The translations under genes were made by a program, and so were the position numbers. 64,000 nt of DNA from an uncultured bacterium (lineage in GTDB: Bacteria; Cyanobacteriota; Vampirovibrionia; Gastranaerophilales; Gastranaerophilaceae), in assembly GCA_950022495.1 (NCBI GenBank), contig CATLLJ010000004.1, positions 47,730 through 111,729 of the forward strand, read 5' to 3'. The notes below the pieces were generated by a model. The model was not told where the DNA came from. It saw only the letters and a program-made list of their open reading frames with translations, and did not search any database. This document shows, piece after piece, positions 1-64,000 of the stretch. Within the stretch, counting starts at the first letter, position 1, and each line of letters opens with the position of its first letter.

Positions 1-237
1 GGATAAAATAATAGAATTCTGGCTTAATTCGCCTAATTGCATTCTAACATTTGCATTGTGCTTTGTATTTGTGATGCTGATAATATTTTGAGCAGGAATA
101 AACTTGTTTAATCTTTCAAATGTTGATTGTAATAAACTTTTTTCAGCACATAAGTTAAGTAACTGTTTCGGGTATAATTCTCTGGAAAGCGGCCATAATC
201 TGCTTCCTGAACCTCCTGCTAAAATTATTCCGAACAT
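1..237 (-). CDS. manC: Mannose-1-phosphate guanylyltransferase (N-terminal part, runs off left edge)
   Basis: Minus-strand translation from ATG at 237: MFGIILAGGSGSRLWPLSRELYPKQLLNLCAEKSLLQSTFERLNKF...; nucleotidyltransferase signature LAGGSGSRLWPLSRxxYPKQ. RBS aaggag upstream. Not in ORF track because truncated. Confidence 0.9.
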   Translation of the reverse strand, partial: MFGIILAGGSGSRLWPLSRELYPKQLLNLCAEKSLLQSTFERLNKFIPAQNIISITNTKHNANVRMQLGELSQNSIILS

Positions 238-580
238 ACAAAGCTCCTTTTTATTCTATTACTTTAATACTATTATACTATGTCAACATGGGTTGGCAAC
301 CGGATGAAATATATAATAGAATTTAAATTATTAAGAATTGTAAATGTGAATTTAAAACTTTATCAAATCTGCTTATAATGCCCGATATGATTGATATGAT
401 ATGATATGATGTAGTGCGGTGCTAGCAAACTTTTGAAAAAAAGTTTTTTTACATCTTTGTAAGACAAATTCAATTATCTATTTTGGGGAAATGAAACTTC
501 GTTTAGTAACAAATTTCACTTGTTACTGCGGAGAATTTTGTCTGCAAAAATGGGAAATTTTTTTAGTAAAGGAAAACAGT

Positions 581-1384
581 ATGACAGAAAATTATTTATG
601 GCAAAACATTGGTAATCAGGGTTACAATAAATATGGAAAAGGTATCATTGGACCGGGAAGTAAGGAATCTATCCAAAGAGCAGTGAATTTTCATGCAGGT
701 GTTACACCGGGTACAAAATTCCCTGTTACTGATCCAAAATTAATTACTGAAATTGAAGTTTTGTCAAAACCTACTCATATCAATAATCGCTGGGGTGGTT
801 TTGGTACTGATTATAGAATGAAACCGGGTGAATTACGTATGACTTATGGTCAACAAGCTGTTGACTGGATGCATGAACGCTGGCAAAAATTTGCAAAAGC
901 TAAAGGTAAAAAGACCTTGTTAGATCAAGCCGGCAGTGTTGATGTAAAATTGATGGAATCTACTCATAGAGATGCCAGAACAGGTGAATATTTAATTGGT
1001 AAATTGCGTAAATTAGGCGAAAAAGTAAAAGCAGTTAAAGACGCAAATATAGGTATTACTATTCCAACTGAAGAAATGACACATGTACTTACTTCAGAAG
1101 CCGCCAAAGCCGGTGGTGCTGCTACTAAATTAAAACCGGGTATGGTAATTGCTCATGATGCACTTGGTGTTTATACACCTCCATTAAAAACATTGTTGAA
1201 AAAGAATAAACCTGTAACTGAATTAGGTCAAGCAATTTTCAAAAAACTTCAAAAATTCCAGCATATTCAAGAGGTTGCAAAAGATTATGCTAAAAAAGGA
1301 CTTATCCCGAAAGAAAGTGCTGATAGATACATAAATATGGCATGGAAATTTGTTCAAAAATGGGCAAAAAAAGTAATAAAATAA
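581..1384 (+). CDS. Hypothetical protein
   Basis: Long ORF 491-1384; start more likely at ATG 581 (MTENYLWQNIGNQGYNKYG...). Followed by a hairpin terminator. No family recognised. Confidence 0.65.
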   Translation: MTENYLWQNIGNQGYNKYGKGIIGPGSKESIQRAVNFHAGVTPGTKFPVTDPKLITEIEVLSKPTHINNRWGGFGTDYRMKPGELRMTYGQQAVDWMHERWQKFAKAKGKKTLLDQAGSVDVKLMESTHRDARTGEYLIGKLRKLGEKVKAVKDANIGITIPTEEMTHVLTSEAAKAGGAATKLKPGMVIAHDALGVYTPPLKTLLKKNKPVTELGQAIFKKLQKFQHIQEVAKDYAKKGLIPKESADRYINMAWKFVQKWAKKVIK

Positions 1385-1400
1385 TCTAAATATATTTAGT

Positions 1401-1430
1401 AAAAAGACTCTCATAATTGAGAGTCTTTTT
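1401..1430 (+). terminator. Rho-independent terminator
   Basis: aaaaagactctcataattgagagtcttttt, perfect stem plus T-run. Confidence 0.85.
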
Positions 1431-1512
1431 ACAATTGTTAATAAAAGGTCAATTAATCAGCTTGTGATGTTTTATACAAATCAGTGTAGTGAATGTGTGA
1501 AAAGGAAAATAA

Positions 1513-2766
1513 ATGATTAATCCGGTAAATGTTAACCCTATGGTTCCAATTGCGGCACAAAACGGTGCCCAAAAAGTTATGACTGCTCCACAGTCTGTTC
1601 AAGCTAATAATGTTCCTAATGCTGATATGAGAGGAGCAGATGCTCTTGCCTCTTATAATCAAACAATGGTGGCACCAAATGCACCTAAAGTAATCGAACC
1701 AACTCTTCCGACAGTTTTACAACCTGAAGCAATTCACGGTATGCAGGGAGAAAGAATTTATTCTTCATCAGGTGAATTAAAAGCTATTGGTGTAAATAAC
1801 GGCAAGTCTACAACGATTTATACTATGGATATGATGGCTCCGGAAGATGCAATTAGTAAAATTGAAACTTATGATAATCAAACCGGTAAATTGATAAAAG
1901 TTCAAAAAAATTATAACTTGATTGAAGAAGGTAAATTGCCTCAAACATTCTATACAGAAATTTCAGAATTAAACTCTGACGGTAAACTTGCAAAATCTAC
2001 TATTTATACAGATGGAAAACCCGAACGTGTCAGAGAATTTGAATATGGACCTAATAATTATACAAAAACTAAAATTCTTACTGACGCCAAAGAAGGTTTG
2101 TTAATTGAAGAAGATTTTGGTGATGCAAAATTAAATAAAATGACAAGATTTGATGAAAAAGGTCAAGTTAAAATAGTAGAAACTCATGATTTTAATAAAG
2201 CTAAATTTGAAACAGTACATTATAGTAACGGCTTCCCTTCCAGAATTGTAAACGAAACAGAATCACCTATACCTAATACAACAGGTAGAGATCCGATGAT
2301 GGATAGGGATTTAATTCCTGCAAAACCTTATATTTTAGGTTATGATCCAAAACAGGTTCAAGGGGAAAGAAAAAATTATTCAAATGGTGCTTTGGAAAAT
2401 ATCTATACAGAAACAGCTACAGGACCTATCTTGTATAATTTCAAATTGGACGGTACTCTTGAAAGCATTTTAGATGAAACTAATCCTAACAATAAAAAAT
2501 TTGTAGCATATAATTATGACTGCGAAAATTCATCTTATTCTGTAAAAGAACAATTGGCTGGCAATGTTTATAAATGTACAGTTTTCTATGAAGATGGTTC
2601 TTGCGAAGTTGATATTATTGATGATGCAAATAAAACTTCTAAATATGCTGCATATAACAAAGAAGGCAAACTTGGTTCATATATAGAACGTAGTAATGGC
2701 GAATCTTTGTTGATGGTATACAACAAAGATGGTGAACTGGTTTCAGCAAAACGCAGAAAGGAATAA
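1513..2766 (+). CDS. Hypothetical protein with YD/MORN-like repeats
   Basis: 417-aa ORF with recurring G.L..I/E..Y.NG-type units (YDNQTGKLIKVQKNY, YSNGALENIYTE, YNKEGKLGSYIERSNGE, YNKDGELVSAKR). Confidence 0.65.
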   Translation: MINPVNVNPMVPIAAQNGAQKVMTAPQSVQANNVPNADMRGADALASYNQTMVAPNAPKVIEPTLPTVLQPEAIHGMQGERIYSSSGELKAIGVNNGKSTTIYTMDMMAPEDAISKIETYDNQTGKLIKVQKNYNLIEEGKLPQTFYTEISELNSDGKLAKSTIYTDGKPERVREFEYGPNNYTKTKILTDAKEGLLIEEDFGDAKLNKMTRFDEKGQVKIVETHDFNKAKFETVHYSNGFPSRIVNETESPIPNTTGRDPMMDRDLIPAKPYILGYDPKQVQGERKNYSNGALENIYTETATGPILYNFKLDGTLESILDETNPNNKKFVAYNYDCENSSYSVKEQLAGNVYKCTVFYEDGSCEVDIIDDANKTSKYAAYNKEGKLGSYIERSNGESLLMVYNKDGELVSAKRRKE

Positions 2767-2784
2767 TTTTATAACAACCAAATT

Positions 2785-2819
2785 AAAGCGGAAACATCTT
2801 GAGATGTTTCCGCTTTTTT
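2785..2819 (+). terminator. Rho-independent terminator
   Basis: aaagcggaaacatcttgagatgtttccgcttttttа-type hairpin plus T-run after the 2766 stop. Confidence 0.85.
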
Positions 2820-2884
2820 ATATCTAAATATTGATTTTGCGGATATTTTTTAGTAAAATATATTCAAAAAGAGAAGGAGAAAAT

Positions 2885-3148
2885 ATGGCTCAACAATTTA
2901 ATCCACAAGGAATGAATGCACAAAATATAAAAAAACGCTATGCAGTTTTAGTTTTTATTAAAAGTTCAACAGCACCATTAGTGCTATATGTAAAAGATGC
3001 TCAGGTGCTTTATGATGAATTAATAGAAAAAATGCAATCTCCGCAAGCAGTTTTAATTGAAAAAGAAACTGAAGGACCATTGAAAAAAGCTTGTTTTCTT
3101 TCTAATCAAATTGCTGCAGTTGCTATTCAAGAAGAACAATATGTTTAA
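2885..3148 (+). CDS. Small hypothetical protein
   Basis: ORF 2831-3148; better start at ATG 2885 preceded by gaaggagaaaat RBS (MAQQFNPQGMNAQNIKKRYAVLVF...). Confidence 0.65.
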   Translation: MAQQFNPQGMNAQNIKKRYAVLVFIKSSTAPLVLYVKDAQVLYDELIEKMQSPQAVLIEKETEGPLKKACFLSNQIAAVAIQEEQYV

Positions 3149-3220
3149 TTGAATGATATTCTAGGTTCGTTAAAAAATTTTTAATACTTAGAATTGCAAA
3201 ATAAAAGAGTTATTTGACTT

Positions 3221-3721
3221 ATGGAAAAAATATTATTACTTGAAGATTTAGAAAATGCCGAAAATAAAACGCTTTACTGTACTTTTGATGAAGAAGTCGA
3301 AGGTATAGACTGCGTTGGACCTATTCATGCCGATTTGACAGCAAGGTCTTTGGGCGATTTTGTACAAATTACCGGTCACGTTTCCGGAACAGTTAGACTT
3401 GAATGCGATTTATGTCTTGAAAAGTTTGAACATAAATTAGATTTTGATATTGACGAATTGTATTCAAAATGCTCTCTGTTCGGGGATTACGAGGAATCAG
3501 GACTTGAATTTGAAATCAAAGACGGGCAGTTTGTAACTGATTTGGAAGGGCAAAAAGAGATAGATATTTATGACTTATTGTATCAATCTGTAATATTAAG
3601 TTTTCCAAATAAAAAAGTTTGTGGTATTAATTGTAAAGGGAAGGAATTTCTCTCAGAAGAAAATATCCCCGACCCTAGGTTGGATGTCTTTAATAACATT
3701 CAGATTGACCTAAAAAAATAG
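3221..3721 (+). CDS. yceD: DUF177/YceD family protein
   Basis: YceD-type sequence (VSGTVRLECDLCLEKFEHKLDFDIDELYS) directly upstream of rpmF, the conserved context. Confidence 0.85.
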   Translation: MEKILLLEDLENAENKTLYCTFDEEVEGIDCVGPIHADLTARSLGDFVQITGHVSGTVRLECDLCLEKFEHKLDFDIDELYSKCSLFGDYEESGLEFEIKDGQFVTDLEGQKEIDIYDLLYQSVILSFPNKKVCGINCKGKEFLSEENIPDPRLDVFNNIQIDLKK

Positions 3722-3757
3722 TTAGTAAGTACAGAAAATAAAAAAGGAAAAAGACAA

Positions 3758-4102
3758 ATGGCAGTACCTAAGAAAAGAACAGGACATTCTGCTCAAGGCA
3801 GCAGAAGAGCTAATTGGAAAGCTACAAAGCCTGAAACAACTAAATGCCCTAATTGTGGCGAAACAGTTTTAACACACACTGTATGTACAGCATGCGGAAC
3901 TTACAAAGGACAACCTGTAAAATTAGCAGATAAAGAAGCAGCTGCAGCAGTTGCAGAAGCTCCTAAAAAAACAGCTAAAAAATCAACTAAAAAAGCTGCT
4001 CCTAAAGCAGAAAAAGTTGAAGAAACTAAGGTTGAAGAAGTAAAAGCAGAAACTGAAGAAGTTAAAGCTGAAGAATCTGTTGAAGAAAAAACAGAAGAAT
4101 AA
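3758..4102 (+). CDS. rpmF: 50S ribosomal protein bL32 with long low-complexity C-terminal extension
   Basis: MAVPKKRTGHSAQGSRRANWK...CPNCGE...CTACGTYKG is bL32; about 55 extra K/A/E-rich residues follow. Confidence 0.95.
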   Translation: MAVPKKRTGHSAQGSRRANWKATKPETTKCPNCGETVLTHTVCTACGTYKGQPVKLADKEAAAAVAEAPKKTAKKSTKKAAPKAEKVEETKVEEVKAETEEVKAEESVEEKTEE

Positions 4103-4114
4103 TTTTATAATTAT

Positions 4115-4145
4115 GAGAAGCGACAATTTAATTGCCGCTTCTCGT
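4115..4145 (+). terminator. Hairpin, possible terminator/attenuator between rpmF and plsX
   Basis: gagaagcgacaatttaattgccgcttctcgtt. Confidence 0.5.
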
Positions 4146-4182
4146 TAATTTAAATACGGATGACTTGGAGAGAGAATAAAGT

Positions 4183-5247
4183 ATGGCAAGAATAGCAATA
4201 GACGTAATGGGCGGAGACTACGCACCGAAGGCAATTATGGAAGGTGCTTTATGGGCTGCACAGGAATATGGTGTAGGCTTAGAGCTTGTTGGTCAACAGG
4301 ATGCAATTAACGCAGAGCTTGAACGTATAAGAAATGCGGGTTGTATCTATTCAGATTGTGGTACTAAAGGTCATAAAAGAAGAATTAGAATTGACGTCGA
4401 TAAAATAGATTATACAATTACTCATGCTTCAGAAGTTATTGGAATGGGTGAAGCTGTTGGTCAGTCAATTCGTAAGAAAAAAGATTCATCAATTGTTGCT
4501 TCAGTCAGAGCTGTTGCGGAAGGCAGATGCGAAGCTGTTGTTTCTGCCGGTTCAACAGGGGCTGCAATGGCAGCAAGTTTATTTGGATTAGGACGTATTC
4601 ATGGTGTGCAAAGACCTGCAATTGCGGTTACTTTGCCAACAATGAAAGATCCTGTTGTACTTATTGACGGCGGTGCAAATAGCGATTGTACTGCTGAAAT
4701 GCTTGCCCAATTTGCAGAAATGGGTGTTGCTTATGCTCAGCATGTTGTTGGAATTGAAAATCCTAAAGTGGGTATTTTGAGTATCGGAGAAGAAGAAGGC
4801 AAAGGCAATGCCCTTGTTAAAGAAACTTATCCGTTATTAAAAGATATGCACGAAAAGGGTTATATAGATTTTGTAGGAAATATTGAAGGAAAAGAACTTT
4901 TTATAAATAAATGCGATGTTGTTGTTTGCGACGGCTTTGCAGGAAATGTTGCCTTAAAAGTTACAGAAGGTACTGCTTCAATGCTTTTAAAAATGATATC
5001 AACCGAATTTAAATCTGATTTTATCGGATGTATTATCGGATTGTTAGCAAAACCTTTCTTGCGTCGTATTCTTAAACGTATCAATTGGGAAGTTTTTGGA
5101 GGCATGCTTTTGCTGGGTGTTAGAGGAATTTCTGTTATTGCACACGGCCGCAGTTCATCTTATGCTATGAAAAACGCTGTAAGAGCTGCAGTTAGAGTGT
5201 TGAATAAAGATATTAACTCCAGAATTGCAGAAAATATTAATAGATAG
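4183..5247 (+). CDS. plsX: Phosphate acyltransferase PlsX
   Basis: MARIAIDVMGGDYAPKAIMEGA...VSAGSTGAAMAAS...; rpmF-plsX-fabH synteny. Confidence 0.97.
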   Translation: MARIAIDVMGGDYAPKAIMEGALWAAQEYGVGLELVGQQDAINAELERIRNAGCIYSDCGTKGHKRRIRIDVDKIDYTITHASEVIGMGEAVGQSIRKKKDSSIVASVRAVAEGRCEAVVSAGSTGAAMAASLFGLGRIHGVQRPAIAVTLPTMKDPVVLIDGGANSDCTAEMLAQFAEMGVAYAQHVVGIENPKVGILSIGEEEGKGNALVKETYPLLKDMHEKGYIDFVGNIEGKELFINKCDVVVCDGFAGNVALKVTEGTASMLLKMISTEFKSDFIGCIIGLLAKPFLRRILKRINWEVFGGMLLLGVRGISVIAHGRSSSYAMKNAVRAAVRVLNKDINSRIAENINR

Positions 5248-5256
5248 GAAAAAATT

Positions 5257-6267
5257 ATGTCAAAGAATTTGAAACCGCTTAGAATTGCAGGTGTTGGATA
5301 TAGCGTACCGGAAACTATCGTAACAAATGACGATTTAACAAAGTTGTACGAAACATCTGACGAATGGATTTATACAAGAACCGGTATAAAAGAAAGAAGA
5401 GTGGTTTCTGGTAACCAGAACGCTGTTGATCTTGGTAAAGAAGCAGCGAAAAAAGCTATCGAAAAATCAGGTTTTAAACCGGAAGAAATTGATTGCGTAA
5501 TTGCAGCAGCTTCTGCACCGCCTCAACTATATCCGGCTTTAGCTTGTAATATTCAAGCTAGACTTGGTATTCCTGATTTTGTACCGTCATTTGATTTGAC
5601 AGCTGCTTGCACAGGTTTGATTTATGCATTGCAGGTTGCAAGAGGTTTGATTGGCTCAGGTTTATATAAAAATATTTTATTAATTGCAGCTGATAATAAT
5701 TCAAGACTTGTTGACTGGGAAGATAGAGGTTCTTCAATTCTTTTTGGCGACGGTGCTGGTGCAATGGTTGTTACAGAAGCTGAAGACGGTGTTGATGATA
5801 TTTTATCATTAGATGTTAGAGCAGACGGAAGTATCGGTCAATATATTTATCTTGATACACCTGGTAAAAATTGTCCGCTTGTTGAACCTTGCGACGAAGG
5901 TGATGCAAAAATTCACATGGCAGGACGTGATGTTTACAAATTTGTTGTAACTACATTACCAAAATACGTTGACAAATGTATTGATGAAGCAGGTATGACT
6001 GCGGCTGATATTGACTATTTGATTCCGCATCAGGCAAACCAAAGAATTATTGAAGCGTTGCAGCAAAGACTTGAATATTCAGACGAAAAAGTTATTTCAA
6101 ATATTAAATACTATGGAAATACTTCAGCAGCCTCTATTCCGATTGCGTTAGTAGAAGGTGTTGAACAAGGAAAAATCAAACTTGGTTCAACAGCTATTCT
6201 TTGCGGATTTGGAGCAGGTATGACATGGGGTGCTGCAGTAGTAAGGCTTCGTGAAGGTATTTGCTAA
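5257..6267 (+). CDS. fabH: 3-oxoacyl-ACP synthase III (FabH)
   Basis: DEWIYTRTGIKERR; ACTG active-site Cys; PHQANQRI. Confidence 0.97.
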   Translation: MSKNLKPLRIAGVGYSVPETIVTNDDLTKLYETSDEWIYTRTGIKERRVVSGNQNAVDLGKEAAKKAIEKSGFKPEEIDCVIAAASAPPQLYPALACNIQARLGIPDFVPSFDLTAACTGLIYALQVARGLIGSGLYKNILLIAADNNSRLVDWEDRGSSILFGDGAGAMVVTEAEDGVDDILSLDVRADGSIGQYIYLDTPGKNCPLVEPCDEGDAKIHMAGRDVYKFVVTTLPKYVDKCIDEAGMTAADIDYLIPHQANQRIIEALQQRLEYSDEKVISNIKYYGNTSAASIPIALVEGVEQGKIKLGSTAILCGFGAGMTWGAAVVRLREGIC

Positions 6268-6327
6268 GGGTAAATTCTGAAAAAATTATTTATTTAGATT
6301 AAATTTAACAATACAGGAGTATAAAGT

Positions 6328-7275
6328 ATGACTAAGAAAATAGCATTCGTTTTTCCGGGACAAGGGGCTCAATCCGTTGGAATGGGAAAAGATTTATATG
6401 AGAATTTTGACTCTGCTAAAAAAGTTTTTGATACAGCAGATAAAGTTTTGGGAAAAAGCGTAACTTCATTATGTTTTGATGGTCCGGAAGAAGATTTGAA
6501 ACAAACTGTTAACACCCAGCCTTCTATTGTTACAATGTCAATTGCAGCATTGGAAGCTTTTAAATCAGAATTAAATATTACACCTACTTATACAGCAGGT
6601 CACAGCTTAGGTGAATATTGTGCAATGTACGCATCTGGCGTAATGGATTTGGAAACAACAATGCTTGCTATCCAAAAAAGAGCTGATTTAATGGGACAGG
6701 TTAAAGGCGGTGCTATGGCAGCTATTTTGAATGCTCCGGCAGGCAGCCTTGATGAAGTTTTGGAAAAAGCTTCAAGCGTTGGTTACGTTGATGTTGCCAA
6801 TTATAATTCTCCTGCTCAGGTGGTTATCACTGGAGATGAAGCCGCTGTTGCTAAAGCCGGCGAATTATTGATGGAAGCAGGTGCAAGAAGAGTTGTTCCT
6901 CTTGCTGTTTCAGGTGCTTTCCACTCTAAATTTTTAGAAGATGCAGGAAAAGAATTTGCTAATTTTGTTGAAGATTTAGACATCAGCAGTGCTTCAATTC
7001 CTGTTGTCACTAACGTTGATGCGGCAGCGACTATTTCTGCAAATGATTTCAAAAATAAAATGCCTCGCCAGATTTATTCATCAGTTCATTGGACACAAAC
7101 CATTGAAAACATGATTGAAAACGGCGTTGACACATTTGTTGAAATCGGACCGGGAAAAGTTCTTTCAGGTTTGATTAAGAAAATTAATGTTGAAGCTAAA
7201 ACATATAATGTTTTTGATAAAGCATCTCTTGATGCAACCGTTGCTTCATTAAAAGAAGAAATGGCTATTGTTTAG
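6328..7275 (+). CDS. fabD: Malonyl-CoA:ACP transacylase (FabD)
   Basis: FVFPGQGAQSVGMGKD; GHSLGEYCA active site. Confidence 0.97.
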   Translation: MTKKIAFVFPGQGAQSVGMGKDLYENFDSAKKVFDTADKVLGKSVTSLCFDGPEEDLKQTVNTQPSIVTMSIAALEAFKSELNITPTYTAGHSLGEYCAMYASGVMDLETTMLAIQKRADLMGQVKGGAMAAILNAPAGSLDEVLEKASSVGYVDVANYNSPAQVVITGDEAAVAKAGELLMEAGARRVVPLAVSGAFHSKFLEDAGKEFANFVEDLDISSASIPVVTNVDAAATISANDFKNKMPRQIYSSVHWTQTIENMIENGVDTFVEIGPGKVLSGLIKKINVEAKTYNVFDKASLDATVASLKEEMAIV

Positions 7276-7318
7276 AAAGTATGGGTTCGTCCCTATAAAT
7301 TTATAAGGAGAAAAAATT

Positions 7319-8050
7319 ATGACAGAAAGAAAAATTGCTTTAATTACTGGCGGATCTCGCGGTATTGGTTTAGCTTGTGCAAAAGAACTTGCTAAAGCTG
7401 GATGCGATATTATTATTAATGATATTTGCGATGCTGAAAAAGCTCAACCGGCTATTGACGAAATCAAAGCGTTAGGCGTAAATGCTTACTTCTATAGCTT
7501 TGACGTATCAAACCACGAAGCAGTTAAAGAAAATGTTGATAAAATGATTGCTGAACACGGCAAAATTGACATCTTATTAAATAATGCAGGTATTACAAGA
7601 GATGGTTTATTCTTAAGAATGGATATGAACCAATGGGAAAGCGTTATTAAAGTTAACTTAACATCAGCTTTCTGTGTAACTAATGCAGTTATCAAATACA
7701 TGTCAAAAGCTCGTCAAGGTTCAATCATCAATATGTCAAGTATTGTTGGTCGTCACGGTAACGCTGGTCAAGCTAACTATTCAGCTTCAAAAGCCGGTTT
7801 AATTGGTTTCACTCAAACTCTTGCAAAAGAATTTGGTTCAAGAAACATCAGAGTTAACGCTGTATGTCCTGGTTTTATCCAAACAGCAATGACAGCAGAA
7901 CTTCCTAACATCGACGAATACTTAAAAGCTATTCCGATGAAAAGACTTGGTACACCTGAAGATATCGCTAAAGTTGTTAAATTTTTAGCATTAGATACTG
8001 ATTATGTAACTGGTCAAGCAATCGAAGTTGCTGGCGGATTGATGATATAA
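7319..8050 (+). CDS. fabG: 3-oxoacyl-ACP reductase (FabG)
   Basis: SDR motifs TGGSRGIG, NNAGITRDGL, YSASKAGLIGFT. Confidence 0.96.
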   Translation: MTERKIALITGGSRGIGLACAKELAKAGCDIIINDICDAEKAQPAIDEIKALGVNAYFYSFDVSNHEAVKENVDKMIAEHGKIDILLNNAGITRDGLFLRMDMNQWESVIKVNLTSAFCVTNAVIKYMSKARQGSIINMSSIVGRHGNAGQANYSASKAGLIGFTQTLAKEFGSRNIRVNAVCPGFIQTAMTAELPNIDEYLKAIPMKRLGTPEDIAKVVKFLALDTDYVTGQAIEVAGGLMI

Positions 8051-8073
8051 TTTGAGAAATCAAATAAAGAATT

Positions 8074-8110
8074 AAAAAGGCGGCGGAACATTTGTTCCGC
8101 CGCCTTTTTA
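8074..8110 (+). terminator. Rho-independent terminator after fabG
   Basis: aaaaaggcggcggaacatttgttccgccgccttttta. Confidence 0.9.
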
Positions 8111-8113
8111 TTA

Positions 8114-8219
8114 TGGATTGCCACGGGGGTAAATGTAATGTAATTGAATACACCCGTTCGATTTTCCCTTGCAAGGACAATACACGAAATGTCATTGCGA
8201 GCGAATGCGAAGCAATCCA
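8114..8219. repeat. Dispersed repeat family R1, copy A
   Basis: TGGATTGCcacgggGGTAAATGTAATGTAATTGAATACACCCGTTCGATTTTCCC...GTCATTGCGAGCGAATGCGAAGCAATCCA; termini inverted (TGGATTGC/GCAATCCA); related copies at 8345, 23898, 36239. Confidence 0.8.
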
Positions 8220-8275
8220 GAATTCCGTTGGGCTTTTAGCCCAAGCTACTATATCCAATCTTTTCTTTGCTTACG

Positions 8276-8312
8276 TTTCTTTCTCTTTTACTCGCAATAA
8301 AAGAGAAAGAAA
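8276..8312. repeat. Perfect 15-bp inverted repeat (hairpin) element, copy 1
   Basis: TTTCTTTCTCTTTTA-CTCGCAA-TAAAAGAGAAAGAAA; same palindrome and flanks in opposite orientation at 29804-29840. Confidence 0.85.
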
Positions 8313-8344
8313 TGAAGGAACAGTATCATCGTATAAAAATAAGC

Positions 8345-8455
8345 TGGATTGCTTCGGTGTTAAATGTAAAGGTAATTTAATACCCGTTTAATTTTCTCCT
8401 CGCCAATGACAATACACGCTATGTCATTGCGAGGGCATTAGCCCGTGGCAATCCA
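8345..8455. repeat. Dispersed repeat family R1, copy B
   Basis: TGGATTGCTTCGGTGTTAAATGTAAAGGTAATTTAATACCCGTTTAATTTTCTCC...GTCATTGCGAGGGCATTAGCCCGTGGCAATCCA. Confidence 0.85.
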
Positions 8456-8549
8456 GAAGAATGGGCAACACCCCCTACGGCACTACGTGCCACTTTCCCC
8501 TATATGGGGCAGATTAGTAGGTTGGGGTAGAAATTCAAACCAAAAACTT

Positions 8550-8768
8550 TTACAAATCAACTTTTGAAACATCGGTCAGGGTTGCAAAATCCATATCTAA
8601 GGCTTGTGCAATTTTTTCAAGTGAGGTAATAGTTGGTGATACTCGTCCGCTTTCAATTTTCCAAATAGCATTTCTACTTAGCCCCGATTTCAGTGCTAAC
8701 TCTTCTTGCGATAGTCCGTATTTTTGTCGCTCAAATTTAATTTTTAAGCAAATTTTTTCACTTATCAT
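8550..8768 (-). CDS. XRE-family HTH transcriptional regulator
   Basis: KIKFERQKYGLSQEELALKSGLSRNAIWKIESGRVSPTITSLEKIAQAL. Confidence 0.9.
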   Translation of the reverse strand: MISEKICLKIKFERQKYGLSQEELALKSGLSRNAIWKIESGRVSPTITSLEKIAQALDMDFATLTDVSKVDL

Positions 8769-8774
8769 GTTTAC

Positions 8775-8984
8775 TTATTCTTTGTCTTTTAACACAAGTT
8801 CCATATTTAAAGCTTCAGCAATAAGTTTCATTTCACAATATCTTATAGTATCCCCTCGTAATTTTTTTGATAGGGTATCAAGAGAATAATTTTTATCTGA
8901 ATGCTCAGTAAGATATTCAGCCAAATATGTAAGGGTTACCCCTTTTTTACCAACTAACATTTTTACTTCGTTTATCGCTTTCAT
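8775..8984 (-). CDS. Small HTH (LLM/XRE-like) DNA-binding protein
   Basis: VKMLVGKKGVTLTYLAEYLTEHSDKNYSLDTLSKKLRGDTIRYCEMKLIAEALNMEL; ends 6 bp upstream of the 8768 XRE start. Confidence 0.75.
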   Translation of the reverse strand: MKAINEVKMLVGKKGVTLTYLAEYLTEHSDKNYSLDTLSKKLRGDTIRYCEMKLIAEALNMELVLKDKE

Positions 8985-9038
8985 ATTCTACTATTATAGG
9001 TTAATTTCTAATTATAGCCATATAACTCTAAAAAAATC

Positions 9039-9084
9039 TTGACAAATATAGTAAATATACTCTATAATTAGAACATATACTCTA
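9039..9084 (+). promoter_or_regulatory. Sigma70-like promoter with direct repeats (candidate operators)
   Basis: TTGACA at 9039-9044, 18-bp spacer, TATAAT at 9063-9068; direct repeat ATATACTCTA at 9055-9064 and 9075-9084. Confidence 0.7.
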
Positions 9085-9116
9085 ACTAAATTAAGATAAA
9101 AACTAAGGAGAAATTT

Positions 9117-9434
9117 ATGCTGGAAAATGATGAAAAAGAAATAAAGGAAATGATGAATACATTTTATGAAAACTTTCATAAAAATCATTTTGTTGACAGG
9201 GATTTTGAAGAAAGTTTGAAAGATATTGCCGGTGACTGGCATTCTGATTTTTGTGCATTATTTGTGATTCTTGTTTTTACTGTTCACAGTCTTAAAACTA
9301 TTATAAATAACGACAAGTTACCAAATTCAACCCGTGAAAAAGCTGAAAATTACCGCACAATTTTTCAAAAATTAATTGCTGATTGCAGTCGAATTACCAA
9401 GAGTGTTGATAGTCTATTTGTAAAATTTCTTTAA
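9117..9434 (+). CDS. Hypothetical small protein divergent from HTH pair
   Basis: 105-aa ORF with RBS aaggag and consensus promoter; no family recognised. Confidence 0.65.
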   Translation: MLENDEKEIKEMMNTFYENFHKNHFVDRDFEESLKDIAGDWHSDFCALFVILVFTVHSLKTIINNDKLPNSTREKAENYRTIFQKLIADCSRITKSVDSLFVKFL

Positions 9435-9512
9435 GTCAGTTGCAAATTTATCTTTAAATAGTATAATTTAATAGAGTAGTGTATTACACAACAAATAAGA
9501 GGATAAAAAATT

Positions 9513-9749
9513 ATGAGTACATTAGAAACAGTAAAAAAAGTTGTAGTAGATCAATTAAGTGTTGATGAAAAATTAGTTACACCTGAAGCTCGTTTTACAG
9601 ACGATTTAGGTGCTGATTCATTAGATACAGTTGAATTAGTTATGGCTTTAGAAGAAGAATTCAAATGCGAAATTCCTGATGAAGACGCAGAAAAAATTCA
9701 AACAGTTCAAGATGCAGTTTCTTACATCGACAGCAAATTAGGTAAGTAA
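9513..9749 (+). CDS. acpP: Acyl carrier protein
   Basis: [21 protein letters not shown] phosphopantetheine Ser motif. Confidence 0.98.
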
Positions 9750-9867
9750 TTTATCTCACGAATTGAATTTTTAGAATTATTCAAACTGGATTTTATATTT
9801 GCGAGAGTGAGATTTTATATTTCATTCTCGCATTATTTATTATTATAGGGAAAAAGGGATATCTTAA

Positions 9868-11121
9868 ATGAGTAAAAGAAGAGTAGTAATTACAGGATTG
9901 GGAGCTGTTACACCTTGCGGTATCGGTACCGATAAATTTTGGAGTGCTATGCTTGAAGGTAAAAGCGGTGTTTCTGTAATTGAAAGAATTAATACTGAAA
10001 AACAATCTGTAAAAATCGCAGCTGAAATCAAAGATTCTGATTTCAATCCTGAAGATTATATGGATTCAAAAGATTCTAAGAGAATGGATAGATATACTCA
10101 ATTTGCAATGGTTGCTGCAGATGAAGCAATTGCAGATTCAGGTATTGACGAAGCAGACATTGATCCATATAGAATTGGTGTTATTGTAAGTTCTGCTGCC
10201 GGCGGTTTCCAAACATTTGAAAAAAGCCACATGGCAATGATTGAAAAAGGACCTACTAAGGCTTCTCCATTCACAGTACCTATGTTGATTGTAGATATGG
10301 CGTCAGGTCGTATTTCTATGAAACATGGTTACAAAGGGCTTAACAAAGTAGTAGTTTCAGCTTGTGCAACAGGTACACATTCTATTGGTGATGCATTCAG
10401 AAGCATTCAGTACGGAGATGCTGATGTTGTTGTTGCCGGAGGCTGCGAAGCTACGATTACAACTTTAGGTGTTGGTGCGTTCACTGCTTGTCGTGCTTTA
10501 TCAAAAAGAAATGATGAGCCGGAAAGAGCTTCCAGACCTTATGACAAAGACAGAGACGGCTTCATCATGGGTGAAGGTTCAGGTGTTCTTGTTCTTGAAG
10601 AATATGAACATGCTAAAAAACGTGGTGCAAAGATTTATGCAGAAATCGTTGGTTACGGTCAAACTGCTGACGCACACGACATGGTTGCTCCGGATCCTGA
10701 AGGAAACGGTGCATATAAAGCAATGGAATTTGCAATGGAAGATGCCGGTGTAAAAGCTGCTGATGTTGATTATATTAATCCACACGGTACAAGTACAGGT
10801 TTGGGTGATATTGCTGAATCTCAAGCTATTGCAAAAATCTTTGGCGACAAAGATGCAAATCCAAACTTACTTGTAAGTTCAACAAAAAGTATGCACGGAC
10901 ACATGCTTGGTGCAACAGGTGCTGTTGAAGCTATCGTTTGTGTAAAAGCAATTACTGACGGTAAAGTTCCGCCTACAATCAATTTGGACAATCAAGACGA
11001 ACATGTTGCAAATCTTGATTATGTTCCTCACAAAGCGAGAGACAAGAAAGTGCATGTAGCATTATCAAATTCTTTTGGATTTGGCGGTCACAATGCAACT
11101 CTAATCTTCAAAGAAGTTTAG
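9868..11121 (+). CDS. fabF: 3-oxoacyl-ACP synthase II (FabF)
   Basis: RRVVITGLGAVTPCGIG; VVSACATGTHSIGDA; NPHGTSTGLGD; NSFGFGGHNATLIF. Confidence 0.97.
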   Translation: MSKRRVVITGLGAVTPCGIGTDKFWSAMLEGKSGVSVIERINTEKQSVKIAAEIKDSDFNPEDYMDSKDSKRMDRYTQFAMVAADEAIADSGIDEADIDPYRIGVIVSSAAGGFQTFEKSHMAMIEKGPTKASPFTVPMLIVDMASGRISMKHGYKGLNKVVVSACATGTHSIGDAFRSIQYGDADVVVAGGCEATITTLGVGAFTACRALSKRNDEPERASRPYDKDRDGFIMGEGSGVLVLEEYEHAKKRGAKIYAEIVGYGQTADAHDMVAPDPEGNGAYKAMEFAMEDAGVKAADVDYINPHGTSTGLGDIAESQAIAKIFGDKDANPNLLVSSTKSMHGHMLGATGAVEAIVCVKAITDGKVPPTINLDNQDEHVANLDYVPHKARDKKVHVALSNSFGFGGHNATLIFKEV

Positions 11122-11140
11122 TTTAGCAAAGGTATAATTT

Positions 11141-11182
11141 GAAGGAGCGATTGTTCATTTATGAACAATCGCTCCTTCTTTG
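11141..11182 (+). terminator. Rho-independent terminator after fabF
   Basis: gaaggagcgattgttcatttatgaacaatcgctccttctt. Confidence 0.85.
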
Positions 11183-11247
11183 TCGTTAAATTAATATATT
11201 GTTGAATTTCTAATAATTTTCAGTAAAATGTAGAAATGAGGTGTGAT

Positions 11248-12552
11248 ATGAAAAAGATTATATTAACTTTTGCGGTTGTTGTTTTTTGTGCCGGTTTGAA
11301 TGCATACGGGGCACAGGGGTATGTTTTCACACCCGAAAATACTAAAGCTGTTGTGAGTTATAATGAAAGTTTGCAGTTAAAAAATATTCCATACGGTAAT
11401 TATTTAAAATATTATAATTTTAATTCGGATAAGATAGATGCGGAATATGTTAAACTTTCAGGTAATGAGGAGAAGAATTTTTTAAAAACTCTTTCTAAAA
11501 CACAGGAAGAAGATTATAAATATGTGAAAAAAATCCAAAAACTTATTGAAAAAGGCGATTGGAACAAGGTTTTTGAAAAATATCCAAACTATCTTCCTGC
11601 ATATTTGCAGTGTTATAATCTGAATTATCAGAAAAATAATTACAATGAAGCTATAAGACTTTTAAATAAAATTCAATATTTAGATAAAAAAGGGCAGATT
11701 GTTCGGAAAGATTTAGTTAATCAGTCTTTTGGGATTTTGTATTTTGCCACAGCTCAGTATACTAAATCTTTAAATTATTTTATGATGTATGAAAATACAA
11801 ATGATGATTTTGTAACTTCGTATATTGCACATTGTTATTTTGCTCTCGGGAATTATTCTAAAACTATTGAGTACTGTAAGAAGTTAAACAAGCTTGAATA
11901 TCAGGACAAAGAGCTTTTGTATCTTGCATATTTTAATATTCAAAACAATTTTGAAGCGAATAAACTGGCTCAGGAATTGTTAAAAGAAAATTATAATTTT
12001 GAGAATTTGATGCGTATACAGCAAACAGTAAACAGCAGCGAAACGAGGCTGGCTTATGCTTATAAAGCCCGTACTGTTGCACAGGATGATAATCAGATTA
12101 TGGAAGCAAACGCTGTTATTGCGGATATTGAGCAGGCAAAACTTGATAAAGCTGTATCAAAGTTGTCTTCTTTTGTAAAAATTTCAAAATGGGTGGATAT
12201 TGAAAAAGAAATTCCGGCAACTATTTCCGCTGCAGAAGTCACACAAAAACAGGATGAATTTTTCAATACTGCGAATTTATATTTGAAAAAATATAGCGGT
12301 CAGCAGTTAACCAATGCGTTTAATTCTTTGAATGATGATTTTAATAATTACGTTCAGGATAAAAAGAATGAATACTATCAGCAGCAGCAGCTTGAAGCTC
12401 AAAAAGCACTTGTAATTGAGCAGCAGCGTAACAATATGCTTCAGCAGGAAATGATAAATGAGCAGCGGATACGAAATTATCTTGAACGCCAGCATTTCTA
12501 TTATATGTCACGACCGTATTATGTTCATCCGAGATTTTATCGCTACTGGTAG
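11248..12552 (+). CDS. Exported TPR-like repeat protein
   Basis: Signal peptide MKKIILTFAVVVFCAGLNAYGAQG (start 11248 preferred over 11236); helical repeats YLPAYLQCYNLNYQKNNYNEAIRLLNKI, TSYIAHCYFALGNYSKTIEYCKKL. Confidence 0.75.
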   Translation: MKKIILTFAVVVFCAGLNAYGAQGYVFTPENTKAVVSYNESLQLKNIPYGNYLKYYNFNSDKIDAEYVKLSGNEEKNFLKTLSKTQEEDYKYVKKIQKLIEKGDWNKVFEKYPNYLPAYLQCYNLNYQKNNYNEAIRLLNKIQYLDKKGQIVRKDLVNQSFGILYFATAQYTKSLNYFMMYENTNDDFVTSYIAHCYFALGNYSKTIEYCKKLNKLEYQDKELLYLAYFNIQNNFEANKLAQELLKENYNFENLMRIQQTVNSSETRLAYAYKARTVAQDDNQIMEANAVIADIEQAKLDKAVSKLSSFVKISKWVDIEKEIPATISAAEVTQKQDEFFNTANLYLKKYSGQQLTNAFNSLNDDFNNYVQDKKNEYYQQQQLEAQKALVIEQQRNNMLQQEMINEQRIRNYLERQHFYYMSRPYYVHPRFYRYW

Positions 12553-12590
12553 GTATAGCAAAAAATTATCTTTTTGAATTTAATATAAGT

Positions 12591-12929
12591 ATGAATCTCA
12601 TAAATACTACAGTTATTTCCCAGAATATATCTTTATTTTCTAATTGGGTTGACTCAACACCGGTGCCTAAAATGGTTGATACTGTTACTTATGATTTATA
12701 CGAGAGTGATAATCCGTTCAGGCATAAATTTAGTAATAAACAAATAAAAAATGATACGCTTAGGCATTCTGCGAATACAACTGCTGCGGTTGGTGCAGAA
12801 GCTTTTTCGTTGTTTGCAAATCCATATTATTTAACCCATAAAATTATAAATTTACCTGCGTATATTCCTGCATCATATAGAAAAGTTGCAGAAATATATT
12901 CAAAATATTCAATGAACAAAACCGATTAG
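12591..12929 (+). CDS. Hypothetical protein
   Basis: 112-aa ORF, same strand as the preceding gene. Confidence 0.5.
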   Translation: MNLINTTVISQNISLFSNWVDSTPVPKMVDTVTYDLYESDNPFRHKFSNKQIKNDTLRHSANTTAAVGAEAFSLFANPYYLTHKIINLPAYIPASYRKVAEIYSKYSMNKTD

Positions 12930-12936
12930 GATAGAA

Positions 12937-13170
12937 TTAGTTATTTTTTAAATTGTCTAAGGGTAATAATGTATCCAGTGTAACTCCAAGAGCCAATGCA
13001 AGGTTTGCAATAACCAGAGTTGTCGGGCATGCCTTTCCGTTTTCTATTCTTGATAAATACTCAGTTGAAATGTCTGCATATTCTGCAACTTTTTCCTGAG
13101 TATAATTCTTCCGTGCTCTTTCTGCTCTAATATTAGCTGCAAAAATTTCTACAATTTTCTTTTTATCCAT
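12937..13170 (-). CDS. XRE-family HTH regulator
   Basis: IRAERARKNYTQEKVAEYADISTEYLSRIENGKACPTTLVIANLALAL. Confidence 0.9.
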   Translation of the reverse strand: MDKKKIVEIFAANIRAERARKNYTQEKVAEYADISTEYLSRIENGKACPTTLVIANLALALGVTLDTLLPLDNLKNN

Positions 13171-13272
13171 AATTAAAATTTTAAAATATTTGACATAATA
13201 TTATAATGGTTTATAATTCATATAAGTTGAACTATAGATTAAGTTACATGACATATAATTAATGGAGTTAAG

Positions 13273-13743
13273 ATGAAAAAGATTTTATCAGTTATTATGC
13301 TAAGTTTATTGTTACAATCTCAAATCTATGCTGCAACCATCCCAGAGGGAACAATGGTTGTTGTGCAGCCGCAAAAAGGGATTGATGCTGACAATGTAAA
13401 AACAGGTGATAGAGTTAATTTTACGGTTATTCATCCTGTTAAAGTTAACAACGAGGTTGTTATTAAATCAGGTAGAGAGGTTACTGCTGAGGTTGTCAAA
13501 AAGAAAAATAATGGCATATTAGGTATTCCTGGTGAGCTTGAACTCGGTAATTTTGAAATGGCAGCTTCTAATAATGACATAATCAGATTAAGAGGAACTG
13601 TTGTAGATAAAGGTGAAGGCAGGTACTGGGCTAATGTTGGGTGGTTTTTCCTTTTCCCAATTCTTTTTGTAAAAGGTGATGATGGTAAGATTCCTGTAAA
13701 TTCTACTCACAGATTGTATACTGTTGAAGATATTAATCTGTAA
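13273..13743 (+). CDS. Exported hypothetical protein
   Basis: Signal peptide MKKILSVIMLSLLLQSQIYAA; RBS ggagtt upstream. Confidence 0.7.
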   Translation: MKKILSVIMLSLLLQSQIYAATIPEGTMVVVQPQKGIDADNVKTGDRVNFTVIHPVKVNNEVVIKSGREVTAEVVKKKNNGILGIPGELELGNFEMAASNNDIIRLRGTVVDKGEGRYWANVGWFFLFPILFVKGDDGKIPVNSTHRLYTVEDINL

Positions 13744-13954
13744 AATCCAGTAATTTATTTATATCAATTAGTAACGCATGTGAAAGTTCTAAAATTTTTC
13801 CGAGTGACATATTTTGTCGTCCGTTTTCTACACACGCGACGTAGTTTGTGCTGACTCCGAGAATTTCTGCAAATTGTTCTTGTGTCAAATCTTTTTTGAT
13901 ACGTTCAATTTTTACATTCTTTCCGAAGTTTTTTAATAATTCCCTTTTATCCAT
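13733..13954 (-). CDS. XRE-family HTH regulator
   Basis: VKIERIKKDLTQEQFAEILGVSTNYVACVENGRQNMSLGKILELSHAL. Confidence 0.9.
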   Translation of the reverse strand: MDKRELLKNFGKNVKIERIKKDLTQEQFAEILGVSTNYVACVENGRQNMSLGKILELSHALLIDINKLLDFTD

Positions 13955-14046
13955 TTATCATAATTTTAAATTAATTGTGCTATAACTTGTACTATGTTAT
14001 AATTTATATAATCATTAGTTATAAGTTATAGTTTGGAAGATTTACA

Positions 14047-15120
14047 GTGGAAAAGATTAAAAATATTGAAATAATGCGGTTTTTATTTGCATTGGTAATT
14101 GTATGCTGTCATATGCGTCATGGGGTGATTAATATATTTGGGGATGACATTCCAATGTATAATAATATAATGACCGGTTTTCACTGGAGCAGACTGCCGG
14201 TAGATTTTTTCTTTATAATTTCAGGTTTCTTTTTGTTTTTGACAACGAATTTTAATCAAAATTATGCTGATTTTGCAAAGAAAAAATTACTTAGATTTAT
14301 GCCAACTATTATTTTCGTGTTAATACTTATATATATCATTTCATTATTTACGCCAATTACATTTTTGAAATATGAAAATGTTTTTACACTGTTAAATATT
14401 CAAAATGTCGGTTTAACTCTTAGGAATGGTGATATTCCTGCTTCTTGGTTTGTTTCATCTTTATTCTGGGGATTATCGTTTTATTTTTATTTGTACAAGA
14501 CAGTTGAGAAGAAAGTTTTTAATTTGATTACGGCATGTATAATATTTTTCTGTTATTCAATGTGGATTCATTCTGAAGGTCTACAATATATTAATGTTGC
14601 TTATGTTTTTAATATTGGAATGATAAGAGCATTCGCAGGTATTGGAACAGGATATTTTCTTTCTATGATATATAAAGATAATATTCAAAAAGTAAAAGAA
14701 ATGACATTAAATATCTGGCAAAAGTTACTATTTACAGCTTCTGAAATATATTTATTTTTCTTTGTATTTTATTATATATGTTTTCATAAAATGAATTATG
14801 ATAATCCTTTAATTATGGTCATTGCTTTTACTGTATTATTCTCGTTATTTGTGATTAAAAAAGGTTATTTTTCAAGATTGTTGGAAAATGATGTATCTGT
14901 ATTTTTAGGTAAATTTGCATTTGCTATATTTTTAACCCATCAATTTATCAAAAATTTATGGAAATTTTATGTTTGTAAAGCACATTATCAATGGGTAGTT
15001 TCACATCCTGTAATAAATATAGAGCTGTTTTTTGCAGTAGTTATTATATTTGGTGTATTCACATATTATTTTGTAGAGAAACCTGCAACAAAATATTTAA
15101 AAGAGAAGTTATTGAAATAA
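14047..15120 (+). CDS. Acyltransferase family 3 (OafA-like) membrane protein
   Basis: EIMRFLFALVIVCCHMRH, multiple TM segments, SWFVSSLFWG, C-terminal YYFVEKPATKYL; GTG start. Confidence 0.85.
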   Translation: MEKIKNIEIMRFLFALVIVCCHMRHGVINIFGDDIPMYNNIMTGFHWSRLPVDFFFIISGFFLFLTTNFNQNYADFAKKKLLRFMPTIIFVLILIYIISLFTPITFLKYENVFTLLNIQNVGLTLRNGDIPASWFVSSLFWGLSFYFYLYKTVEKKVFNLITACIIFFCYSMWIHSEGLQYINVAYVFNIGMIRAFAGIGTGYFLSMIYKDNIQKVKEMTLNIWQKLLFTASEIYLFFFVFYYICFHKMNYDNPLIMVIAFTVLFSLFVIKKGYFSRLLENDVSVFLGKFAFAIFLTHQFIKNLWKFYVCKAHYQWVVSHPVINIELFFAVVIIFGVFTYYFVEKPATKYLKEKLLK

Positions 15121-15134
15121 AATATTGAAATTAC

Positions 15135-15168
15135 AAGAAGGCGGCGAGAAATTTCTCGCCGCCTTCTT
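15135..15168. terminator. Bidirectional terminator between convergent genes
   Basis: aagaaggcggcgagaaatttctcgccgccttctt. Confidence 0.85.
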
Positions 15169-15185
15169 AAAAAATATATAATTTA

Positions 15186-16037
15186 TTATAATAATTCTTT
15201 CAAATAATTTGGAAGTGCAAAACGTGCATTATGATATTCTTTGTTGTAAATTTTACAAGTTGGAATGATTTCTGCCGCACGTTCGTCGTTGTAGTATTCT
15301 AAAGGTTTAACATCAACTGAACAGAATGCCCATGCCCAGTATCCGCCCGGATAAGTAGGGATATTTGAAGTGTAAGTAGCAACATTCGGGAATACTTTTT
15401 TCAGTTGAACATACATTTTTCTTACTGATTCAGCTTGTGCAAAAGGTGATTCTGATTGAGCAACCATAATACCGCCTTTTTTCAATGAATTTTTAACATT
15501 AGTGTAAAATTCATCTGTAAATAGACCTTCACCCGGTCCCATAGGGTCAGTTGAATCTATTAGAATAATATCAAATTCATCTTTTTTATCTTTAATGTAT
15601 TCAATTGCATCTTCAACAAGAATTTCTACTTTCGGATTATCGAGTTCACAAGAGATTGTCGGTAAATATTTTTTACAAGCTTCAATAACCATACCGTCAA
15701 TTTCACAAAGCACAGCTTTTTCTACTGTTTTGTGTTTCATAACTTCACGGATTGTACCGCCGTCACCACCGCCAATTACAAGTACTGATTTTGGGCAAGG
15801 ATGCTGCATCATAGGAATATGTGCAATCATTTCGTGATAATGATATTCATCGCCTTCTGTTGTCATCATTAAATCATCAAGTGTTAAAACTCTGCCTAGC
15901 TGTGAATCTGTTTCAAACACTTCAACTTTTTGAAATGGTGAATTGTCAGAAAATAATACATTTCCTGCTTTAATTGAAATTCCGTATCCACCGGGGGTTA
16001 TTTCGTGATAATATCCGTTTTCTATACCATTTTTCAT
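15186..16037 (-). CDS. speE: Spermidine synthase (polyamine aminopropyltransferase)
   Basis: TLDDLMMTTEGDEYHYHEMIAHIPMMQHPCPKSVLVIGGGDGGTIREVMKHKTVEKAVLCEIDGMV; internal start MKNGIENGYYHEITPGGYG at 16037. Confidence 0.96.
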   Translation of the reverse strand: MKNGIENGYYHEITPGGYGISIKAGNVLFSDNSPFQKVEVFETDSQLGRVLTLDDLMMTTEGDEYHYHEMIAHIPMMQHPCPKSVLVIGGGDGGTIREVMKHKTVEKAVLCEIDGMVIEACKKYLPTISCELDNPKVEILVEDAIEYIKDKKDEFDIILIDSTDPMGPGEGLFTDEFYTNVKNSLKKGGIMVAQSESPFAQAESVRKMYVQLKKVFPNVATYTSNIPTYPGGYWAWAFCSVDVKPLEYYNDERAAEIIPTCKIYNKEYHNARFALPNYLKELL

Positions 16038-16079
16038 TCTTATTTTCCCTTTCTTATTGCTAAATCTGCATAAAAACAA

Positions 16080-16105
16080 GTGTTACGTAAATTTTCACGT
16101 AACAC
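16080..16105. terminator. Hairpin between two minus-strand genes
   Basis: gtgttacgtaaattttcacgtaacac, 9-bp perfect stem. Confidence 0.6.
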
Positions 16106-16146
16106 TATGCTATCATATAAATATTTGTTTTCAAATGTTATATTTT

Positions 16147-18408
16147 TTATTGCGGTATTAAAGATTCGTCGGTGATTTTACCTTGAACATCCGGAAATCC
16201 GTTTATTCCAAGAGGATATACTCCGCTGCTGAATTTTATAGCTTTCTGACCGTTTGTTAGCGTAATTTGTGTTCCTGTGCCCAAATTACCGGTTTTCATT
16301 GTATAAGTATCGCCATCTTGCCAGTTGTTCATTGTGTCTTGATAACTTGTCATATTTCTATTAAGTAGGTCATAACTTTTTAATGTATTGCTATATTCAT
16401 TTAATTTTTCAAGCCTATTGCTGGTTCCCATTAAGTGTGATGAAGCATTCTGGTAGATATCTATCCAACTCATATCGGCACTGGCTCCCGGGATGCTATC
16501 TATAATAGCTTGTCTTTGTCTTCCAAGCTCGTTTAGTCTTGTTTGTGCAGCTTGATAAGTTGTATCATTTTTAAAATCATGTGGTGTAGTTGATTTATTT
16601 TGTTGAGCTGGAGTTGTAGTAGTTGGCTTAGTTGGTTTTGTGTGTATATCTTTAATTTCGTGTGCAAAATCCGGTAAACCTAAACTGTTTAACGTTGGTT
16701 GATAATATTTGCCATTATATTTGAATGCCCGTTCTCCATTTGGTAAAGTTGTTTTTTCAACAGTAATAATTTTATTATTCTGTTGCATTTTAAACGAACC
16801 ATCTTTCCAATTTGCCATCATATTATTATAGGTTTGCTGGCTTCGTTGTTCCGGAGTTAACTCAGGTGCAGGCTTCGGTATGTTAATTTTAATATCTTCA
16901 GGTTTTATTGTCGCCGGAGGTATATCAATTAATCTTGGTTTTTTCTCTGAGGCAGGTGCAATTACATCAACTTCTAAAAGCTGAGGAATTCCGTCTTTGT
17001 CTAAATCTAATCTAGGAATTTTTAAATCGGCATCTGCGTAGAAATATCTTGTGCCGGCTTTTAGATTGCCATGGTCACGGCTTAGAGTTTTTAATTGGTC
17101 TCTATTTGCACCTTCAATCATTACTTTTGCGGATTTAATCATTGCAGGTGTAATATCTTCTTCTTTATAACCCTGTTCGATTAATGCACGTTTTGCAATT
17201 GCAGTATTGGATTCCCCGCGATTTACATGGAATTTTGATGCTCCAAATTCTGAATCTTCAATAGGTTTTCCTGAACTATCAAGGAATTGTACATCGGTTT
17301 CATTTTCGCCTTTGTCATTTTGGGTAACTGTCGTGACGAATTTGTTACCGTTTCTGTCAAATTTAGTTGAAGAAGTTCTTTTTCCATCACCGGAAATTTC
17401 AGTTTGTTTTGTTAGTCTTCCATTATCATCGTAGGTGTATTCAATAGAATTCTTTTTGCTTGGAATATTTCCGTCAACAACTTCTCTGGATGGTCTTCCT
17501 GCTTGCATATCCTGTTCGCTGGCAAAGGAAAGTTCGTGCTTATGCTGTGCACCGTTACCATCAGGCAAATTGTAGGATTCGTTAATGCCTGTAATACTTG
17601 TTCCATCACTGCCATATTGACGGGTTACTGTATGTTGAATAGTTGTTCCGTCTTTTTGAGTAGGTTCTGTAGTTGTAGTTGATTTGATGGTTTTGCCATC
17701 AGATGCATAAGAGGTTACAGTCTCTTTACCGTCTTTTATTTCGCATTTTTCAAGTAAAACATTATCTTTAGAAAACTTTTCATAACCACCTTCTTTTGGT
17801 ATAGAATATGTGCCGTCTTTATATTCGGTTTTTGTTACTTTACCCTGTGCGTCTTTGTATTGAATAGTACCGGTTTCAGGGTCTTTTACAATGGATGTTC
17901 CATCGCTGTTTGTTGTAACATTTCCTCTTGTATATGAGCCTCCTTTATGGAATGTTGTGTCACCTTCAACGTAATCTCCATTGGCATAAGCATTTTGTTG
18001 ATCTGCAATAGATTGAAGAGCTTTAAATGCGTCTTGATTTAAGGCTTTTGTTGTTTGGTGGAAGTCTCTTGCCGAAATTTTATCATCCCGTCCGCCGGTT
18101 TCTTTAAGATACCGTGCTAAGTTTTGTGCTTCGCCCGCATCAATAACACCATCGCCATTAGCATCAATTTGAACTTCTTTACCGTCACTTCCTTTAACTT
18201 TCATGTTAAAAATTGATTGGTTTTGGTCAGTTTTTACAAGCCCTTGAAGTTTGGACAAATCAACAGTTTTATCTGACCCCTTGATTTTTATTTCACCTGT
18301 AGGAGCCGGAGTATTTGATGTTGGAGTGGATGTTGTTTGTTGTGGTGTGGATGTCGTTGGTGTTGTGGCTGTAAAAAATTGACATCCAAGGTTTAAATTG
18401 AATGACAT
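16147..18408 (-). CDS. Large repeat protein with EF-hand/dockerin-like and YD-like repeats
   Basis: DANGDGVIDAGEAQNLARYL...DDKISARDF (EF-hand-like), DLDKDGIPQLLEV, repeated YxDGTS/YASDGKTIKST units; P/T-rich linkers. Confidence 0.7.
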   Translation of the reverse strand: MSFNLNLGCQFFTATTPTTSTPQQTTSTPTSNTPAPTGEIKIKGSDKTVDLSKLQGLVKTDQNQSIFNMKVKGSDGKEVQIDANGDGVIDAGEAQNLARYLKETGGRDDKISARDFHQTTKALNQDAFKALQSIADQQNAYANGDYVEGDTTFHKGGSYTRGNVTTNSDGTSIVKDPETGTIQYKDAQGKVTKTEYKDGTYSIPKEGGYEKFSKDNVLLEKCEIKDGKETVTSYASDGKTIKSTTTTEPTQKDGTTIQHTVTRQYGSDGTSITGINESYNLPDGNGAQHKHELSFASEQDMQAGRPSREVVDGNIPSKKNSIEYTYDDNGRLTKQTEISGDGKRTSSTKFDRNGNKFVTTVTQNDKGENETDVQFLDSSGKPIEDSEFGASKFHVNRGESNTAIAKRALIEQGYKEEDITPAMIKSAKVMIEGANRDQLKTLSRDHGNLKAGTRYFYADADLKIPRLDLDKDGIPQLLEVDVIAPASEKKPRLIDIPPATIKPEDIKINIPKPAPELTPEQRSQQTYNNMMANWKDGSFKMQQNNKIITVEKTTLPNGERAFKYNGKYYQPTLNSLGLPDFAHEIKDIHTKPTKPTTTTPAQQNKSTTPHDFKNDTTYQAAQTRLNELGRQRQAIIDSIPGASADMSWIDIYQNASSHLMGTSNRLEKLNEYSNTLKSYDLLNRNMTSYQDTMNNWQDGDTYTMKTGNLGTGTQITLTNGQKAIKFSSGVYPLGINGFPDVQGKITDESLIPQ

Positions 18409-18571
18409 AGTAATCCTTTATAGTTTGTATTTGTTTTAAATATCGGATTTTTGTGTCATTTCTTTAATATTTTCTGTAAATATTAAGTAGTATTAATATA
18501 TTTTTGGCAAAATAATACCGTATTTTAAAATAAACTAAAATACGGCATATATTATTTAAAATATTTGTTTC

Positions 18572-18886
18572 TTAAATTTTTCCCATAACATGAATATGAA
18601 GATGGAAAACTTCTTGACCGGCTTCTTTTCCTGTGTTGATTTGTGTTTTGTATGCTTTTAATCCAACTTTTTTAGTTACATCTTTTACTGTTTGCAAAAG
18701 TTCAGCCATTAATTTAGGGTCTTCTAATTCGTTTAACGAAGCAATATGTTCTTTCGGACATACAAGCATGTGTACAGGTGCTTTTGGATTAATATCGTTG
18801 AACACAACAGTGTTTTCTGTTTCGTATACGAATTCTGTGCCAAAGTCACCTCTGATTATTTTACAAAAAATACAATCTTCACTCAT
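18572..18886 (-). CDS. HIT family (HinT-like) protein
   Basis: CIFCKIIRGDF...VFNDINPKAPVHMLVCPKEHI...GQEVFHLHIHVMGK (HxHxH). Confidence 0.95.
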   Translation of the reverse strand: MSEDCIFCKIIRGDFGTEFVYETENTVVFNDINPKAPVHMLVCPKEHIASLNELEDPKLMAELLQTVKDVTKKVGLKAYKTQINTGKEAGQEVFHLHIHVMGKI

Positions 18887-18900
18887 CATTTTCTCCAAGT

Positions 18901-18955
18901 TTTATGAGATTCTTCGGCTTGAAGTCATTCTGAGCGAAGCGAAGAATCTCATAAA
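18901..18955. repeat. Intergenic palindromic repeat (perfect 16-bp arms)
   Basis: TTTATGAGATTCTTCG (18901-18916) and CGAAGAATCTCATAAA (18940-18955) around cattctgagcgaag. Confidence 0.8.
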
Positions 18956-18981
18956 TTACTGCCTCAGAATGACAGACAGAT

Positions 18982-19554
18982 TTACCTAAGTTTTTTCGCC
19001 AGTGACAATCCCGCCGGTAATGGTAAAACTACGTTTTCGTAATTTGGATTAGCGTTAATATCATCTAAAAATGTTTGAACTTTTGAAGCATGTGATATAA
19101 CGTTGTCGCATGCAATATATCCGCCAATATTTAAATGTGGTTCAATAAGGTGGAAAAATTTTATATATTGGGCTTTGTTTGCATCAATAAACGCAAAATC
19201 TACTTTAAAATCTTCCGGTAAATATTCTAATATTGTTGCAGCATCTCCTTTTCGGGTTTCAATAATATCTGCAACACCGCATTTTTCAAAATTTTCTTTT
19301 GCAACATCGAGCCGCTTATCATAAAATTCAATAGTTGTAAGTTTTCCGCCGGTTTGTTTTAAAGCCTTTCCAAGCCAGATGCCTGAATAACCGTTTGAGG
19401 TGCCGACTTCTATAACACTTTTTGATTTTGAATCAACTATCATGTTATATAAAAATTCTGCGGTCACTCTGGATATATTCCAAAATTCTTTTTGTGTTTT
19501 TTCCAGTTCTTTTAAAATTTCTTGAGTTGTATTATCAAAAGTTTCTATAATCAT
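18982..19554 (-). CDS. O-methyltransferase family 3 (SAM-dependent)
   Basis: SVIEVGTSNGYSGIWLGKAL...DFAFIDANKAQYIKFFHLIEPHLNIGGYIACDNV. Confidence 0.9.
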   Translation of the reverse strand: MIIETFDNTTQEILKELEKTQKEFWNISRVTAEFLYNMIVDSKSKSVIEVGTSNGYSGIWLGKALKQTGGKLTTIEFYDKRLDVAKENFEKCGVADIIETRKGDAATILEYLPEDFKVDFAFIDANKAQYIKFFHLIEPHLNIGGYIACDNVISHASKVQTFLDDINANPNYENVVLPLPAGLSLAKKLR

Positions 19555-20969
19555 TTTATTGTTTTAACCTTATCAGTAACTACAATTGAGCGGACAGGAA
19601 CATCTAAAGGACTTGTTTTAACAATTTCTTTAGTTGTTGTATCAATTACAGAATACAAACCTGAACGGGCATTAGTAATCATTATCATTTCACTGTTTTC
19701 AATTGGTGTAATTGTTGTTGCGAAAGCGTTTGTATTTAAGAATAATTTATCTGTAATCACATCTTCTTCAGTGTTTAGAACTTCAACAAGATTTTCGCCT
19801 GCACCCAGAATGTATAATTCTTTATTATGTGCATACAAATCAACAGGTTTTTCACAAACTTCAAGTTCTGAAATTAGTTCTAAAGTTTCGTAATCAACGA
19901 TTGCCAATCTGTTTTGAGTACGGCTTATTACATAAATTTTACCGTCAGTGTATGCAATTTTTGAAATATTCGGGAATGTGCCGATATTTTTTAATTTGTA
20001 GTTGTTGTCCAGTTCAATTGCCCAGATATTATTTTTGTTTCTGTCTACATAAAATAGCTTGTTGCCATCTTCAGACAATGTGAATTTTTCGCAAAGTCCG
20101 TTGATTTTAAGCTGCCTTTTGAGGGTCATTGTTTCAAGATTGAATACATATACGCTTGAATTTGAACCGCTTGTTATATATGCAACTTTTTTATCATTGT
20201 CAATGATTATTTGCTCAGGATGAATTTCAAACGGAACTTGTTTGATAACTTTTTCATCCATAAGAGAAATTATATTCATAACTTTTGAATCAAAGTATGT
20301 CACAAGCAAAAATTCACCGTTGTAGCACTTTAAGTCGTTAATTACGGCATTTTGTTCAAGTGCATAATTCGGTAATTTTGTGTTTGAGTCAATAACCTGA
20401 ATATTTTTGTTTGTTCCTGTTGCAATGTAGAAGGTTTTACCGTTTAATTCTTCAACCGGAGAAATGCTGTTTGTTTTACCGACTTTTCTTGCGTTATTGA
20501 TTTTTAAACCTGTTTCTTGAGTTATTGCAATGTCAATATTACCGATAATCCCTTTTAAGGTTTCAGGAATAACAAGTCCTTTTGGTAATAAAATATCCTG
20601 CGGCAAAAGTCCTGATTGAATTTCGTCAGGAGGATTCATCAAATTGATAACTGTTTTTTTGCCGTTGGTATTTATAACTTTTAATAATGAATAATTATTG
20701 TTGAGAATAACCATATCAGGTTTTTGTTTTAATGTTTCGTTTGCAGGGTAAGTTGTTTTTATGCCGACTTCGTCAACTTTTTCAACTTTTGAAGGAAAAA
20801 TCGGCAAATACATTGTGTTATCAGGCAATACAATTACACCATCAAAACGGAAATTTGTTTCAGGAAATGTCTGATTCACGAAATCCTGTACATCTTGCGG
20901 AACTTGTTCTGCAAGTGCGGCTCCGGATGCTGCTAAACATAAAACTAAAGTCAACAATAATTTTTTCAT
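19551..20969 (-). CDS. Exported beta-propeller (YVTN/WD40-like) protein
   Basis: Signal peptide MKKLLLTLVLCLAASGAALAEQ; repeats NKKVAYITSGSNSSVYVFNLETMTLKRQLKI, DGKIYVISRTQNRLAIVDYETLELISEL. Confidence 0.75.
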   Translation of the reverse strand: MKKLLLTLVLCLAASGAALAEQVPQDVQDFVNQTFPETNFRFDGVIVLPDNTMYLPIFPSKVEKVDEVGIKTTYPANETLKQKPDMVILNNNYSLLKVINTNGKKTVINLMNPPDEIQSGLLPQDILLPKGLVIPETLKGIIGNIDIAITQETGLKINNARKVGKTNSISPVEELNGKTFYIATGTNKNIQVIDSNTKLPNYALEQNAVINDLKCYNGEFLLVTYFDSKVMNIISLMDEKVIKQVPFEIHPEQIIIDNDKKVAYITSGSNSSVYVFNLETMTLKRQLKINGLCEKFTLSEDGNKLFYVDRNKNNIWAIELDNNYKLKNIGTFPNISKIAYTDGKIYVISRTQNRLAIVDYETLELISELEVCEKPVDLYAHNKELYILGAGENLVEVLNTEEDVITDKLFLNTNAFATTITPIENSEMIMITNARSGLYSVIDTTTKEIVKTSPLDVPVRSIVVTDKVKTIK

Positions 20970-22094
20970 TTATTTAAAAACTCCTTTAACCTTTGACATT
21001 ATAGATTTTGGCGGAACTTTGCCGGTTTCAAATTCGTATAATTCCTTATATAAAGCTTCCTGTTTTTTGTCTAACTTTGTAGGAATTTTAATTTTAAGAA
21101 TTACTATGTGGTCGCCTCTTTGAGATGGTTTTGAAATTATTGGTATACCTGCACCTTTGATTTTAACAAGATTTCCGTGCTGAGCACCTGCAGGTATTTG
21201 AATTTCTTTTTCACCGTCAAGAGTTTTGATTGTTACAGTGTCGCCGATAACTGCCTGAGCAGGTGAGATTTCAAGTTCTGTAAATACATTGATGCCTTCA
21301 CGTTTGTAGTAAGCTGAAGATTCGACATGAATAACTACAAATAAATCTCCGTTTGGACCGCCGTTTATTCCGCAGTCACCTTCTCCGGAAACCCTGATTT
21401 TAGACATATTATCAACGCCTGCAGGAATTTTGATTTCGATTTTCTTTTCTTTGTTAATTTGACCGTGTCCCTGACAGGTTTTGCAAGGTTTGTCGATAAT
21501 CTCTCCTGTTCCGTGGCAGTGTGGACAGGTTGTAATTTGTGCAAAGTTGCCAAGAGGAGTTCTAGTCACAGTTTTTACCTGACCTGAACCTCCGCACTGC
21601 GGACATGTTTTCTTTTGAGTTCCTTTTTCTGCACCTGTTCCGTGGCAGTCAGGACAGGTTTCAAGATGGTCAAATTTTATTTCTTTATTTATTCCAAACG
21701 CAGCATCTTCAAATTTTAACTTAATATCATATCTCAAATCGTCGCCGCGTTGAGGAGCGTTCGGGTCAATTCCGCCGCCAAATCCAAATCCGCCGAATCC
21801 GCCAAAGAATGATTCAAAAATATCGTTCAAATCGCCAAAACCGCCTGCAAACGGACCGTTTGTATCAAATCCAGCATTTTTTAAACCGTCTTCACCGTAT
21901 CTGTCGTAGGTTGCTCTTTTGTTCTCATCAGATAAAGTTTCGTAAGCTTTGCCGAGTTCTTTAAATTTTTCTTCAGCATCAGGGGCTTTGTTTACATCGG
22001 GGTGCAGCTCTCTGGCTTTTTTCCTGAAAGCTGATTTTATTTCGTCTTTTGAAGCATCTTTTGATACTCCTAATATTTCATAATAATCTGCCAT
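20970..22094 (-). CDS. dnaJ: Chaperone DnaJ
   Basis: J domain with HPDVNK, G/F region, four CxxCxGxG zinc motifs. Confidence 0.98.
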
Positions 22095-22160
22095 ATCCTC
22101 TTTTTACTTCCTTTTCTACTATATCCCTTGTCTAAGGGTATGTTAGTGGGGATTGCCCGT

Positions 22161-22724
22161 TTAACCCGCAGTTGCAACATTAACAAGAGTTGGTCTTAGA
22201 ACCTTGTCGCCCATTTTGTAACCTTTTTGTAATTCAGCGATTACAGTATGTTCAGGGTGTTCGCTTGTTGGAGTTTGCATAACTGCTTCGTGGAAATTAG
22301 GGTCAAATTCTTCCCCGATGGCTTTAATTTCTTCCAAGCCCAGTTTTGACAAAGAATCCCAAACCTGTTTATGAACAAGATTAAAACTTTCTTTAACTTT
22401 TTCGCAATCTTCAACACCTTCAAGTGCTTTTTGACCGCGGTCAAAGTTATCAAGAACTTCAATCATTTTTTTCAAAGTTGATTCAGTTCCGAACTTGATT
22501 AAATTTTCACGTTCTTGTTCCTGACGTTTTCTGTAGTTATCAAAATCTGCTGCAAGACGAATATATTGCTGGTTTAGTTTGTCGTATTCTTCTTGAAGTT
22601 TGTTATCTTGAACAGCTTCTTCTTTTGTTTCTTCAACAGGAGTTTCGTTTTCAGTTGAAGCTTCAATATTTTCATCTTTAACTAATTCGTCGTTTTTAAA
22701 CGGATTTGAATTATTTTCAGTCAT
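22161..22724 (-). CDS. grpE: Nucleotide exchange factor GrpE
   Basis: RLAADFDNYRKRQEQERENLIKFGTESTLKKMIEVLDNFDRG; upstream of dnaJ. Confidence 0.95.
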   Translation of the reverse strand: MTENNSNPFKNDELVKDENIEASTENETPVEETKEEAVQDNKLQEEYDKLNQQYIRLAADFDNYRKRQEQERENLIKFGTESTLKKMIEVLDNFDRGQKALEGVEDCEKVKESFNLVHKQVWDSLSKLGLEEIKAIGEEFDPNFHEAVMQTPTSEHPEHTVIAELQKGYKMGDKVLRPTLVNVATAG

Positions 22725-22823
22725 TATTATATTTCCCTTCACAACATTATATACCTATATTATAAGGCATGAAAGCAAATTAACAAGTGAAATTTATCTT
22801 TTTTTAATAATTGAGGTTCGGGG

Positions 22824-23063
22824 TTATTTTTTGTAAATATCTTCAAGAGAAATATTGAGAGCATCGGCAATAGCAATAATGGTTGTAATTTTCGGATTAG
22901 CATGAGCGTTTTCAATTTTGCTAAGATGCTTTTCATTAATATTTGCTATAGCTGCCAGCCCTTCCTGTGATAAACCGGCACGATTTCTTTCAGCACATAT
23001 ATTTCTACCAACTATTATAAGAATTTCATTCTCATCCATACTTGTATATTCACATATTGACAA
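22824..23063 (-). CDS. XRE-family HTH regulator
   Basis: ICAERNRAGLSQEGLAAIANINEKHLSKIENAHANPKITTIIAIADAL. Confidence 0.9.
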   Translation of the reverse strand: MSICEYTSMDENEILIIVGRNICAERNRAGLSQEGLAAIANINEKHLSKIENAHANPKITTIIAIADALNISLEDIYKK

Positions 23064-23142
23064 ATGTATTAGTACTGCTTTAAGATGGAATTAGGTGTGC
23101 TTTAGAATAACTTTCTACACTTTAAGGAGGGGTTATGTAGTC

Positions 23143-23481
23143 TTATTTGTCCATAACATTTAAAATATTAAAAATTTCTCGTAGTTTATCAGAACTGAAA
23201 TCAGGTAAAAGTCGTTTGATTTCATTAATATAATTGATATCTGCTTCTGTAAAAACTTTAACTTTAGGACTAAGTAAAAATGATGGAGTTACATTAAAGA
23301 AATTGCTAAGAGCTGCTAAAACTTTACTTGAGACAAATGTGCTTCCTGTTTCAATTTTAGTTACCGAATGTGATTGTAACCCCAAAAACTCTGAAAGTTG
23401 TTCCTGTGTTATTCCCCTATTAATGCGAAGTTCTTTAACATTGGCACCAATGATTTTTTTAATATTTTCACTATCATACAT
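23143..23481 (-). CDS. XRE-family HTH regulator
   Basis: VKELRINRGITQEQLSEFLGLQSHSVTKIETGSTFVSSKVLAALSNFF. Confidence 0.9.
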   Translation of the reverse strand: MYDSENIKKIIGANVKELRINRGITQEQLSEFLGLQSHSVTKIETGSTFVSSKVLAALSNFFNVTPSFLLSPKVKVFTEADINYINEIKRLLPDFSSDKLREIFNILNVMDK

Positions 23482-23622
23482 AAACTATATATTAGTTTAT
23501 TTTTTTGTCCCTTGCTATTACCTGTTATTCGTAAATAAGAATATCAAGGTATAAATAAAGATTTAAAATCAATAAATGACCATTATATTCATATAAAATT
23601 ACGTAAAAAGGAGGTATACAAA

Positions 23623-23842
23623 ATGAACGAAAAAATTTTATTACAATCAGAAAACAGAGAAAAAGAAAACAGAACACTTGATATTCTGGTAAATCTGAAC
23701 AGTTATCTTGAAATAGCCGCTTCATACGTTGGCAACAACGATAACAACAAGGAGTTATTCCATAGGGCTATTAATCGACAACATGCAAAAAGAAGTAAGA
23801 GAATTGATGGAAATCAACAGTTTATTGGAAAGTGAGTAGAAT
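23623..23842 (+). pseudogene. Frameshifted copy of the MNEKILLQSENREKEN small protein (intact copy 37874-38092)
   Basis: Near-identical DNA to 37874-38092; ttccat--agggctattaatcg versus ttccacatagggttgttaatcg is a 2-nt deletion that shifts the last about 23 codons. Confidence 0.75.
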
Positions 23843-23897
23843 ATATAAGGGGGTTCGGGGTAGAAATCCAAACCTACAAATGTACAAATCTATAAGC

Positions 23898-24054
23898 TGG
23901 ATTGCTTCGGGGGTAAATGTAAAAGTAATTTAATACACCCGTTCAAGTTTCCAATCGCAATAATGTAACTTCTTTTATGGATTGCTTCGTCGTTTCACTC
24001 CTCGCAATGACAATACGAGCTAAGTCATTGCGAGGGCTTTAGCCCGTGGCAATC
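23898..24054. repeat. Dispersed repeat family R1, compound copy C
   Basis: TGGATTGCTTCGGGGGTAAATGTAAAAGTAATTTAATACACCCGTTCAAGTTTCC... then a second TGGATTGCTTCGTCGTTTCACTCCTCGCAATGACAATACGAGCTAAGTCATTGCGAGGGCTTTAGCCCGTGGCAATC. Confidence 0.85.
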
Positions 24055-24551
24055 TATTAATTAAATAGCTCGAGTTATCAGGGGCATCGCCCCCGAACCC
24101 CAAAGTTAGATTGAGAAAGGTTCGACCTCCACGAAGTGAACAATAAATGTTATGCGAAACAACAACAAAAGCGAGTATTGTTTGAACGACTAGGGGTAAA
24201 TATATTAGGTAATTAGACTCCGTATACCAATATTGGTAGCAATGTACCCACTCCGGTGAGGAGTCAGGGTGACACCTGAGTGAGTTTACTCGCTTTGGGT
24301 TGAGCATTTACAATTTATTAGTGAACGCAACGCTAGCGAGCAGAGGGCGAACGGTCAAGGCGTTGAGCCTTGCCGGTAGACCCGTTTATCGCGAGCGACG
24401 CAAGACAGTGATAGGAGAAAGTTTCTTTGCTCCACGTTTCTGTCTTGGATTTTTGCGAGTCGGACGGCTCAACGCAGTCCTCCTCTGGACGAGTTTCACT
24501 CTTTTAAAAATCCGCTTTGCGGTCAAAGAAATGTGGAATAGAAAACTATTT

Positions 24552-24579
24552 ATCAGAAACTACGTTTCCGAACCTTCCT
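24552..24579. repeat. 28-nt repeat shared with the 29.5-29.9 kb element
   Basis: ATCAGAAACTACGTTTCCGAACCTTCCT, identical to 29884-29911. Confidence 0.8.
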
Positions 24580-24640
24580 ATATCCGAAATTAGCAGTTTG
24601 GGCTTTCTGCCCAACAGCTCGCTTTTTTAAATTTCATTAT

Positions 24641-25600
24641 TTAACAATATTCATTCAAAAAACATGCACTTTTGTGTTCCGGTTCAATATCAATCAGTTC
24701 CGGAACTTTTTGTGTGCAAATATCCATACAAAAATCACATCTCGGGTTGAATTTACAGCCATCTATTCTTTGTGACAAAGTTGGGGGCTGACCTTTTATT
24801 GTTTCAAGCTTTTCACCCCTGTTGGACGGCAAAGCCTTTAAAAGTGCTTTTGAATACGGATGATTAGGGTTTGCAAAAAAAGTATTATTAGGGGCTTTTT
24901 CCACAATTCGTCCTGCGTACATTACTGCAATATCATCACAATTTTCTTTAACAAGTGCTAAATCGTGTGTGATTAACAAAATTGAAGTCTCGTTATTCTT
25001 CTTAATTTCGTTTAATAAGTGCATTATTTGGGCTTGAATTGTCACATCTAATGCGGTTGTCGGCTCGTCTGCAATTAGGATTTCCGCGTTGCAGGCAAGT
25101 GCCATTGCAATAATTGCACGTTGTTTCATTCCGCCTGAAAATTCGTGCGGATAATTATTAAATCGGGATTTTGCCGATGGAATTTGTACTGCTTCAAGTG
25201 CTTCTATTGCTTTTTTTTCAGCCTCTTCACCGTATAAATGCTGATGTATGTTTATAATTTCTAACAACTGGTCGCCAATTGTGTAAAGCGGATTGAGAGA
25301 TGTCATTGGATCCTGCGGAATTAGTGCGATTTTACCTCCGCGAATATTTTGCATTTTTTTTTGTGATTTTTCCAGAAGATTTTCGCCCTTAAACAAAATT
25401 TCTCCGGATGTTATTCTGGCAGTTTTCGGAATTAAATTTAGAATACTCATAGCACTCATTGTTTTGCCGCATCCAGATTCCCCTACTATTGCAAGCATTT
25501 TGCCTTTCTCAAGTGAAAATGAAACATCAAAAAGTGCCTGTCTGAATACTTCTTCGCATTGAAAGCCTAAATTTAAATTTTTAATTTCCAAAATCGCCAT
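24641..25600 (-). CDS. Oligo/dipeptide ABC transporter ATP-binding protein (OppD/DppD)
   Basis: Walker A GESGCGKT; SGGMKQRAIIAMAL; oligopeptide transporter C-terminal CKFNPRCDFCMDIC. Confidence 0.93.
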   Translation of the reverse strand: MAILEIKNLNLGFQCEEVFRQALFDVSFSLEKGKMLAIVGESGCGKTMSAMSILNLIPKTARITSGEILFKGENLLEKSQKKMQNIRGGKIALIPQDPMTSLNPLYTIGDQLLEIINIHQHLYGEEAEKKAIEALEAVQIPSAKSRFNNYPHEFSGGMKQRAIIAMALACNAEILIADEPTTALDVTIQAQIMHLLNEIKKNNETSILLITHDLALVKENCDDIAVMYAGRIVEKAPNNTFFANPNHPYSKALLKALPSNRGEKLETIKGQPPTLSQRIDGCKFNPRCDFCMDICTQKVPELIDIEPEHKSACFLNEYC

Positions 25601-25653
25601 GATATTTAGAATTATATCTACTTTTGACTTTCAAGTAAATAGGTTAACAAGTT

Positions 25654-27075
25654 ATGAAATTAGAAAATATAATTTTGAACATTCTTTTCAAACTTGCTCA
25701 AACTAAAAATATCGTTATAATAGAAGGTATGACAGATATTGATAAGAGCGATTTAGAAGAGTTAAAACAACGGGTTAAAAAAAAGCTTGATGAAACAAGT
25801 TTGTATTCGTACAAAGGAACCGTATCAAAGCTTTTGGGTTTAACGGTTGAAGTTAAACTGCCGGGGTTAAAAATCGGTGACCTGTGCTATATTGAAACCG
25901 CAACGGGTGAGCAAAAACCTGCTGAAGTTGCTGCATTTAAAGGTGAAGTCGCTCAATTATCATTACTTTTGGATGGAAACGGAATTGGTCAGGGAAGTTT
26001 GGTAACAACTTCAAGACAACCGATTACAATTCCAATCGGGGATTTTTTATTAGGGCGATTGATTGATCCTTTAGGTAATCCTATAGACGGAAAGCCTCTT
26101 GATACAACCAATGCAACATGGAAACCTATTGAAGGACCTCCTCCGGGACCGTTTGAAAGACCTATTATTACAGAACAATTCTCAACAGGGGTTCGAGCAA
26201 TTGACGGTTGTATGACAATGGGCTGCGGACAGCGTTTGGGATTATTTGCAGGTTCAGGGGTTGGTAAAAGTACACTGCTTGGTATGATTGCAAGAAATTC
26301 AGATGCAGACGTTAACGTTGTTGCACTAATCGGAGAACGCGGCCGTGAAGTTAAAGAGTTTGTTGAAGATGCTTTAGGCGAAGAAGGTATGGTTAAATCT
26401 GTTCTTGTATGTTCAACCGGTGACCAGCCGCCTTTAATTCGTCAAAAAGCACTTTTAACTGCAACTGCGGTGTGTGAATATTTCAGAGATCAGGGTAAAA
26501 AAGTTTTCTTGATGACAGACACAGTAACACGTTGTGCAATGGCCGGGCGTGAAGTAGGGTTGTCCCTCGGTGAACCTCCGACAATGAAAGGTTATCCGCC
26601 ATCAATTTTCTCATGGCTTCAAAAAGTTCTTGAACGTGCAGGAAACAGCCCAAGGGGTTCTATTACCGCATTGTATACTGTACTTATGGAAGGTGATGAT
26701 ATTTCGGATCCGATTGTAGATATTGTGCGTGGTATTGTAGACGGTCACATTTTCTTATCCAGAAAAGTTGCCGAATCAAACCATTACCCTGCGATTGATG
26801 TATTGGGAAGTATTTCCCGTTTGATGAGTGCGATTGCTGCTCCTGAACATAAACAGGCGGCAGGTAAACTCCGTACGATTTTGTCTTTATATCGAGAAAA
26901 TAAAGACCTTATTGATGTAGGTATGTATCAGCCGGGTTCAAACCCTCGACTTGACGTTGCGATTGAAATGGTTCCAAAAGTAAATGCATTCTTGCAGCAG
27001 AGAACATCTGACAGCGTTACTATGGAAGGTACTATCAGCCAGCTTGTTGAAATGATGCGTGGTGTTGAGATTTAA
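25654..27075 (+). CDS. FliI/SctN (YscN)-family type III secretion/flagellar ATPase-like protein
   Basis: FAGSGVGKSTLLGMIARN, ALIGERGREVKEFVED, DTVTRCAMAGREVGLSLGEPPTMKGYPPSIFSWLQKVLERAG, RGSITALYTVLMEGDD. Internal ATG at 25729 is an alternative start. Confidence 0.9.
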   Translation: MKLENIILNILFKLAQTKNIVIIEGMTDIDKSDLEELKQRVKKKLDETSLYSYKGTVSKLLGLTVEVKLPGLKIGDLCYIETATGEQKPAEVAAFKGEVAQLSLLLDGNGIGQGSLVTTSRQPITIPIGDFLLGRLIDPLGNPIDGKPLDTTNATWKPIEGPPPGPFERPIITEQFSTGVRAIDGCMTMGCGQRLGLFAGSGVGKSTLLGMIARNSDADVNVVALIGERGREVKEFVEDALGEEGMVKSVLVCSTGDQPPLIRQKALLTATAVCEYFRDQGKKVFLMTDTVTRCAMAGREVGLSLGEPPTMKGYPPSIFSWLQKVLERAGNSPRGSITALYTVLMEGDDISDPIVDIVRGIVDGHIFLSRKVAESNHYPAIDVLGSISRLMSAIAAPEHKQAAGKLRTILSLYRENKDLIDVGMYQPGSNPRLDVAIEMVPKVNAFLQQRTSDSVTMEGTISQLVEMMRGVEI

Positions 27076-27149
27076 TCCGTTTTTGTAACAATAATCAATA
27101 AATGCTTTGCATGAGTTTGACATGTTTTTTTGCTTAATTTACTATCATG

Positions 27150-27298
27150 AACAAGAGGAAATGAAGTGAATATCTTCAACTGTAGCCGCAGCCGTAATAG
27201 TCGGAACACTCAAAAACCACCTTATTCACGTGCAGTTTGAAAAGGGAAATAGAGTTTTTTGAAGTGTCCTCTAGGCTTGGAAGTCAAGAGGATTTTTA
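27150..27298 (+). promoter_or_regulatory. Probable cobalamin riboswitch with RBS-sequestering expression platform
   Basis: GAGGAAATGAAGTGAATATCTTCAACTGTAGCCGCAGCCGTAATAGTCGG fits GGAAn..GGUGaaAaUCC..CUGcCCCCGCAACuGUAA; ACCACctt..aaGGGAA fits CCACU...GGGAA; closing stem ACACTCAAAAAC/GTTTTTTGAAGTGT; hairpin CCTCTAGGCTT-GGA-AAGTCAAGAGG-like (27269-27291) contains the AGAGG RBS just before ATG 27299. Confidence 0.78.
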
Positions 27299-28009
27299 AT
27301 GTCATTAACAGCAGCACATACACATACTACAAAAGTTGGAACATGTCCGCACGGATTACCATTAGGAGCATGTCCGATTTGTAACGGTATGGCTGGCGGA
27401 AATTCCACAACAAAACGTGATATTCCGCGTAATGTTGGTGAAATGTCTTATAATCAGTGTGCTGCTATAGGTGCAATGCTTCGTGCTCAAAAAAATGCCA
27501 GACATCAAGCTCAAATTGCCCAGCAAAATCATTTGCAGGCTATTGCGGATTTCCAGAAAAGTATTGCAAATACACACCAAAGACTTATGACTCTTGCGGC
27601 TTCTATTTCTGAAACTATGCCTGCTGTTATTGCAAAACCGGTAAATTTTGTTTTAACAAATGTAGTTGGAAAAGTTTTAAATTTTGTACAAAATATTCCA
27701 AATATAATTGCAAATATTTCGCAGGCTATTACACAAAAATTTGCGGATATAACAGATAAATTAACTGCAATTTACGGCGAATTTAAAGCAGCTGTTCAAA
27801 AAAAAGTTTCAGAGTTTTTATCTAATGTGAAAAAGAAATTAAAATCTTTATTTTTTGTTTTCGGAACGCAGGAAACGGAGGATGAAGAGAAAAAAATTGA
27901 TGAAGCAAAAAGGACATTTGAGCTAAAAACTTTTATTCACACACTTGCTCAAAAACTTAAAAACCAGAACCAAAAGGATATAGAAAAGGATGAACGTAGT
28001 ACCGTTTAA
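27299..28009 (+). CDS. Hypothetical protein with N-terminal His/Cys motif and hydrophobic/coiled region
   Basis: MSLTAAHTHTTKVGTCPHGLPLGACPICNGMAGG...; starts 7 nt after AGAGG of the riboswitch hairpin. Confidence 0.8.
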   Translation: MSLTAAHTHTTKVGTCPHGLPLGACPICNGMAGGNSTTKRDIPRNVGEMSYNQCAAIGAMLRAQKNARHQAQIAQQNHLQAIADFQKSIANTHQRLMTLAASISETMPAVIAKPVNFVLTNVVGKVLNFVQNIPNIIANISQAITQKFADITDKLTAIYGEFKAAVQKKVSEFLSNVKKKLKSLFFVFGTQETEDEEKKIDEAKRTFELKTFIHTLAQKLKNQNQKDIEKDERSTV

Positions 28010-29492
28010 TGACGGCGAACTGGTAAGACAGCAGAGAAATCTTACTAATTCTCAAAGAAAAAATATCCAAACCACCAGAGAAGGTGTTTTGGTTAATAAT
28101 CTGATTAAGGATAAAGAAGTCAATTTATCTGATACAAAAGATTCATACCTGATTTCTGATAGTGTTGATTTGCCATTAGAACTCTATAAAGATAACAAAA
28201 TTATTGATAAAAAACTTGTGCCGTTAAGTGCAATTGCATTAGGTGTAATGTCAACAGTAGCAATTATTACGGGTTTTGCAAGACAAAGTGCGAAAATAGC
28301 TAAAAATCTTCCGAGTGAAAAATGGCTTCCGCCGGTTACACGTAACGTTCAGTTGAGTAAAGAAATGCACCAACTTGTTTATCAGTATATCCAAAATCCG
28401 AACAAAAAAACTTTACTGGCAGGGCTCGGGGTTTTAACTTTGTCAACCATGGCGTTTATGGGCAAGACGTTTTTTGACGGTTATAAAGATATCTGGGTAA
28501 AGCGTAAAGAAGCAAATATTCAAAAAAATCTTCAGGAGAATTTGATTTCTGTTGAAACGCAGTCATTTTCTGGAAAAATGCAGATTATAAGAAGTATGTT
28601 ATCAAAGCATGCTGCGGATTTTGAAAAATATATCACTCCTGACGGAGAGAAAATTCTGCCGAATTTTGGCAAAAACAAGTATTCAATGCTTACATTTACA
28701 TCAGAATCTAAAAATTCCAATGAAAAAAAATCAAATTTAGGTAATATTTTACTTGGTACATTCACGTTTGCAGGAATTATCGGGTTAGGATTTTTATCTA
28801 TGAGAAACCTTTCAAAAGGTAAGGCTTATTTACAGGAAGCTGCTGAAAATTCTAAAAATTTGATTAAGGAATACATTAAAAAGTCAGGTGAAGCATCAAA
28901 TGAAGTTGATAAGGATTTGTTAGAGCATATGTTCATGGCTATTGATGATGGTTCTGACACTATACGTGCATTTATAAAAGAACAAATTAATTCTGTTAAA
29001 TGGTCGAATTCTAAAGAAAAAGCCGATTATTTAAATAAAATTCTTACCAAGTTAAAAACATCTACAACCAAAGCAAATCCGAATTATGCAGGTGACGGAA
29101 CTCCGCGTCCTGCATTTAACTCGTTTGTAGAGGATTATAGAGCATTTTTCTATAACTGGCTTTTAGATACAAAAAATCCGCAGTTCCAGCAATTATTCTT
29201 TGGTATCACAGGATTAACTGCGGCAAGTTATGGCGGTAAGCTTGCAGGGGATGCGATAAAAGATGTTCAGGTTAAAAAGATTAATGCAGAAACTGAACTT
29301 GAGCTTCAAAAAAGGCTTGTATCTACTGAATTGAGGAATTTCAAGTCAAAAAAAGATGCTGCGATTACGCCGCTTGTGGAAGAATTTTACAAGCAGGTAG
29401 ACAGCGGCAAGCGGTCAAAAGAAGAATTAAAAACAATGGCAGAGAATGTGTTGTTTGAGATTAAGAACGGCCCGCCGTTTGTGTATTCATAA
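27990..29492 (+). CDS. Hypothetical membrane protein, translationally coupled to the previous ORF
   Basis: 20-bp overlap with upstream CDS; hydrophobic segments LVPLSAIALGVMSTVAIITGFA, LLAGLGVLTLSTMAFMG, LLGTFTFAGIIGLGFLSM. Confidence 0.8.
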   Translation: MNVVPFNDGELVRQQRNLTNSQRKNIQTTREGVLVNNLIKDKEVNLSDTKDSYLISDSVDLPLELYKDNKIIDKKLVPLSAIALGVMSTVAIITGFARQSAKIAKNLPSEKWLPPVTRNVQLSKEMHQLVYQYIQNPNKKTLLAGLGVLTLSTMAFMGKTFFDGYKDIWVKRKEANIQKNLQENLISVETQSFSGKMQIIRSMLSKHAADFEKYITPDGEKILPNFGKNKYSMLTFTSESKNSNEKKSNLGNILLGTFTFAGIIGLGFLSMRNLSKGKAYLQEAAENSKNLIKEYIKKSGEASNEVDKDLLEHMFMAIDDGSDTIRAFIKEQINSVKWSNSKEKADYLNKILTKLKTSTTKANPNYAGDGTPRPAFNSFVEDYRAFFYNWLLDTKNPQFQQLFFGITGLTAASYGGKLAGDAIKDVQVKKINAETELELQKRLVSTELRNFKSKKDAAITPLVEEFYKQVDSGKRSKEELKTMAENVLFEIKNGPPFVYS

Positions 29493-29532
29493 AATTCAAA
29501 TTTATATGGAGGAATCTATGATTAGGTAATAT

Positions 29533-29945
29533 TTACATAAACTATGTTAGGGGTAAATATCAAAATGATATTTTCATAAGGGGTTTCAGGGGAAAATCCC
29601 CTGATGACTCGAACCATTCAATCAAGCGTGTTTTTCTTTTTCGGTTCTACTTTTTCTTGCTTGGGTGTTCGCATTAAACGGCGTTGCAGTCAGGGCTCAA
29701 CGCCCTGCCTTTCAGCCTCTGCTCACAATCCGCTTTGCGTCGCAATCAAAAAGAAAAAGTGAACAAAGAGAATATTCTTTTTAAAATAAATACAGTTCCT
29801 TCATTTCTTTCTCTTTTATTGCGAGTAAAAGAGAAAGAAACGCAAGCAAAGAAAGAGAAAAACGCGACCAAATGATACGAGTCATCAGAAACTACGTTTC
29901 CGAACCTTCCTTTGATTTGCATTGCAAATAACATAGTTTATGTAA
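29533..29945. mobile_element. MITE-like 413-bp element with perfect 17-bp terminal inverted repeats
   Basis: TTACATAAACTATGTTA at 29533-29549 and its exact reverse complement TAACATAGTTTATGTAA at 29929-29945; imperfect inverted similarity extends further outward (tatgatt.gg.aa). No transposase inside. Confidence 0.75.
29804..29840. repeat. Perfect 15-bp inverted repeat (hairpin) element, copy 2
   Basis: TTTCTTTCTCTTTTA-TTGCGAG-TAAAAGAGAAAGAAA, reverse complement of 8276-8312 with conserved flanks. Confidence 0.85.
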
Positions 29946-29973
29946 GATTTCCCAAATCATAATAGGAGAAAAT

Positions 29974-30465
29974 ATGATTCAACAACTAACGTTAATATCA
30001 CCAAATAACCAATACCAGAAACAGTACATTTGTAATTCCTGCCAGCTGCCGGCAGCTCAGAGAAATTATTGCGTTTTTGATAAAAATGAAGTCGATTACT
30101 TTGTTAAACAAAAAGAAAATGCACTTCCTTATTTAGCTGATATTCTACAACACTCAAATAATGAAGCTCAAATTACAGAAACTCTCTATATTATGGATAG
30201 AATGATTGATGAAGGAACAAAAGGAATTGATAAATTGTATCCTATCTTTGCAAGGTTTAACCAGACTACATCCCCGAATATTCAAACTTTTCTGGCAGGT
30301 ATCTATAGAAAAATTCAGGTGCCGGATGCCTTTGGACCTCTGGTTAAAATGCTAATCCAGAACTCAATGCAGCCTCATAATCCAAATCAGCCATTCGATC
30401 CGAATGAGGAAATTGGCGGTGCTATTTTAAGTTACCTGTCAGATAGATTTAGAAATTCTAATTAA
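29974..30465 (+). CDS. Hypothetical protein, possibly HEAT-like helical repeats
   Basis: 163-aa ORF with RBS aggagaaaat; ALPYLADILQHSNNEAQITETLYIMDRMIDEG... Confidence 0.65.
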   Translation: MIQQLTLISPNNQYQKQYICNSCQLPAAQRNYCVFDKNEVDYFVKQKENALPYLADILQHSNNEAQITETLYIMDRMIDEGTKGIDKLYPIFARFNQTTSPNIQTFLAGIYRKIQVPDAFGPLVKMLIQNSMQPHNPNQPFDPNEEIGGAILSYLSDRFRNSN

Positions 30466-30469
30466 AGAA

Positions 30470-31159
30470 TTAGTAGTTAATTTTCCAGCCGTCTCTAACC
30501 ACTCTTTCAAAACAGCCGGCAGAAGATGATACTCCGCAATTATCAGCACCACTTTCATCAAAATCTACAAGGGTTCCATCGGTTTTAACTTCTAAATAAA
30601 AAACGTCATATCCGGTAATATTAGGCTTTTCCGGACCATTGATATCTATATTAAAGGTAACATTTGGTTGTCCATTTTTTATTCTGTAATTCTGGCAGAT
30701 AGTTGCTCCGCTTGTATTCTGAATACAATATTGACCGGCAAGACTACCGGCATTTCCTCCTGTAAGGTTTGTATATGCATCAGCATCATCAGGTTTTTTG
30801 TTAGAACCTACACTTACACATAGTTTTGCTCTAGCTGCATCTGTATTTGCGGATAAAACATTACAATTTTCTTTTACTGTTTTAAAGTAATTTCGTAAGA
30901 AGTAGCAGGCACCTTTTGGATTTGCAGGATCTGTACAATTGCTTGAAACACCTGCTGTTGTTTGATAAAAACTGTCAGCTTGTTCATCTGTCATTATTGC
31001 CCTTGTTGCATCAGTTATTTGAGAATATGTTTGCTTAAGTTTAGCTACATAAACTTTTTTTCTGTAATTTTTCATTACTGCAGGTACTGTTAGAACTGAA
31101 ATAACTCCAACAATTGCTAATGTAACCAAAACCTCTGATAGTGTAAAACCCTTTTTCAT
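30470..31159 (-). CDS. Type IV pilin-like/pseudopilin protein
   Basis: Prepilin motif MKKGFTLSEVLVTLAIVGVISVLTVPAVMKNY (start 31159); paralog at 60208. Confidence 0.9.
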   Translation of the reverse strand: MKKGFTLSEVLVTLAIVGVISVLTVPAVMKNYRKKVYVAKLKQTYSQITDATRAIMTDEQADSFYQTTAGVSSNCTDPANPKGACYFLRNYFKTVKENCNVLSANTDAARAKLCVSVGSNKKPDDADAYTNLTGGNAGSLAGQYCIQNTSGATICQNYRIKNGQPNVTFNIDINGPEKPNITGYDVFYLEVKTDGTLVDFDESGADNCGVSSSAGCFERVVRDGWKINY

Positions 31160-31236
31160 AATCTCAATGCCCCGTGATACGTATTTATATATCAATTATA
31201 CAACTTTTTTGAGAGGTTTTCAAGTCTAAAAGATAA

Positions 31237-31266
31237 AAGGCAGAATGATGTATATCATTCTGCCTT
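31237..31266. terminator. Hairpin terminator between minus-strand genes
   Basis: aaggcagaatgatgtatatcattctgcctt. Confidence 0.75.
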
Positions 31267-31286
31267 AGTTTTTATTTGTTTATCAA

Positions 31287-32966
31287 TTAAACTGAAGCTA
31301 ATTCTTTGCTTCTTTCTAATTGTAAAGTAACTGTTGTGATATCACAAACAGAGCTTGGTCCGAAGTACTGAACAGCACCCGGGAATAAGTATCTGTCATT
31401 CATAGCCCAATCTTCTCTGTTGTCTTGAAGTTGTTTGAATACAGGACCATCAAGTCTAACAAGAGCTTTTTGGATAACAGGTTTCATTTCACCGTGGCGT
31501 TTTTCCATGTTCATCATCATAGTAAGAGGAACACCGCCTGCAATCCATTGGTCAGCAGGTTGAGTTAAGTTTCTTACAGATGATAAGTAACCTGTTAAAC
31601 CGAAGTTAATCAATGCAAATGCATTGAAACCAAGTGAATAGCAGTAGTCAGCATCAAAGTTTGAAGGGAATGCACAACGACCTTCATATCCGAAGAAGTG
31701 TGATTGTGCTGAGAATTTACCGCTGAATTGACCTGCAGATTTCATTTCATCTAATCTTGAAGAAATCATTTCGATTAATAATTTTTCTGTTTCAATTTTA
31801 GAAACTTGAACGTTACCGTGCGGGTCTCTGTCTGCCAATAATTGAGTTTTGATAAGTGCCGGTAATGAAGCGTATACCTTAGCATTTTCAGAAGAAAGTT
31901 TGCTTTCTACAATGCTGAATTTTTCTGAAGCAGAAGCACTTGTGAAAGATGAATCTGATTCTAATGAAGCCATAATGTCATTCAAGTTAGAAATCATTGA
32001 ACCCATTTCAGGAATGAATTCGATTAAACCTTCAGGAATTACTGCAATACCGAAGTTTTTACCGCTGTTAGAACGTCTTACAATAATATCAACCATGTAA
32101 TCAATGATTGAAGATAAAGACATTTTCTTAGCTTCAACTTCTTCAGAAATTAAAGTTACGTTTGGCTGAGTTTGTAAAGCAGCTTCTAAAGCTACGTGAG
32201 AAGCACTTCTTCCCATAATTTTGATAAAGTGCCAGTATTTTTTAGCAGAGTTAGCGTCACGTTGAATGTTACCGATAAGTTCTGCATAAGTTTTTGTAGC
32301 TGTATCAAAACCGAAAGAAATTTCGATTTGTTCATTTTTCAAGTCGCCGTCAATTGTTTTAGGACATCCGATAACTTGAATGCCTGTATTGTTTTTAACA
32401 AACCATTCAGCTAACAATGCAGCGTTTGTATTTGAATCGTCACCGCCGATGATTACAACTGCAGAGATGTTCAATTTTTTGCAAACTTCAAGAGAAGATT
32501 TGAATTGTTCTTCTGTTTCCAGTTTAGTTCTTCCTGAACCGATAATATCGAAACCGCCGGTGTTTCTGTAATCGTTAATGAATTCATCAGTGAATTCTAC
32601 ATATTTGCCTTCAATAATACCTGAAGGACCGCCTAAGAAACCGTATAATTTGTTTGAAGAATTAGCATTTTTCAATGCATCATATAAACCTGCGATAACA
32701 TTGTGTCCGCCAGGAGCTTGACCGCCTGATAGGATAACACCAACATTTCTTACTTCAGATGAATTTGAAGAAGATGATGAATTAAATGTTACGGTTGGTT
32801 TGCCGTAAGTGTTTTCAAATAAAGCTTGGATTTGCTCTTGATCTCTAACTGATTGAGTTGCAGAGCCTTCAACCAATTCCAGTGAGTTTACACCGTTTTG
32901 TAAACTTGAAGGAAGTTTTGGCTGGTACTGTAATCTTTCAATTTGTAATGGTGAAAGTTTTTTCAT
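31287..32966 (-). CDS. pfp: Diphosphate--fructose-6-phosphate 1-phosphotransferase (long PFP type)
   Basis: [70 protein letters not shown]. Confidence 0.95.
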
Positions 32967-33043
32967 TTATTTAGTTCCTTTCCTTTTGTAACCCTTTTAC
33001 ATGCTACATTCTACTATAAAAATAAGAACAATAGTACATTTAT

Positions 33044-33080
33044 AAAAAAAGAAGCTGTTCTTGAACAGCTTCTTTTTTTT
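33044..33080. terminator. Terminator after metG
   Basis: aaaaaagaagctgttcttgaacagcttctttttttt. Confidence 0.8.
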
Positions 33081-33097
33081 GAAATTTAATTTTATTT

Positions 33098-34675
33098 TTA
33101 AGCTTTTGCTTTTGACTTGTCTGCTAATTCGCTGTCAACTCTTAAAAATACAGGATGAATATCTTCTTTTGAAATCAATTTACCTGTTTTTAGATTTGAT
33201 GTTGTTACATTTTCTAACTTAGTAGATAAATCGTAAGACAATTGTTTTGCCATATCTTCAGCAATATTAGGACAATAAGGGTAAATCAATGAAGATACAA
33301 CGCACATAACTTCAAGTACAGTTGCAAGAACCTGTCCGCATTCTGTCATTTTTTCTTCTTTTGCAAGTGTCCAAGGTGCATTGTCTGTTACAAATTTGTT
33401 TGTAGCATCGACAAGTGAAATAATTTCTTGTGCAGCTTCTTGAATTTCAAAATGATTGAAGTGGTTTTCTACAATTTTCACTGTTCCTAAAGCTGTTCTT
33501 AGTAAACTTTCAGCTTCTTTTGAACGGTTAGTTAAGAATTCTTCTTTAATTTCACCGTCAAAGTATTTTACAAGCATTGATAAACTTCTGTTTAACAGAT
33601 TGCCCATGCTGTTTGCAAGGTGAGCATTAACTTTTTCTTTGAAATCTTGATCTGAATAGTTTCCGTCACGTCCGCATGGTGCTGATGTTGCCATGTAATA
33701 TCTGAACGCATCAGGATGAGCAAGTTCAAAATTTTCAAGAACAGATGTTGGAGATACAACGTTGCCTAAAGATTTTGACATTTTTGTTTCATCAATTGTA
33801 ATCCAGCCGTGAGCAAAAATATGTTTTGGTAATGGTAATTCTAATGCCATCAAAATTCCAATCCAGTAAATGCTGTGGAATTTCAAAATATCTTTCCCGA
33901 TAACATGAACATCAACCGGCCATAATTGTTTAAACTGTTCAGAAGGATTTTCTGTATCGTAACCGATTGCGGTGATGTAGTTTGAAAGTGCGTCAATCCA
34001 AACATAGATTGATTGTTCAGGGTCGTCTAATACGTCAATACCCCAGCCTACATTTGCTTTATTACGTGAAACAGAAATATCTTGAATATCTTCCAGCTGG
34101 TTCAGAACTTCGTTTGCTCTGAAACTTGGTACGATAAATTCAGGGTTTTCTTTGATATGTTTAATAATTGCATCTTTATATGCTGATAATTTGAAGAAAT
34201 AGTTTTCTTCTTTTACAATTTCCGGTTTTTTCAAATGGTCAGGGCAAAGTCCGTCCTCGGTTAAATCTTTTGGATTTAAGAAGCATTCACAGCCTGAGCA
34301 GTACAAGCCTTCGTATTCGTGTTTATAAATGTCGCCTTTTTCAACAAGTTTTTTAAATATTTTTTGAACAACTTTTTCGTGGTCTTCATCAGTTGTACGG
34401 ATAAATCTGTTGTATTTAACATCAAGTGCAGCCCACGCATCTTTGAATTTTTGAGCATTTTCGTCACATAATTCTTTTGGAGTTTTGCCTTGAGCAGCTG
34501 ATGTTTTTTGAATTTTAACACCGTGTTCGTCGGTTCCTGTTAGAAAAAACATATTATCGGTTCTTTGAGAATAATGTCTTGCGATAATATCTGTAAGAAT
34601 TTTTTCATAAGCGTGTCCGATATGCGGAGCTCCGTTAACATAATCAATTGCGGTTGTTAAATAATATTTATCCAT
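33098..34675 (-). CDS. metG: Methionyl-tRNA synthetase
   Basis: YYLTTAIDYVNGAPHIGHAYEKILTDIIAR; TKMSKSLGNVV; zinc knuckle CSGCECFLNPKDL. Confidence 0.97.
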   Translation of the reverse strand: MDKYYLTTAIDYVNGAPHIGHAYEKILTDIIARHYSQRTDNMFFLTGTDEHGVKIQKTSAAQGKTPKELCDENAQKFKDAWAALDVKYNRFIRTTDEDHEKVVQKIFKKLVEKGDIYKHEYEGLYCSGCECFLNPKDLTEDGLCPDHLKKPEIVKEENYFFKLSAYKDAIIKHIKENPEFIVPSFRANEVLNQLEDIQDISVSRNKANVGWGIDVLDDPEQSIYVWIDALSNYITAIGYDTENPSEQFKQLWPVDVHVIGKDILKFHSIYWIGILMALELPLPKHIFAHGWITIDETKMSKSLGNVVSPTSVLENFELAHPDAFRYYMATSAPCGRDGNYSDQDFKEKVNAHLANSMGNLLNRSLSMLVKYFDGEIKEEFLTNRSKEAESLLRTALGTVKIVENHFNHFEIQEAAQEIISLVDATNKFVTDNAPWTLAKEEKMTECGQVLATVLEVMCVVSSLIYPYCPNIAEDMAKQLSYDLSTKLENVTTSNLKTGKLISKEDIHPVFLRVDSELADKSKAKA

Positions 34676-34807
34676 TTAATTTTCCCTCTTAAATTTACTA
34701 TTTATAATAAAATCCTATCATAAAGTTATAATTTTTGATATATAACGCAATTTTTGAATATAAAAATACTTTATATATAAGTAGGTTGAAAATAAAGGAA
34801 AAGTATT

Positions 34808-35293
34808 ATGTTTGGAAATTGGGTAAATTCTCTGGATAGTCTTGCTGCCGGCGGCGTAATTGATTTTGACGCTCCTTCATATTTGTTAGACCAGCCGGCT
34901 AGATACGTTGGTCATCCAAAATTTTCAGAATTACCTATGACAGAGTTATCTTTGCTTCCTGAAGGCGTAAAGTTGAAAGATTTGCCCCGTGTGGATGAAT
35001 TTAACAACTCTAATAAAAATCTCGTAACAAATCTAAGCTGGAAAAAACGAGTTTTCGGTCTATTAGCCGGAGCAGGTGCAATTGCTCTTGCAGTTTTAGG
35101 ATTTAAAAAGTTTGGTCTGGGAAAACTTTTCGGAAAAGGTAAAAAAGTTGTAAAAAAAGCCAAACCGAAACCATCGGGTAAAAAAGCTAAAAATATTACA
35201 TCAGGATTGAAAAATTTTGGCAAAAAAGTTTGGAGTTATATTAAGACTCCGTTTACGTGGATTGGCGGTAAATTTAAAAAGAAAACCCCGTAA
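34808..35293 (+). CDS. Hypothetical membrane protein with strongly cationic C-terminus
   Basis: TM VFGLLAGAGAIALAVLGF then KKFGLGKLFGKGKKVVKKAKPKPSGKKAKN...KFKKKTP. Confidence 0.7.
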   Translation: MFGNWVNSLDSLAAGGVIDFDAPSYLLDQPARYVGHPKFSELPMTELSLLPEGVKLKDLPRVDEFNNSNKNLVTNLSWKKRVFGLLAGAGAIALAVLGFKKFGLGKLFGKGKKVVKKAKPKPSGKKAKNITSGLKNFGKKVWSYIKTPFTWIGGKFKKKTP

Positions 35294-35307
35294 TTTTTAT
35301 AAACTAA

Positions 35308-35332
35308 AAGGTCAGGTATATTACCTGACCTT
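35308..35332. terminator. Terminator
   Basis: aaggtcaggtatattacctgacctt between convergent genes. Confidence 0.75.
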
Positions 35333-35356
35333 GTTATTTTTAAATTTTAATTATTA

Positions 35357-36016
35357 TTAGTCATTAATTACTTCTAAAAGTCTTTCCCATACTTCATCAA
35401 TTGAACCGTCGGCATTGATTGTTCTTAAAACTCCTCTTGTTTTGTAATAATCAATCAGTGGAGCAGTTTCGCGGAAATATGTTTCAAAACGTGCGTGTGC
35501 GGTTTCTTCGTTGTCGTCTTTTCTTTGAACCAATACAGTTCCGCATTTGTCGCAAACTCCTTCAACTTTTGTAGGTTTTGTTTTTAAGTTATATATTTCT
35601 CCGCAAATCGGGCATGAGCGGCGATTTACAATTCTGGAAACTAAAACACTTTCATCAATATCAAAATAAATTGCTCTAAAACTTGTTTTGATATCGCCGT
35701 TTATATCAGAATTTATTTGTTCAAGCATGTCTGCCTGCTCAATGCTTCTAGGATATCCGTCAAGAATATAGCCTTCATTACAATCATCTTCTGATAATCT
35801 ATCTTTGATAATTGAGCCGACTAAATCCACAGGAACAAGATTACCTTTGTCAATAAAAGATTTTGCAATTTTACCGTTAGGAGTTTCTTTTGCAATTTCT
35901 GCTCTTAGTAATGAACCGGTATCAACATGCGGAAAACCTAAGTATTCTGCTAATTTTGATGTTTGAGTTCCTTTGCCGCAAGCCGGAGGTCCTAAGAAAA
36001 TAAGTTCTTTTTTCAT
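35357..36016 (-). CDS. adk: Adenylate kinase (zinc-LID type)
   Basis: MKKELIFLGPPACGKGTQTSKLAEYLGFPHVDTGSLLR (start 36016); CPICGEIYN...CDKCG LID. Confidence 0.96.
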   Translation of the reverse strand: MKKELIFLGPPACGKGTQTSKLAEYLGFPHVDTGSLLRAEIAKETPNGKIAKSFIDKGNLVPVDLVGSIIKDRLSEDDCNEGYILDGYPRSIEQADMLEQINSDINGDIKTSFRAIYFDIDESVLVSRIVNRRSCPICGEIYNLKTKPTKVEGVCDKCGTVLVQRKDDNEETAHARFETYFRETAPLIDYYKTRGVLRTINADGSIDEVWERLLEVIND

Positions 36017-36175
36017 GATGTCACTCTTTTCTATATTAATATAACTTTTTTGATTTTTAACAATACCCATATTATTATCTTCTTCTCTACTCTTAATCCA
36101 ATTAACAGAACAATTGTACACCAAGCCCAATTTTAATTCAACAAAAATAGTAAATAATCAACATAAAGCAATACA

Positions 36176-36205
36176 GAGCAGTTGGGGGAGATGCTCCAAC
36201 TGCTC
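36176..36205. terminator. Hairpin
   Basis: gagcagttgggggagatgctccaactgctc. Confidence 0.55.
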
Positions 36206-36238
36206 GTCTGATAACATATATTATTGTATAAAATAAGC

Positions 36239-36351
36239 TGGATTACTTCTGCGGTAAATGTAAAAGTAATTTAATACTCACGTTTGATTTTCCCCTCACA
36301 ATGACGTAAATATGTATTGTCATTGCGAGGGCTTTAGCCCGTGGCAATCCA
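36239..36351. repeat. Dispersed repeat family R1, copy D
   Basis: TGGATTACTTCTGCGGTAAATGTAAAAGTAATTTAATACTCACGTTTGATTTTCCCC...GTCATTGCGAGGGCTTTAGCCCGTGGCAATCCA. Confidence 0.85.
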
Positions 36352-36369
36352 TTAAAATCAAAGTTGAAT

Positions 36370-36642
36370 TTACTCGTCCATTAAAACAAAATCTTCACCA
36401 AGTTCTTCTTCAAGCATTTTTGCAAATTCAGAGAACTTTATACCAAGAGCTTCAGACATTCTCCAAGCAGTAATAAGATGAATACTATATAGACCACGTT
36501 CAATTTTACTAACATTGCTTTTGTCAAAGTCATATTCCATTGCAAGTTTGTTAATAGATAAACTAAGTTTTGTTGTACGATTTTTACGTATTACATTACC
36601 AACTGCTTTTTTGAATTGTAAACTTTTATCTCTATTTTGCAT
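36370..36642 (-). CDS. XRE-family HTH regulator
   Basis: IRKNRTTKLSLSINKLAMEYDFDKSNVSKIERGLYSIHLITAWRMSEAL. Confidence 0.88.
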   Translation of the reverse strand: MQNRDKSLQFKKAVGNVIRKNRTTKLSLSINKLAMEYDFDKSNVSKIERGLYSIHLITAWRMSEALGIKFSEFAKMLEEELGEDFVLMDE

Positions 36643-36702
36643 TTAATAATCGTAGTTGTTATATTATATGTAAGTGTGGCTTATAGACCAACAAAATGAT
36701 AT

Positions 36703-36963
36703 CTAAAATTCAAAGAAGGTTTTAGGATGAACATTTAAAGCTTTTGCGATATCTATCAATGTACTTGTCGGCAGATTTGATTCGCCTCGTTCAATCATTC
36801 CAATGTAGTTGCGGCTTTTTTCAACAAGTTCAGCAAGCTTTTTTTGCGACAAATTTTTGGATTTTCTCACATCGCTAATATTTTTACCAATAATAAACAA
36901 TTTCATATTTTTGTTCATATTTGTACCTAGAGTGTTTAAAAGATTATTTATTGTAATCTTCAA
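36703..36963 (-). CDS. XRE-family HTH regulator
   Basis: ISDVRKSKNLSQKKLAELVEKSRNYIGMIERGESNLPTSTLIDIAKAL; start may be at internal Met. Confidence 0.9.
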   Translation of the reverse strand: MKITINNLLNTLGTNMNKNMKLFIIGKNISDVRKSKNLSQKKLAELVEKSRNYIGMIERGESNLPTSTLIDIAKALNVHPKTFFEF

Positions 36964-37273
36964 AAGATCTCATAATTTTGTATAATAATTGCTTTTTGTT
37001 TATGGAGTATTTACTGTACATTTCTTGTATTTTTTTATCAAGTAATTTTTCATTACTTAAATGTTCATATTCAAATAGTTCATTTGGTTCAATTTCTGCA
37101 CCTTTGATAATGCTGTAAAGTGCTTTTAAAGAAGGTGTTACTTTACCGGTTTCTATTTTACTATAGTTAGATGTATCAATATTGGCTTTTTCGCATAAAT
37201 TCTCTTGAGTATAACCTTTTCCTTTTCGTATCTCTTTGAGTCTTAAGCCAAAATTTTTCTTGTTAAAATCCAT
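36944..37273 (-). CDS. XRE-family HTH regulator
   Basis: LKEIRKGKGYTQENLCEKANIDTSNYSKIETGKVTPSLKALYSIIKG. Confidence 0.9.
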   Translation of the reverse strand: MDFNKKNFGLRLKEIRKGKGYTQENLCEKANIDTSNYSKIETGKVTPSLKALYSIIKGAEIEPNELFEYEHLSNEKLLDKKIQEMYSKYSINKKQLLYKIMRSFEDYNK

Positions 37274-37409
37274 ATCTATATTTTACCTATATGCAGGTTT
37301 CTACTTAATAGCAGACTTGCCTATTTTTATGTTAAAATTTGGTTATTTTGTGTTAAAAAATTGCAAATAAATAAAGTTTTATTTTAATTTATTGGCAATT
37401 TGACAAATT

Positions 37410-37742
37410 TTATTCGTTTATTTTTTTTAAGATTTCAAGCACATTTGTTTTTAGTTTTGTTGAAAGAGGCTTTATATATTCCTGTATTTCAATATCAATA
37501 GCTTCTTTTGAGTTATTACTAAATTTAAGAAAACTCAAAAATTCATTAGGCTCAATATTCAAAGTTTCAACAAGTGTACAGAAAGTTGTGAACGATGGGT
37601 AATTTTTGCCATTTTCAATATTGCTTAAGTTACTTTGGTCAATATCAAGTTGTGCACTTAATTCTTCTTGTGTGAGCCCCAACTCATCTCGTTTATTTTT
37701 GACAATTAGACCTATTAATTTTTTACATTTTATATCATCCAT
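37410..37742 (-). CDS. XRE-family HTH regulator
   Basis: VKNKRDELGLTQEELSAQLDIDQSNLSNIENGKNYPSFTTFCTLVETL. Confidence 0.9.
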   Translation of the reverse strand: MDDIKCKKLIGLIVKNKRDELGLTQEELSAQLDIDQSNLSNIENGKNYPSFTTFCTLVETLNIEPNEFLSFLKFSNNSKEAIDIEIQEYIKPLSTKLKTNVLEILKKINE

Positions 37743-37873
37743 TCTTATAAGTTTATACTTGTTTATTAAAGAAGTTAATTGTGAATTCGCATAATTTGCA
37801 TAAAATATGTTTGTAATGTATATTTATTGTATAGTATGCAAAATTTTTGAATATAAATTAGCAAAGGAGAAAA

Positions 37874-38092
37874 ATGAACGAAAAAATTTTATTACAATCA
37901 GAAAACAGAGAAAAAGAAAATAGAACACTGGATATTCTGGTAAACCTGAACAGTTATCTTGAAATAGCCGCTTCATACGTTGGCAATAACGATAACAACA
38001 AGGAGTTATTCCACATAGGGTTGTTAATCGACAACATGCAAAAAGAAGTAAGAGAATTGATGGAAATCAACGGTTTATTGGAAAGTGAGTAG
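37874..38092 (+). CDS. Small conserved protein of unknown function (intact copy of the 23623 locus)
   Basis: MNEKILLQSENREKENRTLDILVNLNSYLEIAASYVGNNDNNKELFHIGLLIDNMQKEVRELMEINGLLESE; RBS aaaggagaaaa. Confidence 0.8.
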   Translation: MNEKILLQSENREKENRTLDILVNLNSYLEIAASYVGNNDNNKELFHIGLLIDNMQKEVRELMEINGLLESE

Positions 38093-38109
38093 AATATTTT
38101 AAAATAAGC

Positions 38110-38188
38110 TAGATTGCTTCGTCGTTTCACTCCTCGCAATGACAATAGGAGCTAAGTCATTGCGAGGGCTTTAGCCCGTGGCAATCTA
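38110..38188. repeat. Dispersed repeat (3' half of family R1), copy E
   Basis: TAGATTGCTTCGTCGTTTCACTCCTCGCAATGACAATAGGAGCTAAGTCATTGCGAGGGCTTTAGCCCGTGGCAATCTA; near identical to 23978-24055. Confidence 0.85.
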
Positions 38189-38369
38189 TTAAACACTTAA
38201 GTTGAGCAGTTGGGCTGAAACAACCTTGTTCTACTTTGACACCCTCCCCTTTACTTTCCTCCCATCAAGGGCGGGCAACATGTGAGTCGGGGTTTACACC
38301 CCAACAAAATACTTATAGATTTTATGTAAACATTTTTATTTTGAGCTAAATTTATGCTATTATTTTTCT

Positions 38370-38912
38370 ATGAATTTTGAAGAAAAAACACTTACTTCTA
38401 AGGTCGTTTATGATGGTAAGGTCATTACTGTTATAAAAGATGATGTTGAAGTTGCTGACGGTCACAAATCTTTTAGAGAAGTTATCCTGCACAGCGGCGG
38501 TGTGGTTATTGTCGCTTTAAAGGATTCTACAACAATTTTGCTTGTTAAACAATACCGCTATCCTTTAAAGCAAACAGTTTTGGAGCTTCCGGCAGGCAAG
38601 TTAGAAATTGGCGAAGATCCCGATGAGGCTTGCAAGCGTGAACTTGAAGAGGAAACCGGTTACAGAGCAAAAAGCTGGAAGTCTTTAGGTTATATCAATA
38701 CAACACCGGGAATTTGTACGGAAAAATTGTATTTGTATCTTGCTTCAGATTTAGAATTTGTCGGCGAACATCCGGATGAAGGCGAAATTATTAAGTGTTA
38801 TGAATATAAATTTTCTGAGATTTTCCAAATGATAAATGACGGCACAATCAATGATGCAAAAACAATTTGTGCACTATCCCGTGCATTTTGTGGAGGATTT
38901 ACACATGATTAA
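38370..38912 (+). CDS. NUDIX hydrolase (ADP-ribose pyrophosphatase-like)
   Basis: Nudix box GKLEIGEDPDEACKRELEEETGYRA. Confidence 0.93.
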   Translation: MNFEEKTLTSKVVYDGKVITVIKDDVEVADGHKSFREVILHSGGVVIVALKDSTTILLVKQYRYPLKQTVLELPAGKLEIGEDPDEACKRELEEETGYRAKSWKSLGYINTTPGICTEKLYLYLASDLEFVGEHPDEGEIIKCYEYKFSEIFQMINDGTINDAKTICALSRAFCGGFTHD

Positions 38913-39705
38913 AATGATTGCTACTGATATTGACGGAACTATTTTGAAATGGGGGTTAGAATTTACTCCTGCAATGAAAGATTGTGTTGAAAAACTAAAA
39001 CAGTCAGGAATTAAATTGGTTCTTGTCACCGGCAGAATGCATTGTGCCACATTGCCTGTTGCAAAAGAACTCGGGCTTGATACTCCGATAATTTCTTATC
39101 AGGGTGGCTTGATTAAAGATTGTGAAAACAATACACTTTATCAAAAAAATTTATCAAATGATTATGCAAAAGAAATTATCAAATGGGCAAGAGAAAATAA
39201 TATTCATATAAATTTGTATCTTGACGATAAACTTTATGTTGAGCAGGATAATGATATTGTTAAATCATATACCGACGGAAAATTTATTGATTATACAGTG
39301 TGCAATTTTGACGATTTGGAAATTGAGAATGTTAATAAAATTCTTGCAATAGATTTAAATGATGCTGAAAAAGTTACGGGCTGGGTAAACGAGTTAAAAG
39401 AAAAATATCCGGATTTATATATTGTGAAATCAACTCCATATTTCTGTGAAATCGGCTGCAGTGATGCAAAAAAATCACTTGGGGTTCAGCATCTGTGTGA
39501 AATGTGGGGGATAAAACCTGAAGAAGTTTTGACAATCGGCGATCAGAACAATGATATTGATTTAGTTCAATGCGGCGGAATAGGTGTTGCTATGGGAAAC
39601 GGCACACCCGAATTAAAGGAATGTGCCGATTTCATAACTGATACCGTTGAAAATGACGGTTTTGTAAAAGCTGTCGAAAAATTTGTTATTCCAGTTCAGG
39701 AATAG
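38905..39705 (+). CDS. Cof-type HAD family hydrolase
   Basis: MIKMIATDIDGTILKWG; LVTGR; IGDQNNDIDLVQCGGIGVAMGNG. Overlaps the NUDIX stop (start 38905). Confidence 0.93.
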   Translation: MIKMIATDIDGTILKWGLEFTPAMKDCVEKLKQSGIKLVLVTGRMHCATLPVAKELGLDTPIISYQGGLIKDCENNTLYQKNLSNDYAKEIIKWARENNIHINLYLDDKLYVEQDNDIVKSYTDGKFIDYTVCNFDDLEIENVNKILAIDLNDAEKVTGWVNELKEKYPDLYIVKSTPYFCEIGCSDAKKSLGVQHLCEMWGIKPEEVLTIGDQNNDIDLVQCGGIGVAMGNGTPELKECADFITDTVENDGFVKAVEKFVIPVQE

Positions 39706-40381
39706 TAAATTTAACTCCGCATCTTGAGCAATAGATTTGTAAACCATCTTCATCAAGGTCTACATCTGCCAGTCCCATTACTCTTGTTTTTCCGTTTTCG
39801 TCTTTTGTAACTTTGAATTTAAGTTTACATTCCGGACAAACTGCGTAAGTAATATCGCCAACTTTTGTAATTTCAGCTTTTGGAGATTCTTTTACTCTTT
39901 TTTTAGAGGGTGTGGCATCATTTATACCTTCACCTCCGCAATAATGATCAACAAATTCTGCTAAAATATTACCTAAACCGCCCATTGGAACATAGTTTCT
40001 AATTGGTTCAATAACAACAGCGTTACCATAAGCAATAACTTCAGCGGTTCCGCCTGTGCCGTACATTACAGGGGTGATTTCAAAACGGAAATTAATAATA
40101 GCATTAGCACCGATTCTTCTTGCAGAAGAAACCATTCTGTCCCAGGCTCTTTGACGAACTTCGTCTGACAATTCTGTATATGATGTTAATTCACCACCGG
40201 TTACGTTTTTACAGCCCATCATTGTATCTTGAACAAAGTCTTTTGCTCTCATTGAGATACCCCAGACAACACCTTTGTAATCCATTACCTGATAACCTTC
40301 AAAGGTTTCTTTTTCGGTTACAAGAATTCGGCTGCCAACTTCGGGTCTGGTTCCAGCCAGTAAGTCTTCACGATTAATCAT
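39686..40381 (-). CDS. YbjQ/UPF0145-like domain protein with C-terminal zinc ribbon
   Basis: WDRMVSSARRIGANAIINFRFEITP...EVIAYGNAVVIEPI plus CPECKLKF...CSRCGVKF. Confidence 0.8.
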   Translation of the reverse strand: MINREDLLAGTRPEVGSRILVTEKETFEGYQVMDYKGVVWGISMRAKDFVQDTMMGCKNVTGGELTSYTELSDEVRQRAWDRMVSSARRIGANAIINFRFEITPVMYGTGGTAEVIAYGNAVVIEPIRNYVPMGGLGNILAEFVDHYCGGEGINDATPSKKRVKESPKAEITKVGDITYAVCPECKLKFKVTKDENGKTRVMGLADVDLDEDGLQIYCSRCGVKFTIPELE

Positions 40382-41004
40382 AATTCCATCCTTTCTTTAT
40401 TCATTTGTTTCATAATTATGTTTGAATATTCTTCTTCTAAATCTAAAAGAGCCTGTTTTTGCTTAATATATCCTTCGCAGGTTTTACCTTCAACAAGTTT
40501 TTCGCAGCCTTTGCAGATGCGGTCGCCGCTGCGTTTTTTGTTATAAATTGTCCGTAGAATTATAAATACAAGAATACTTCCAAATCCTGTGTATATGTTG
40601 AATTTGAAACTAACAACAAAAAATGCGGCAAGAAAAATTCCGTCATAAAATCTTATAAAATCTTTGGTTAATCTGCGGAATTTTGAATAAATTGTTGGAT
40701 AAGAAACTACAAAGGTCAAAATAAATCCTGCTAAACCTAAGTAAAAAAACTTATCAAGGTGTACGCTCTTGATTGATGTAATACAAAGGATTGCTGATAT
40801 TAGAAATCCTGTATACAAAATCAGACAACTTCTACATACATATAATCCAAAAATTTTCAAAGTATTATCTTTATATCTTTCACATAATGGTTTATGCAAA
40901 AAGATATATTTATAGAAATGTTTATAAAACAAAAATCTGTATAATAAGGCTTTATTTAGTCTTGTCAGTAACATTTGAGTCATTAGTCTCTTCCAGATTA
41001 GCAC
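40378..41004 (-). CDS. DUF2085-like membrane protein with Cys motifs
   Basis: HKPLCERYKDNTLKIFGLYVCRSCLILYTGFLISAIL; CKGCEKL; start uncertain. Confidence 0.6.
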   Translation of the reverse strand: MLIWKRLMTQMLLTRLNKALLYRFLFYKHFYKYIFLHKPLCERYKDNTLKIFGLYVCRSCLILYTGFLISAILCITSIKSVHLDKFFYLGLAGFILTFVVSYPTIYSKFRRLTKDFIRFYDGIFLAAFFVVSFKFNIYTGFGSILVFIILRTIYNKKRSGDRICKGCEKLVEGKTCEGYIKQKQALLDLEEEYSNIIMKQMNKERMEL

Positions 41005-41293
41005 CGCAAACTTTACAGGTCATGGATTCCATGTTTTCAGAACGGAATGATTCACCGCAAGACGGACATTTATAAAATTTTCGAGATCTAACAGATTTGA
41101 TAAATCCGATAATACCTATAATTATTATTAAGGTCATTAAACCTGTGGTTATAAAATCAGAAGTATCAGGCTGTCTTGTATATGTGGTTTTGCTATTAAC
41201 TTCAATAGTAGTGCTGGTTTTAGCGTTATTATTGTAGTTTTGTGAGAAAACCGGACGCGTTGTTGTTACAGTTTTTCTGTGAAATGTGGTCAT
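40952..41293 (-). CDS. Single-TM zinc-ribbon protein
   Basis: TM FITTGLMTLIIIIGIIGFI; CPSCGESFRSENMESMTCKVCGANL. Confidence 0.7.
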   Translation of the reverse strand: MTTFHRKTVTTTRPVFSQNYNNNAKTSTTIEVNSKTTYTRQPDTSDFITTGLMTLIIIIGIIGFIKSVRSRKFYKCPSCGESFRSENMESMTCKVCGANLEETNDSNVTDKTK

Positions 41294-41349
41294 ATAAATC
41301 TCCTTTTATTTTTATTGTATACTTTTCATTTATTTTTACATCATATAAA

Positions 41350-41670
41350 TTAAGGACATTCCGGAGGGTCGAGTCTTGATAAGCATAAAGGACATCTTAA
41401 CGGTAATTTCTTTTTGTATTTGAAAGTTCCGCCGCATTTAGGGCAAAGATAGTCTTTCTTTTTTGTTGCGATGATAAAAAGAATAATACCCCCGATAATT
41501 GAACCTATTATTGTGCCGATAATAACTATGTAAATAATCAGTGAAAATACAAAGGAATAAATTTTGTATGGATAATAAATAGCCATATCAACATCTGTAT
41601 AAATTGGTGTTGGTGTTTTTGTGCAGGTTGAATGAGGATTTACTTGACGAGTTACAACAGGTGCTGTCAT
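41350..41670 (-). CDS. Single-TM zinc-ribbon protein
   Basis: TM FSLIIYIVIIGTIIGSIIGGIILFI; CPKCGGTFKYKKKLPLRCPLC. Confidence 0.7.
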   Translation of the reverse strand: MTAPVVTRQVNPHSTCTKTPTPIYTDVDMAIYYPYKIYSFVFSLIIYIVIIGTIIGSIIGGIILFIIATKKKDYLCPKCGGTFKYKKKLPLRCPLCLSRLDPPECP

Positions 41671-41751
41671 ACTTTCCCTTTATATTCTATTTTATTATTA
41701 TAACATATAATGCAAAAGTATGCTATAATAGTAAAAGAAAGGTTTTTTTAT

Positions 41752-42243
41752 ATGTATAGAATTGGTATCGGTTATGATATTCATAAATTAATTGAAGGCA
41801 GGGATTTAATTATCGGCGGGATAAAAATTACGCACGAAAAGGGGCTTCTCGGACATTCAGATGCGGATGTTTTAATTCATGCAATAATTGATGCGATGCT
41901 CGGGGCACTTGCACTTGATGATATTGGAACTCTTTTTCCTGATACCGATCCAAAATATAAAGATATTGATAGCACAGTACTTTTGAAACATGTTTATAAT
42001 CTTGTTCAAGATAAGGGTTACGGAATTGTAAATATAGACAGCAATATTATTGCACAGGCTCCGAAAATGATGCCGTATATTCCTAAGATGAAAGAAGTAT
42101 TGTGTAAGATATTAGATATTTCGCCTGACGACTTTTCAATTAAAGCAAAAACGAAAGAGCAGCTTGATGCAGTCGGACAAAAACTTGCAATAGAAGCAAA
42201 TGCTGTTATATTACTCGAGAAACGTATGAAAAAAATGTATTAA
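41752..42243 (+). CDS. ispF: 2-C-methyl-D-erythritol 2,4-cyclodiphosphate synthase
   Basis: MYRIGIGYDIHKLIEGRDLIIGG...GHSDADVLIHAIIDAMLGALALDDIGTLFPD (start 41752). Confidence 0.97.
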   Translation: MYRIGIGYDIHKLIEGRDLIIGGIKITHEKGLLGHSDADVLIHAIIDAMLGALALDDIGTLFPDTDPKYKDIDSTVLLKHVYNLVQDKGYGIVNIDSNIIAQAPKMMPYIPKMKEVLCKILDISPDDFSIKAKTKEQLDAVGQKLAIEANAVILLEKRMKKMY

Positions 42244-42245
42244 AG

Positions 42246-42274
42246 AAAGTCGTCTGTTAAAGACGACTTTTTTT
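42246..42274. terminator. Terminator
   Basis: aaagtcgtctgttaaagacgactttttt. Confidence 0.8.
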
Positions 42275-42281
42275 AATTGTT

Positions 42282-43469
42282 CTAATTATTTTCACTGTAC
42301 CAGTCGATATTTCTGGTTACATACATTATTACTGCTATTATTATGAATAAACCTAAACTTCCGAACAGTAATGATAAATCCTGCAAGGTTAATAGAATAT
42401 ATAAGAAAGCATATAATACTGTCATAATTCCAGCTATAACAAACGTAAATAATAAATTTTTACCTTTTGTTATGACAAAATATGTATATAGGCTTATTAA
42501 ACTTAAAATCATCAGTGTGGATATAATATATGCATATAAAAATGGTATAAATTCAGACAAAGATACAAGTAAAAGATAAAATATCAGCATTGCAATGCCC
42601 ATCATTAAATATTGAAGAGGATGGATAGGGTATTCTTTTTTAGAAGTAATTTCAAAGATAAAGTAAGCTAAAAATGTCAGAACTAAAAACAAGAAGGCAT
42701 ATTTGACGGCTCTTATTGCCATTCTATAATTATCAACAGGAGTTAAGAATGATACAGTCAAACATGGTATATCCAGATTGGAACTTGCTATTGACGGAAT
42801 ACTCCATTCTGCTTCAAATTTATTCTTTTCGATTTTTCTTGATACAGGCAAAAAATCACCTTCAAAACTTGGATTGTCCCAGTTGCCTTTGATGGTCATT
42901 TTATTGTTTTCACCATCAGGAACCATATTAAAACTATTCAAACCCCTTATTTTGTATTGAACCTCAAACGGTATAGTTGAAGCTGAAGTAGTTAAGTATT
43001 TAGAATATTTTATATTATTATTTGTTTCCAGATTTCCGTTTAATAATTTGAATTTCGGTTTTTCAATAAAACCTTTAGAATCACTTACATTTAAATCCAA
43101 ATCTGCTTTTATATTTTTTAATACTCCTGCCGGATTTTTAAAATTTCCTTTAACTGTAATTTCAGCAGTATAAACCGGAACGGTAAAAATTCCTTTTTTT
43201 CTTAATTCTGTTTGGATATTAACATTTGTATTATAATCTTGCGGTTTTAAATGTTGATACATAGAATTATCTTTAACAGGAATATTTAAACTTAAAGTTG
43301 GTGCATTTATTTTTTGTACACCTGCCCAGGATGTGCTTATATTGTTAACAGCCTCTTCTTTGTATGATTCGCGGCTTGTTACAATACCTGCAAGAAATCC
43401 TATTGGGATGAGTAAAACTAATAATACCCCCAATATTACACAAAATTTTTTCATTTTAGACTTTTCCAT
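42282..43469 (-). CDS. CreD-like inner membrane protein
   Basis: VTSRESYKEEAVNNISTSWAGVQ...TLSLNIPV; NKFEAEWSIPSIAS; multiple C-terminal TMs including HPLQYLMMGIAMLIFYLLLVSLSE. Confidence 0.85.
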   Translation of the reverse strand: MEKSKMKKFCVILGVLLVLLIPIGFLAGIVTSRESYKEEAVNNISTSWAGVQKINAPTLSLNIPVKDNSMYQHLKPQDYNTNVNIQTELRKKGIFTVPVYTAEITVKGNFKNPAGVLKNIKADLDLNVSDSKGFIEKPKFKLLNGNLETNNNIKYSKYLTTSASTIPFEVQYKIRGLNSFNMVPDGENNKMTIKGNWDNPSFEGDFLPVSRKIEKNKFEAEWSIPSIASSNLDIPCLTVSFLTPVDNYRMAIRAVKYAFLFLVLTFLAYFIFEITSKKEYPIHPLQYLMMGIAMLIFYLLLVSLSEFIPFLYAYIISTLMILSLISLYTYFVITKGKNLLFTFVIAGIMTVLYAFLYILLTLQDLSLLFGSLGLFIIIAVIMYVTRNIDWYSENN

Positions 43470-43607
43470 AATACCTCCTTGTGAGTTGTATTAAATTTTA
43501 TTATACACATTATTACCCGATTGGGTATAGCCAAGTGTCTATTAAATTTAAACATCACAAATTTAGCTTGTTACAAGCCTATTCGCGGAGTTCATAGAAA
43601 TGTAAAT

Positions 43608-44429
43608 CTACATTTCAGAAACGTCAGGTAAATCAATTCTTTTTAATCTTTGTTCTATACGCCTGTACCATTTCAGGTGTTGTTTGAAAAGAATTTTGTA
43701 GTCATCAATATTTCCCTGAGAAATATTTCTGAATTGTTCATCGCAGATTTCTGTCAATTTTGCTTCTAAGAATTTTGTATAATCTTTTCGTTCAATATTA
43801 GGGTCAGTTAATTCAATACGTTTACCAAAGTCTACAATAACTTCCGGTCTGTTATCTCTCAAAAAACAATAATCAATAGAAACAGGAATTAAATTAACTT
43901 TGCCGTGTTTTTTAACTGCATTTTGTGCAATATAAGTCAAACCTGTTTGGAATTTAAACGGACGAAAATGAGGCGGTCTGATAATTCCTTGAGGGAAAAT
44001 ACATAGAACATTTCTCAAATCACTCAACAAATCTACTGAATATTGAAGAGCTTTAATTGCAGATTGAGCAGATTTTTTATTAACTGAATATGCACCACCG
44101 CGTCTTAGTAATGGAAATCTGTTAAGTTCTTCAACCATTAAACGGATTTCTTTATGACAAATTCTGTGGGTAATATTGTATAATACAATTCCGTCCCACC
44201 AGTTGCAATGTGGTGCAAAAAGAATTGTCGGATATTTTTCATCACGTTCTTTATAATTTTCTACACCATTATATCTGAATGCATAAAATCTGTTTTGAAG
44301 CATATTAAAAAAGAATAAACTTGCAATAGTTAACCAAAAACGATTTGTTTTTGCCGGTTTAAACTTTTCTTCTTTATTTCTAAGTTTTGTCGGTGGAATG
44401 TCCGAATATAATTTTTCCTTAGTTGCCAT
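43608..44429 (-). CDS. 1-acyl-sn-glycerol-3-phosphate acyltransferase-like (PlsC)
   Basis: LFAPHCNWWDGIVLYN (variant of HxxxxD), IFPQGIIRPPH. Confidence 0.8.
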   Translation of the reverse strand: MATKEKLYSDIPPTKLRNKEEKFKPAKTNRFWLTIASLFFFNMLQNRFYAFRYNGVENYKERDEKYPTILFAPHCNWWDGIVLYNITHRICHKEIRLMVEELNRFPLLRRGGAYSVNKKSAQSAIKALQYSVDLLSDLRNVLCIFPQGIIRPPHFRPFKFQTGLTYIAQNAVKKHGKVNLIPVSIDYCFLRDNRPEVIVDFGKRIELTDPNIERKDYTKFLEAKLTEICDEQFRNISQGNIDDYKILFKQHLKWYRRIEQRLKRIDLPDVSEM

Positions 44430-44642
44430 AAATATATTTTACCCCAGTAACATTAAAAATAAAACTTTCGATTAAGAAAACTTAACTTTTTAATAATAAT
44501 CTTCTCAAATTAAAAAAGCAAGTTAAACAGTTGGACAAAAATAAAAACTTTGTTCAGGTCAATTATAATTGATATTATCATTAGTGCAATGTGCTTAGTT
44601 TATGTTATACTTTTTTTGAGGATAAATGGAGTAAAATAAAAT

Positions 44643-47150
44643 ATGAAAGAAAGTTATTTTCCACAAGAAATAGAAAAAAAATGGCAGGGTATTTGGGAAG
44701 AAACCAGAGCTTTTAAAACTTTGGATGAATCAGATAAACCTAAATACTACGCATTATCAATGTTTCCGTATCCGTCAGGAAAACTGCACATGGGACACGT
44801 TAGAAACTATACAATTACAGACGTAATTGCAAGATTTAAAAAATCAAACGGATTCAATGTTTTACATCCGATTGGATGGGACAGCTTCGGGCTTCCTGCT
44901 GAAAACGCTGCAATGAAACACAATGCAGACCCTGAAACATGGACAGATGAAAACATTGCTTATATGACAAAACAATTAAAAATGTTAGGTCTGTCTTATG
45001 ACTGGGATAGAGAGGTTACAACCTGTAAGCCTGATTATTACAAATGGACACAGTGGTTGTTCTTACAACTTTATAAAAAAGGTTTAGTTTATAAAAAAGA
45101 AGCCGCAGTTAACTGGTGTAACGAATGCGGTACTGTTCTTGCAAACGAACAGGTAATCGACGGCAAATGCTGGAGATGCGACAGCGTTGTTGAGAAAAAA
45201 TACTTATCTCAATGGTTTATTAAAATCACGGAATATGCCGATGTATTATTAGAAGATTTGGATAAACTTCCGGGATGGGGCGACAATGTTAAAACAATGC
45301 AGGCTAATTGGATTGGTAAATCTAAGGGGGCAATTTTTAAATTCCCTGTAGTTGATGCTCCAAACGGTGAAGAAATGTATGTTCCTGTTTATACAACAAG
45401 ACCTGATACAGTATTCGGTATAACATACCTTGTTGTAGCACCTGAATACAAAGATATTGAAAAACTTACAACTGCTGAAAATAAAGATGCAGTAGAAGAA
45501 TACAGAGCAAACGCACGTAAAATGACTGAAATCGAAAGACTTTCAACTGATCGTGTAAAAACAGGTGTTCCTCTGGGAACTCATTGCCGCAATCCGTTCA
45601 ATGGCGAAATTTTCCCTCTATGGACAGCAGATTATGCATTGGTTGAATACGGAACAGGTGCAGTTATGGCGGTTCCGACTCACGACGAACGCGATTTTGA
45701 TTTCGCTAAAAAATACAATATGCCAATGAAAGTTGTTATTGAGCCATCAACCCCTCACCCTAACCCTCTCCCACAAGGGGCGAGGGAACTTACCGAAGCT
45801 TACACAGAACCTGGTGTTCTTGTAAATTCAGGCGAATTCAATGGAATGAAAAATAACGAAGCTAAAAAAGCTATTACAAAATGGGCAGTTGATAAAGGTT
45901 TTGGAGAATTCAAAACACAATACAGACTTCGCGACTGGTTAATTTCACGTCAAAGATACTGGGGTGCTCCGATTCCTGTTGTATATTGCGACAAATGTGG
46001 AATTCAACCTGTGCCGGAAGACCAATTACCGGTAATGCTTCCGAAAGATGTTGACTTCTCTGTTGCAGGTAAATCTCCAATTACAACTTCAAAAACATTT
46101 AAAGATACAGTTTGTCCTGTTTGCGGCGGACACGCAGTTCGTGAAACAGATACAATGGATACATTTGTATGTTCAAGCTGGTATTATTTGAGATACGCTG
46201 ATGCTAATAATTCAGAAAAATGTTTTGACAGAGACACAGTAAATCACTGGTTACCTGTTGACCAATATGTCGGCGGTATTGAACACGCAATTCTTCACCT
46301 GTTATATTCAAGATTTTTCACAAAAGCATTGCGTGATTGCGGACTTTTAGATTTTGATGAACCGTTCAAAAATCTTTTAACACAAGGTATGGTTCTTAAA
46401 GACGGTGCTAAAATGTCAAAATCTAAAGGCAACACTGTTGACCCTGATGAAATCTTTGAAAACTATGGTGCTGATACTGCAAGATTATTTATTCTTTCAG
46501 ATTCTCCTCCTGCAAGAGATTTTGACTGGTCAGATGCAGGGGTTGAAGGCTGTTATAAATTCTTGAACAGAGTTTGGAGACTTATTTCAACAAATGCTCA
46601 AAACATAACACTTGATTACAAATTGAACTTCCCGCTTGAAAAATCAAATGATGATTTAGTTAGAACAGTTCATATTGCAATTAAAGGAATTACAAATGAT
46701 ATTGCGAATGATTTCCAATTTAATACAGTAATTTCTAAATATCGTGAACTTACAAATGCAATTTATGATTGGCAGTCTAAAAAGTCTGAGTTAAATGAAG
46801 AAGACAAACAGGTATTGAGTTTTGCAATAGTATCATTGATGAAACTTATGTCACCTGTTGCAGTTCACTTAACAGAAGAAGCCTGGCATGAGTTGGGCGG
46901 TGAAGGTTCTATCCATGAACAACCATGGTGCAAATGGGATGAAAACCTGGCAAAATCAAGTTCAATAACTTTAGTTGTTCAAGTTAACGGAAAAGTTAAA
47001 GATAAAATTGAAGTTGATGCAGGTTTAAGTCAGGATGAAATGAAACAAGTTGCTTTAAACAGTGAAAAGATTAAAGCACAAACTGACGGTAAAACAATTG
47101 TTAAAACAATTGTTGTTCCGGGAAAACTTGTTAATATCGTTGTTAAATAA
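44643..47150 (+). CDS. leuS: Leucyl-tRNA synthetase
   Basis: MFPYPSGKLHMGHVRNYTITDVIARF; KMSKSKGNTVDPD; editing domain GTGAVMAVPTHDERDF. Confidence 0.98.
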   Translation: MKESYFPQEIEKKWQGIWEETRAFKTLDESDKPKYYALSMFPYPSGKLHMGHVRNYTITDVIARFKKSNGFNVLHPIGWDSFGLPAENAAMKHNADPETWTDENIAYMTKQLKMLGLSYDWDREVTTCKPDYYKWTQWLFLQLYKKGLVYKKEAAVNWCNECGTVLANEQVIDGKCWRCDSVVEKKYLSQWFIKITEYADVLLEDLDKLPGWGDNVKTMQANWIGKSKGAIFKFPVVDAPNGEEMYVPVYTTRPDTVFGITYLVVAPEYKDIEKLTTAENKDAVEEYRANARKMTEIERLSTDRVKTGVPLGTHCRNPFNGEIFPLWTADYALVEYGTGAVMAVPTHDERDFDFAKKYNMPMKVVIEPSTPHPNPLPQGARELTEAYTEPGVLVNSGEFNGMKNNEAKKAITKWAVDKGFGEFKTQYRLRDWLISRQRYWGAPIPVVYCDKCGIQPVPEDQLPVMLPKDVDFSVAGKSPITTSKTFKDTVCPVCGGHAVRETDTMDTFVCSSWYYLRYADANNSEKCFDRDTVNHWLPVDQYVGGIEHAILHLLYSRFFTKALRDCGLLDFDEPFKNLLTQGMVLKDGAKMSKSKGNTVDPDEIFENYGADTARLFILSDSPPARDFDWSDAGVEGCYKFLNRVWRLISTNAQNITLDYKLNFPLEKSNDDLVRTVHIAIKGITNDIANDFQFNTVISKYRELTNAIYDWQSKKSELNEEDKQVLSFAIVSLMKLMSPVAVHLTEEAWHELGGEGSIHEQPWCKWDENLAKSSSITLVVQVNGKVKDKIEVDAGLSQDEMKQVALNSEKIKAQTDGKTIVKTIVVPGKLVNIVVK
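45751..45789 (+). repeat. Palindromic repeat inserted in-frame inside leuS
   Basis: CCCCTCACCCTAACCCTCTCCCACAAGGGGCGAGGGAAC encoding TPHPNPLPQGARE. Confidence 0.85.
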
Positions 47151-47157
47151 TAAATTG

Positions 47158-47189
47158 AATCGGGTTAGATATCATCTAACCCGATTTTT
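47158..47189. terminator. Terminator after leuS
   Basis: aatcgggttagatatcatctaacccgattttt. Confidence 0.85.
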
Positions 47190-47778
47190 ATAATAAATGT
47201 TTAAAAAATTTTTTAATAGCATTCCAATTAACAATATGCTCTTGAGGTAGATTTTTGCCTATTTGTAAATACATACAAAGTTCACCGACTTTTAACCAGT
47301 GCACATTCTTTTTATATTTTATACATTTATCTAAATATTTATTCACTTTAGAATTATTTGATTTGAAACCAAGTTTTCTGTAAAAAACATGAGGAGGTCT
47401 GTAAGGATTAAAAATACTGCTTGCGACAAGATGAATTCTACCATGACAACCTTCATTTTTACTTTCGTTTTTTGCTAAATTTATAAAGGTAGTTCCAATA
47501 TTTTCATTAGAATAATATGAATGAAGTTCATCAATAAAAAATGATTTGTAATCATCGTTAATGGGGTAAAAAGATTTTCTTATATTTTTGCGGCAAACCA
47601 TTGGACCGGCAATCATTTTACCAAGATATCTGCCTGTTTTTGTATCACACATTCGATACTCGTGTGAATTAAAATCTGCTGCAGTAACTACATCTTCATA
47701 TACAATTCTAACTACAGGTTGTTTGTATATCAATCTTTCAGGAACAGATCTTTGAATTGTGCTTGCAAAATTATTCAT
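47188..47778 (-). CDS. GNAT-like acetyltransferase family protein (tandem paralog 1)
   Basis: GTTFINLAKNESKNEGCHGRIHLVASSIFNPYRPPHVFYRKLGFKS; paralog of the next ORF. Confidence 0.6.
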   Translation of the reverse strand: MNNFASTIQRSVPERLIYKQPVVRIVYEDVVTAADFNSHEYRMCDTKTGRYLGKMIAGPMVCRKNIRKSFYPINDDYKSFFIDELHSYYSNENIGTTFINLAKNESKNEGCHGRIHLVASSIFNPYRPPHVFYRKLGFKSNNSKVNKYLDKCIKYKKNVHWLKVGELCMYLQIGKNLPQEHIVNWNAIKKFFKHLL

Positions 47779-47785
47779 AATTACA

Positions 47786-48382
47786 TTATTCCTGCACTTT
47801 GTTTCTTAAACTAAAGTAGTGTGAGATTGATTTTATTATTCTTTTTAAAAGAGGGGTTTTATCTTTAATTTCATACTGAATTGGCGGATAAAACATAGGC
47901 ATAGTCTTAAAATCCATATAAGTTGCATTTTTACCTTGTTGTACAAATACATCAAGTTGTTTGTCTATACTCCGACGACCTGTGTTCATGCCGAATTTTT
48001 TGTAAAATACATGAGGGACCTCTTCCTCATTTTTTAAATTACTTGCCTCTACATGAAATCTGCCGTTGTAGCCTAATTGTTCACTATATTTTGTGGCAAA
48101 GTTTAATAATACGGTTCCAAGTCCTCTTCTTGGATGATCCATTGAATCCAGATAGGATATATATAATGAGTTTACCCATCCCATATCTCGTCTGTAAACT
48201 TGTTCCGGATAGCAATACATAACAGCTTTTTCTTTAGGATTTTTTGTAGAAACTGCTGTAAAGCAATCCTCATTTAGACCCGAAGAGTATTTAGTAGTAT
48301 GTTTAAAAATGAAATGGTCGGGTATTTTTTGTAAAGATTGTCTTGTTATAAAATAATTTTTTGGATATTTACATTTTAACAT
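47786..48382 (-). CDS. GNAT-like acetyltransferase family protein (tandem paralog 2)
   Basis: RRGLGTVLLNFATKYSEQLGYNGRFHVEASNLKNEEEVPHVFYKKFGMN. Confidence 0.65.
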   Translation of the reverse strand: MLKCKYPKNYFITRQSLQKIPDHFIFKHTTKYSSGLNEDCFTAVSTKNPKEKAVMYCYPEQVYRRDMGWVNSLYISYLDSMDHPRRGLGTVLLNFATKYSEQLGYNGRFHVEASNLKNEEEVPHVFYKKFGMNTGRRSIDKQLDVFVQQGKNATYMDFKTMPMFYPPIQYEIKDKTPLLKRIIKSISHYFSLRNKVQE

Positions 48383-48525
48383 TATGATTTATAGAAAACA
48401 TATAAAAATAATTTTTGTTATAATAAAAAATTTTGTTAAAAAATAATAATATTCAGTCAGAAAAGATATTTTAGAGTATAATTATAAGAAGAAGTAGAGA
48501 TTATAAATAGTTAGGGAATAAAATT

Positions 48526-49935
48526 TTGAAAAAGAAATATCATTTTATCGCAATAGGCGGAGTAGGAATGAGCGGACTTGCAAAATACTTACTGCAAAAC
48601 GGTTTTGAAGTTTCCGGCTCAGATATAAACGACAGTAAATATGTTCAAAACGTAAAAAAATTAGGTGCAAAAGTCTTTATCGGGCACGATGAAAATAATC
48701 TTCCTGATGATTGCATAGTAGTTGCAAGTACAGCAATCCGCGAAAGCAATCCTGAAATGCAAAAAGCAAAAAGATTAGGACTGCCAATTTACCATCGTTC
48801 TGATTTATTAGCGGAAATTTCCAAAAATGAAGAGTATTTTATCGGTTATTCAGGAACCCACGGGAAAACAACAACCAGCGGACTTTGTTCTTACGTAATG
48901 GAAAAAGCAGGACTTAAACCATCATATATTGTTGGCGGTATTATTCCGGAAATTAACGCTAATGCTAATGCTGCACTGGATAAAATTTTTATCGCTGAAC
49001 TTGATGAGAGCGACGGAACAATTGTAAAATATTCTGCAAATCTTGTTGTTGTTAACAATTTGGAACCTGACCATTTAGATTTTTATAAAAACGGTCTGGA
49101 TTCTATTCTGGAAACTTTTGAAACATTCTTATCTAATATCAGAGAAAATGGTATTGTTCTTGCAAATACTGATAACGAAGGTGTAAAAAGGCTTGTTAAG
49201 TATTATACAGAGCACGAACTCGGGCATAACGCAAAATTTATGACATATTCTATCGGCGGAAATACTGACTATTGTGCAAAAAATATCAATTATGCAGAAG
49301 ATTTTACAACCTTTGATATTATGTATAAAGGTGAATTACAAACAACATTAAAAATATGCCTGAAAGGTGTTCATAATGTTTATAATTCGCTTGCTGTATG
49401 GGCATCACTGCATATTGCAGGAATTGATATGGGATTGGTAAACAAACACTTTGCAACATTCAGCGGAATGGGAAGAAGATTTCAAAAAGTCGGCGAGTTT
49501 GACGGAATTTCAATCTATGACGATTACGCACACCATCCGACAGAAATTAAAGCAACTTTATCTTCTTCAAAATCATTTAAAAACAGAAATGTTATCGCTG
49601 TATTTCAGCCGCACAGATACACAAGACTGCAAAATCTTTGGAATGAATTTATGGGTGCCTTCTCTGATGTAGACAGAGTGGTAGTAACAGATGTTTATGC
49701 AGCATCTGAAGATCCGATTGAAGGTGTAAATTCTCTTGCTTTCACAAACGAATTGAAAGAAAAAATTGAGGTTCCTTGCGAAAATATTTCAGGCGACATC
49801 AAAGAAGTTGCGAAAAAATTATTCCCGACACTAAAATCCGGTGATATTGTAATCGGATTAGGTGCAGGAACCATCACAAACCTTGGCAAAGAATTGTTGG
49901 CTTTAAATGAGGAGAGAGTCAAAGTTGGAAAATAA
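48526..49935 (+). CDS. murC: UDP-N-acetylmuramate--L-alanine ligase
   Basis: FIAIGGVGMSGLAKYLLQNGFEVSGSD; GTHGKTTTSG; FQPHRYTRLQ (TTG start in ORF track). Confidence 0.97.
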   Translation: MKKKYHFIAIGGVGMSGLAKYLLQNGFEVSGSDINDSKYVQNVKKLGAKVFIGHDENNLPDDCIVVASTAIRESNPEMQKAKRLGLPIYHRSDLLAEISKNEEYFIGYSGTHGKTTTSGLCSYVMEKAGLKPSYIVGGIIPEINANANAALDKIFIAELDESDGTIVKYSANLVVVNNLEPDHLDFYKNGLDSILETFETFLSNIRENGIVLANTDNEGVKRLVKYYTEHELGHNAKFMTYSIGGNTDYCAKNINYAEDFTTFDIMYKGELQTTLKICLKGVHNVYNSLAVWASLHIAGIDMGLVNKHFATFSGMGRRFQKVGEFDGISIYDDYAHHPTEIKATLSSSKSFKNRNVIAVFQPHRYTRLQNLWNEFMGAFSDVDRVVVTDVYAASEDPIEGVNSLAFTNELKEKIEVPCENISGDIKEVAKKLFPTLKSGDIVIGLGAGTITNLGKELLALNEERVKVGK

Positions 49936-50827
49936 TTCTGAAAAAAACTTTGATATAAAAATTCATACGACATTCAAAATCGGCGGTAAAATCGCAGAAG
50001 TATTTTTTCCTGAAAATATAGACGAATTTATTAAAATTTTGGATGAAAATGAAGACATAGAAGTATTCGGAAATCTTTCTAACACACTGGTTTCAAGTAA
50101 TGGTTACGAGGGCAGAATTATCCTTACAACAAAAATGGATAACGTAACAATTGAAGGAAATAAAATAATTGCCGACTGCGGAATAAAAGGACCGAGGCTT
50201 GCCCAGCTTGCTTGCAGTAAAGGATTGTCAGGATTTGAATTTATGATTGGTTTCCCCGGTTCTATTGGCGGAGAAGTTTTCATGAACGCTTCTGCAAATT
50301 CACAGGCAATCAGTGACAAATTAACAGCAGTTACCTGTTATTCAAAACAGCTTGGAATTGTTAAATATTCAAAAGAAGAAATGAATTTCGGCTACAGAAG
50401 TTCTAGATGCCAGAACGAAGATTTGATTGTTTTGCAGGCAGAATTTGAACTTGATGAAAAAAATCCGATTGAAATTCAGGCTCGAATGAATGATAATTTA
50501 AAATTTCGCAAATCTCATCAGCCTTTGTTATCACTTCCAAACTGCGGCAGTATATTTAAAAATCCGGACGGTGATTCTGCAGGACGACTTTTGGATTCTG
50601 TCGGTGCAAAAGAAATGAAATGCGGCGGAGTCAGAGTTTGGGAAAGTCATGCAAACTTTATTGTTAACGATAAAAACGGCACTTCCGCTGATGTTTTGAA
50701 TTTAATGTTCCAAATGTACACAAAAGTAAAAGAAACTTATAATATAGAATTAAAACCTGAAATAGTTTTTTTAGGCGGAAAAAATAAAAAGGAAAATGAA
50801 ATATGGCAGATATTGAACAAAAAATAG
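49907..50827 (+). CDS. murB: UDP-N-acetylenolpyruvoylglucosamine reductase
   Basis: HTTFKIGGKIAEVFFP; FMIGFPGSIGGEVFMNA; SLPNCGSIFKNP; start within the murC overlap is uncertain. Confidence 0.95.
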   Translation: MRRESKLENNSEKNFDIKIHTTFKIGGKIAEVFFPENIDEFIKILDENEDIEVFGNLSNTLVSSNGYEGRIILTTKMDNVTIEGNKIIADCGIKGPRLAQLACSKGLSGFEFMIGFPGSIGGEVFMNASANSQAISDKLTAVTCYSKQLGIVKYSKEEMNFGYRSSRCQNEDLIVLQAEFELDEKNPIEIQARMNDNLKFRKSHQPLLSLPNCGSIFKNPDGDSAGRLLDSVGAKEMKCGGVRVWESHANFIVNDKNGTSADVLNLMFQMYTKVKETYNIELKPEIVFLGGKNKKENEIWQILNKK

Positions 50828-51753
50828 ATAAAAATGCTAAAATTGCAGTGCTTTGCGGCGGAATGTCTTCAGAAGCCGAAGTTTCAAGACGTTCAGGCAA
50901 AGGATGTTTTGATGCATTGCAAAGACTTGGATATACAAATGCTGAACTTGTTGAAGTTGACAAAAATATTGCTCAAACTTTAAAAGAAGGAAAATATGAT
51001 TATGCGTATAACGCACTTCACGGAAAATACGGTGAAGATGGATGTATTCAAGGTATTTTGGAAATTCTTCAAATCCCATATACCGGCTGCGGTGTAATGT
51101 CATCTTCTGTCTGCATGAACAAAGAATATACAAAAAGAATTCTTTCGACCTGCAAAGATATCCCTTTAATCAAATCTGTTTTTGTTCAAAAAGGTGATGA
51201 CGTTAAAGAAAAAACAAAAGATTTGAAATTCCCTGTATTTACAAAACCTGTTTGCGAAGGTTCAAGCTTTGGTATGACAAAAGTTGATACTCCTGATGAA
51301 CTTGAAAAAGCTTATCAAGAAGCAATTAAATACAATGATGATGTTTTGATTGAGGAATTCATAGAAGGTGTGAGTGCAACAGTAGGCGTTTTGGAAGGTA
51401 AAGACGGATTGTTTGCAACAGAAATTTTGGAAATCAGACCGAAAAATGAATGGTATGACTACGAAGCAAAATACACAAAAGGTATGACCGATTTCATTTT
51501 ACCTGCTGAAATATCTGAGGATATGACAAAACGTGTTAAAGATATTGCGGTGAAAGCATTTAAAACCGCAGGTTGTGCCGGTGTTTCAAGAGTTGATTTT
51601 CTAATAACAGAAGATACACCTTATGTTCTTGAAATTAACACATCTCCGGGTATGACCGAAACAAGTGACTTACCTGCACAATCTGCAGCTATGGGGATTA
51701 GTTATGATAACCTTGTTCAAATTATATTAAACGGAGCTGGATTAAATAAATAA
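50803..51753 (+). CDS. ddl: D-alanine--D-alanine ligase
   Basis: AVLCGGMSSEAEVSRRSG; NALHGKYGEDGCIQG; EINTSPGMTETS. Confidence 0.97.
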   Translation: MADIEQKIDKNAKIAVLCGGMSSEAEVSRRSGKGCFDALQRLGYTNAELVEVDKNIAQTLKEGKYDYAYNALHGKYGEDGCIQGILEILQIPYTGCGVMSSSVCMNKEYTKRILSTCKDIPLIKSVFVQKGDDVKEKTKDLKFPVFTKPVCEGSSFGMTKVDTPDELEKAYQEAIKYNDDVLIEEFIEGVSATVGVLEGKDGLFATEILEIRPKNEWYDYEAKYTKGMTDFILPAEISEDMTKRVKDIAVKAFKTAGCAGVSRVDFLITEDTPYVLEINTSPGMTETSDLPAQSAAMGISYDNLVQIILNGAGLNK

Positions 51754-52637
51754 TGAACGAAGATGACAACATAATGAAAGAATTTGAAGAAGAATTGCAA
51801 GATGAATTTGCACTTCCGAAGCATTCTGTAAAACACAAGCAGACTGAACGTAAAATTCGTAAAAAGCGTAAAAAACTTAATCGGTTAAAATCGTTTTTAA
51901 GAAGTGTTTTACTGATTGTGTTGTTGTTTGTGATTTATGAATTTGTAAAACTTCCTCAATGGTACCTGCCACAGGATGTTTTCAAAAAGTTTGATAGTAA
52001 TAAAATTGAAATTGTTAACAATAATATTGTGCCGGATGCGGTTGTCTACAGTTCTTTAAAGAATATTTATGTGCCGAAACTTCCGATATTTTTAATGAGT
52101 GTAAAACCTATTAAAAAAGAATTATTTAAAATTCCGGTAATAAAAAATATTTATGTAAGACGTTATGGATTTCCTGCAAGAATACAGATTATTCTTAGAG
52201 AAAGAATTCCTGTTGCAGTTATAAAAACAGATTTGAATGCTAAACCTGTTGCATTTTTCACATCAGATGGAATTTTGATAGCTAACAAAAACTATATGGG
52301 TTTGTCTAATTCAAAATCTTTATTAACTATTTTGACCACTTCATCTAAATTAGACAAAAATTGGACTGTTAAACGGGTTAATTATATTGAAAAAATAGTA
52401 AAAGCAATTGAAACTTATTCTGGAGAAAAAGTATCTTATATTGATATGCGAAACCCGAATGATGTTTATGTCAAAATCGAAAAAACAAGTATCAGACTGG
52501 GTGCATTAGACAGTACGGTATTTGAAAGAATAAAGAGGATATATACAATTCTGCCTCAAATTAAAGATATGGATAGCCGGATTAAGTATATTGATTTAAG
52601 CTGGGATAAGGTAAATTATTTAAAATTGAAAAAATAA
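51753..52637 (+). CDS. ftsQ: FtsQ/DivIB-type cell division protein (POTRA)
   Basis: N-terminal basic region plus single TM, KNIYVRRYGFPARIQIILRERIPVAVI, position after ddl. Confidence 0.85.
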   Translation: MNEDDNIMKEFEEELQDEFALPKHSVKHKQTERKIRKKRKKLNRLKSFLRSVLLIVLLFVIYEFVKLPQWYLPQDVFKKFDSNKIEIVNNNIVPDAVVYSSLKNIYVPKLPIFLMSVKPIKKELFKIPVIKNIYVRRYGFPARIQIILRERIPVAVIKTDLNAKPVAFFTSDGILIANKNYMGLSNSKSLLTILTTSSKLDKNWTVKRVNYIEKIVKAIETYSGEKVSYIDMRNPNDVYVKIEKTSIRLGALDSTVFERIKRIYTILPQIKDMDSRIKYIDLSWDKVNYLKLKK

Positions 52638-52639
52638 TT

Positions 52640-53521
52640 ATGAGTTTTAATAATAAATATCAAAAAATACGAAATTTGGCAGAGGGTGAATTATCAGCAA
52701 TAGAAAAAAAAATGGTTGAAGCTGTTTCTATTCGCGAACCTATGAATGCTGATATTGTTCAATTTTTAGCGGCACCTTCCAAAAGAATTCGTTCTGTTCT
52801 TGCAATTTTATATGCAAGGGCATGCGGTGAAATTTTGTCTGATAAACAATTGGAATTTCTGGCGGCTGTGGAACTTGTGCATAATGCCTCTTTAATTCAT
52901 GACGATATTATTGATGAAAGCAAGTTTAGACGCGGTGTTGAAACTATATATTGTAAATTCGGTAACAAATTAGGAGTTATTGCAGGAGATTATCTATTGT
53001 CTGCGGCGATGGAAAAGATTGTTAATATAGGTTCTATAGAGATTTTTTCAAAGTTTGTACATACTTTGAAACAGATGTGCATAGGAGAAATTAATCAGAA
53101 TTTTGACAGATTTAAAATTGGTACAATTGAAAATTACATTGAAAAATCAAAAAATAAAACGGCATATCTTTTTGAAACCGCACTTGAAGGATGTATGTTT
53201 TTAGCACAAAATCAATATGATTTACCTGAGATAAAAGAGCTGGGTTTGAACATAGGAATTGCGTTTCAAATAAGAGATGATATTATCAATCTGACGAATA
53301 CAGATAAATCAAAACCGGTTAATAATGATATTACAGAAGGAATATATAATGCTCCTATTATATATTCGGGTAGTATTGAGGATTACACATCAGGTATTGA
53401 AAAAACACGGGCTTTGTTGAATAATTATATAAATAGAGCGGTGCAGCAGGTGGAAAAACTTCCTGATAACGATTACAAGGCTGCATTAGAAGAGTTTTTG
53501 GAGCTTTTGAATAATGAATAA
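52640..53521 (+). CDS. Polyprenyl diphosphate synthase
   Basis: LIHDDIIDESKFRRG (DDxxD) and GIAFQIRDDIINLT. Confidence 0.92.
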   Translation: MSFNNKYQKIRNLAEGELSAIEKKMVEAVSIREPMNADIVQFLAAPSKRIRSVLAILYARACGEILSDKQLEFLAAVELVHNASLIHDDIIDESKFRRGVETIYCKFGNKLGVIAGDYLLSAAMEKIVNIGSIEIFSKFVHTLKQMCIGEINQNFDRFKIGTIENYIEKSKNKTAYLFETALEGCMFLAQNQYDLPEIKELGLNIGIAFQIRDDIINLTNTDKSKPVNNDITEGIYNAPIIYSGSIEDYTSGIEKTRALLNNYINRAVQQVEKLPDNDYKAALEEFLELLNNE

Positions 53522-54299
53522 AATACAACAAATTTGGCTAGATTATAAAACAAGATTAAACGAAAAAAGAAAAGCACAATGGATGAATTTCAAATCCAAA
53601 TTACCTGCTGCTATACAATTGAAATTAGATAAATGGGAAGAATGGTATAGCAATTATAAAGAAACAGCATTGTGCGAAGTAATAGAAACAGTTGTTTTTG
53701 TTCTGGTAATGGTTATTATAATAAGATTTTTTGTCGGCGAAATCCGCTGGATTCCATCAGGTTCAATGAAACCGACACTTGTTGAAGGTGACAGAATTGT
53801 TGTTGAAAGATATTCCAGATTTTTCTCCGGTCCTGAACGCGGTGATATTATGGTTTTCTATCCGCCATCAACAAAATTATCCCGAGAACCGTTACCATTA
53901 CTTGCAAGATTAACAGGTATTTTATGCAAAGATGTTGCTTATATTAAAAGAGTTGTTGGAATGCCTGGTGATACAGTTGAAATTATTCCTGAAGAAAACG
54001 GTTCTGCTTATGTTTATATCAATGGCAAAAGATACGAAGAAGACTATATCAAAAGTGTTTATGAATATCCGTCCTGTCCTGATAAAAATACTGACCCTCT
54101 GATATTAATGAGTGATCAGGTAATGAAATGCGGTCCTTTCAAACTTGATGAAGACAGTTATTTTATGATGGGTGATAACCGTGGAAATTCACAGGACAGC
54201 AGATACTGGGGCACTTTAAAAAGAGACCGTTTTGTAGGTCGTGCAGTTGTTGTATTCTGGCCTTTAAACCGTATGAAAGTTCTTCACAGATTAAAATAA
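53514..54299 (+). CDS. lepB: Signal peptidase I
   Basis: IPSGSMKPTLVEGDRIVVERYSRFF; YIKRVVGMPGDTVEI; MGDNRGNSQDSRYWG. Confidence 0.96.
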   Translation: MNKIQQIWLDYKTRLNEKRKAQWMNFKSKLPAAIQLKLDKWEEWYSNYKETALCEVIETVVFVLVMVIIIRFFVGEIRWIPSGSMKPTLVEGDRIVVERYSRFFSGPERGDIMVFYPPSTKLSREPLPLLARLTGILCKDVAYIKRVVGMPGDTVEIIPEENGSAYVYINGKRYEEDYIKSVYEYPSCPDKNTDPLILMSDQVMKCGPFKLDEDSYFMMGDNRGNSQDSRYWGTLKRDRFVGRAVVVFWPLNRMKVLHRLK

Positions 54300-54668
54300 G
54301 TGATAATATTTCATATAATTAGCCATAATATCTGAACTCATTCCATTTGCAACATTTGCTTTAATGGTTTGTTCTTTATCCTGACTGGTTTTTTCGTCAA
54401 TTTTGCCGGTTTCATCATGCTGTGGTTGAATTTCCTGCTGGCTTTGCACCTCTTGAAGCTGTTCCATCATTTCTTCAACCTGTTTCATAACCTGAGAATG
54501 TAATTGAACATCTCCCGAATAAGAACCTGTTGATTCAATACCTGCGGTTTCTAAATCCTCAAGAACCTGTTCCCAGTGTGAGTAATTAGTAATATTTGTA
54601 CCCTGTGCCTGTGCAGCAGCTTGTGCTTTGCGTAATTCGTCGATTGATTTGATTTCACCTTCACTCAT
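54291..54668 (-). CDS. Hypothetical Q/E-rich protein
   Basis: 125-aa ORF overlapping the lepB 3' end by 9 bp in antisense. Confidence 0.55.
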   Translation of the reverse strand: MSEGEIKSIDELRKAQAAAQAQGTNITNYSHWEQVLEDLETAGIESTGSYSGDVQLHSQVMKQVEEMMEQLQEVQSQQEIQPQHDETGKIDEKTSQDKEQTIKANVANGMSSDIMANYMKYYHLF

Positions 54669-54812
54669 AATGACGGCTCTCCTAAATTTTATCTTCTTAT
54701 CTATAATATATAAGTTAAATTTTAATTAGTATTTTCAAAATTTAAAATTTTCGTAACAAAAATTTATATGATTTATTTCTGCAGGATAGTTCCAAAATTT
54801 ATAATTATTTTA

Positions 54813-55475
54813 TTAATAATTGTTTTCCTCAAGATAAATTTTTGCAAGAGCTATATCAGATTTTGTTGTTACTTTGATATTTCTATAATCACCATCAACA
54901 ATATAAACATTTTTACCAAGAAATTCCACCATACCAGCATCATCTGTAAAGTTTTTGTCAATCAAGTTTTCATGTGCCTCTTTAATAAGTTTGTATTCAA
55001 ACGCCTGCGGAGTTTGTGTATTATAAAGCTTAGAGCGGTCAATTGTTTTGATTATTTTACCATTTTCATCAACTTCTTTAATTGTATCAACTGTTTTGGT
55101 CATAACAGAGACCGCTTTTTTTTCAATAACTGCCTTCATTGTATTTTTAATAATTGAAGGAGTAATCATTGGTCTTGCACCGTCGTGAATAAGTACATAA
55201 TCGCAATCCAATACTTTTAAACCATTAAAAACAGATGATTGACGGGTATTTCCGCCTTCAATGATTTGAATATTTTTGTATTGGTTAAAAATTTTTGACA
55301 AAACACCAATAATAGATAAATTTGCACAAATTACAATATTTTCAATATTAGATTGGAGAAAAGCTTCAACAGTGTATTGAATAATTTCTTTGTTGTTGAT
55401 TTTTTCAAGCAGTTTATTTGTATTCCCAAATCTTGATGAGGTTCCGCCTGCTGTAATTATTGCCCCGAATTTCAT
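54813..55475 (-). CDS. ispD: 2-C-methyl-D-erythritol 4-phosphate cytidylyltransferase
   Basis: GAIITAGGTSSRFG; VLIHDGARPMI; TQTPQAFEYKLI. Confidence 0.96.
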   Translation of the reverse strand: MKFGAIITAGGTSSRFGNTNKLLEKINNKEIIQYTVEAFLQSNIENIVICANLSIIGVLSKIFNQYKNIQIIEGGNTRQSSVFNGLKVLDCDYVLIHDGARPMITPSIIKNTMKAVIEKKAVSVMTKTVDTIKEVDENGKIIKTIDRSKLYNTQTPQAFEYKLIKEAHENLIDKNFTDDAGMVEFLGKNVYIVDGDYRNIKVTTKSDIALAKIYLEENNY

Positions 55476-56386
55476 TTGTTATTCTCCCAGTGATTAAAAA
55501 TCTTATTTTCAACATCTTCTTTTGTAAAATGTTCTACTGTGCCATTTATTTTTAAATTCACGCCCAGTCCTTCTTTTACTTCGCCAATAACAGCACCGAA
55601 AGGACAATCCTGGGCAACCGCGGCAACAATTTGGTAATCTTCACCGCCAAAAAGTACTAAATTCTGCCAGTTTTCAAACTGTTCTAAATCTTTGTCATGC
55701 GGAATTTTATCAAAATCTATATCCAGCAATACTCCGCTTTCATTGGCAATTATTGACAGTGCATCCATCAAACCGTCTGATGTGTCCATCATTGCATAAT
55801 CTTGTTTAACGGTTATTGCAATATTTTTTCCGAATTCAACTTGTGCTTTAGGTTCTAAGTGGGCTTTGATAAATTTTTCCGGTTTATTTTTCTCTTCAAG
55901 AAGAAGTTTCAAACCTGCACCGCTTGAGCCATGTAACCCAGAAACAATAATTTTGTGTCCAACTTTAGCATTTTTTCTGGAAGAAATTTTTCTTCCGGCA
56001 GTTGACCCGATTGCACAAACAGAAATAAAAATTTTGTCTCCGCCTGTTATGTCTCCGCCTACAATTTTAATACTTTCGCTGCATGCTTTTTTACAACCTT
56101 CATAAAATTCTTCTATGAATTTATTGTCAATATCCTGCGGTAAGGATAAAGAAACTGTCAAATATTTAGGTTCCGCACCGCTTGCGGCAATATCTGAAAT
56201 ATTTACCATTACAGATTTATATCCCAGTTGAAACGGTGTAATTTTTTTACGCAGAAAATGCACATCTTCAACCAGACTATCCTGTGTTACAACTATACCC
56301 AAATCCTTTAAATACGCACAATCGTCTCCGATATATTCAGATTTGAGAGTATTTTTTATTATTGAAATAAATTCTTTTTCTTTCAT
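55472..56386 (-). CDS. thiL: Thiamine-monophosphate kinase
   Basis: IGDDCAYLK; VTQDSLVEDVHF; MVNISDIAASGAEP; GGDITGG; MDTSDGLMDAL. Confidence 0.95.
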   Translation of the reverse strand: MKEKEFISIIKNTLKSEYIGDDCAYLKDLGIVVTQDSLVEDVHFLRKKITPFQLGYKSVMVNISDIAASGAEPKYLTVSLSLPQDIDNKFIEEFYEGCKKACSESIKIVGGDITGGDKIFISVCAIGSTAGRKISSRKNAKVGHKIIVSGLHGSSGAGLKLLLEEKNKPEKFIKAHLEPKAQVEFGKNIAITVKQDYAMMDTSDGLMDALSIIANESGVLLDIDFDKIPHDKDLEQFENWQNLVLFGGEDYQIVAAVAQDCPFGAVIGEVKEGLGVNLKINGTVEHFTKEDVENKIFNHWENNK

Positions 56387-56391
56387 AGTAA

Positions 56392-58305
56392 TTAAACTAT
56401 ATCATGTTCAATAAGTGAAATAAATTCTTTTACTAAGTTAGCATTTAATTTTTTACCGCTGTCCGCTTTAATAATTTCAAGAGCATCACGTGTAGAAAGT
56501 TTTGCTCGATACGGACGGGGTTCGATTAATGCAAAATATTCATCAATAATTAAAATAATTTGAGATGTTAACGGAATATCATCTGCTGCAACTTTGTTAG
56601 GATAACCTGAACCGTCCCAGTTTTCGTGGTGGTGTTCAATTATTGGAAGAATATCTTGAACATAAGAAATTGGTTGTAAAATTTCACGTGCTGCAATAAC
56701 GGGATGGTTTTTAATAGTTTCTCTTTCTTCTTCTGTCAGCGGTGTAGATTTTTGTAGTAAATCTTTTGGCAGCATTAGATTTCCAATATCATAAAGTAAA
56801 ATTGCAATTCTCAAGTTATCAATATCTTCTTTTGAAAGGTCAAACCTTTTTGCTAAACTTACAGCCATTAAGACTTTATTTTTTACTGCACCTGCTGAAT
56901 GCATCGGATTATACATTTTAGCAAGCATATCTGCTACTGTATATAGTGATTCTTTTGATAGTTCGTCTTTATTTGCAGGAGCTTTAAGTTTTAAACATAG
57001 CTCTTTTGACAGATGTTTTGCCATTGGAACTCTATTTTTAGACAGAATATCAATAAATGTATTAACTGCGATTTCCTGCCATGAGGTTTCAGAAATAGGT
57101 TTTGCAATAGTAACTCTGTTTCTTCCTTCTCGTTTTGAAGTATACATAGCCTGATCGGTAAGTTCGAGAAGTTCTTCGACATTGTCGGTATGTTCAAAGT
57201 ATGTTGCGACTCCTAAACTTCCGGTGATATGTCCGATAGTTTCAATTTCAACATGTTCAATTGATTTACGGATTCTTTCTGCTGCTATCATTGCACCTTC
57301 AGATGAAATACCCGGTAGCAATACGTTAAATTCTTCGCCGCCGATTCTTGCAGGAACATCGACTGAACGGGCATTTGATTTTAAAACATTTGCGATAGTT
57401 TTAATTGCCAAATCACCGTAGAAGTGACCATAAGTATCATTAATTTTTTTCAAAAAGTCCAAATCAATTCCAATGACTGAAAATGGCTGCTGTTGACGTT
57501 TCGCACGTTGAACTTCTTTTTCTAAAGCTTCTTCAAAATATCTTCTGTTATACAAACCTGTTAAAGCGTCTGTAACTGCCTGTTCACGAACTGCCTGAAA
57601 TAAGTCGGCAATAGTAATAGACATTTCAATTTGTTTTGCAAATAATCCCAGAAAATCCATTTCTGCTGATGCAAGTTCTTCTCTTGCTGAAAATACGCAG
57701 AACCATCCGAATTCATTGTTTTGAGTAATTAATGGAACAACAATAACTGATTTTACAGGCTGGTTTGCAGATGATGTAATTTTTTGAACAGTTTCATCCG
57801 GAACATCAGGTAAAACAGCTTTTAAGGAAAGATCAATGGATCTTGTCTGAATAATAGTTCTTTGTCTCATTGTATCGGCAAAAACACTTTCGTCAGAATA
57901 GTTTAATCGTCGTGTTTGAATACCAGGAGAACCTATAAGGTTGTTTAACCTATCAATTAATCCATCATTTGACTGTGCAAGAATTTGTAAAAATACACCT
58001 TCATCATCAACACATTTGCGAATAATACAACAGTGCATATATCCGAGTTCGCCCTGAGTACTGTTAACAATTGCTTCCATTACGTTTTCTAACGGGGTAG
58101 AAGAATTCATCATATCCCAGATGTGCTGAAGGGTAAACATACGTTTGTTTGCGTCATTTAATTCTTCAGTACGTTCTGCAATCTCTTTTTCTAACTCAAG
58201 ATTACGTTCATATATTTCAAGGTAATCACGTTTTTCGTGATAAATATTATGTTCTACTTCAGAGACTTTTCTTGTAACTTCTTTAAACTTGTCAAATAAG
58301 CCCAT
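56392..58305 (-). CDS. GAF-GGDEF-(degenerate) HD-GYP signalling protein
   Basis: RSVDVPARIGGEEF (I-site plus GGEEF); HD-GYP region LLYDIGNLMLP...IIEHHHENWDGSGYP...IDEYFALIEPRPYR. Confidence 0.9.
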   Translation of the reverse strand: MGLFDKFKEVTRKVSEVEHNIYHEKRDYLEIYERNLELEKEIAERTEELNDANKRMFTLQHIWDMMNSSTPLENVMEAIVNSTQGELGYMHCCIIRKCVDDEGVFLQILAQSNDGLIDRLNNLIGSPGIQTRRLNYSDESVFADTMRQRTIIQTRSIDLSLKAVLPDVPDETVQKITSSANQPVKSVIVVPLITQNNEFGWFCVFSAREELASAEMDFLGLFAKQIEMSITIADLFQAVREQAVTDALTGLYNRRYFEEALEKEVQRAKRQQQPFSVIGIDLDFLKKINDTYGHFYGDLAIKTIANVLKSNARSVDVPARIGGEEFNVLLPGISSEGAMIAAERIRKSIEHVEIETIGHITGSLGVATYFEHTDNVEELLELTDQAMYTSKREGRNRVTIAKPISETSWQEIAVNTFIDILSKNRVPMAKHLSKELCLKLKAPANKDELSKESLYTVADMLAKMYNPMHSAGAVKNKVLMAVSLAKRFDLSKEDIDNLRIAILLYDIGNLMLPKDLLQKSTPLTEEERETIKNHPVIAAREILQPISYVQDILPIIEHHHENWDGSGYPNKVAADDIPLTSQIILIIDEYFALIEPRPYRAKLSTRDALEIIKADSGKKLNANLVKEFISLIEHDIV

Positions 58306-58353
58306 TTTTTTTCCTTAAAAAGAGTCCAACTAAGTACTCATGATAACACTTTT

Positions 58354-59403
58354 TTATGAAAATATCAAGTTGTGAATAAAATCCAAAACAACTTTTGGAT
58401 TAGGAAAATTTGTACATGCATTTTTGTACTTACTGAAATGACAGTGTTTCTTAAAACATGGCTGGCATGGAAGACCTTCTCCGCCAAGAGCGATGTACTT
58501 TTCAGGGCTTCCAAGAGGTGCAAGAATATTTTTCGGAGTGCAGGTAAATATTGTTATTATTGCAGGTTTTCCTGTTGCCCATGCAAGATGTGCACTGCCG
58601 CTATCCACAGTTAAAACCAAATCTGCTCTTGAATATAATTCAATAAGTTCCATTAAATTTGTTTTTCCTACAAGATTTAAACCTCGATTTTCACTAATAT
58701 ATTGAATTAATTCGTTGTCTTTTTCTGTACCTGTGAAAATAAGATTACATTTTTCGGTTAGGTTTCCAACTAAGGTTTTCCAATTATCTTTGTCCCAGTG
58801 TTTTGCATCCCATGTCGTTGCCGGAGAAATAACCACAATCGGCTTTTTATTATCTAATTCTGCAATTATATCATCAATTTCTTGAATTTCATGGTTATTT
58901 CGCGGAGGCAATGATACTTTGATATTTTCAATATTTATTCCAAGATGCTGTGCATATTTAAGATAATTCATTACAATCGGGCCGTCAGGGTTGTACGAAA
59001 TATCTTTAACCCATTCATTGCCAGCAAGGAATGCTAATTCTTTTGCTTTTTTTGAAGTAATTCTTCGCTTGGCACCGCAAAGCAGCAGCCACCAGAAACT
59101 TTTTTGCATCATTTGAGCATCAATTGCTATATCATATTTTTCAGCTCTTATTTGTTTTAATATGCTGAAAAATTCTTTGAAATTTTCTATAATCGAACCT
59201 TGTTTTCTCCACTTGTAAAGTGGAACAAATATTGTTTTATCAACGCAAGGATTATTTTCAATAACTTGAACACCTCTTTCTGATACAAGCCAGTGAACTT
59301 CATAACCTGCATCTTTTAAGGCATTTGCTAATGGAATATTAAAAATTACATCCCCGAGAGATGATAATTTTATAAGCAATATTTTTTGTTTTTTTCCTTC
59401 CAT
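58354..59403 (-). CDS. Glycosyltransferase family 9 (heptosyltransferase-like)
   Basis: KILLIKLSSLGDVIFNIPLANALKDAGYEVHWLV; LVLTVDSGSAHLAWATGKPAI. Confidence 0.93.
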   Translation of the reverse strand: MEGKKQKILLIKLSSLGDVIFNIPLANALKDAGYEVHWLVSERGVQVIENNPCVDKTIFVPLYKWRKQGSIIENFKEFFSILKQIRAEKYDIAIDAQMMQKSFWWLLLCGAKRRITSKKAKELAFLAGNEWVKDISYNPDGPIVMNYLKYAQHLGINIENIKVSLPPRNNHEIQEIDDIIAELDNKKPIVVISPATTWDAKHWDKDNWKTLVGNLTEKCNLIFTGTEKDNELIQYISENRGLNLVGKTNLMELIELYSRADLVLTVDSGSAHLAWATGKPAIITIFTCTPKNILAPLGSPEKYIALGGEGLPCQPCFKKHCHFSKYKNACTNFPNPKVVLDFIHNLIFS

Positions 59404-59460
59404 TTTGAAAAATCCTCTGAAGTTCATTATATGTTAAAAGAGTTCTATCGTCCAGCAAAC

Positions 59461-59991
59461 TTATAAAACAGTTAGAAATGTGATATATTTATCTCCGTAT
59501 TTTTTTTGTTTTAACATCTCAAATCCTGTAAAATCAACATCTGTTACGTGTTCCAGAATAATAATTCCTGTGCAGATTTCTTTAACAGCATCAAGGCTGC
59601 TTTCATAAATTCCTGAAAAATACGGGGGATCAATGTATACAACATCAGGTTTAAAACCTTGCGGTAACTTTTTGCAGGCTTTTAAACTATCACCTAATAT
59701 GAGTTTTAAATAATTATCTTTTTCATATTTTTTGAAGTTTGATTTAATTATATTATAAACTTTTTTATTTTTTTCAATGGAAACAATTTTTGAAAAACCT
59801 CTGGATAGTGCCTCCAATCCCATAATTCCCGAGCCTGCGTACATATCTAAAAAGCTTGAACCTTCAAAATCAATCATTGCCTGCAAGGTATTGAAAACAC
59901 TCATTCTGACTTTTGATAAAGTCGGACGTGTAATGTTTTCATCCGGTGCGGTAATTTTTTGTCCTTTGTACATTCCAGCCGTAATATTCAT
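59461..59991 (-). CDS. rsmD: 16S rRNA (guanine966-N2)-methyltransferase
   Basis: RPTLSKVRMSVFNTLQ; FLDMYAGSGIMGLEALSRG; VVYIDPPYF. Confidence 0.94.
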   Translation of the reverse strand: MNITAGMYKGQKITAPDENITRPTLSKVRMSVFNTLQAMIDFEGSSFLDMYAGSGIMGLEALSRGFSKIVSIEKNKKVYNIIKSNFKKYEKDNYLKLILGDSLKACKKLPQGFKPDVVYIDPPYFSGIYESSLDAVKEICTGIIILEHVTDVDFTGFEMLKQKKYGDKYITFLTVL

Positions 59992-60082
59992 ATATGTAAA
60001 TTATCATAAAATAATTCAATTAAAAAGATGATTAAATTACTAATATGTCGGTTTAAAATTAAAGAACTGTTGTGGAGAAAAC

Positions 60083-60211
60083 ATGAAAAAGATTTTAATA
60101 ATTCTAGGTATACTAATTTTTATCAATCTGCTTATAATCACAGCAAGCAGAGTTATTGCTGCAGAATCAAATACAGCAATCCCAAATTCTATTACAGCAA
60201 ATCTTTTTTAG
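60083..60211 (+). CDS. Small exported peptide (42 aa)
   Basis: MKKILIILGILIFINLLIITASRVIAAESNTAIPNSITANLF*; RBS gtggag. Not in ORF track (below length cutoff). Confidence 0.55.
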   Translation: MKKILIILGILIFINLLIITASRVIAAESNTAIPNSITANLF

Positions 60212-60885
60212 TATTCCATTTTCCAGCCGGCATTCATAATTTCGGTTAAACAACCGGAAGCACGGGATGAAAATGTTCCTGAGTTGCCTGTACAAGTTGA
60301 AGCTGCGGCATAGACTTTCGGGTCTCTGGAATTTGAACCAAAGTCTGCAACTGTTCCATCAGATTTGATATCAACTGCAAATGTATCACGACCAATCATA
60401 TTTGGTTCAGCAGTACCGTTTACGTCAATAATAAGTGTAAGAAGGCTATTTTCATATTTACCGCAAATAGCTGCTCCATTTGTAGTCTGGATACAATAAT
60501 CTTTTTTATCCATAGCTCCTGCAGCACCTAATGCGATTGAAACATAACTATTTGAAATACATTGATTGTTTCCAGTACCGCAATTTCTTTTTACGGTTTT
60601 GAAATATGTATTTAAGAAATAACATGGTACATTACTGGATGCGGTACATTCATTGCCGGTAGTAGCAGTTTTTATAATAGCTTGAGTTTCATAAAAATTA
60701 TCAACGTGTTCGTCATTCATAATTGCCTGAGCTGCGTCAGAAATTTGTGAATAAGCTTTTTGAAGCTGGGCTGTATATAATCTATTCTTGTAGTTTTTCA
60801 TTACACCGGGAATTGTTAAAACAGCTACAACTCCGACAATACCAAGTGTAATTAAAACTTCTGATAGTGTAAAACCTTTTTTCAT
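60208..60885 (-). CDS. Type IV pilin-like/pseudopilin protein
   Basis: MKKGFTLSEVLITLGIVGVVAVLTIPGVMKNYKNRLYTAQLQKAYSQISDAAQAIMND. Confidence 0.9.
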   Translation of the reverse strand: MKKGFTLSEVLITLGIVGVVAVLTIPGVMKNYKNRLYTAQLQKAYSQISDAAQAIMNDEHVDNFYETQAIIKTATTGNECTASSNVPCYFLNTYFKTVKRNCGTGNNQCISNSYVSIALGAAGAMDKKDYCIQTTNGAAICGKYENSLLTLIIDVNGTAEPNMIGRDTFAVDIKSDGTVADFGSNSRDPKVYAAASTCTGNSGTFSSRASGCLTEIMNAGWKMEY

Positions 60886-60901
60886 ATATAATCCTTTCAA
60901 A

Positions 60902-61525
60902 TTAATATTTCATTACCCAGTTATCTTCAATAATTTTGTTCAAACAGCCATGACCGTATATATCTTTTGTGTTTGCATTATTACAGTTTGCCGGATTAAC
61001 ATGTGACATAACTTCTTTCTTAGCAGTATCTATTCTAAATCTGAACATATCACGTCCGCCGACATTTGGTCCATCTGTTGAGTTTACATCAACTGTAACA
61101 ACACATTCAGTTAATGTTTCACACATTAAATCAATAGCTTCTCCGCTTTTTAATCTAGCGTATGCTGATGCCGGTAATTGAAGTGCCTGTCCGGTATTTG
61201 AGCCCATTTTTCTATAAGTTGTTGCAAATGGTCTTGCCCCGTCAGTTATAGCTTCACCTGAAAGTTTAAAATATTTATTCAAAAATTCAGCTTGTTTATC
61301 AACTGCACCGACTTTTGCATAAGGAGTTTGGTTAAAATAAGAAACATTATTATCAATGCAAGCCTGTTCCATTGCACTTGAAAGAGCTTCATAAGTTTTC
61401 TTTAATCTTGTTGTGAACAATTTATTATGATAATCTTTCATAAAGCTCGGTAATGTTAGTGCCGCAATGACTCCAATTACAGTCATTGTAATTAATAATT
61501 CGCCAATAGTAAGGGCTTTTCTCAT
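60902..61525 (-). CDS. Type IV pilin-like/pseudopilin protein, variant cleavage motif
   Basis: MRKALTIGELLITMTVIGVIAALTLPSFMKDYHNKLFTTRLKKTYEALSSAMEQA. Confidence 0.85.
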   Translation of the reverse strand: MRKALTIGELLITMTVIGVIAALTLPSFMKDYHNKLFTTRLKKTYEALSSAMEQACIDNNVSYFNQTPYAKVGAVDKQAEFLNKYFKLSGEAITDGARPFATTYRKMGSNTGQALQLPASAYARLKSGEAIDLMCETLTECVVTVDVNSTDGPNVGGRDMFRFRIDTAKKEVMSHVNPANCNNANTKDIYGHGCLNKIIEDNWVMKY

Positions 61526-61697
61526 ACTCTTATCCTGTTCCCGATTGCAACCTATAAATCAATTATACAACTTTTTTCATTGCTTTTCAAGTGTAGGAAA
61601 GTTTTTGAAAATTCATACTATTAAATTTTTTATTACTATTATGGTATATAAATAAATCTTATGATAGAATATGTTTGAGGATTGAAGGGAGTTTAGA

Positions 61698-62879
61698 ATG
61701 TCTAATACACGAGCTATTATAATTGTTATTGATTCAATGGGAATAGGTGCAATGCCTGATTGTAAAGATTTTGGTGATATTCCGGAATGTAACACTTTAA
61801 AACACGTTTGTGAATTTAATAAAGGTTTAAATGTTCCAAATCTTGAAAAGATGGGGCTGGGAAATATTCAGGATTTTGATGGGATTAAGAAAGTTGAAAA
61901 TCCAATTGCAACTTATGCAACTCTTGTTGAAAAATCTAAGGGAAAAGACACTACAACAGGTCACTGGGAAATTGCAGGAATTACATTAGACAGACCTTTT
62001 GCAACATTTCCGCAAGGTTTTCCGGCTGAACTTATTGATAAATTTATAAAAGAAACAAACTGCGGCGGTGTCCTTGCAAATTGCCCTGCCAGCGGAACAG
62101 CAATTATTGAAAAACTAAATGATGAACATCATGCAACCAAATTTCCTATTGTTTATACTTCTGCAGACAGTGTTTTTCAAATTGCAGTTGATACAGATTT
62201 AATTCCATTAGAAACGCTTTACAAATGGTGCGAAACTGCGAGAAAAATCCTTACTGAAGACGATTATTACGTATCAAGAGTAATTGCAAGACCATATAAA
62301 ATTATTGACGGCAAACCAACAAGAATTTCAAAAGACAGACGAGATTATTCTATTGAACCAATTGCACCGACTTTATTAAATGAAGTTAAAGATAACGGTG
62401 GAAAAGTCATCGGGATTGGCAAGATTGAAGATATATTTTCAAAATCAGGTATTACACATGCTATTCACACGGGTTCTAACAAAGAAGGGTTAGAACTGAC
62501 ATTGAAAGCTGTTCGTAATGAATTGCCGCTTGAAGATATTGCTTATATTAAAGGTCAAACTTACAATGATACTGAAATAATTTTTACTAATCTTGTAGAT
62601 ACTGACATGCTTTACGGTCATAGAAATGATCCTAAAGGTTACGGGCAGGCAATTGAAGAGATTGATACATATTTAGAACCAATCATGGATGCAATGACGG
62701 ATGATGATTTGTTGATTATTACAGCTGATCATGGATGCGACCCTACAGTAGAAGGTACCGACCATACACGTGAAAAAGTTCCATTCCTTATGTATTCAAA
62801 AGTTTTACCATCAAATGGGAATTTAGGTGAAATTGATGGTTTTGACGCTATTGCAAGTTTTATTAAAGATTGGATTTAA
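61698..62879 (+). CDS. deoB: Phosphopentomutase
   Basis: IIVIDSMGIGAMPDC; GKDTTTGHWEIAG; ADHGCDPTVEGTDHTREKVPFL. Confidence 0.97.
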   Translation: MSNTRAIIIVIDSMGIGAMPDCKDFGDIPECNTLKHVCEFNKGLNVPNLEKMGLGNIQDFDGIKKVENPIATYATLVEKSKGKDTTTGHWEIAGITLDRPFATFPQGFPAELIDKFIKETNCGGVLANCPASGTAIIEKLNDEHHATKFPIVYTSADSVFQIAVDTDLIPLETLYKWCETARKILTEDDYYVSRVIARPYKIIDGKPTRISKDRRDYSIEPIAPTLLNEVKDNGGKVIGIGKIEDIFSKSGITHAIHTGSNKEGLELTLKAVRNELPLEDIAYIKGQTYNDTEIIFTNLVDTDMLYGHRNDPKGYGQAIEEIDTYLEPIMDAMTDDDLLIITADHGCDPTVEGTDHTREKVPFLMYSKVLPSNGNLGEIDGFDAIASFIKDWI

Positions 62880-62911
62880 AAATTGTTGTAGAAATTTTTT
62901 AGTTTTTGTTA

Positions 62912-62938
62912 TATAATTCTGTTGTGAAAATTTTTCAC
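62912..62938 (+). promoter_or_regulatory. -10 box followed by perfect palindrome (candidate operator) upstream of ferredoxin
   Basis: TATAAT 62912-62917; GTGAAAATTTTTCAC 62924-62938. Confidence 0.5.
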
Positions 62939-62965
62939 GGGTTGTAAATATAAGGAGAAAACAAA

Positions 62966-63142
62966 ATGACAGTTAAAGTTAATGATAGTTGTATTGCTTG
63001 CGGTGCTTGCGAATCAATTTGTGATGCAGTATTTTCAATTGAAGACAAAGCAGTTGTTAATGAAGCTGCTGTAGCTGATAATATTGATGCTGTTAAAGAA
63101 GCTGCTGATGCATGCCCTGTTGCAGCAATCGAAGTTGAATAA
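62966..63142 (+). CDS. 4Fe-4S ferredoxin (58 aa)
   Basis: MTVKVNDSCIACGACESICDAVFSIEDKAVVNEAAVADNIDAVKEAADACPVAAIEVE*; RBS aaggag. Not in ORF track (short). Confidence 0.93.
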   Translation: MTVKVNDSCIACGACESICDAVFSIEDKAVVNEAAVADNIDAVKEAADACPVAAIEVE

Positions 63143-63165
63143 TAAATATATTCAATTACAAATTT

Positions 63166-63201
63166 AAAAGAGTGCTAGGAAATTCCTAGCACTCTTTTTT
63201 T
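63166..63201. terminator. Terminator after ferredoxin
   Basis: aaaagagtgctaggaaattcctagcactctttttt. Confidence 0.85.
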
Positions 63202-63218
63202 ATATAAATCATTTATTT

Positions 63219-63620
63219 TTAAAAATTACAACCTAATGCAAGAGTTCTGCCGTTATTTTGTGCTTCATCAAGTGCTGCACTGTTAGATAACATTTCAATT
63301 GACTCGCCGTTTGAATCCATAATACCAAGAATTTGACAATTCATGTGGCTGTTACTGTTAGTATTGTTCATCAAATTATTAACTTTATTATTTAATTCTT
63401 CTATTTGGACAGTTAAATTATCAATTTCGCTATTATTGTTATTTTGTGCGTATTGGTTATTTTGAATTTGCTCTTTTGCACGGTCAAATTTTTGTTGATT
63501 ATTTTCTTTAATTTTTACTTCTGAAGCATCTTTAGTATTTGTGTAAATTGCTGCTATTACAAACACAAATAAACATAAAAATATAATTGTTAGCATTTTA
63601 AACTTGTTATAATTATCCAT
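63219..63620 (-). CDS. Single-TM coiled-coil hypothetical protein
   Basis: MDNYNKFKMLTIIFLCLFVFVIAAIYTNTKDA then Q/N-rich coiled coil IDNLTVQIEELNNKVNNLM; start 63620. Confidence 0.65.
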   Translation of the reverse strand: MDNYNKFKMLTIIFLCLFVFVIAAIYTNTKDASEVKIKENNQQKFDRAKEQIQNNQYAQNNNNSEIDNLTVQIEELNNKVNNLMNNTNSNSHMNCQILGIMDSNGESIEMLSNSAALDEAQNNGRTLALGCNF

Positions 63621-63687
63621 AGCCTCTCCCCTAGTTTTGGTGTAATAACATATTAGCATAAATGATTTTAATAGGGCTAATATATAA

Positions 63688-63723
63688 AAATAAGTTACAT
63701 GATATTATTCATGTAACTTATTT
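63688..63723. terminator. Perfect 15-bp-stem terminator 3' of the repeat precursor ORF
   Basis: AAATAAGTTACATGA-tattat-TCATGTAACTTATTT. Confidence 0.8.
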
Positions 63724-63741
63724 TATATATTTATTTTAATT

Positions 63742-64000
63742 TTAATATAATGTAGGTGTTGGGCTACCTCCATTGTCTCCGCCTTCTTCACCAAGTGCGT
63801 ACGTTGTCATCTTTTGATTAGTGTCGCTGCCGCCTTCTTCGCCAACGGCGTATGTTGTCATTTTTTGATCTTTAGGAGCCTGTTTAATACCTTCACCTCC
63901 ATTTTCTTCCGGAGAATAGGTAACTTTTAAAGCATCTTTTGGAATAGCCTGTTTAATACCTTCACCTCCATTTTCTTCCGGAGAATAGGTAACTTTTAAA
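63742..64000 (-). CDS. Candidate multi-core graspetide (omega-ester RiPP) precursor peptide, C-terminal part (runs off right edge)
   Basis: Minus-strand translation: ...LKVTYSPEENGGEGIKQAIPKDALKVTYSPEENGGEGIKQAPKDQKMTTYAVGEEGGSDTNQKMTTYALGEEGGDNGGSPTPTLY*. Two TTxxxxEE units plus a 69-nt tandem repeat. Not in ORF track (truncated). Confidence 0.75.
   Translation of the reverse strand, partial: LKVTYSPEENGGEGIKQAIPKDALKVTYSPEENGGEGIKQAPKDQKMTTYAVGEEGGSDTNQKMTTYALGEEGGDNGGSPTPTLY

Follow-up and report, generated by a model that had tools for sequence, protein, structure and literature searches.

The window examined here, a 64,000-nt stretch of contig CATLLJ010000004.1 (GCA_950022495.1; coordinates are positions in this window, and its genome is referred to as the window genome, G000), holds a locus that an initial annotation had described as an operon of two overlapping ORFs. 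Both ORFs, i.e., P1 and P2 (Table 1), were confirmed, including the 20-base overlap that results from the P2 start lying inside P1. This overlap is conserved (4–29 bases in 79/79 relatives measured), and P1 and P2 stood side by side in all 80 loci from relatives' genome contigs. The two-gene description proved incomplete, however, since a third gene (P3) had been missed behind a repeat insertion that parts it from P2 in the window genome. P3 was located downstream of P2 in each of the 69 relative loci with at least 1.5 kb of downstream sequence, and the P2–P3 gap in relatives is mostly 5–30 bases. In the 1.91 Mb read from the window genome, P1, P2, and P3 each occur once, and the conserved unit is the three genes P1-P2-P3.

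The insertion itself is a composite repeat, parts of which are present in many copies across the genome. Directly upstream of the operon lies a gene for a FliI/YscN-family ATPase (25654–27075), which is not a conserved neighbour. The FliI/ABC neighbours were rejected as functional partners because conservation does not extend to the upstream genes fliI and abc: among 68 loci with upstream sequence, fliI was found in one, where it is situated downstream of the operon and shows 31% identity.

Table 1. Features of the operon and its leader in the window
Feature	Position	Strand	Description
Promoter-like pair TTGACA-17-TACTAT	27117–27145	+	Expected transcript start ~27152, at the aptamer edge; read from sequence
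AdoCbl-II aptamer	27144–27216	+	RF01689 match; P4 27163–27177, J6/3 strand 27203–27211
L13 loop (ACGUGCA)	27228–27234	+	Expected kissing partner of L5 (~27183–27188), based on covarying loop variants
UCCUCU strand	27267–27272	+	Two predicted alternative partners: the ribosome-binding site (OFF) and the 5′ box 27154–27159 (ON)
P1 ribosome-binding site (AGAGGA)	27287–27292	+	Followed by U5; may double as a terminator-like hairpin; based on sequence and partition-function test
P1	27299–28009	+	236 aa; CPHGxPxGxCPxC knuckle at the N-terminus, followed by amphipathic helices; no known family
P2	27990–29492	+	500 aa; membrane protein, ~4 TM, internal duplication; no known family
Repeat insertion	29493–29973	 	Between P2 and P3; multi-copy parts
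P3	29974–30465	+	163 aa; third operon gene, soluble by hydropathy; no known family

The riboswitch leader and its predicted switching

Given the position of the promoter-like pair, the aptamer would open the transcript; a comparable TTGACA/TA..AT arrangement was read from sequence upstream of most relatives' leaders. The leader, previously called riboswitch-like, is a true AdoCbl-II aptamer, scoring 41 bits with the RF01689 covariance model (Rfam gathering threshold 36.5 bits). Its core was found in 110/110 assessable loci of the close set (the 111 loci with P1 among L001–L112, with L106 left out as it is cut by a contig end; the sets used overlap in species). The strict aptamer pattern matched 100 of these leaders, and the other ten were recognised by eye as the same core in its CTGGCGCAGCC variant.

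The distant set (15 loci, L113–L127; P1 tblastn identity ~24–37%) has a cobalamin riboswitch leader in 13–14 cases. An Rfam cobalamin riboswitch exceeded the gathering threshold in ten of them, L113, L114, and L119 gave sub-gathering scores at the correct position and strand, the riboswitch of L117 was recognised by eye, and the leader of L122 looks degenerate. Apart from this last leader, we found no homologue lacking the riboswitch or belonging to a known unrelated family. Seven distant loci score best with RF00174; since several of them match RF01689 as well, this split probably reflects divergence within the clan and is not proof of replacement. Moreover, in two genomes of family f15, which we infer from its "same class" label to be another order of the class, relatives of P2 (HMM E ~1e-12) that lack an accompanying P1 match are located behind a cobalamin riboswitch. 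The initial suggestion that the operon would respond to B12 is thus strongly supported by leaders throughout the close set, at nearly all distant loci, and in front of these P2 relatives.

Across 71 leaders, the L5 and L13 variants covary with some exceptions (UGCC with GCA, AGCC mostly with GCU, and UGGC with C.CA), and the leaders have diverged while their pairing was kept. The MFE z-score of the window leader (–0.26) was not significant and was therefore given no weight.

The UCCUCU strand of the leader can pair with either the AGAGGA ribosome-binding site of P1 or the AGAGGA 5′ box, and both pairings are present among the predicted folds of the window leader. All 71 leaders have a sequestor helix of 6 bp or more. 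When the ligand-bound state was mimicked in a partition-function model by blocking the J6/3 strand and the 5′ box, the pairing between UCCUCU and the ribosome-binding site of the window leader increased from 0.62 to 1.00, and mean sequestor pairing over the 71 leaders rose from 0.77 to 0.97 (up in 40 and down in one), compared with 11 leaders up and six down for a control block of equal size. Antisequestor pairing upstream of UCCUCU was in modest excess over shuffles (6.86 vs. 5.02 bp) and is suggestive. In this model, AdoCbl would switch the operon off: its binding would free UCCUCU, and the freed strand would sequester the ribosome-binding site.

Other riboswitches were seen outside the operon. 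The second RF01689 match of the window genome (L002; G000:C2:52573–52651) scores 34.5 bits, i.e., below gathering, and is its only other one; it precedes nrdD, which encodes the B12-independent class III RNR. Relatives carry riboswitches 5′ of two different nrdD types. In genome G038, a CobT-like ORF, an uncharacterised ORF of 473 aa, and an NrdJ-type gene lie in the neighbourhood of cobalamin-clan riboswitches (L260, L261). In two other families, a B12 riboswitch lies 5′ of long repetitive hydrophobic ORFs of 506 and 581 aa (L280 in G060 and L281 in G063), which the P2 HMM does not match; the next ORF in L281 is Gly-rich with weak P1-like features.

The encoded proteins

The N-terminus of P1 reads as initially quoted, and residues C16, P17, H18, G19, C25, P26, and C28 of its knuckle are invariant in 66 aligned homologues. 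The knuckle is a possible metal/corrinoid site, its conservation showing only that four ligand-type residues matter. Beyond it, P1 is amphipathic helix of an apolipoprotein-like kind. Two P1-like paralogues (L128, L129) have a "DI.DK..A.FGE" region and no CPHG knuckle.

In line with the "several hydrophobic segments" noted earlier for P2, hydropathy revealed three clear ones (residues 79–97, 140–158, and 253–271), and a fourth (~398–417) was placed by an internal duplication of residues 124–209 and 381–469 (hhalign probability 96.8, E 2.7e-10). P2 identity within the close set is ~53–81%, with no signs of diversification. P3 is the most conserved of the three proteins. No signal peptide was apparent by eye in the operon proteins.

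The window P1–P3 gave no match passing curated cut-offs in Pfam or NCBIfam, Pfam scans of all aligned members returned weak, scattered matches only, and there was no convincing PDB match for any of the three. The B12-binding domain PF02310 was absent among the Pfam matches listed for P1, P2, and P3. Matches to Baculo_PEP_C, YtvI, apolipoprotein, and similar Pfam families were rejected as coiled or amphipathic background lying below curated cut-offs where these are given. AlphaFold modelling, which had been advised for both proteins of the initial annotation, delivered weak AF2 models, i.e., one of P1 that was too poor for Foldseek (pTM 0.31) and a low-confidence one of P2 (pTM 0.49), for which Foldseek found no match with E < 0.4; its weak and non-significant list includes the ClyA and PaxB pores (E at least 0.58).

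B12 use and distribution of the operon

The window genome encodes an AdoCbl-dependent NrdJ (E 8e-222) and a CobA-type corrinoid adenosyltransferase. CobS was not found in it, BtuB, BtuC, and BtuF seeds had no BLAST match in its 1.91 Mb, and neither a TonB-dependent receptor (PF00593) nor a FecCD permease (PF01032) was matched in 36 same-genus genomes, its own included. Based on these presences and absences, it apparently belongs to a B12 user that lacks CobS and a standard (Btu) importer, the importer searches having covered the Btu-type system. A single PF02310 match in this genome, below cut-off and outside the operon, was not counted as a B12 enzyme.

P1 was found in 51 of 59 relatives. Setting strong BtuC at E < 1e-40, 49 genomes have P1 only, two have both (G041 and G046, of one genus), four of the eight without P1 have BtuC only (G042, G044, G051, and G058), and four have neither. 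The distributions of the operon and BtuC are thus largely complementary (Fisher p 0.002 by genome and 0.028 by genus, with phylogeny ignored). In G041, G042, G044, G046, and G051, a B12 riboswitch precedes neighbouring genes for BtuC and a TonB-dependent receptor, and riboswitch-btuB-btuCDF operons exist in relatives. G230 also carries BtuB and BtuC alongside the operon, bringing the genomes with both BtuC and P1 to three.

In three genomes related at family level (G212, G234, and G240; 98–99% complete), P1, P2, P3, NrdJ, and RF01689 are all absent. Exceptions to such joint occurrence were G227, which kept NrdJ without P1, P2, P3, or RF01689 (an assembly gap or a real loss); G222, in which the leader, P1, and P3 are present with no intact P2 between the two genes; and G003, G006, G214, and G230, which kept P1 and the leader with no NrdJ match, and in which P2 adjoins P1 (L021 in G003, L018 in G006). 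These exceptions indicate a link of the operon to B12 biology that is not limited to NrdJ. At the G222 locus (L279; G222:C11), P1 with its leader is followed by two P3-like ORFs of 190 and 203 aa.

Possible functions and comparison with known systems

We consider the chances about even that P1-P2-P3 is an AdoCbl-repressed, membrane-associated system acquiring or handling B12 in place of Btu. B12-auxotrophic, outer-membrane-bearing gut bacteria would make the three proteins when AdoCbl is low, and these would acquire corrinoids, or capture them and hand them on, a role filled by BtuB-BtuCDF in related lineages. P2 would be the membrane translocation or scaffold subunit, with P1 (carrying the possible metal knuckle and amphipathic helices, and translationally coupled) and soluble P3 as its probable partners, and the substrate would be a corrinoid. 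Counting against uptake, P1–P3 resemble no known transporter, an all-helical set leaves the passage of B12 through the outer membrane unexplained, and the operon occurs without NrdJ in four genomes, NrdJ without the operon in one, and both systems together in three. A bolder version, in which P1-P2-P3 is an undescribed corrinoid uptake class unrelated to Btu, ECF, and BtuM that brings B12 into a diderm without TonB receptor or FecCD, is correspondingly more tentative and in our view rather doubtful.

The initial annotation had offered both cobalamin handling and a B12-alternative function, and the former fits the genomic context. The latter, in which the operon would replace a B12-requiring process and be switched on at low B12 as for nrdD in the window genome, can draw on the fact that this B12-independent isozyme follows the only other RF01689 match there, and on the operon being kept without NrdJ in G003, G006, and G214. 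Such a substitute should, however, persist after loss of the B12 enzyme, usually without a switch, whereas the operon, RF01689, and NrdJ are jointly absent from G212, G234, and G240, and P1 kept without NrdJ still has its leader. Moreover, P1–P3 match no enzyme family, and we deem a substitute unlikely. The switch, the Btu complementarity, and the three joint absences are better explained by corrinoid acquisition or handling, whose functional steps are putative. Somewhat more plausible than the substitute, though still improbable, is corrinoid or metal handling after uptake, with import by another system (ECF-CbrT, BtuM, or unspecific) and a complex that stores, delivers, or remodels a corrinoid or escorts a metal via the CHCC residues. 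The invariance of these residues, the lack of an apparent signal peptide, the soluble partner P3, the presence of CobA, and the retention of P1 in G041, G046, and G230 despite BtuC all agree with it; the BtuC complementarity and predicted AdoCbl repression, however, fit acquisition at least equally, and a duplicated multi-TM P2 would be unexpected for a corrinoid chaperone.

Two further readings seem very improbable to us, and about equally so. The apolipoprotein-like helices of P1 and the pores on the P2 Foldseek list could suggest contact-dependent or pore-forming scavenging, in which amphipathic and membrane-inserting proteins release B12 from other cells or membranes when it is scarce, but those structural matches are non-significant, P2 shows no diversification in the close set, and no export signal was noticed. 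The riboswitch might also have been kept by common descent in front of a process only indirectly linked to B12 (envelope, stress), given that the function of the operon is inferred only and that some genomes keep it without NrdJ; against this, the leaders diverged with their pairing kept, and the riboswitch link persists in distant homologues and in what is probably another order.

No paper on this operon in Melainabacteria/Gastranaerophilales was found in the literature. B12 is contested in the gut, where importers help decide which bacteria compete, and Gastranaerophilales-type gut bacteria appear to use AdoCbl (via NrdJ) without CobS or a standard importer. A riboswitch-marked, conserved operon of three unnamed families would offer a direct handle on how they obtain B12, and the P2 family likely reaches another order of the class.

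Compared with known systems, the leader resembles the AdoCbl-II riboswitch RF01689 in its score above gathering, its P4, J6/3, and L5–L13 pairing, and its ribosome-binding-site sequestor, but differs in controlling genes of unknown families and in having a UCCUCU strand with two alternative partners, the 5′ box and the ribosome-binding site. Control of nrdD by a B12 riboswitch involves the same switch clan in the same genome, although nrdD encodes a known B12-independent enzyme, whereas P1–P3 match no enzyme family. With BtuB-BtuCDF the operon shares an AdoCbl riboswitch leader (in related genomes), B12-using relatives, and a distribution largely complementary to its own; in contrast, it contains no TonB receptor, FecCD permease, ABC ATPase, or binding protein, and no homology to Btu was detected for P1–P3, which are helical or soluble. 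In Bacteroides, the riboswitch-bearing cobamide loci encode BtuH, an uncharacterised protein that binds B12 and is a transport partner (PMC8941943). BtuH acts within a conserved cobamide transport locus, whereas no BtuB was found in the window genome; it nevertheless sets a precedent for B12 binding by uncharacterised proteins encoded in such riboswitch-bearing loci.

Follow-up and report, generated by a model that had tools for sequence, protein, structure and literature searches.

The gene pair at the right edge of the window

The window, as the whole 64,000-nucleotide stretch analysed here is called (G000:C4:47730-111729), ends inside a gene. On its minus strand an open frame at 63742..64000 reads through the tandem repeats LKVTYSPEENGGEGIKQAIPKDALKVTYSPEENGGEGIKQAPKDQKMTTYAVGEEGGSDTNQKMTTYALGEEGGDNGGSPTPTLY to a stop codon and runs off the window edge; it is the 3' half of a putative graspetide precursor gene and encodes two repeat units of one type (class B), two of another (class A) and the C-terminal tail SPTPTLY. 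In reading order, the class B units VTYSPEENGG occupy 63964..63993 and 63895..63924 within a 69-bp repeat, and both align with units of the VTYALGENGD type in relatives. The class A units TTYAVGEEGG (63830..63858) and TTYALGEEGG (63779..63807) follow, found as pattern matches at G000:C4:111559-111587 and G000:C4:111508-111536. Beyond the stop, 63687..63724 on the same strand forms a terminator-like hairpin of 16 pairs with a U-rich tail (fold z-score -6.1), palindromic and usable from both sides.

Past the window edge the contig has the first base of a 100-N run at position 64001, midway through the precursor gene (L004:3731-3830). Scaffold joins are usually marked by runs of this length. Beyond the gap the precursor resumes with its repeat register unchanged (...TTMAVGEEGGEGHPPIKLPKDA / gap / LKVTYSPEENGGEG...), with flanks reading ...PKDA and LKVTYSPEE.... 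These flanks join in frame, because the identical junction, KDALKVTYSPEE, links two sequenced repeat copies. Since they meet in the same register, the gap length is nominal and may stand for an uncertain number of 69-bp units, possibly zero. The start codon is an ATG at L004:4156 with AAAGGAG upstream, and a leader of about 87 residues, including TFVNF at L004:3956-3970, precedes the first core, the class A unit TTMAVGEEGG (pattern match at G000:C4:111866-111894). A 29-base pattern for TT(x4)EEGG matches three times in the 1.93 Mb genome, always in this gene and on its strand, and its reversed control matches nowhere in the same 1.93 Mb. A PDB search returned no relative of the window precursor, and no scanned precursor, from the window or from relatives, scores above cut-off against Pfam or NCBIfam. 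Modelling a long precursor gave an uninformative structure (pLDDT 32) with no confident fold.

Outside the window and 128 bp from the precursor start lies a divergent open reading frame of 291 aa (L004:4285-5160, equal to G000:C4:112284-113159) that encodes a PsnB-like ligase. Pfam assigns it a RimK-type ATP-grasp domain above cut-off, and NCBIfam models for MvdD, MvdC and GRASP ribosomal peptide maturases match at 1e-29 to 1e-30, with scores (105.7 vs 475 and 105.2 vs 425 bits) far under the equivalog cut-offs for the microviridin synthetases MvdC/MvdD (TIGR04184, TIGR04185). Its best sequence relative in the PDB is PsnB, the plesiocin synthetase (7DRM-7DRP; E 6.5e-35, 124.5 bits), with CdnC and MdnB behind at 55.8 bits. 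The AlphaFold model (pLDDT 92) retrieves PsnB-precursor complexes first in Foldseek (TM 0.85/0.82, ~29% identity), followed by MdnC, AMdnB, CdnC and PruB and then by RimK (TM ~0.75). Across 17 relatives the D and R of a DFR stretch and an E..N pair near the C-terminus are invariant. Its placement in graspetide group 2 is tentative, PsnB being the best solved relative at ~29% identity.

Much of this had been anticipated. The original prediction read a truncated multi-core precursor on the minus strand of the last 259 nt, with terminal TTYAVGEE and TTYALGEE repeats and a strong terminator behind it, and proposed looking past the edge for a leader and an adjacent ATP-grasp ligase; each of these was found. 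Its attribution to a Melainabacteria-like genome agrees with the relatives, which belong to Candidatus Gastranaerophilales.

Leader motif and two classes of core unit

A motif of the [TSP]F[VI]x[FY] type, counted with a pattern widened to admit E and L at two positions, occurs in 17 of 22 precursor leaders, compared with a mean of 0.27 and a maximum of 3 in shuffles. Its forms include NTFVNFNDGA in the window precursor and PFIKF and PFVKF in relatives, and it resembles both the PFFARFL helix of microviridin leaders (PMC7823629) and the derived motif Phhx(1,2)h of graspetide leaders (PMC8939145). Judged by its sequence, the window precursor thus carries a conserved putative recognition motif ahead of its cores, as a graspetide precursor does.

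The class A set (n=106) was collected with a regular expression that fixed Thr/Ser at positions 1 and 2 and Glu at 7 and 8, so that only the remaining positions are informative. Gly is found at position 9 in 106/106 units and at position 10 in 104/106 (98%), neither of which was used for selection; Ala occupies position 4 in 90/106 and Gly position 6 in 87/106. Position 3 is the most variable, at 2.65 bits, with M, K, Q, Y, I, L, E and others. Codons at the fixed residues vary widely, which indicates that conservation acts on the protein. In graspetides donors precede acidic acceptors (PMC7823629), and all 106 TTxxxxEE units place their hydroxyl donors ahead of their acidic acceptors at conserved spacing; three such units, the core form of group 2, are resolved in the window precursor.

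Right-anchoring on Gly9 brings the class B units into the class A register: VTYSPEENGG in the window, and VTYALGENGD, VTLAGGESGD, GTYSLGETGD, ISYLSEEQGE and VTLAMLECGG. The original prediction had proposed TYSPEE as a second core with shorter spacing; it is a distinct unit type, but VTYSPEENGG keeps the Thr2-Glu7 spacing and instead lacks Thr1 and Glu8. The two missing residues tend to be present or absent together. Among unique units, Thr/Ser1 and an acidic residue at position 8 are both present in 45 and both absent in 17, with only position 8 kept in 13 and only position 1 in 4, two of these four being register artefacts. The p-value for this co-loss (3.6e-6) is nominal, as units share ancestry by duplication and the presence of Thr/Ser2 and acidic residue 7 was the selection condition. 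Nested Thr1-Glu8 and Thr2-Glu7 esters would lead to such a paired loss. Double esters are accordingly a good prediction for class A units, and for class B we lean, from sequence, towards one inner Thr2-Glu7 ester in place of two. The exact pairing of residues in plesiocin, as reported in its original paper, is the nested one proposed here for class A. Published accounts describe plesiocin as a hairpin built of nested rings, each repeat carrying two esters (PMC13097080, PMC12291112).

Distribution and limits of the cassette

The ligase is present in 18 of 289 genomes of the family, spread over eight genera. The core DNA motif TT(3)GEEGG occurs in 11 of the 289, in five genera, and all 11 are ligase-positive (Fisher p 1.3e-15, nominal in that genomes share ancestry); the reversed pattern has zero matches in any of the 289. 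Named ligase loci come mostly from Candidatus Gastranaerophilales of gut and other metagenomes, plus one Vampirovibrionales and one Moorena. The precursors vary greatly in length. The shortest, of ~60-72 residues with one core, sit beside the ligase in Lapin-004, G252 and G078; that of G043 has at least 127 residues and is a nearly pure TTMALGEEGGDSERTV tandem; and those of the window's genus and its nearest relatives (G251, E19_bin192, G140, G184, G046) reach 396-560 residues. The longest hold up to ~17 mixed units, in which cores alternate with spacers such as DDETKKKIQEIFDKYIKNAKL, called helix-like from a reading of the sequence and a weak model (pLDDT 32). The contigs of G043 and G093 also end within precursor repeats. 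Because these repeats interrupt assemblies, precursors of this kind may be undercounted by automated mining. Contigs that stop inside precursor repeats in two genomes besides that of the window are seen at L032/L105 and L033/L106; such genes tend to break assemblies.

The extent of the cassette can be read from G198, a genome of the same genus without the ligase, which has the membrane-anchored gene, phosphopentomutase and a PEPCK-like gene in the order of the window contig. Similarity between the two ends at L004 3419 and resumes at 5211, and ~1.8 kb with the precursor and ligase, present in the window species, is absent from G198. Since this empty site is clean, the cassette consists of just the precursor and the ligase; its exact ends and any direct repeats were not resolved by global alignment of the site. 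The 146-aa membrane-anchored gene at 63219-63659, considered as a cluster member, was rejected, as its homologue stands at the G198 empty site without the cassette. The pair lies beside threonine synthase in G046, G184 and G251 and elsewhere in G140, and most sampled members of the window's genus are without it; this is most simply explained if the pair was gained or lost repeatedly.

A C39 peptidase or ABC transporter, which the original prediction also proposed to look for, does not belong to the cluster. Neither a peptidase nor a transporter is a recurrent neighbour of the pair at the examined sites, among them the cassette and flanks of the window locus, where an NHLM-type peptidase-transporter, a frequent but not obligatory companion of group 2, is also missing. 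The window genome's one C39-like match, on another contig (G000:C9), is an ABC protein resembling HlyB. It was rejected as the leader peptidase, being HlyB-like and with no Cys seen at the usual catalytic place; C39 is moreover absent from the ligase-positive G140 and G251, which have no match, and present in the ligase-negative G230. Separately, the window encodes at 60208-61525 two adjacent tandem prepilin-like proteins (GFTLSEVLITLGIVGVVAVLTIP start), probably pseudopilins.

Proposed product and competing readings

Taken together, the way the two genes are arranged, the family and predicted fold of the ligase, the leader motif, the joint occurrence of core and ligase and the extent of the cassette make it very probable that the window locus is a stand-alone, PsnB-like two-gene graspetide cassette of Gastranaerophilales. 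This reading is weakened by the ligase being ~29% identical to PsnB and scoring far under the MvdC/MvdD cut-offs, by the absence of a peptidase or exporter, an NHLM-type transporter being common in group 2 clusters, and by the gap, which may hide part of the precursor. From here on, the esters, their connectivity, the single ring of class B and an inhibitor role are what we infer. The ligase would bind the leader motif (N-TFVNF-NDGA), phosphorylate Glu side chains with ATP and close side-chain esters to the preceding Thr, proceeding from core unit to core unit. Each class A unit (TTxxxxEEGG) would carry a nested pair of esters like that of plesiocin, Thr1-Glu8 and Thr2-Glu7; each class B unit (VTYSPEENGG) would carry the inner Thr2-Glu7 ester alone. 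The product would be a string of small hairpin rings that differ in the residue exposed at position 3, most likely acting as a multi-headed serine-protease inhibitor.

Could the repeats be something other than cyclized cores? One alternative, that an enzyme like RimK tags the repeats by attaching glutamate or other residues to their EE motifs, would account for the Pfam match and for the shared superfamily and fold. Graspetide synthetases nevertheless score far better by sequence and by fold, and tagging would need neither a near-invariant Thr pair nor the linked loss of Thr1 and Glu8, all of which makes it very improbable. Similarly improbable is a structural, storage or surface protein with a ligase nearby by chance. 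The great length of some relatives (up to 560 aa), their repetition and helix-like spacers, the missing exporter and the lack of a confident fold would suit such a protein, but the core strictly co-occurs with the ligase among the 289 genomes, one-core relatives of 60-72 aa adjoin the same ligase, the leader motif is conserved and the empty site lacks both genes together. A long adhesin or structural repeat protein had been named beforehand as an outcome that would overturn the prediction; the gene is not adhesin-like and falls in no Pfam or NCBIfam family.

More serious are two readings that leave cyclization of class A in place. The half of the canonical residues that class B lacks could mean that these units are decayed and unmodified. 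Several lineages, however, retain them with Thr/Ser2, Glu7 and Gly9, as an exact tandem in the window and as VTYALGEN, GTYSLGET and ISYLSEEQ in relatives, so that decay, compatible as it is with the main reading of class A, is a real though lesser possibility. The product might also be cyclized without inhibiting proteases, the esters serving to stiffen a protein that works inside the cell, in a matrix or in signalling. The cassette without leader peptidase or exporter and the long, spacer-rich precursors favour this, as does the precedent of corallotide, a collagen-like graspetide (PMC13097080). The core unit and ligase are nonetheless of the plesiocin type, every graspetide characterized by 2022 inhibited proteases (PMC8939145), and variability at position 3 fits changing target specificity; we regard a non-inhibitor as plausible without favouring it. 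By analogy with plesiocin and microviridin, and given that variable position, the chance that the product is a protease inhibitor seems about even. A bolder version, which we offer tentatively, is that one ligase of gut Gastranaerophilales makes a very long product mixing double- and single-ring ester hairpins, distinct exposed residues and helical spacers, an expandable array of inhibitor heads against host or competitor proteases, whose production and release would involve no leader peptidase or exporter of its own. Around one ligase family the precursors range from a single core (60 residues) to ~17 mixed units (560 residues), so that one can test how one enzyme copes with differing ring topologies and how the number of cores evolves.

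Relation to known graspetides

The chemistry class, the ligase type and the TTxxxxEE core are already known. Plesiocin (PsnA/PsnB, group 2) shares repeated TTxxxxEE cores, a single PsnB-like ATP-grasp ligase and a leader with several cores per chain. The present system differs in ligase sequence (~29% identity), its TFVNF leader motif with NDGA, mixed class A and B cores, up to ~17 units with helix-like spacers in relatives, its Gastranaerophilales host and the lack of a transporter, whereas group 2 clusters often carry one of NHLM type (PMC13097080). Microviridins (MdnA/B/C) share the ligase fold and the PFFARFL-type leader motif, met here as PFIKF and PFVKF, and the multi-core AMdnA (PMC5934393) shares several cores per precursor; unlike them, this system has a core other than TxKxPSD, one ligase that stays under the MvdC/MvdD cut-offs, and neither acetyltransferase nor transporter. 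Corallotide (group 15) also has an unusually large precursor with repeated cyclized motifs, its own features being KxxxD isopeptides, an oxygenase partner and confinement to Corallococcus. The 2026 RODEO survey lists 43 graspetide groups. Two of them, 34 and 35, are marked by long, repetitive precursors in which linkage-residue motifs recur, and 35 consists of synthetase and precursor only (PMC13097080). The present system may or may not belong to one of these two groups, and the survey may already count it, if without a description.

What looks new is the host lineage, the mixture of predicted double- and single-ring units on one chain, the range of lengths and the stand-alone two-gene form. 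Few natural products are known from the Gastranaerophilales and Melainabacteria, a lineage of uncultured bacteria of the gut, and our literature search found no paper linking graspetides or RiPPs to either.

Several neighbouring loci deserve mention. A Moorena sp. MAG, from a photosynthetic cyanobacterium, pairs the same ligase type with a 133-aa ORF containing TTFPIGEEGG and STLCLEEEGG (L068:4206-4607), and a two-core precursor at L036:10955-11698 has its cores flanking several GKKIQGTPGPGVHLDEGQ-like repeats. Precursor-like ORFs at L030:7619-8779 and L031:10300-11454 combine graspetide cores with Cys, KPSWGKPDCD repeats and His/Trp-rich HHHWGHHW, a composition that suggests metal binding. 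In genus g34, a paralogous ligase group adjoins precursors in which T(L/K/M)A(Y/F)PSDDAxG, a motif close to the microviridin core TxKxPSD, is present 3-4 times (L038:8297-8779, L039:7205-7729, L040:9318-9842, L041:10454-10978), and the L038 precursor has a sub-threshold NF033738 match (18.3 of 26 bits). Finally, ORFs of 91-96 aa with two DT(M/L)TxxxSD-type motifs lie directly upstream of a distant ATP-grasp ligase at L042:9795-10085 and L043:9144-9419, where a third conserved gene follows the ligase; these possibly represent a separate graspetide group.
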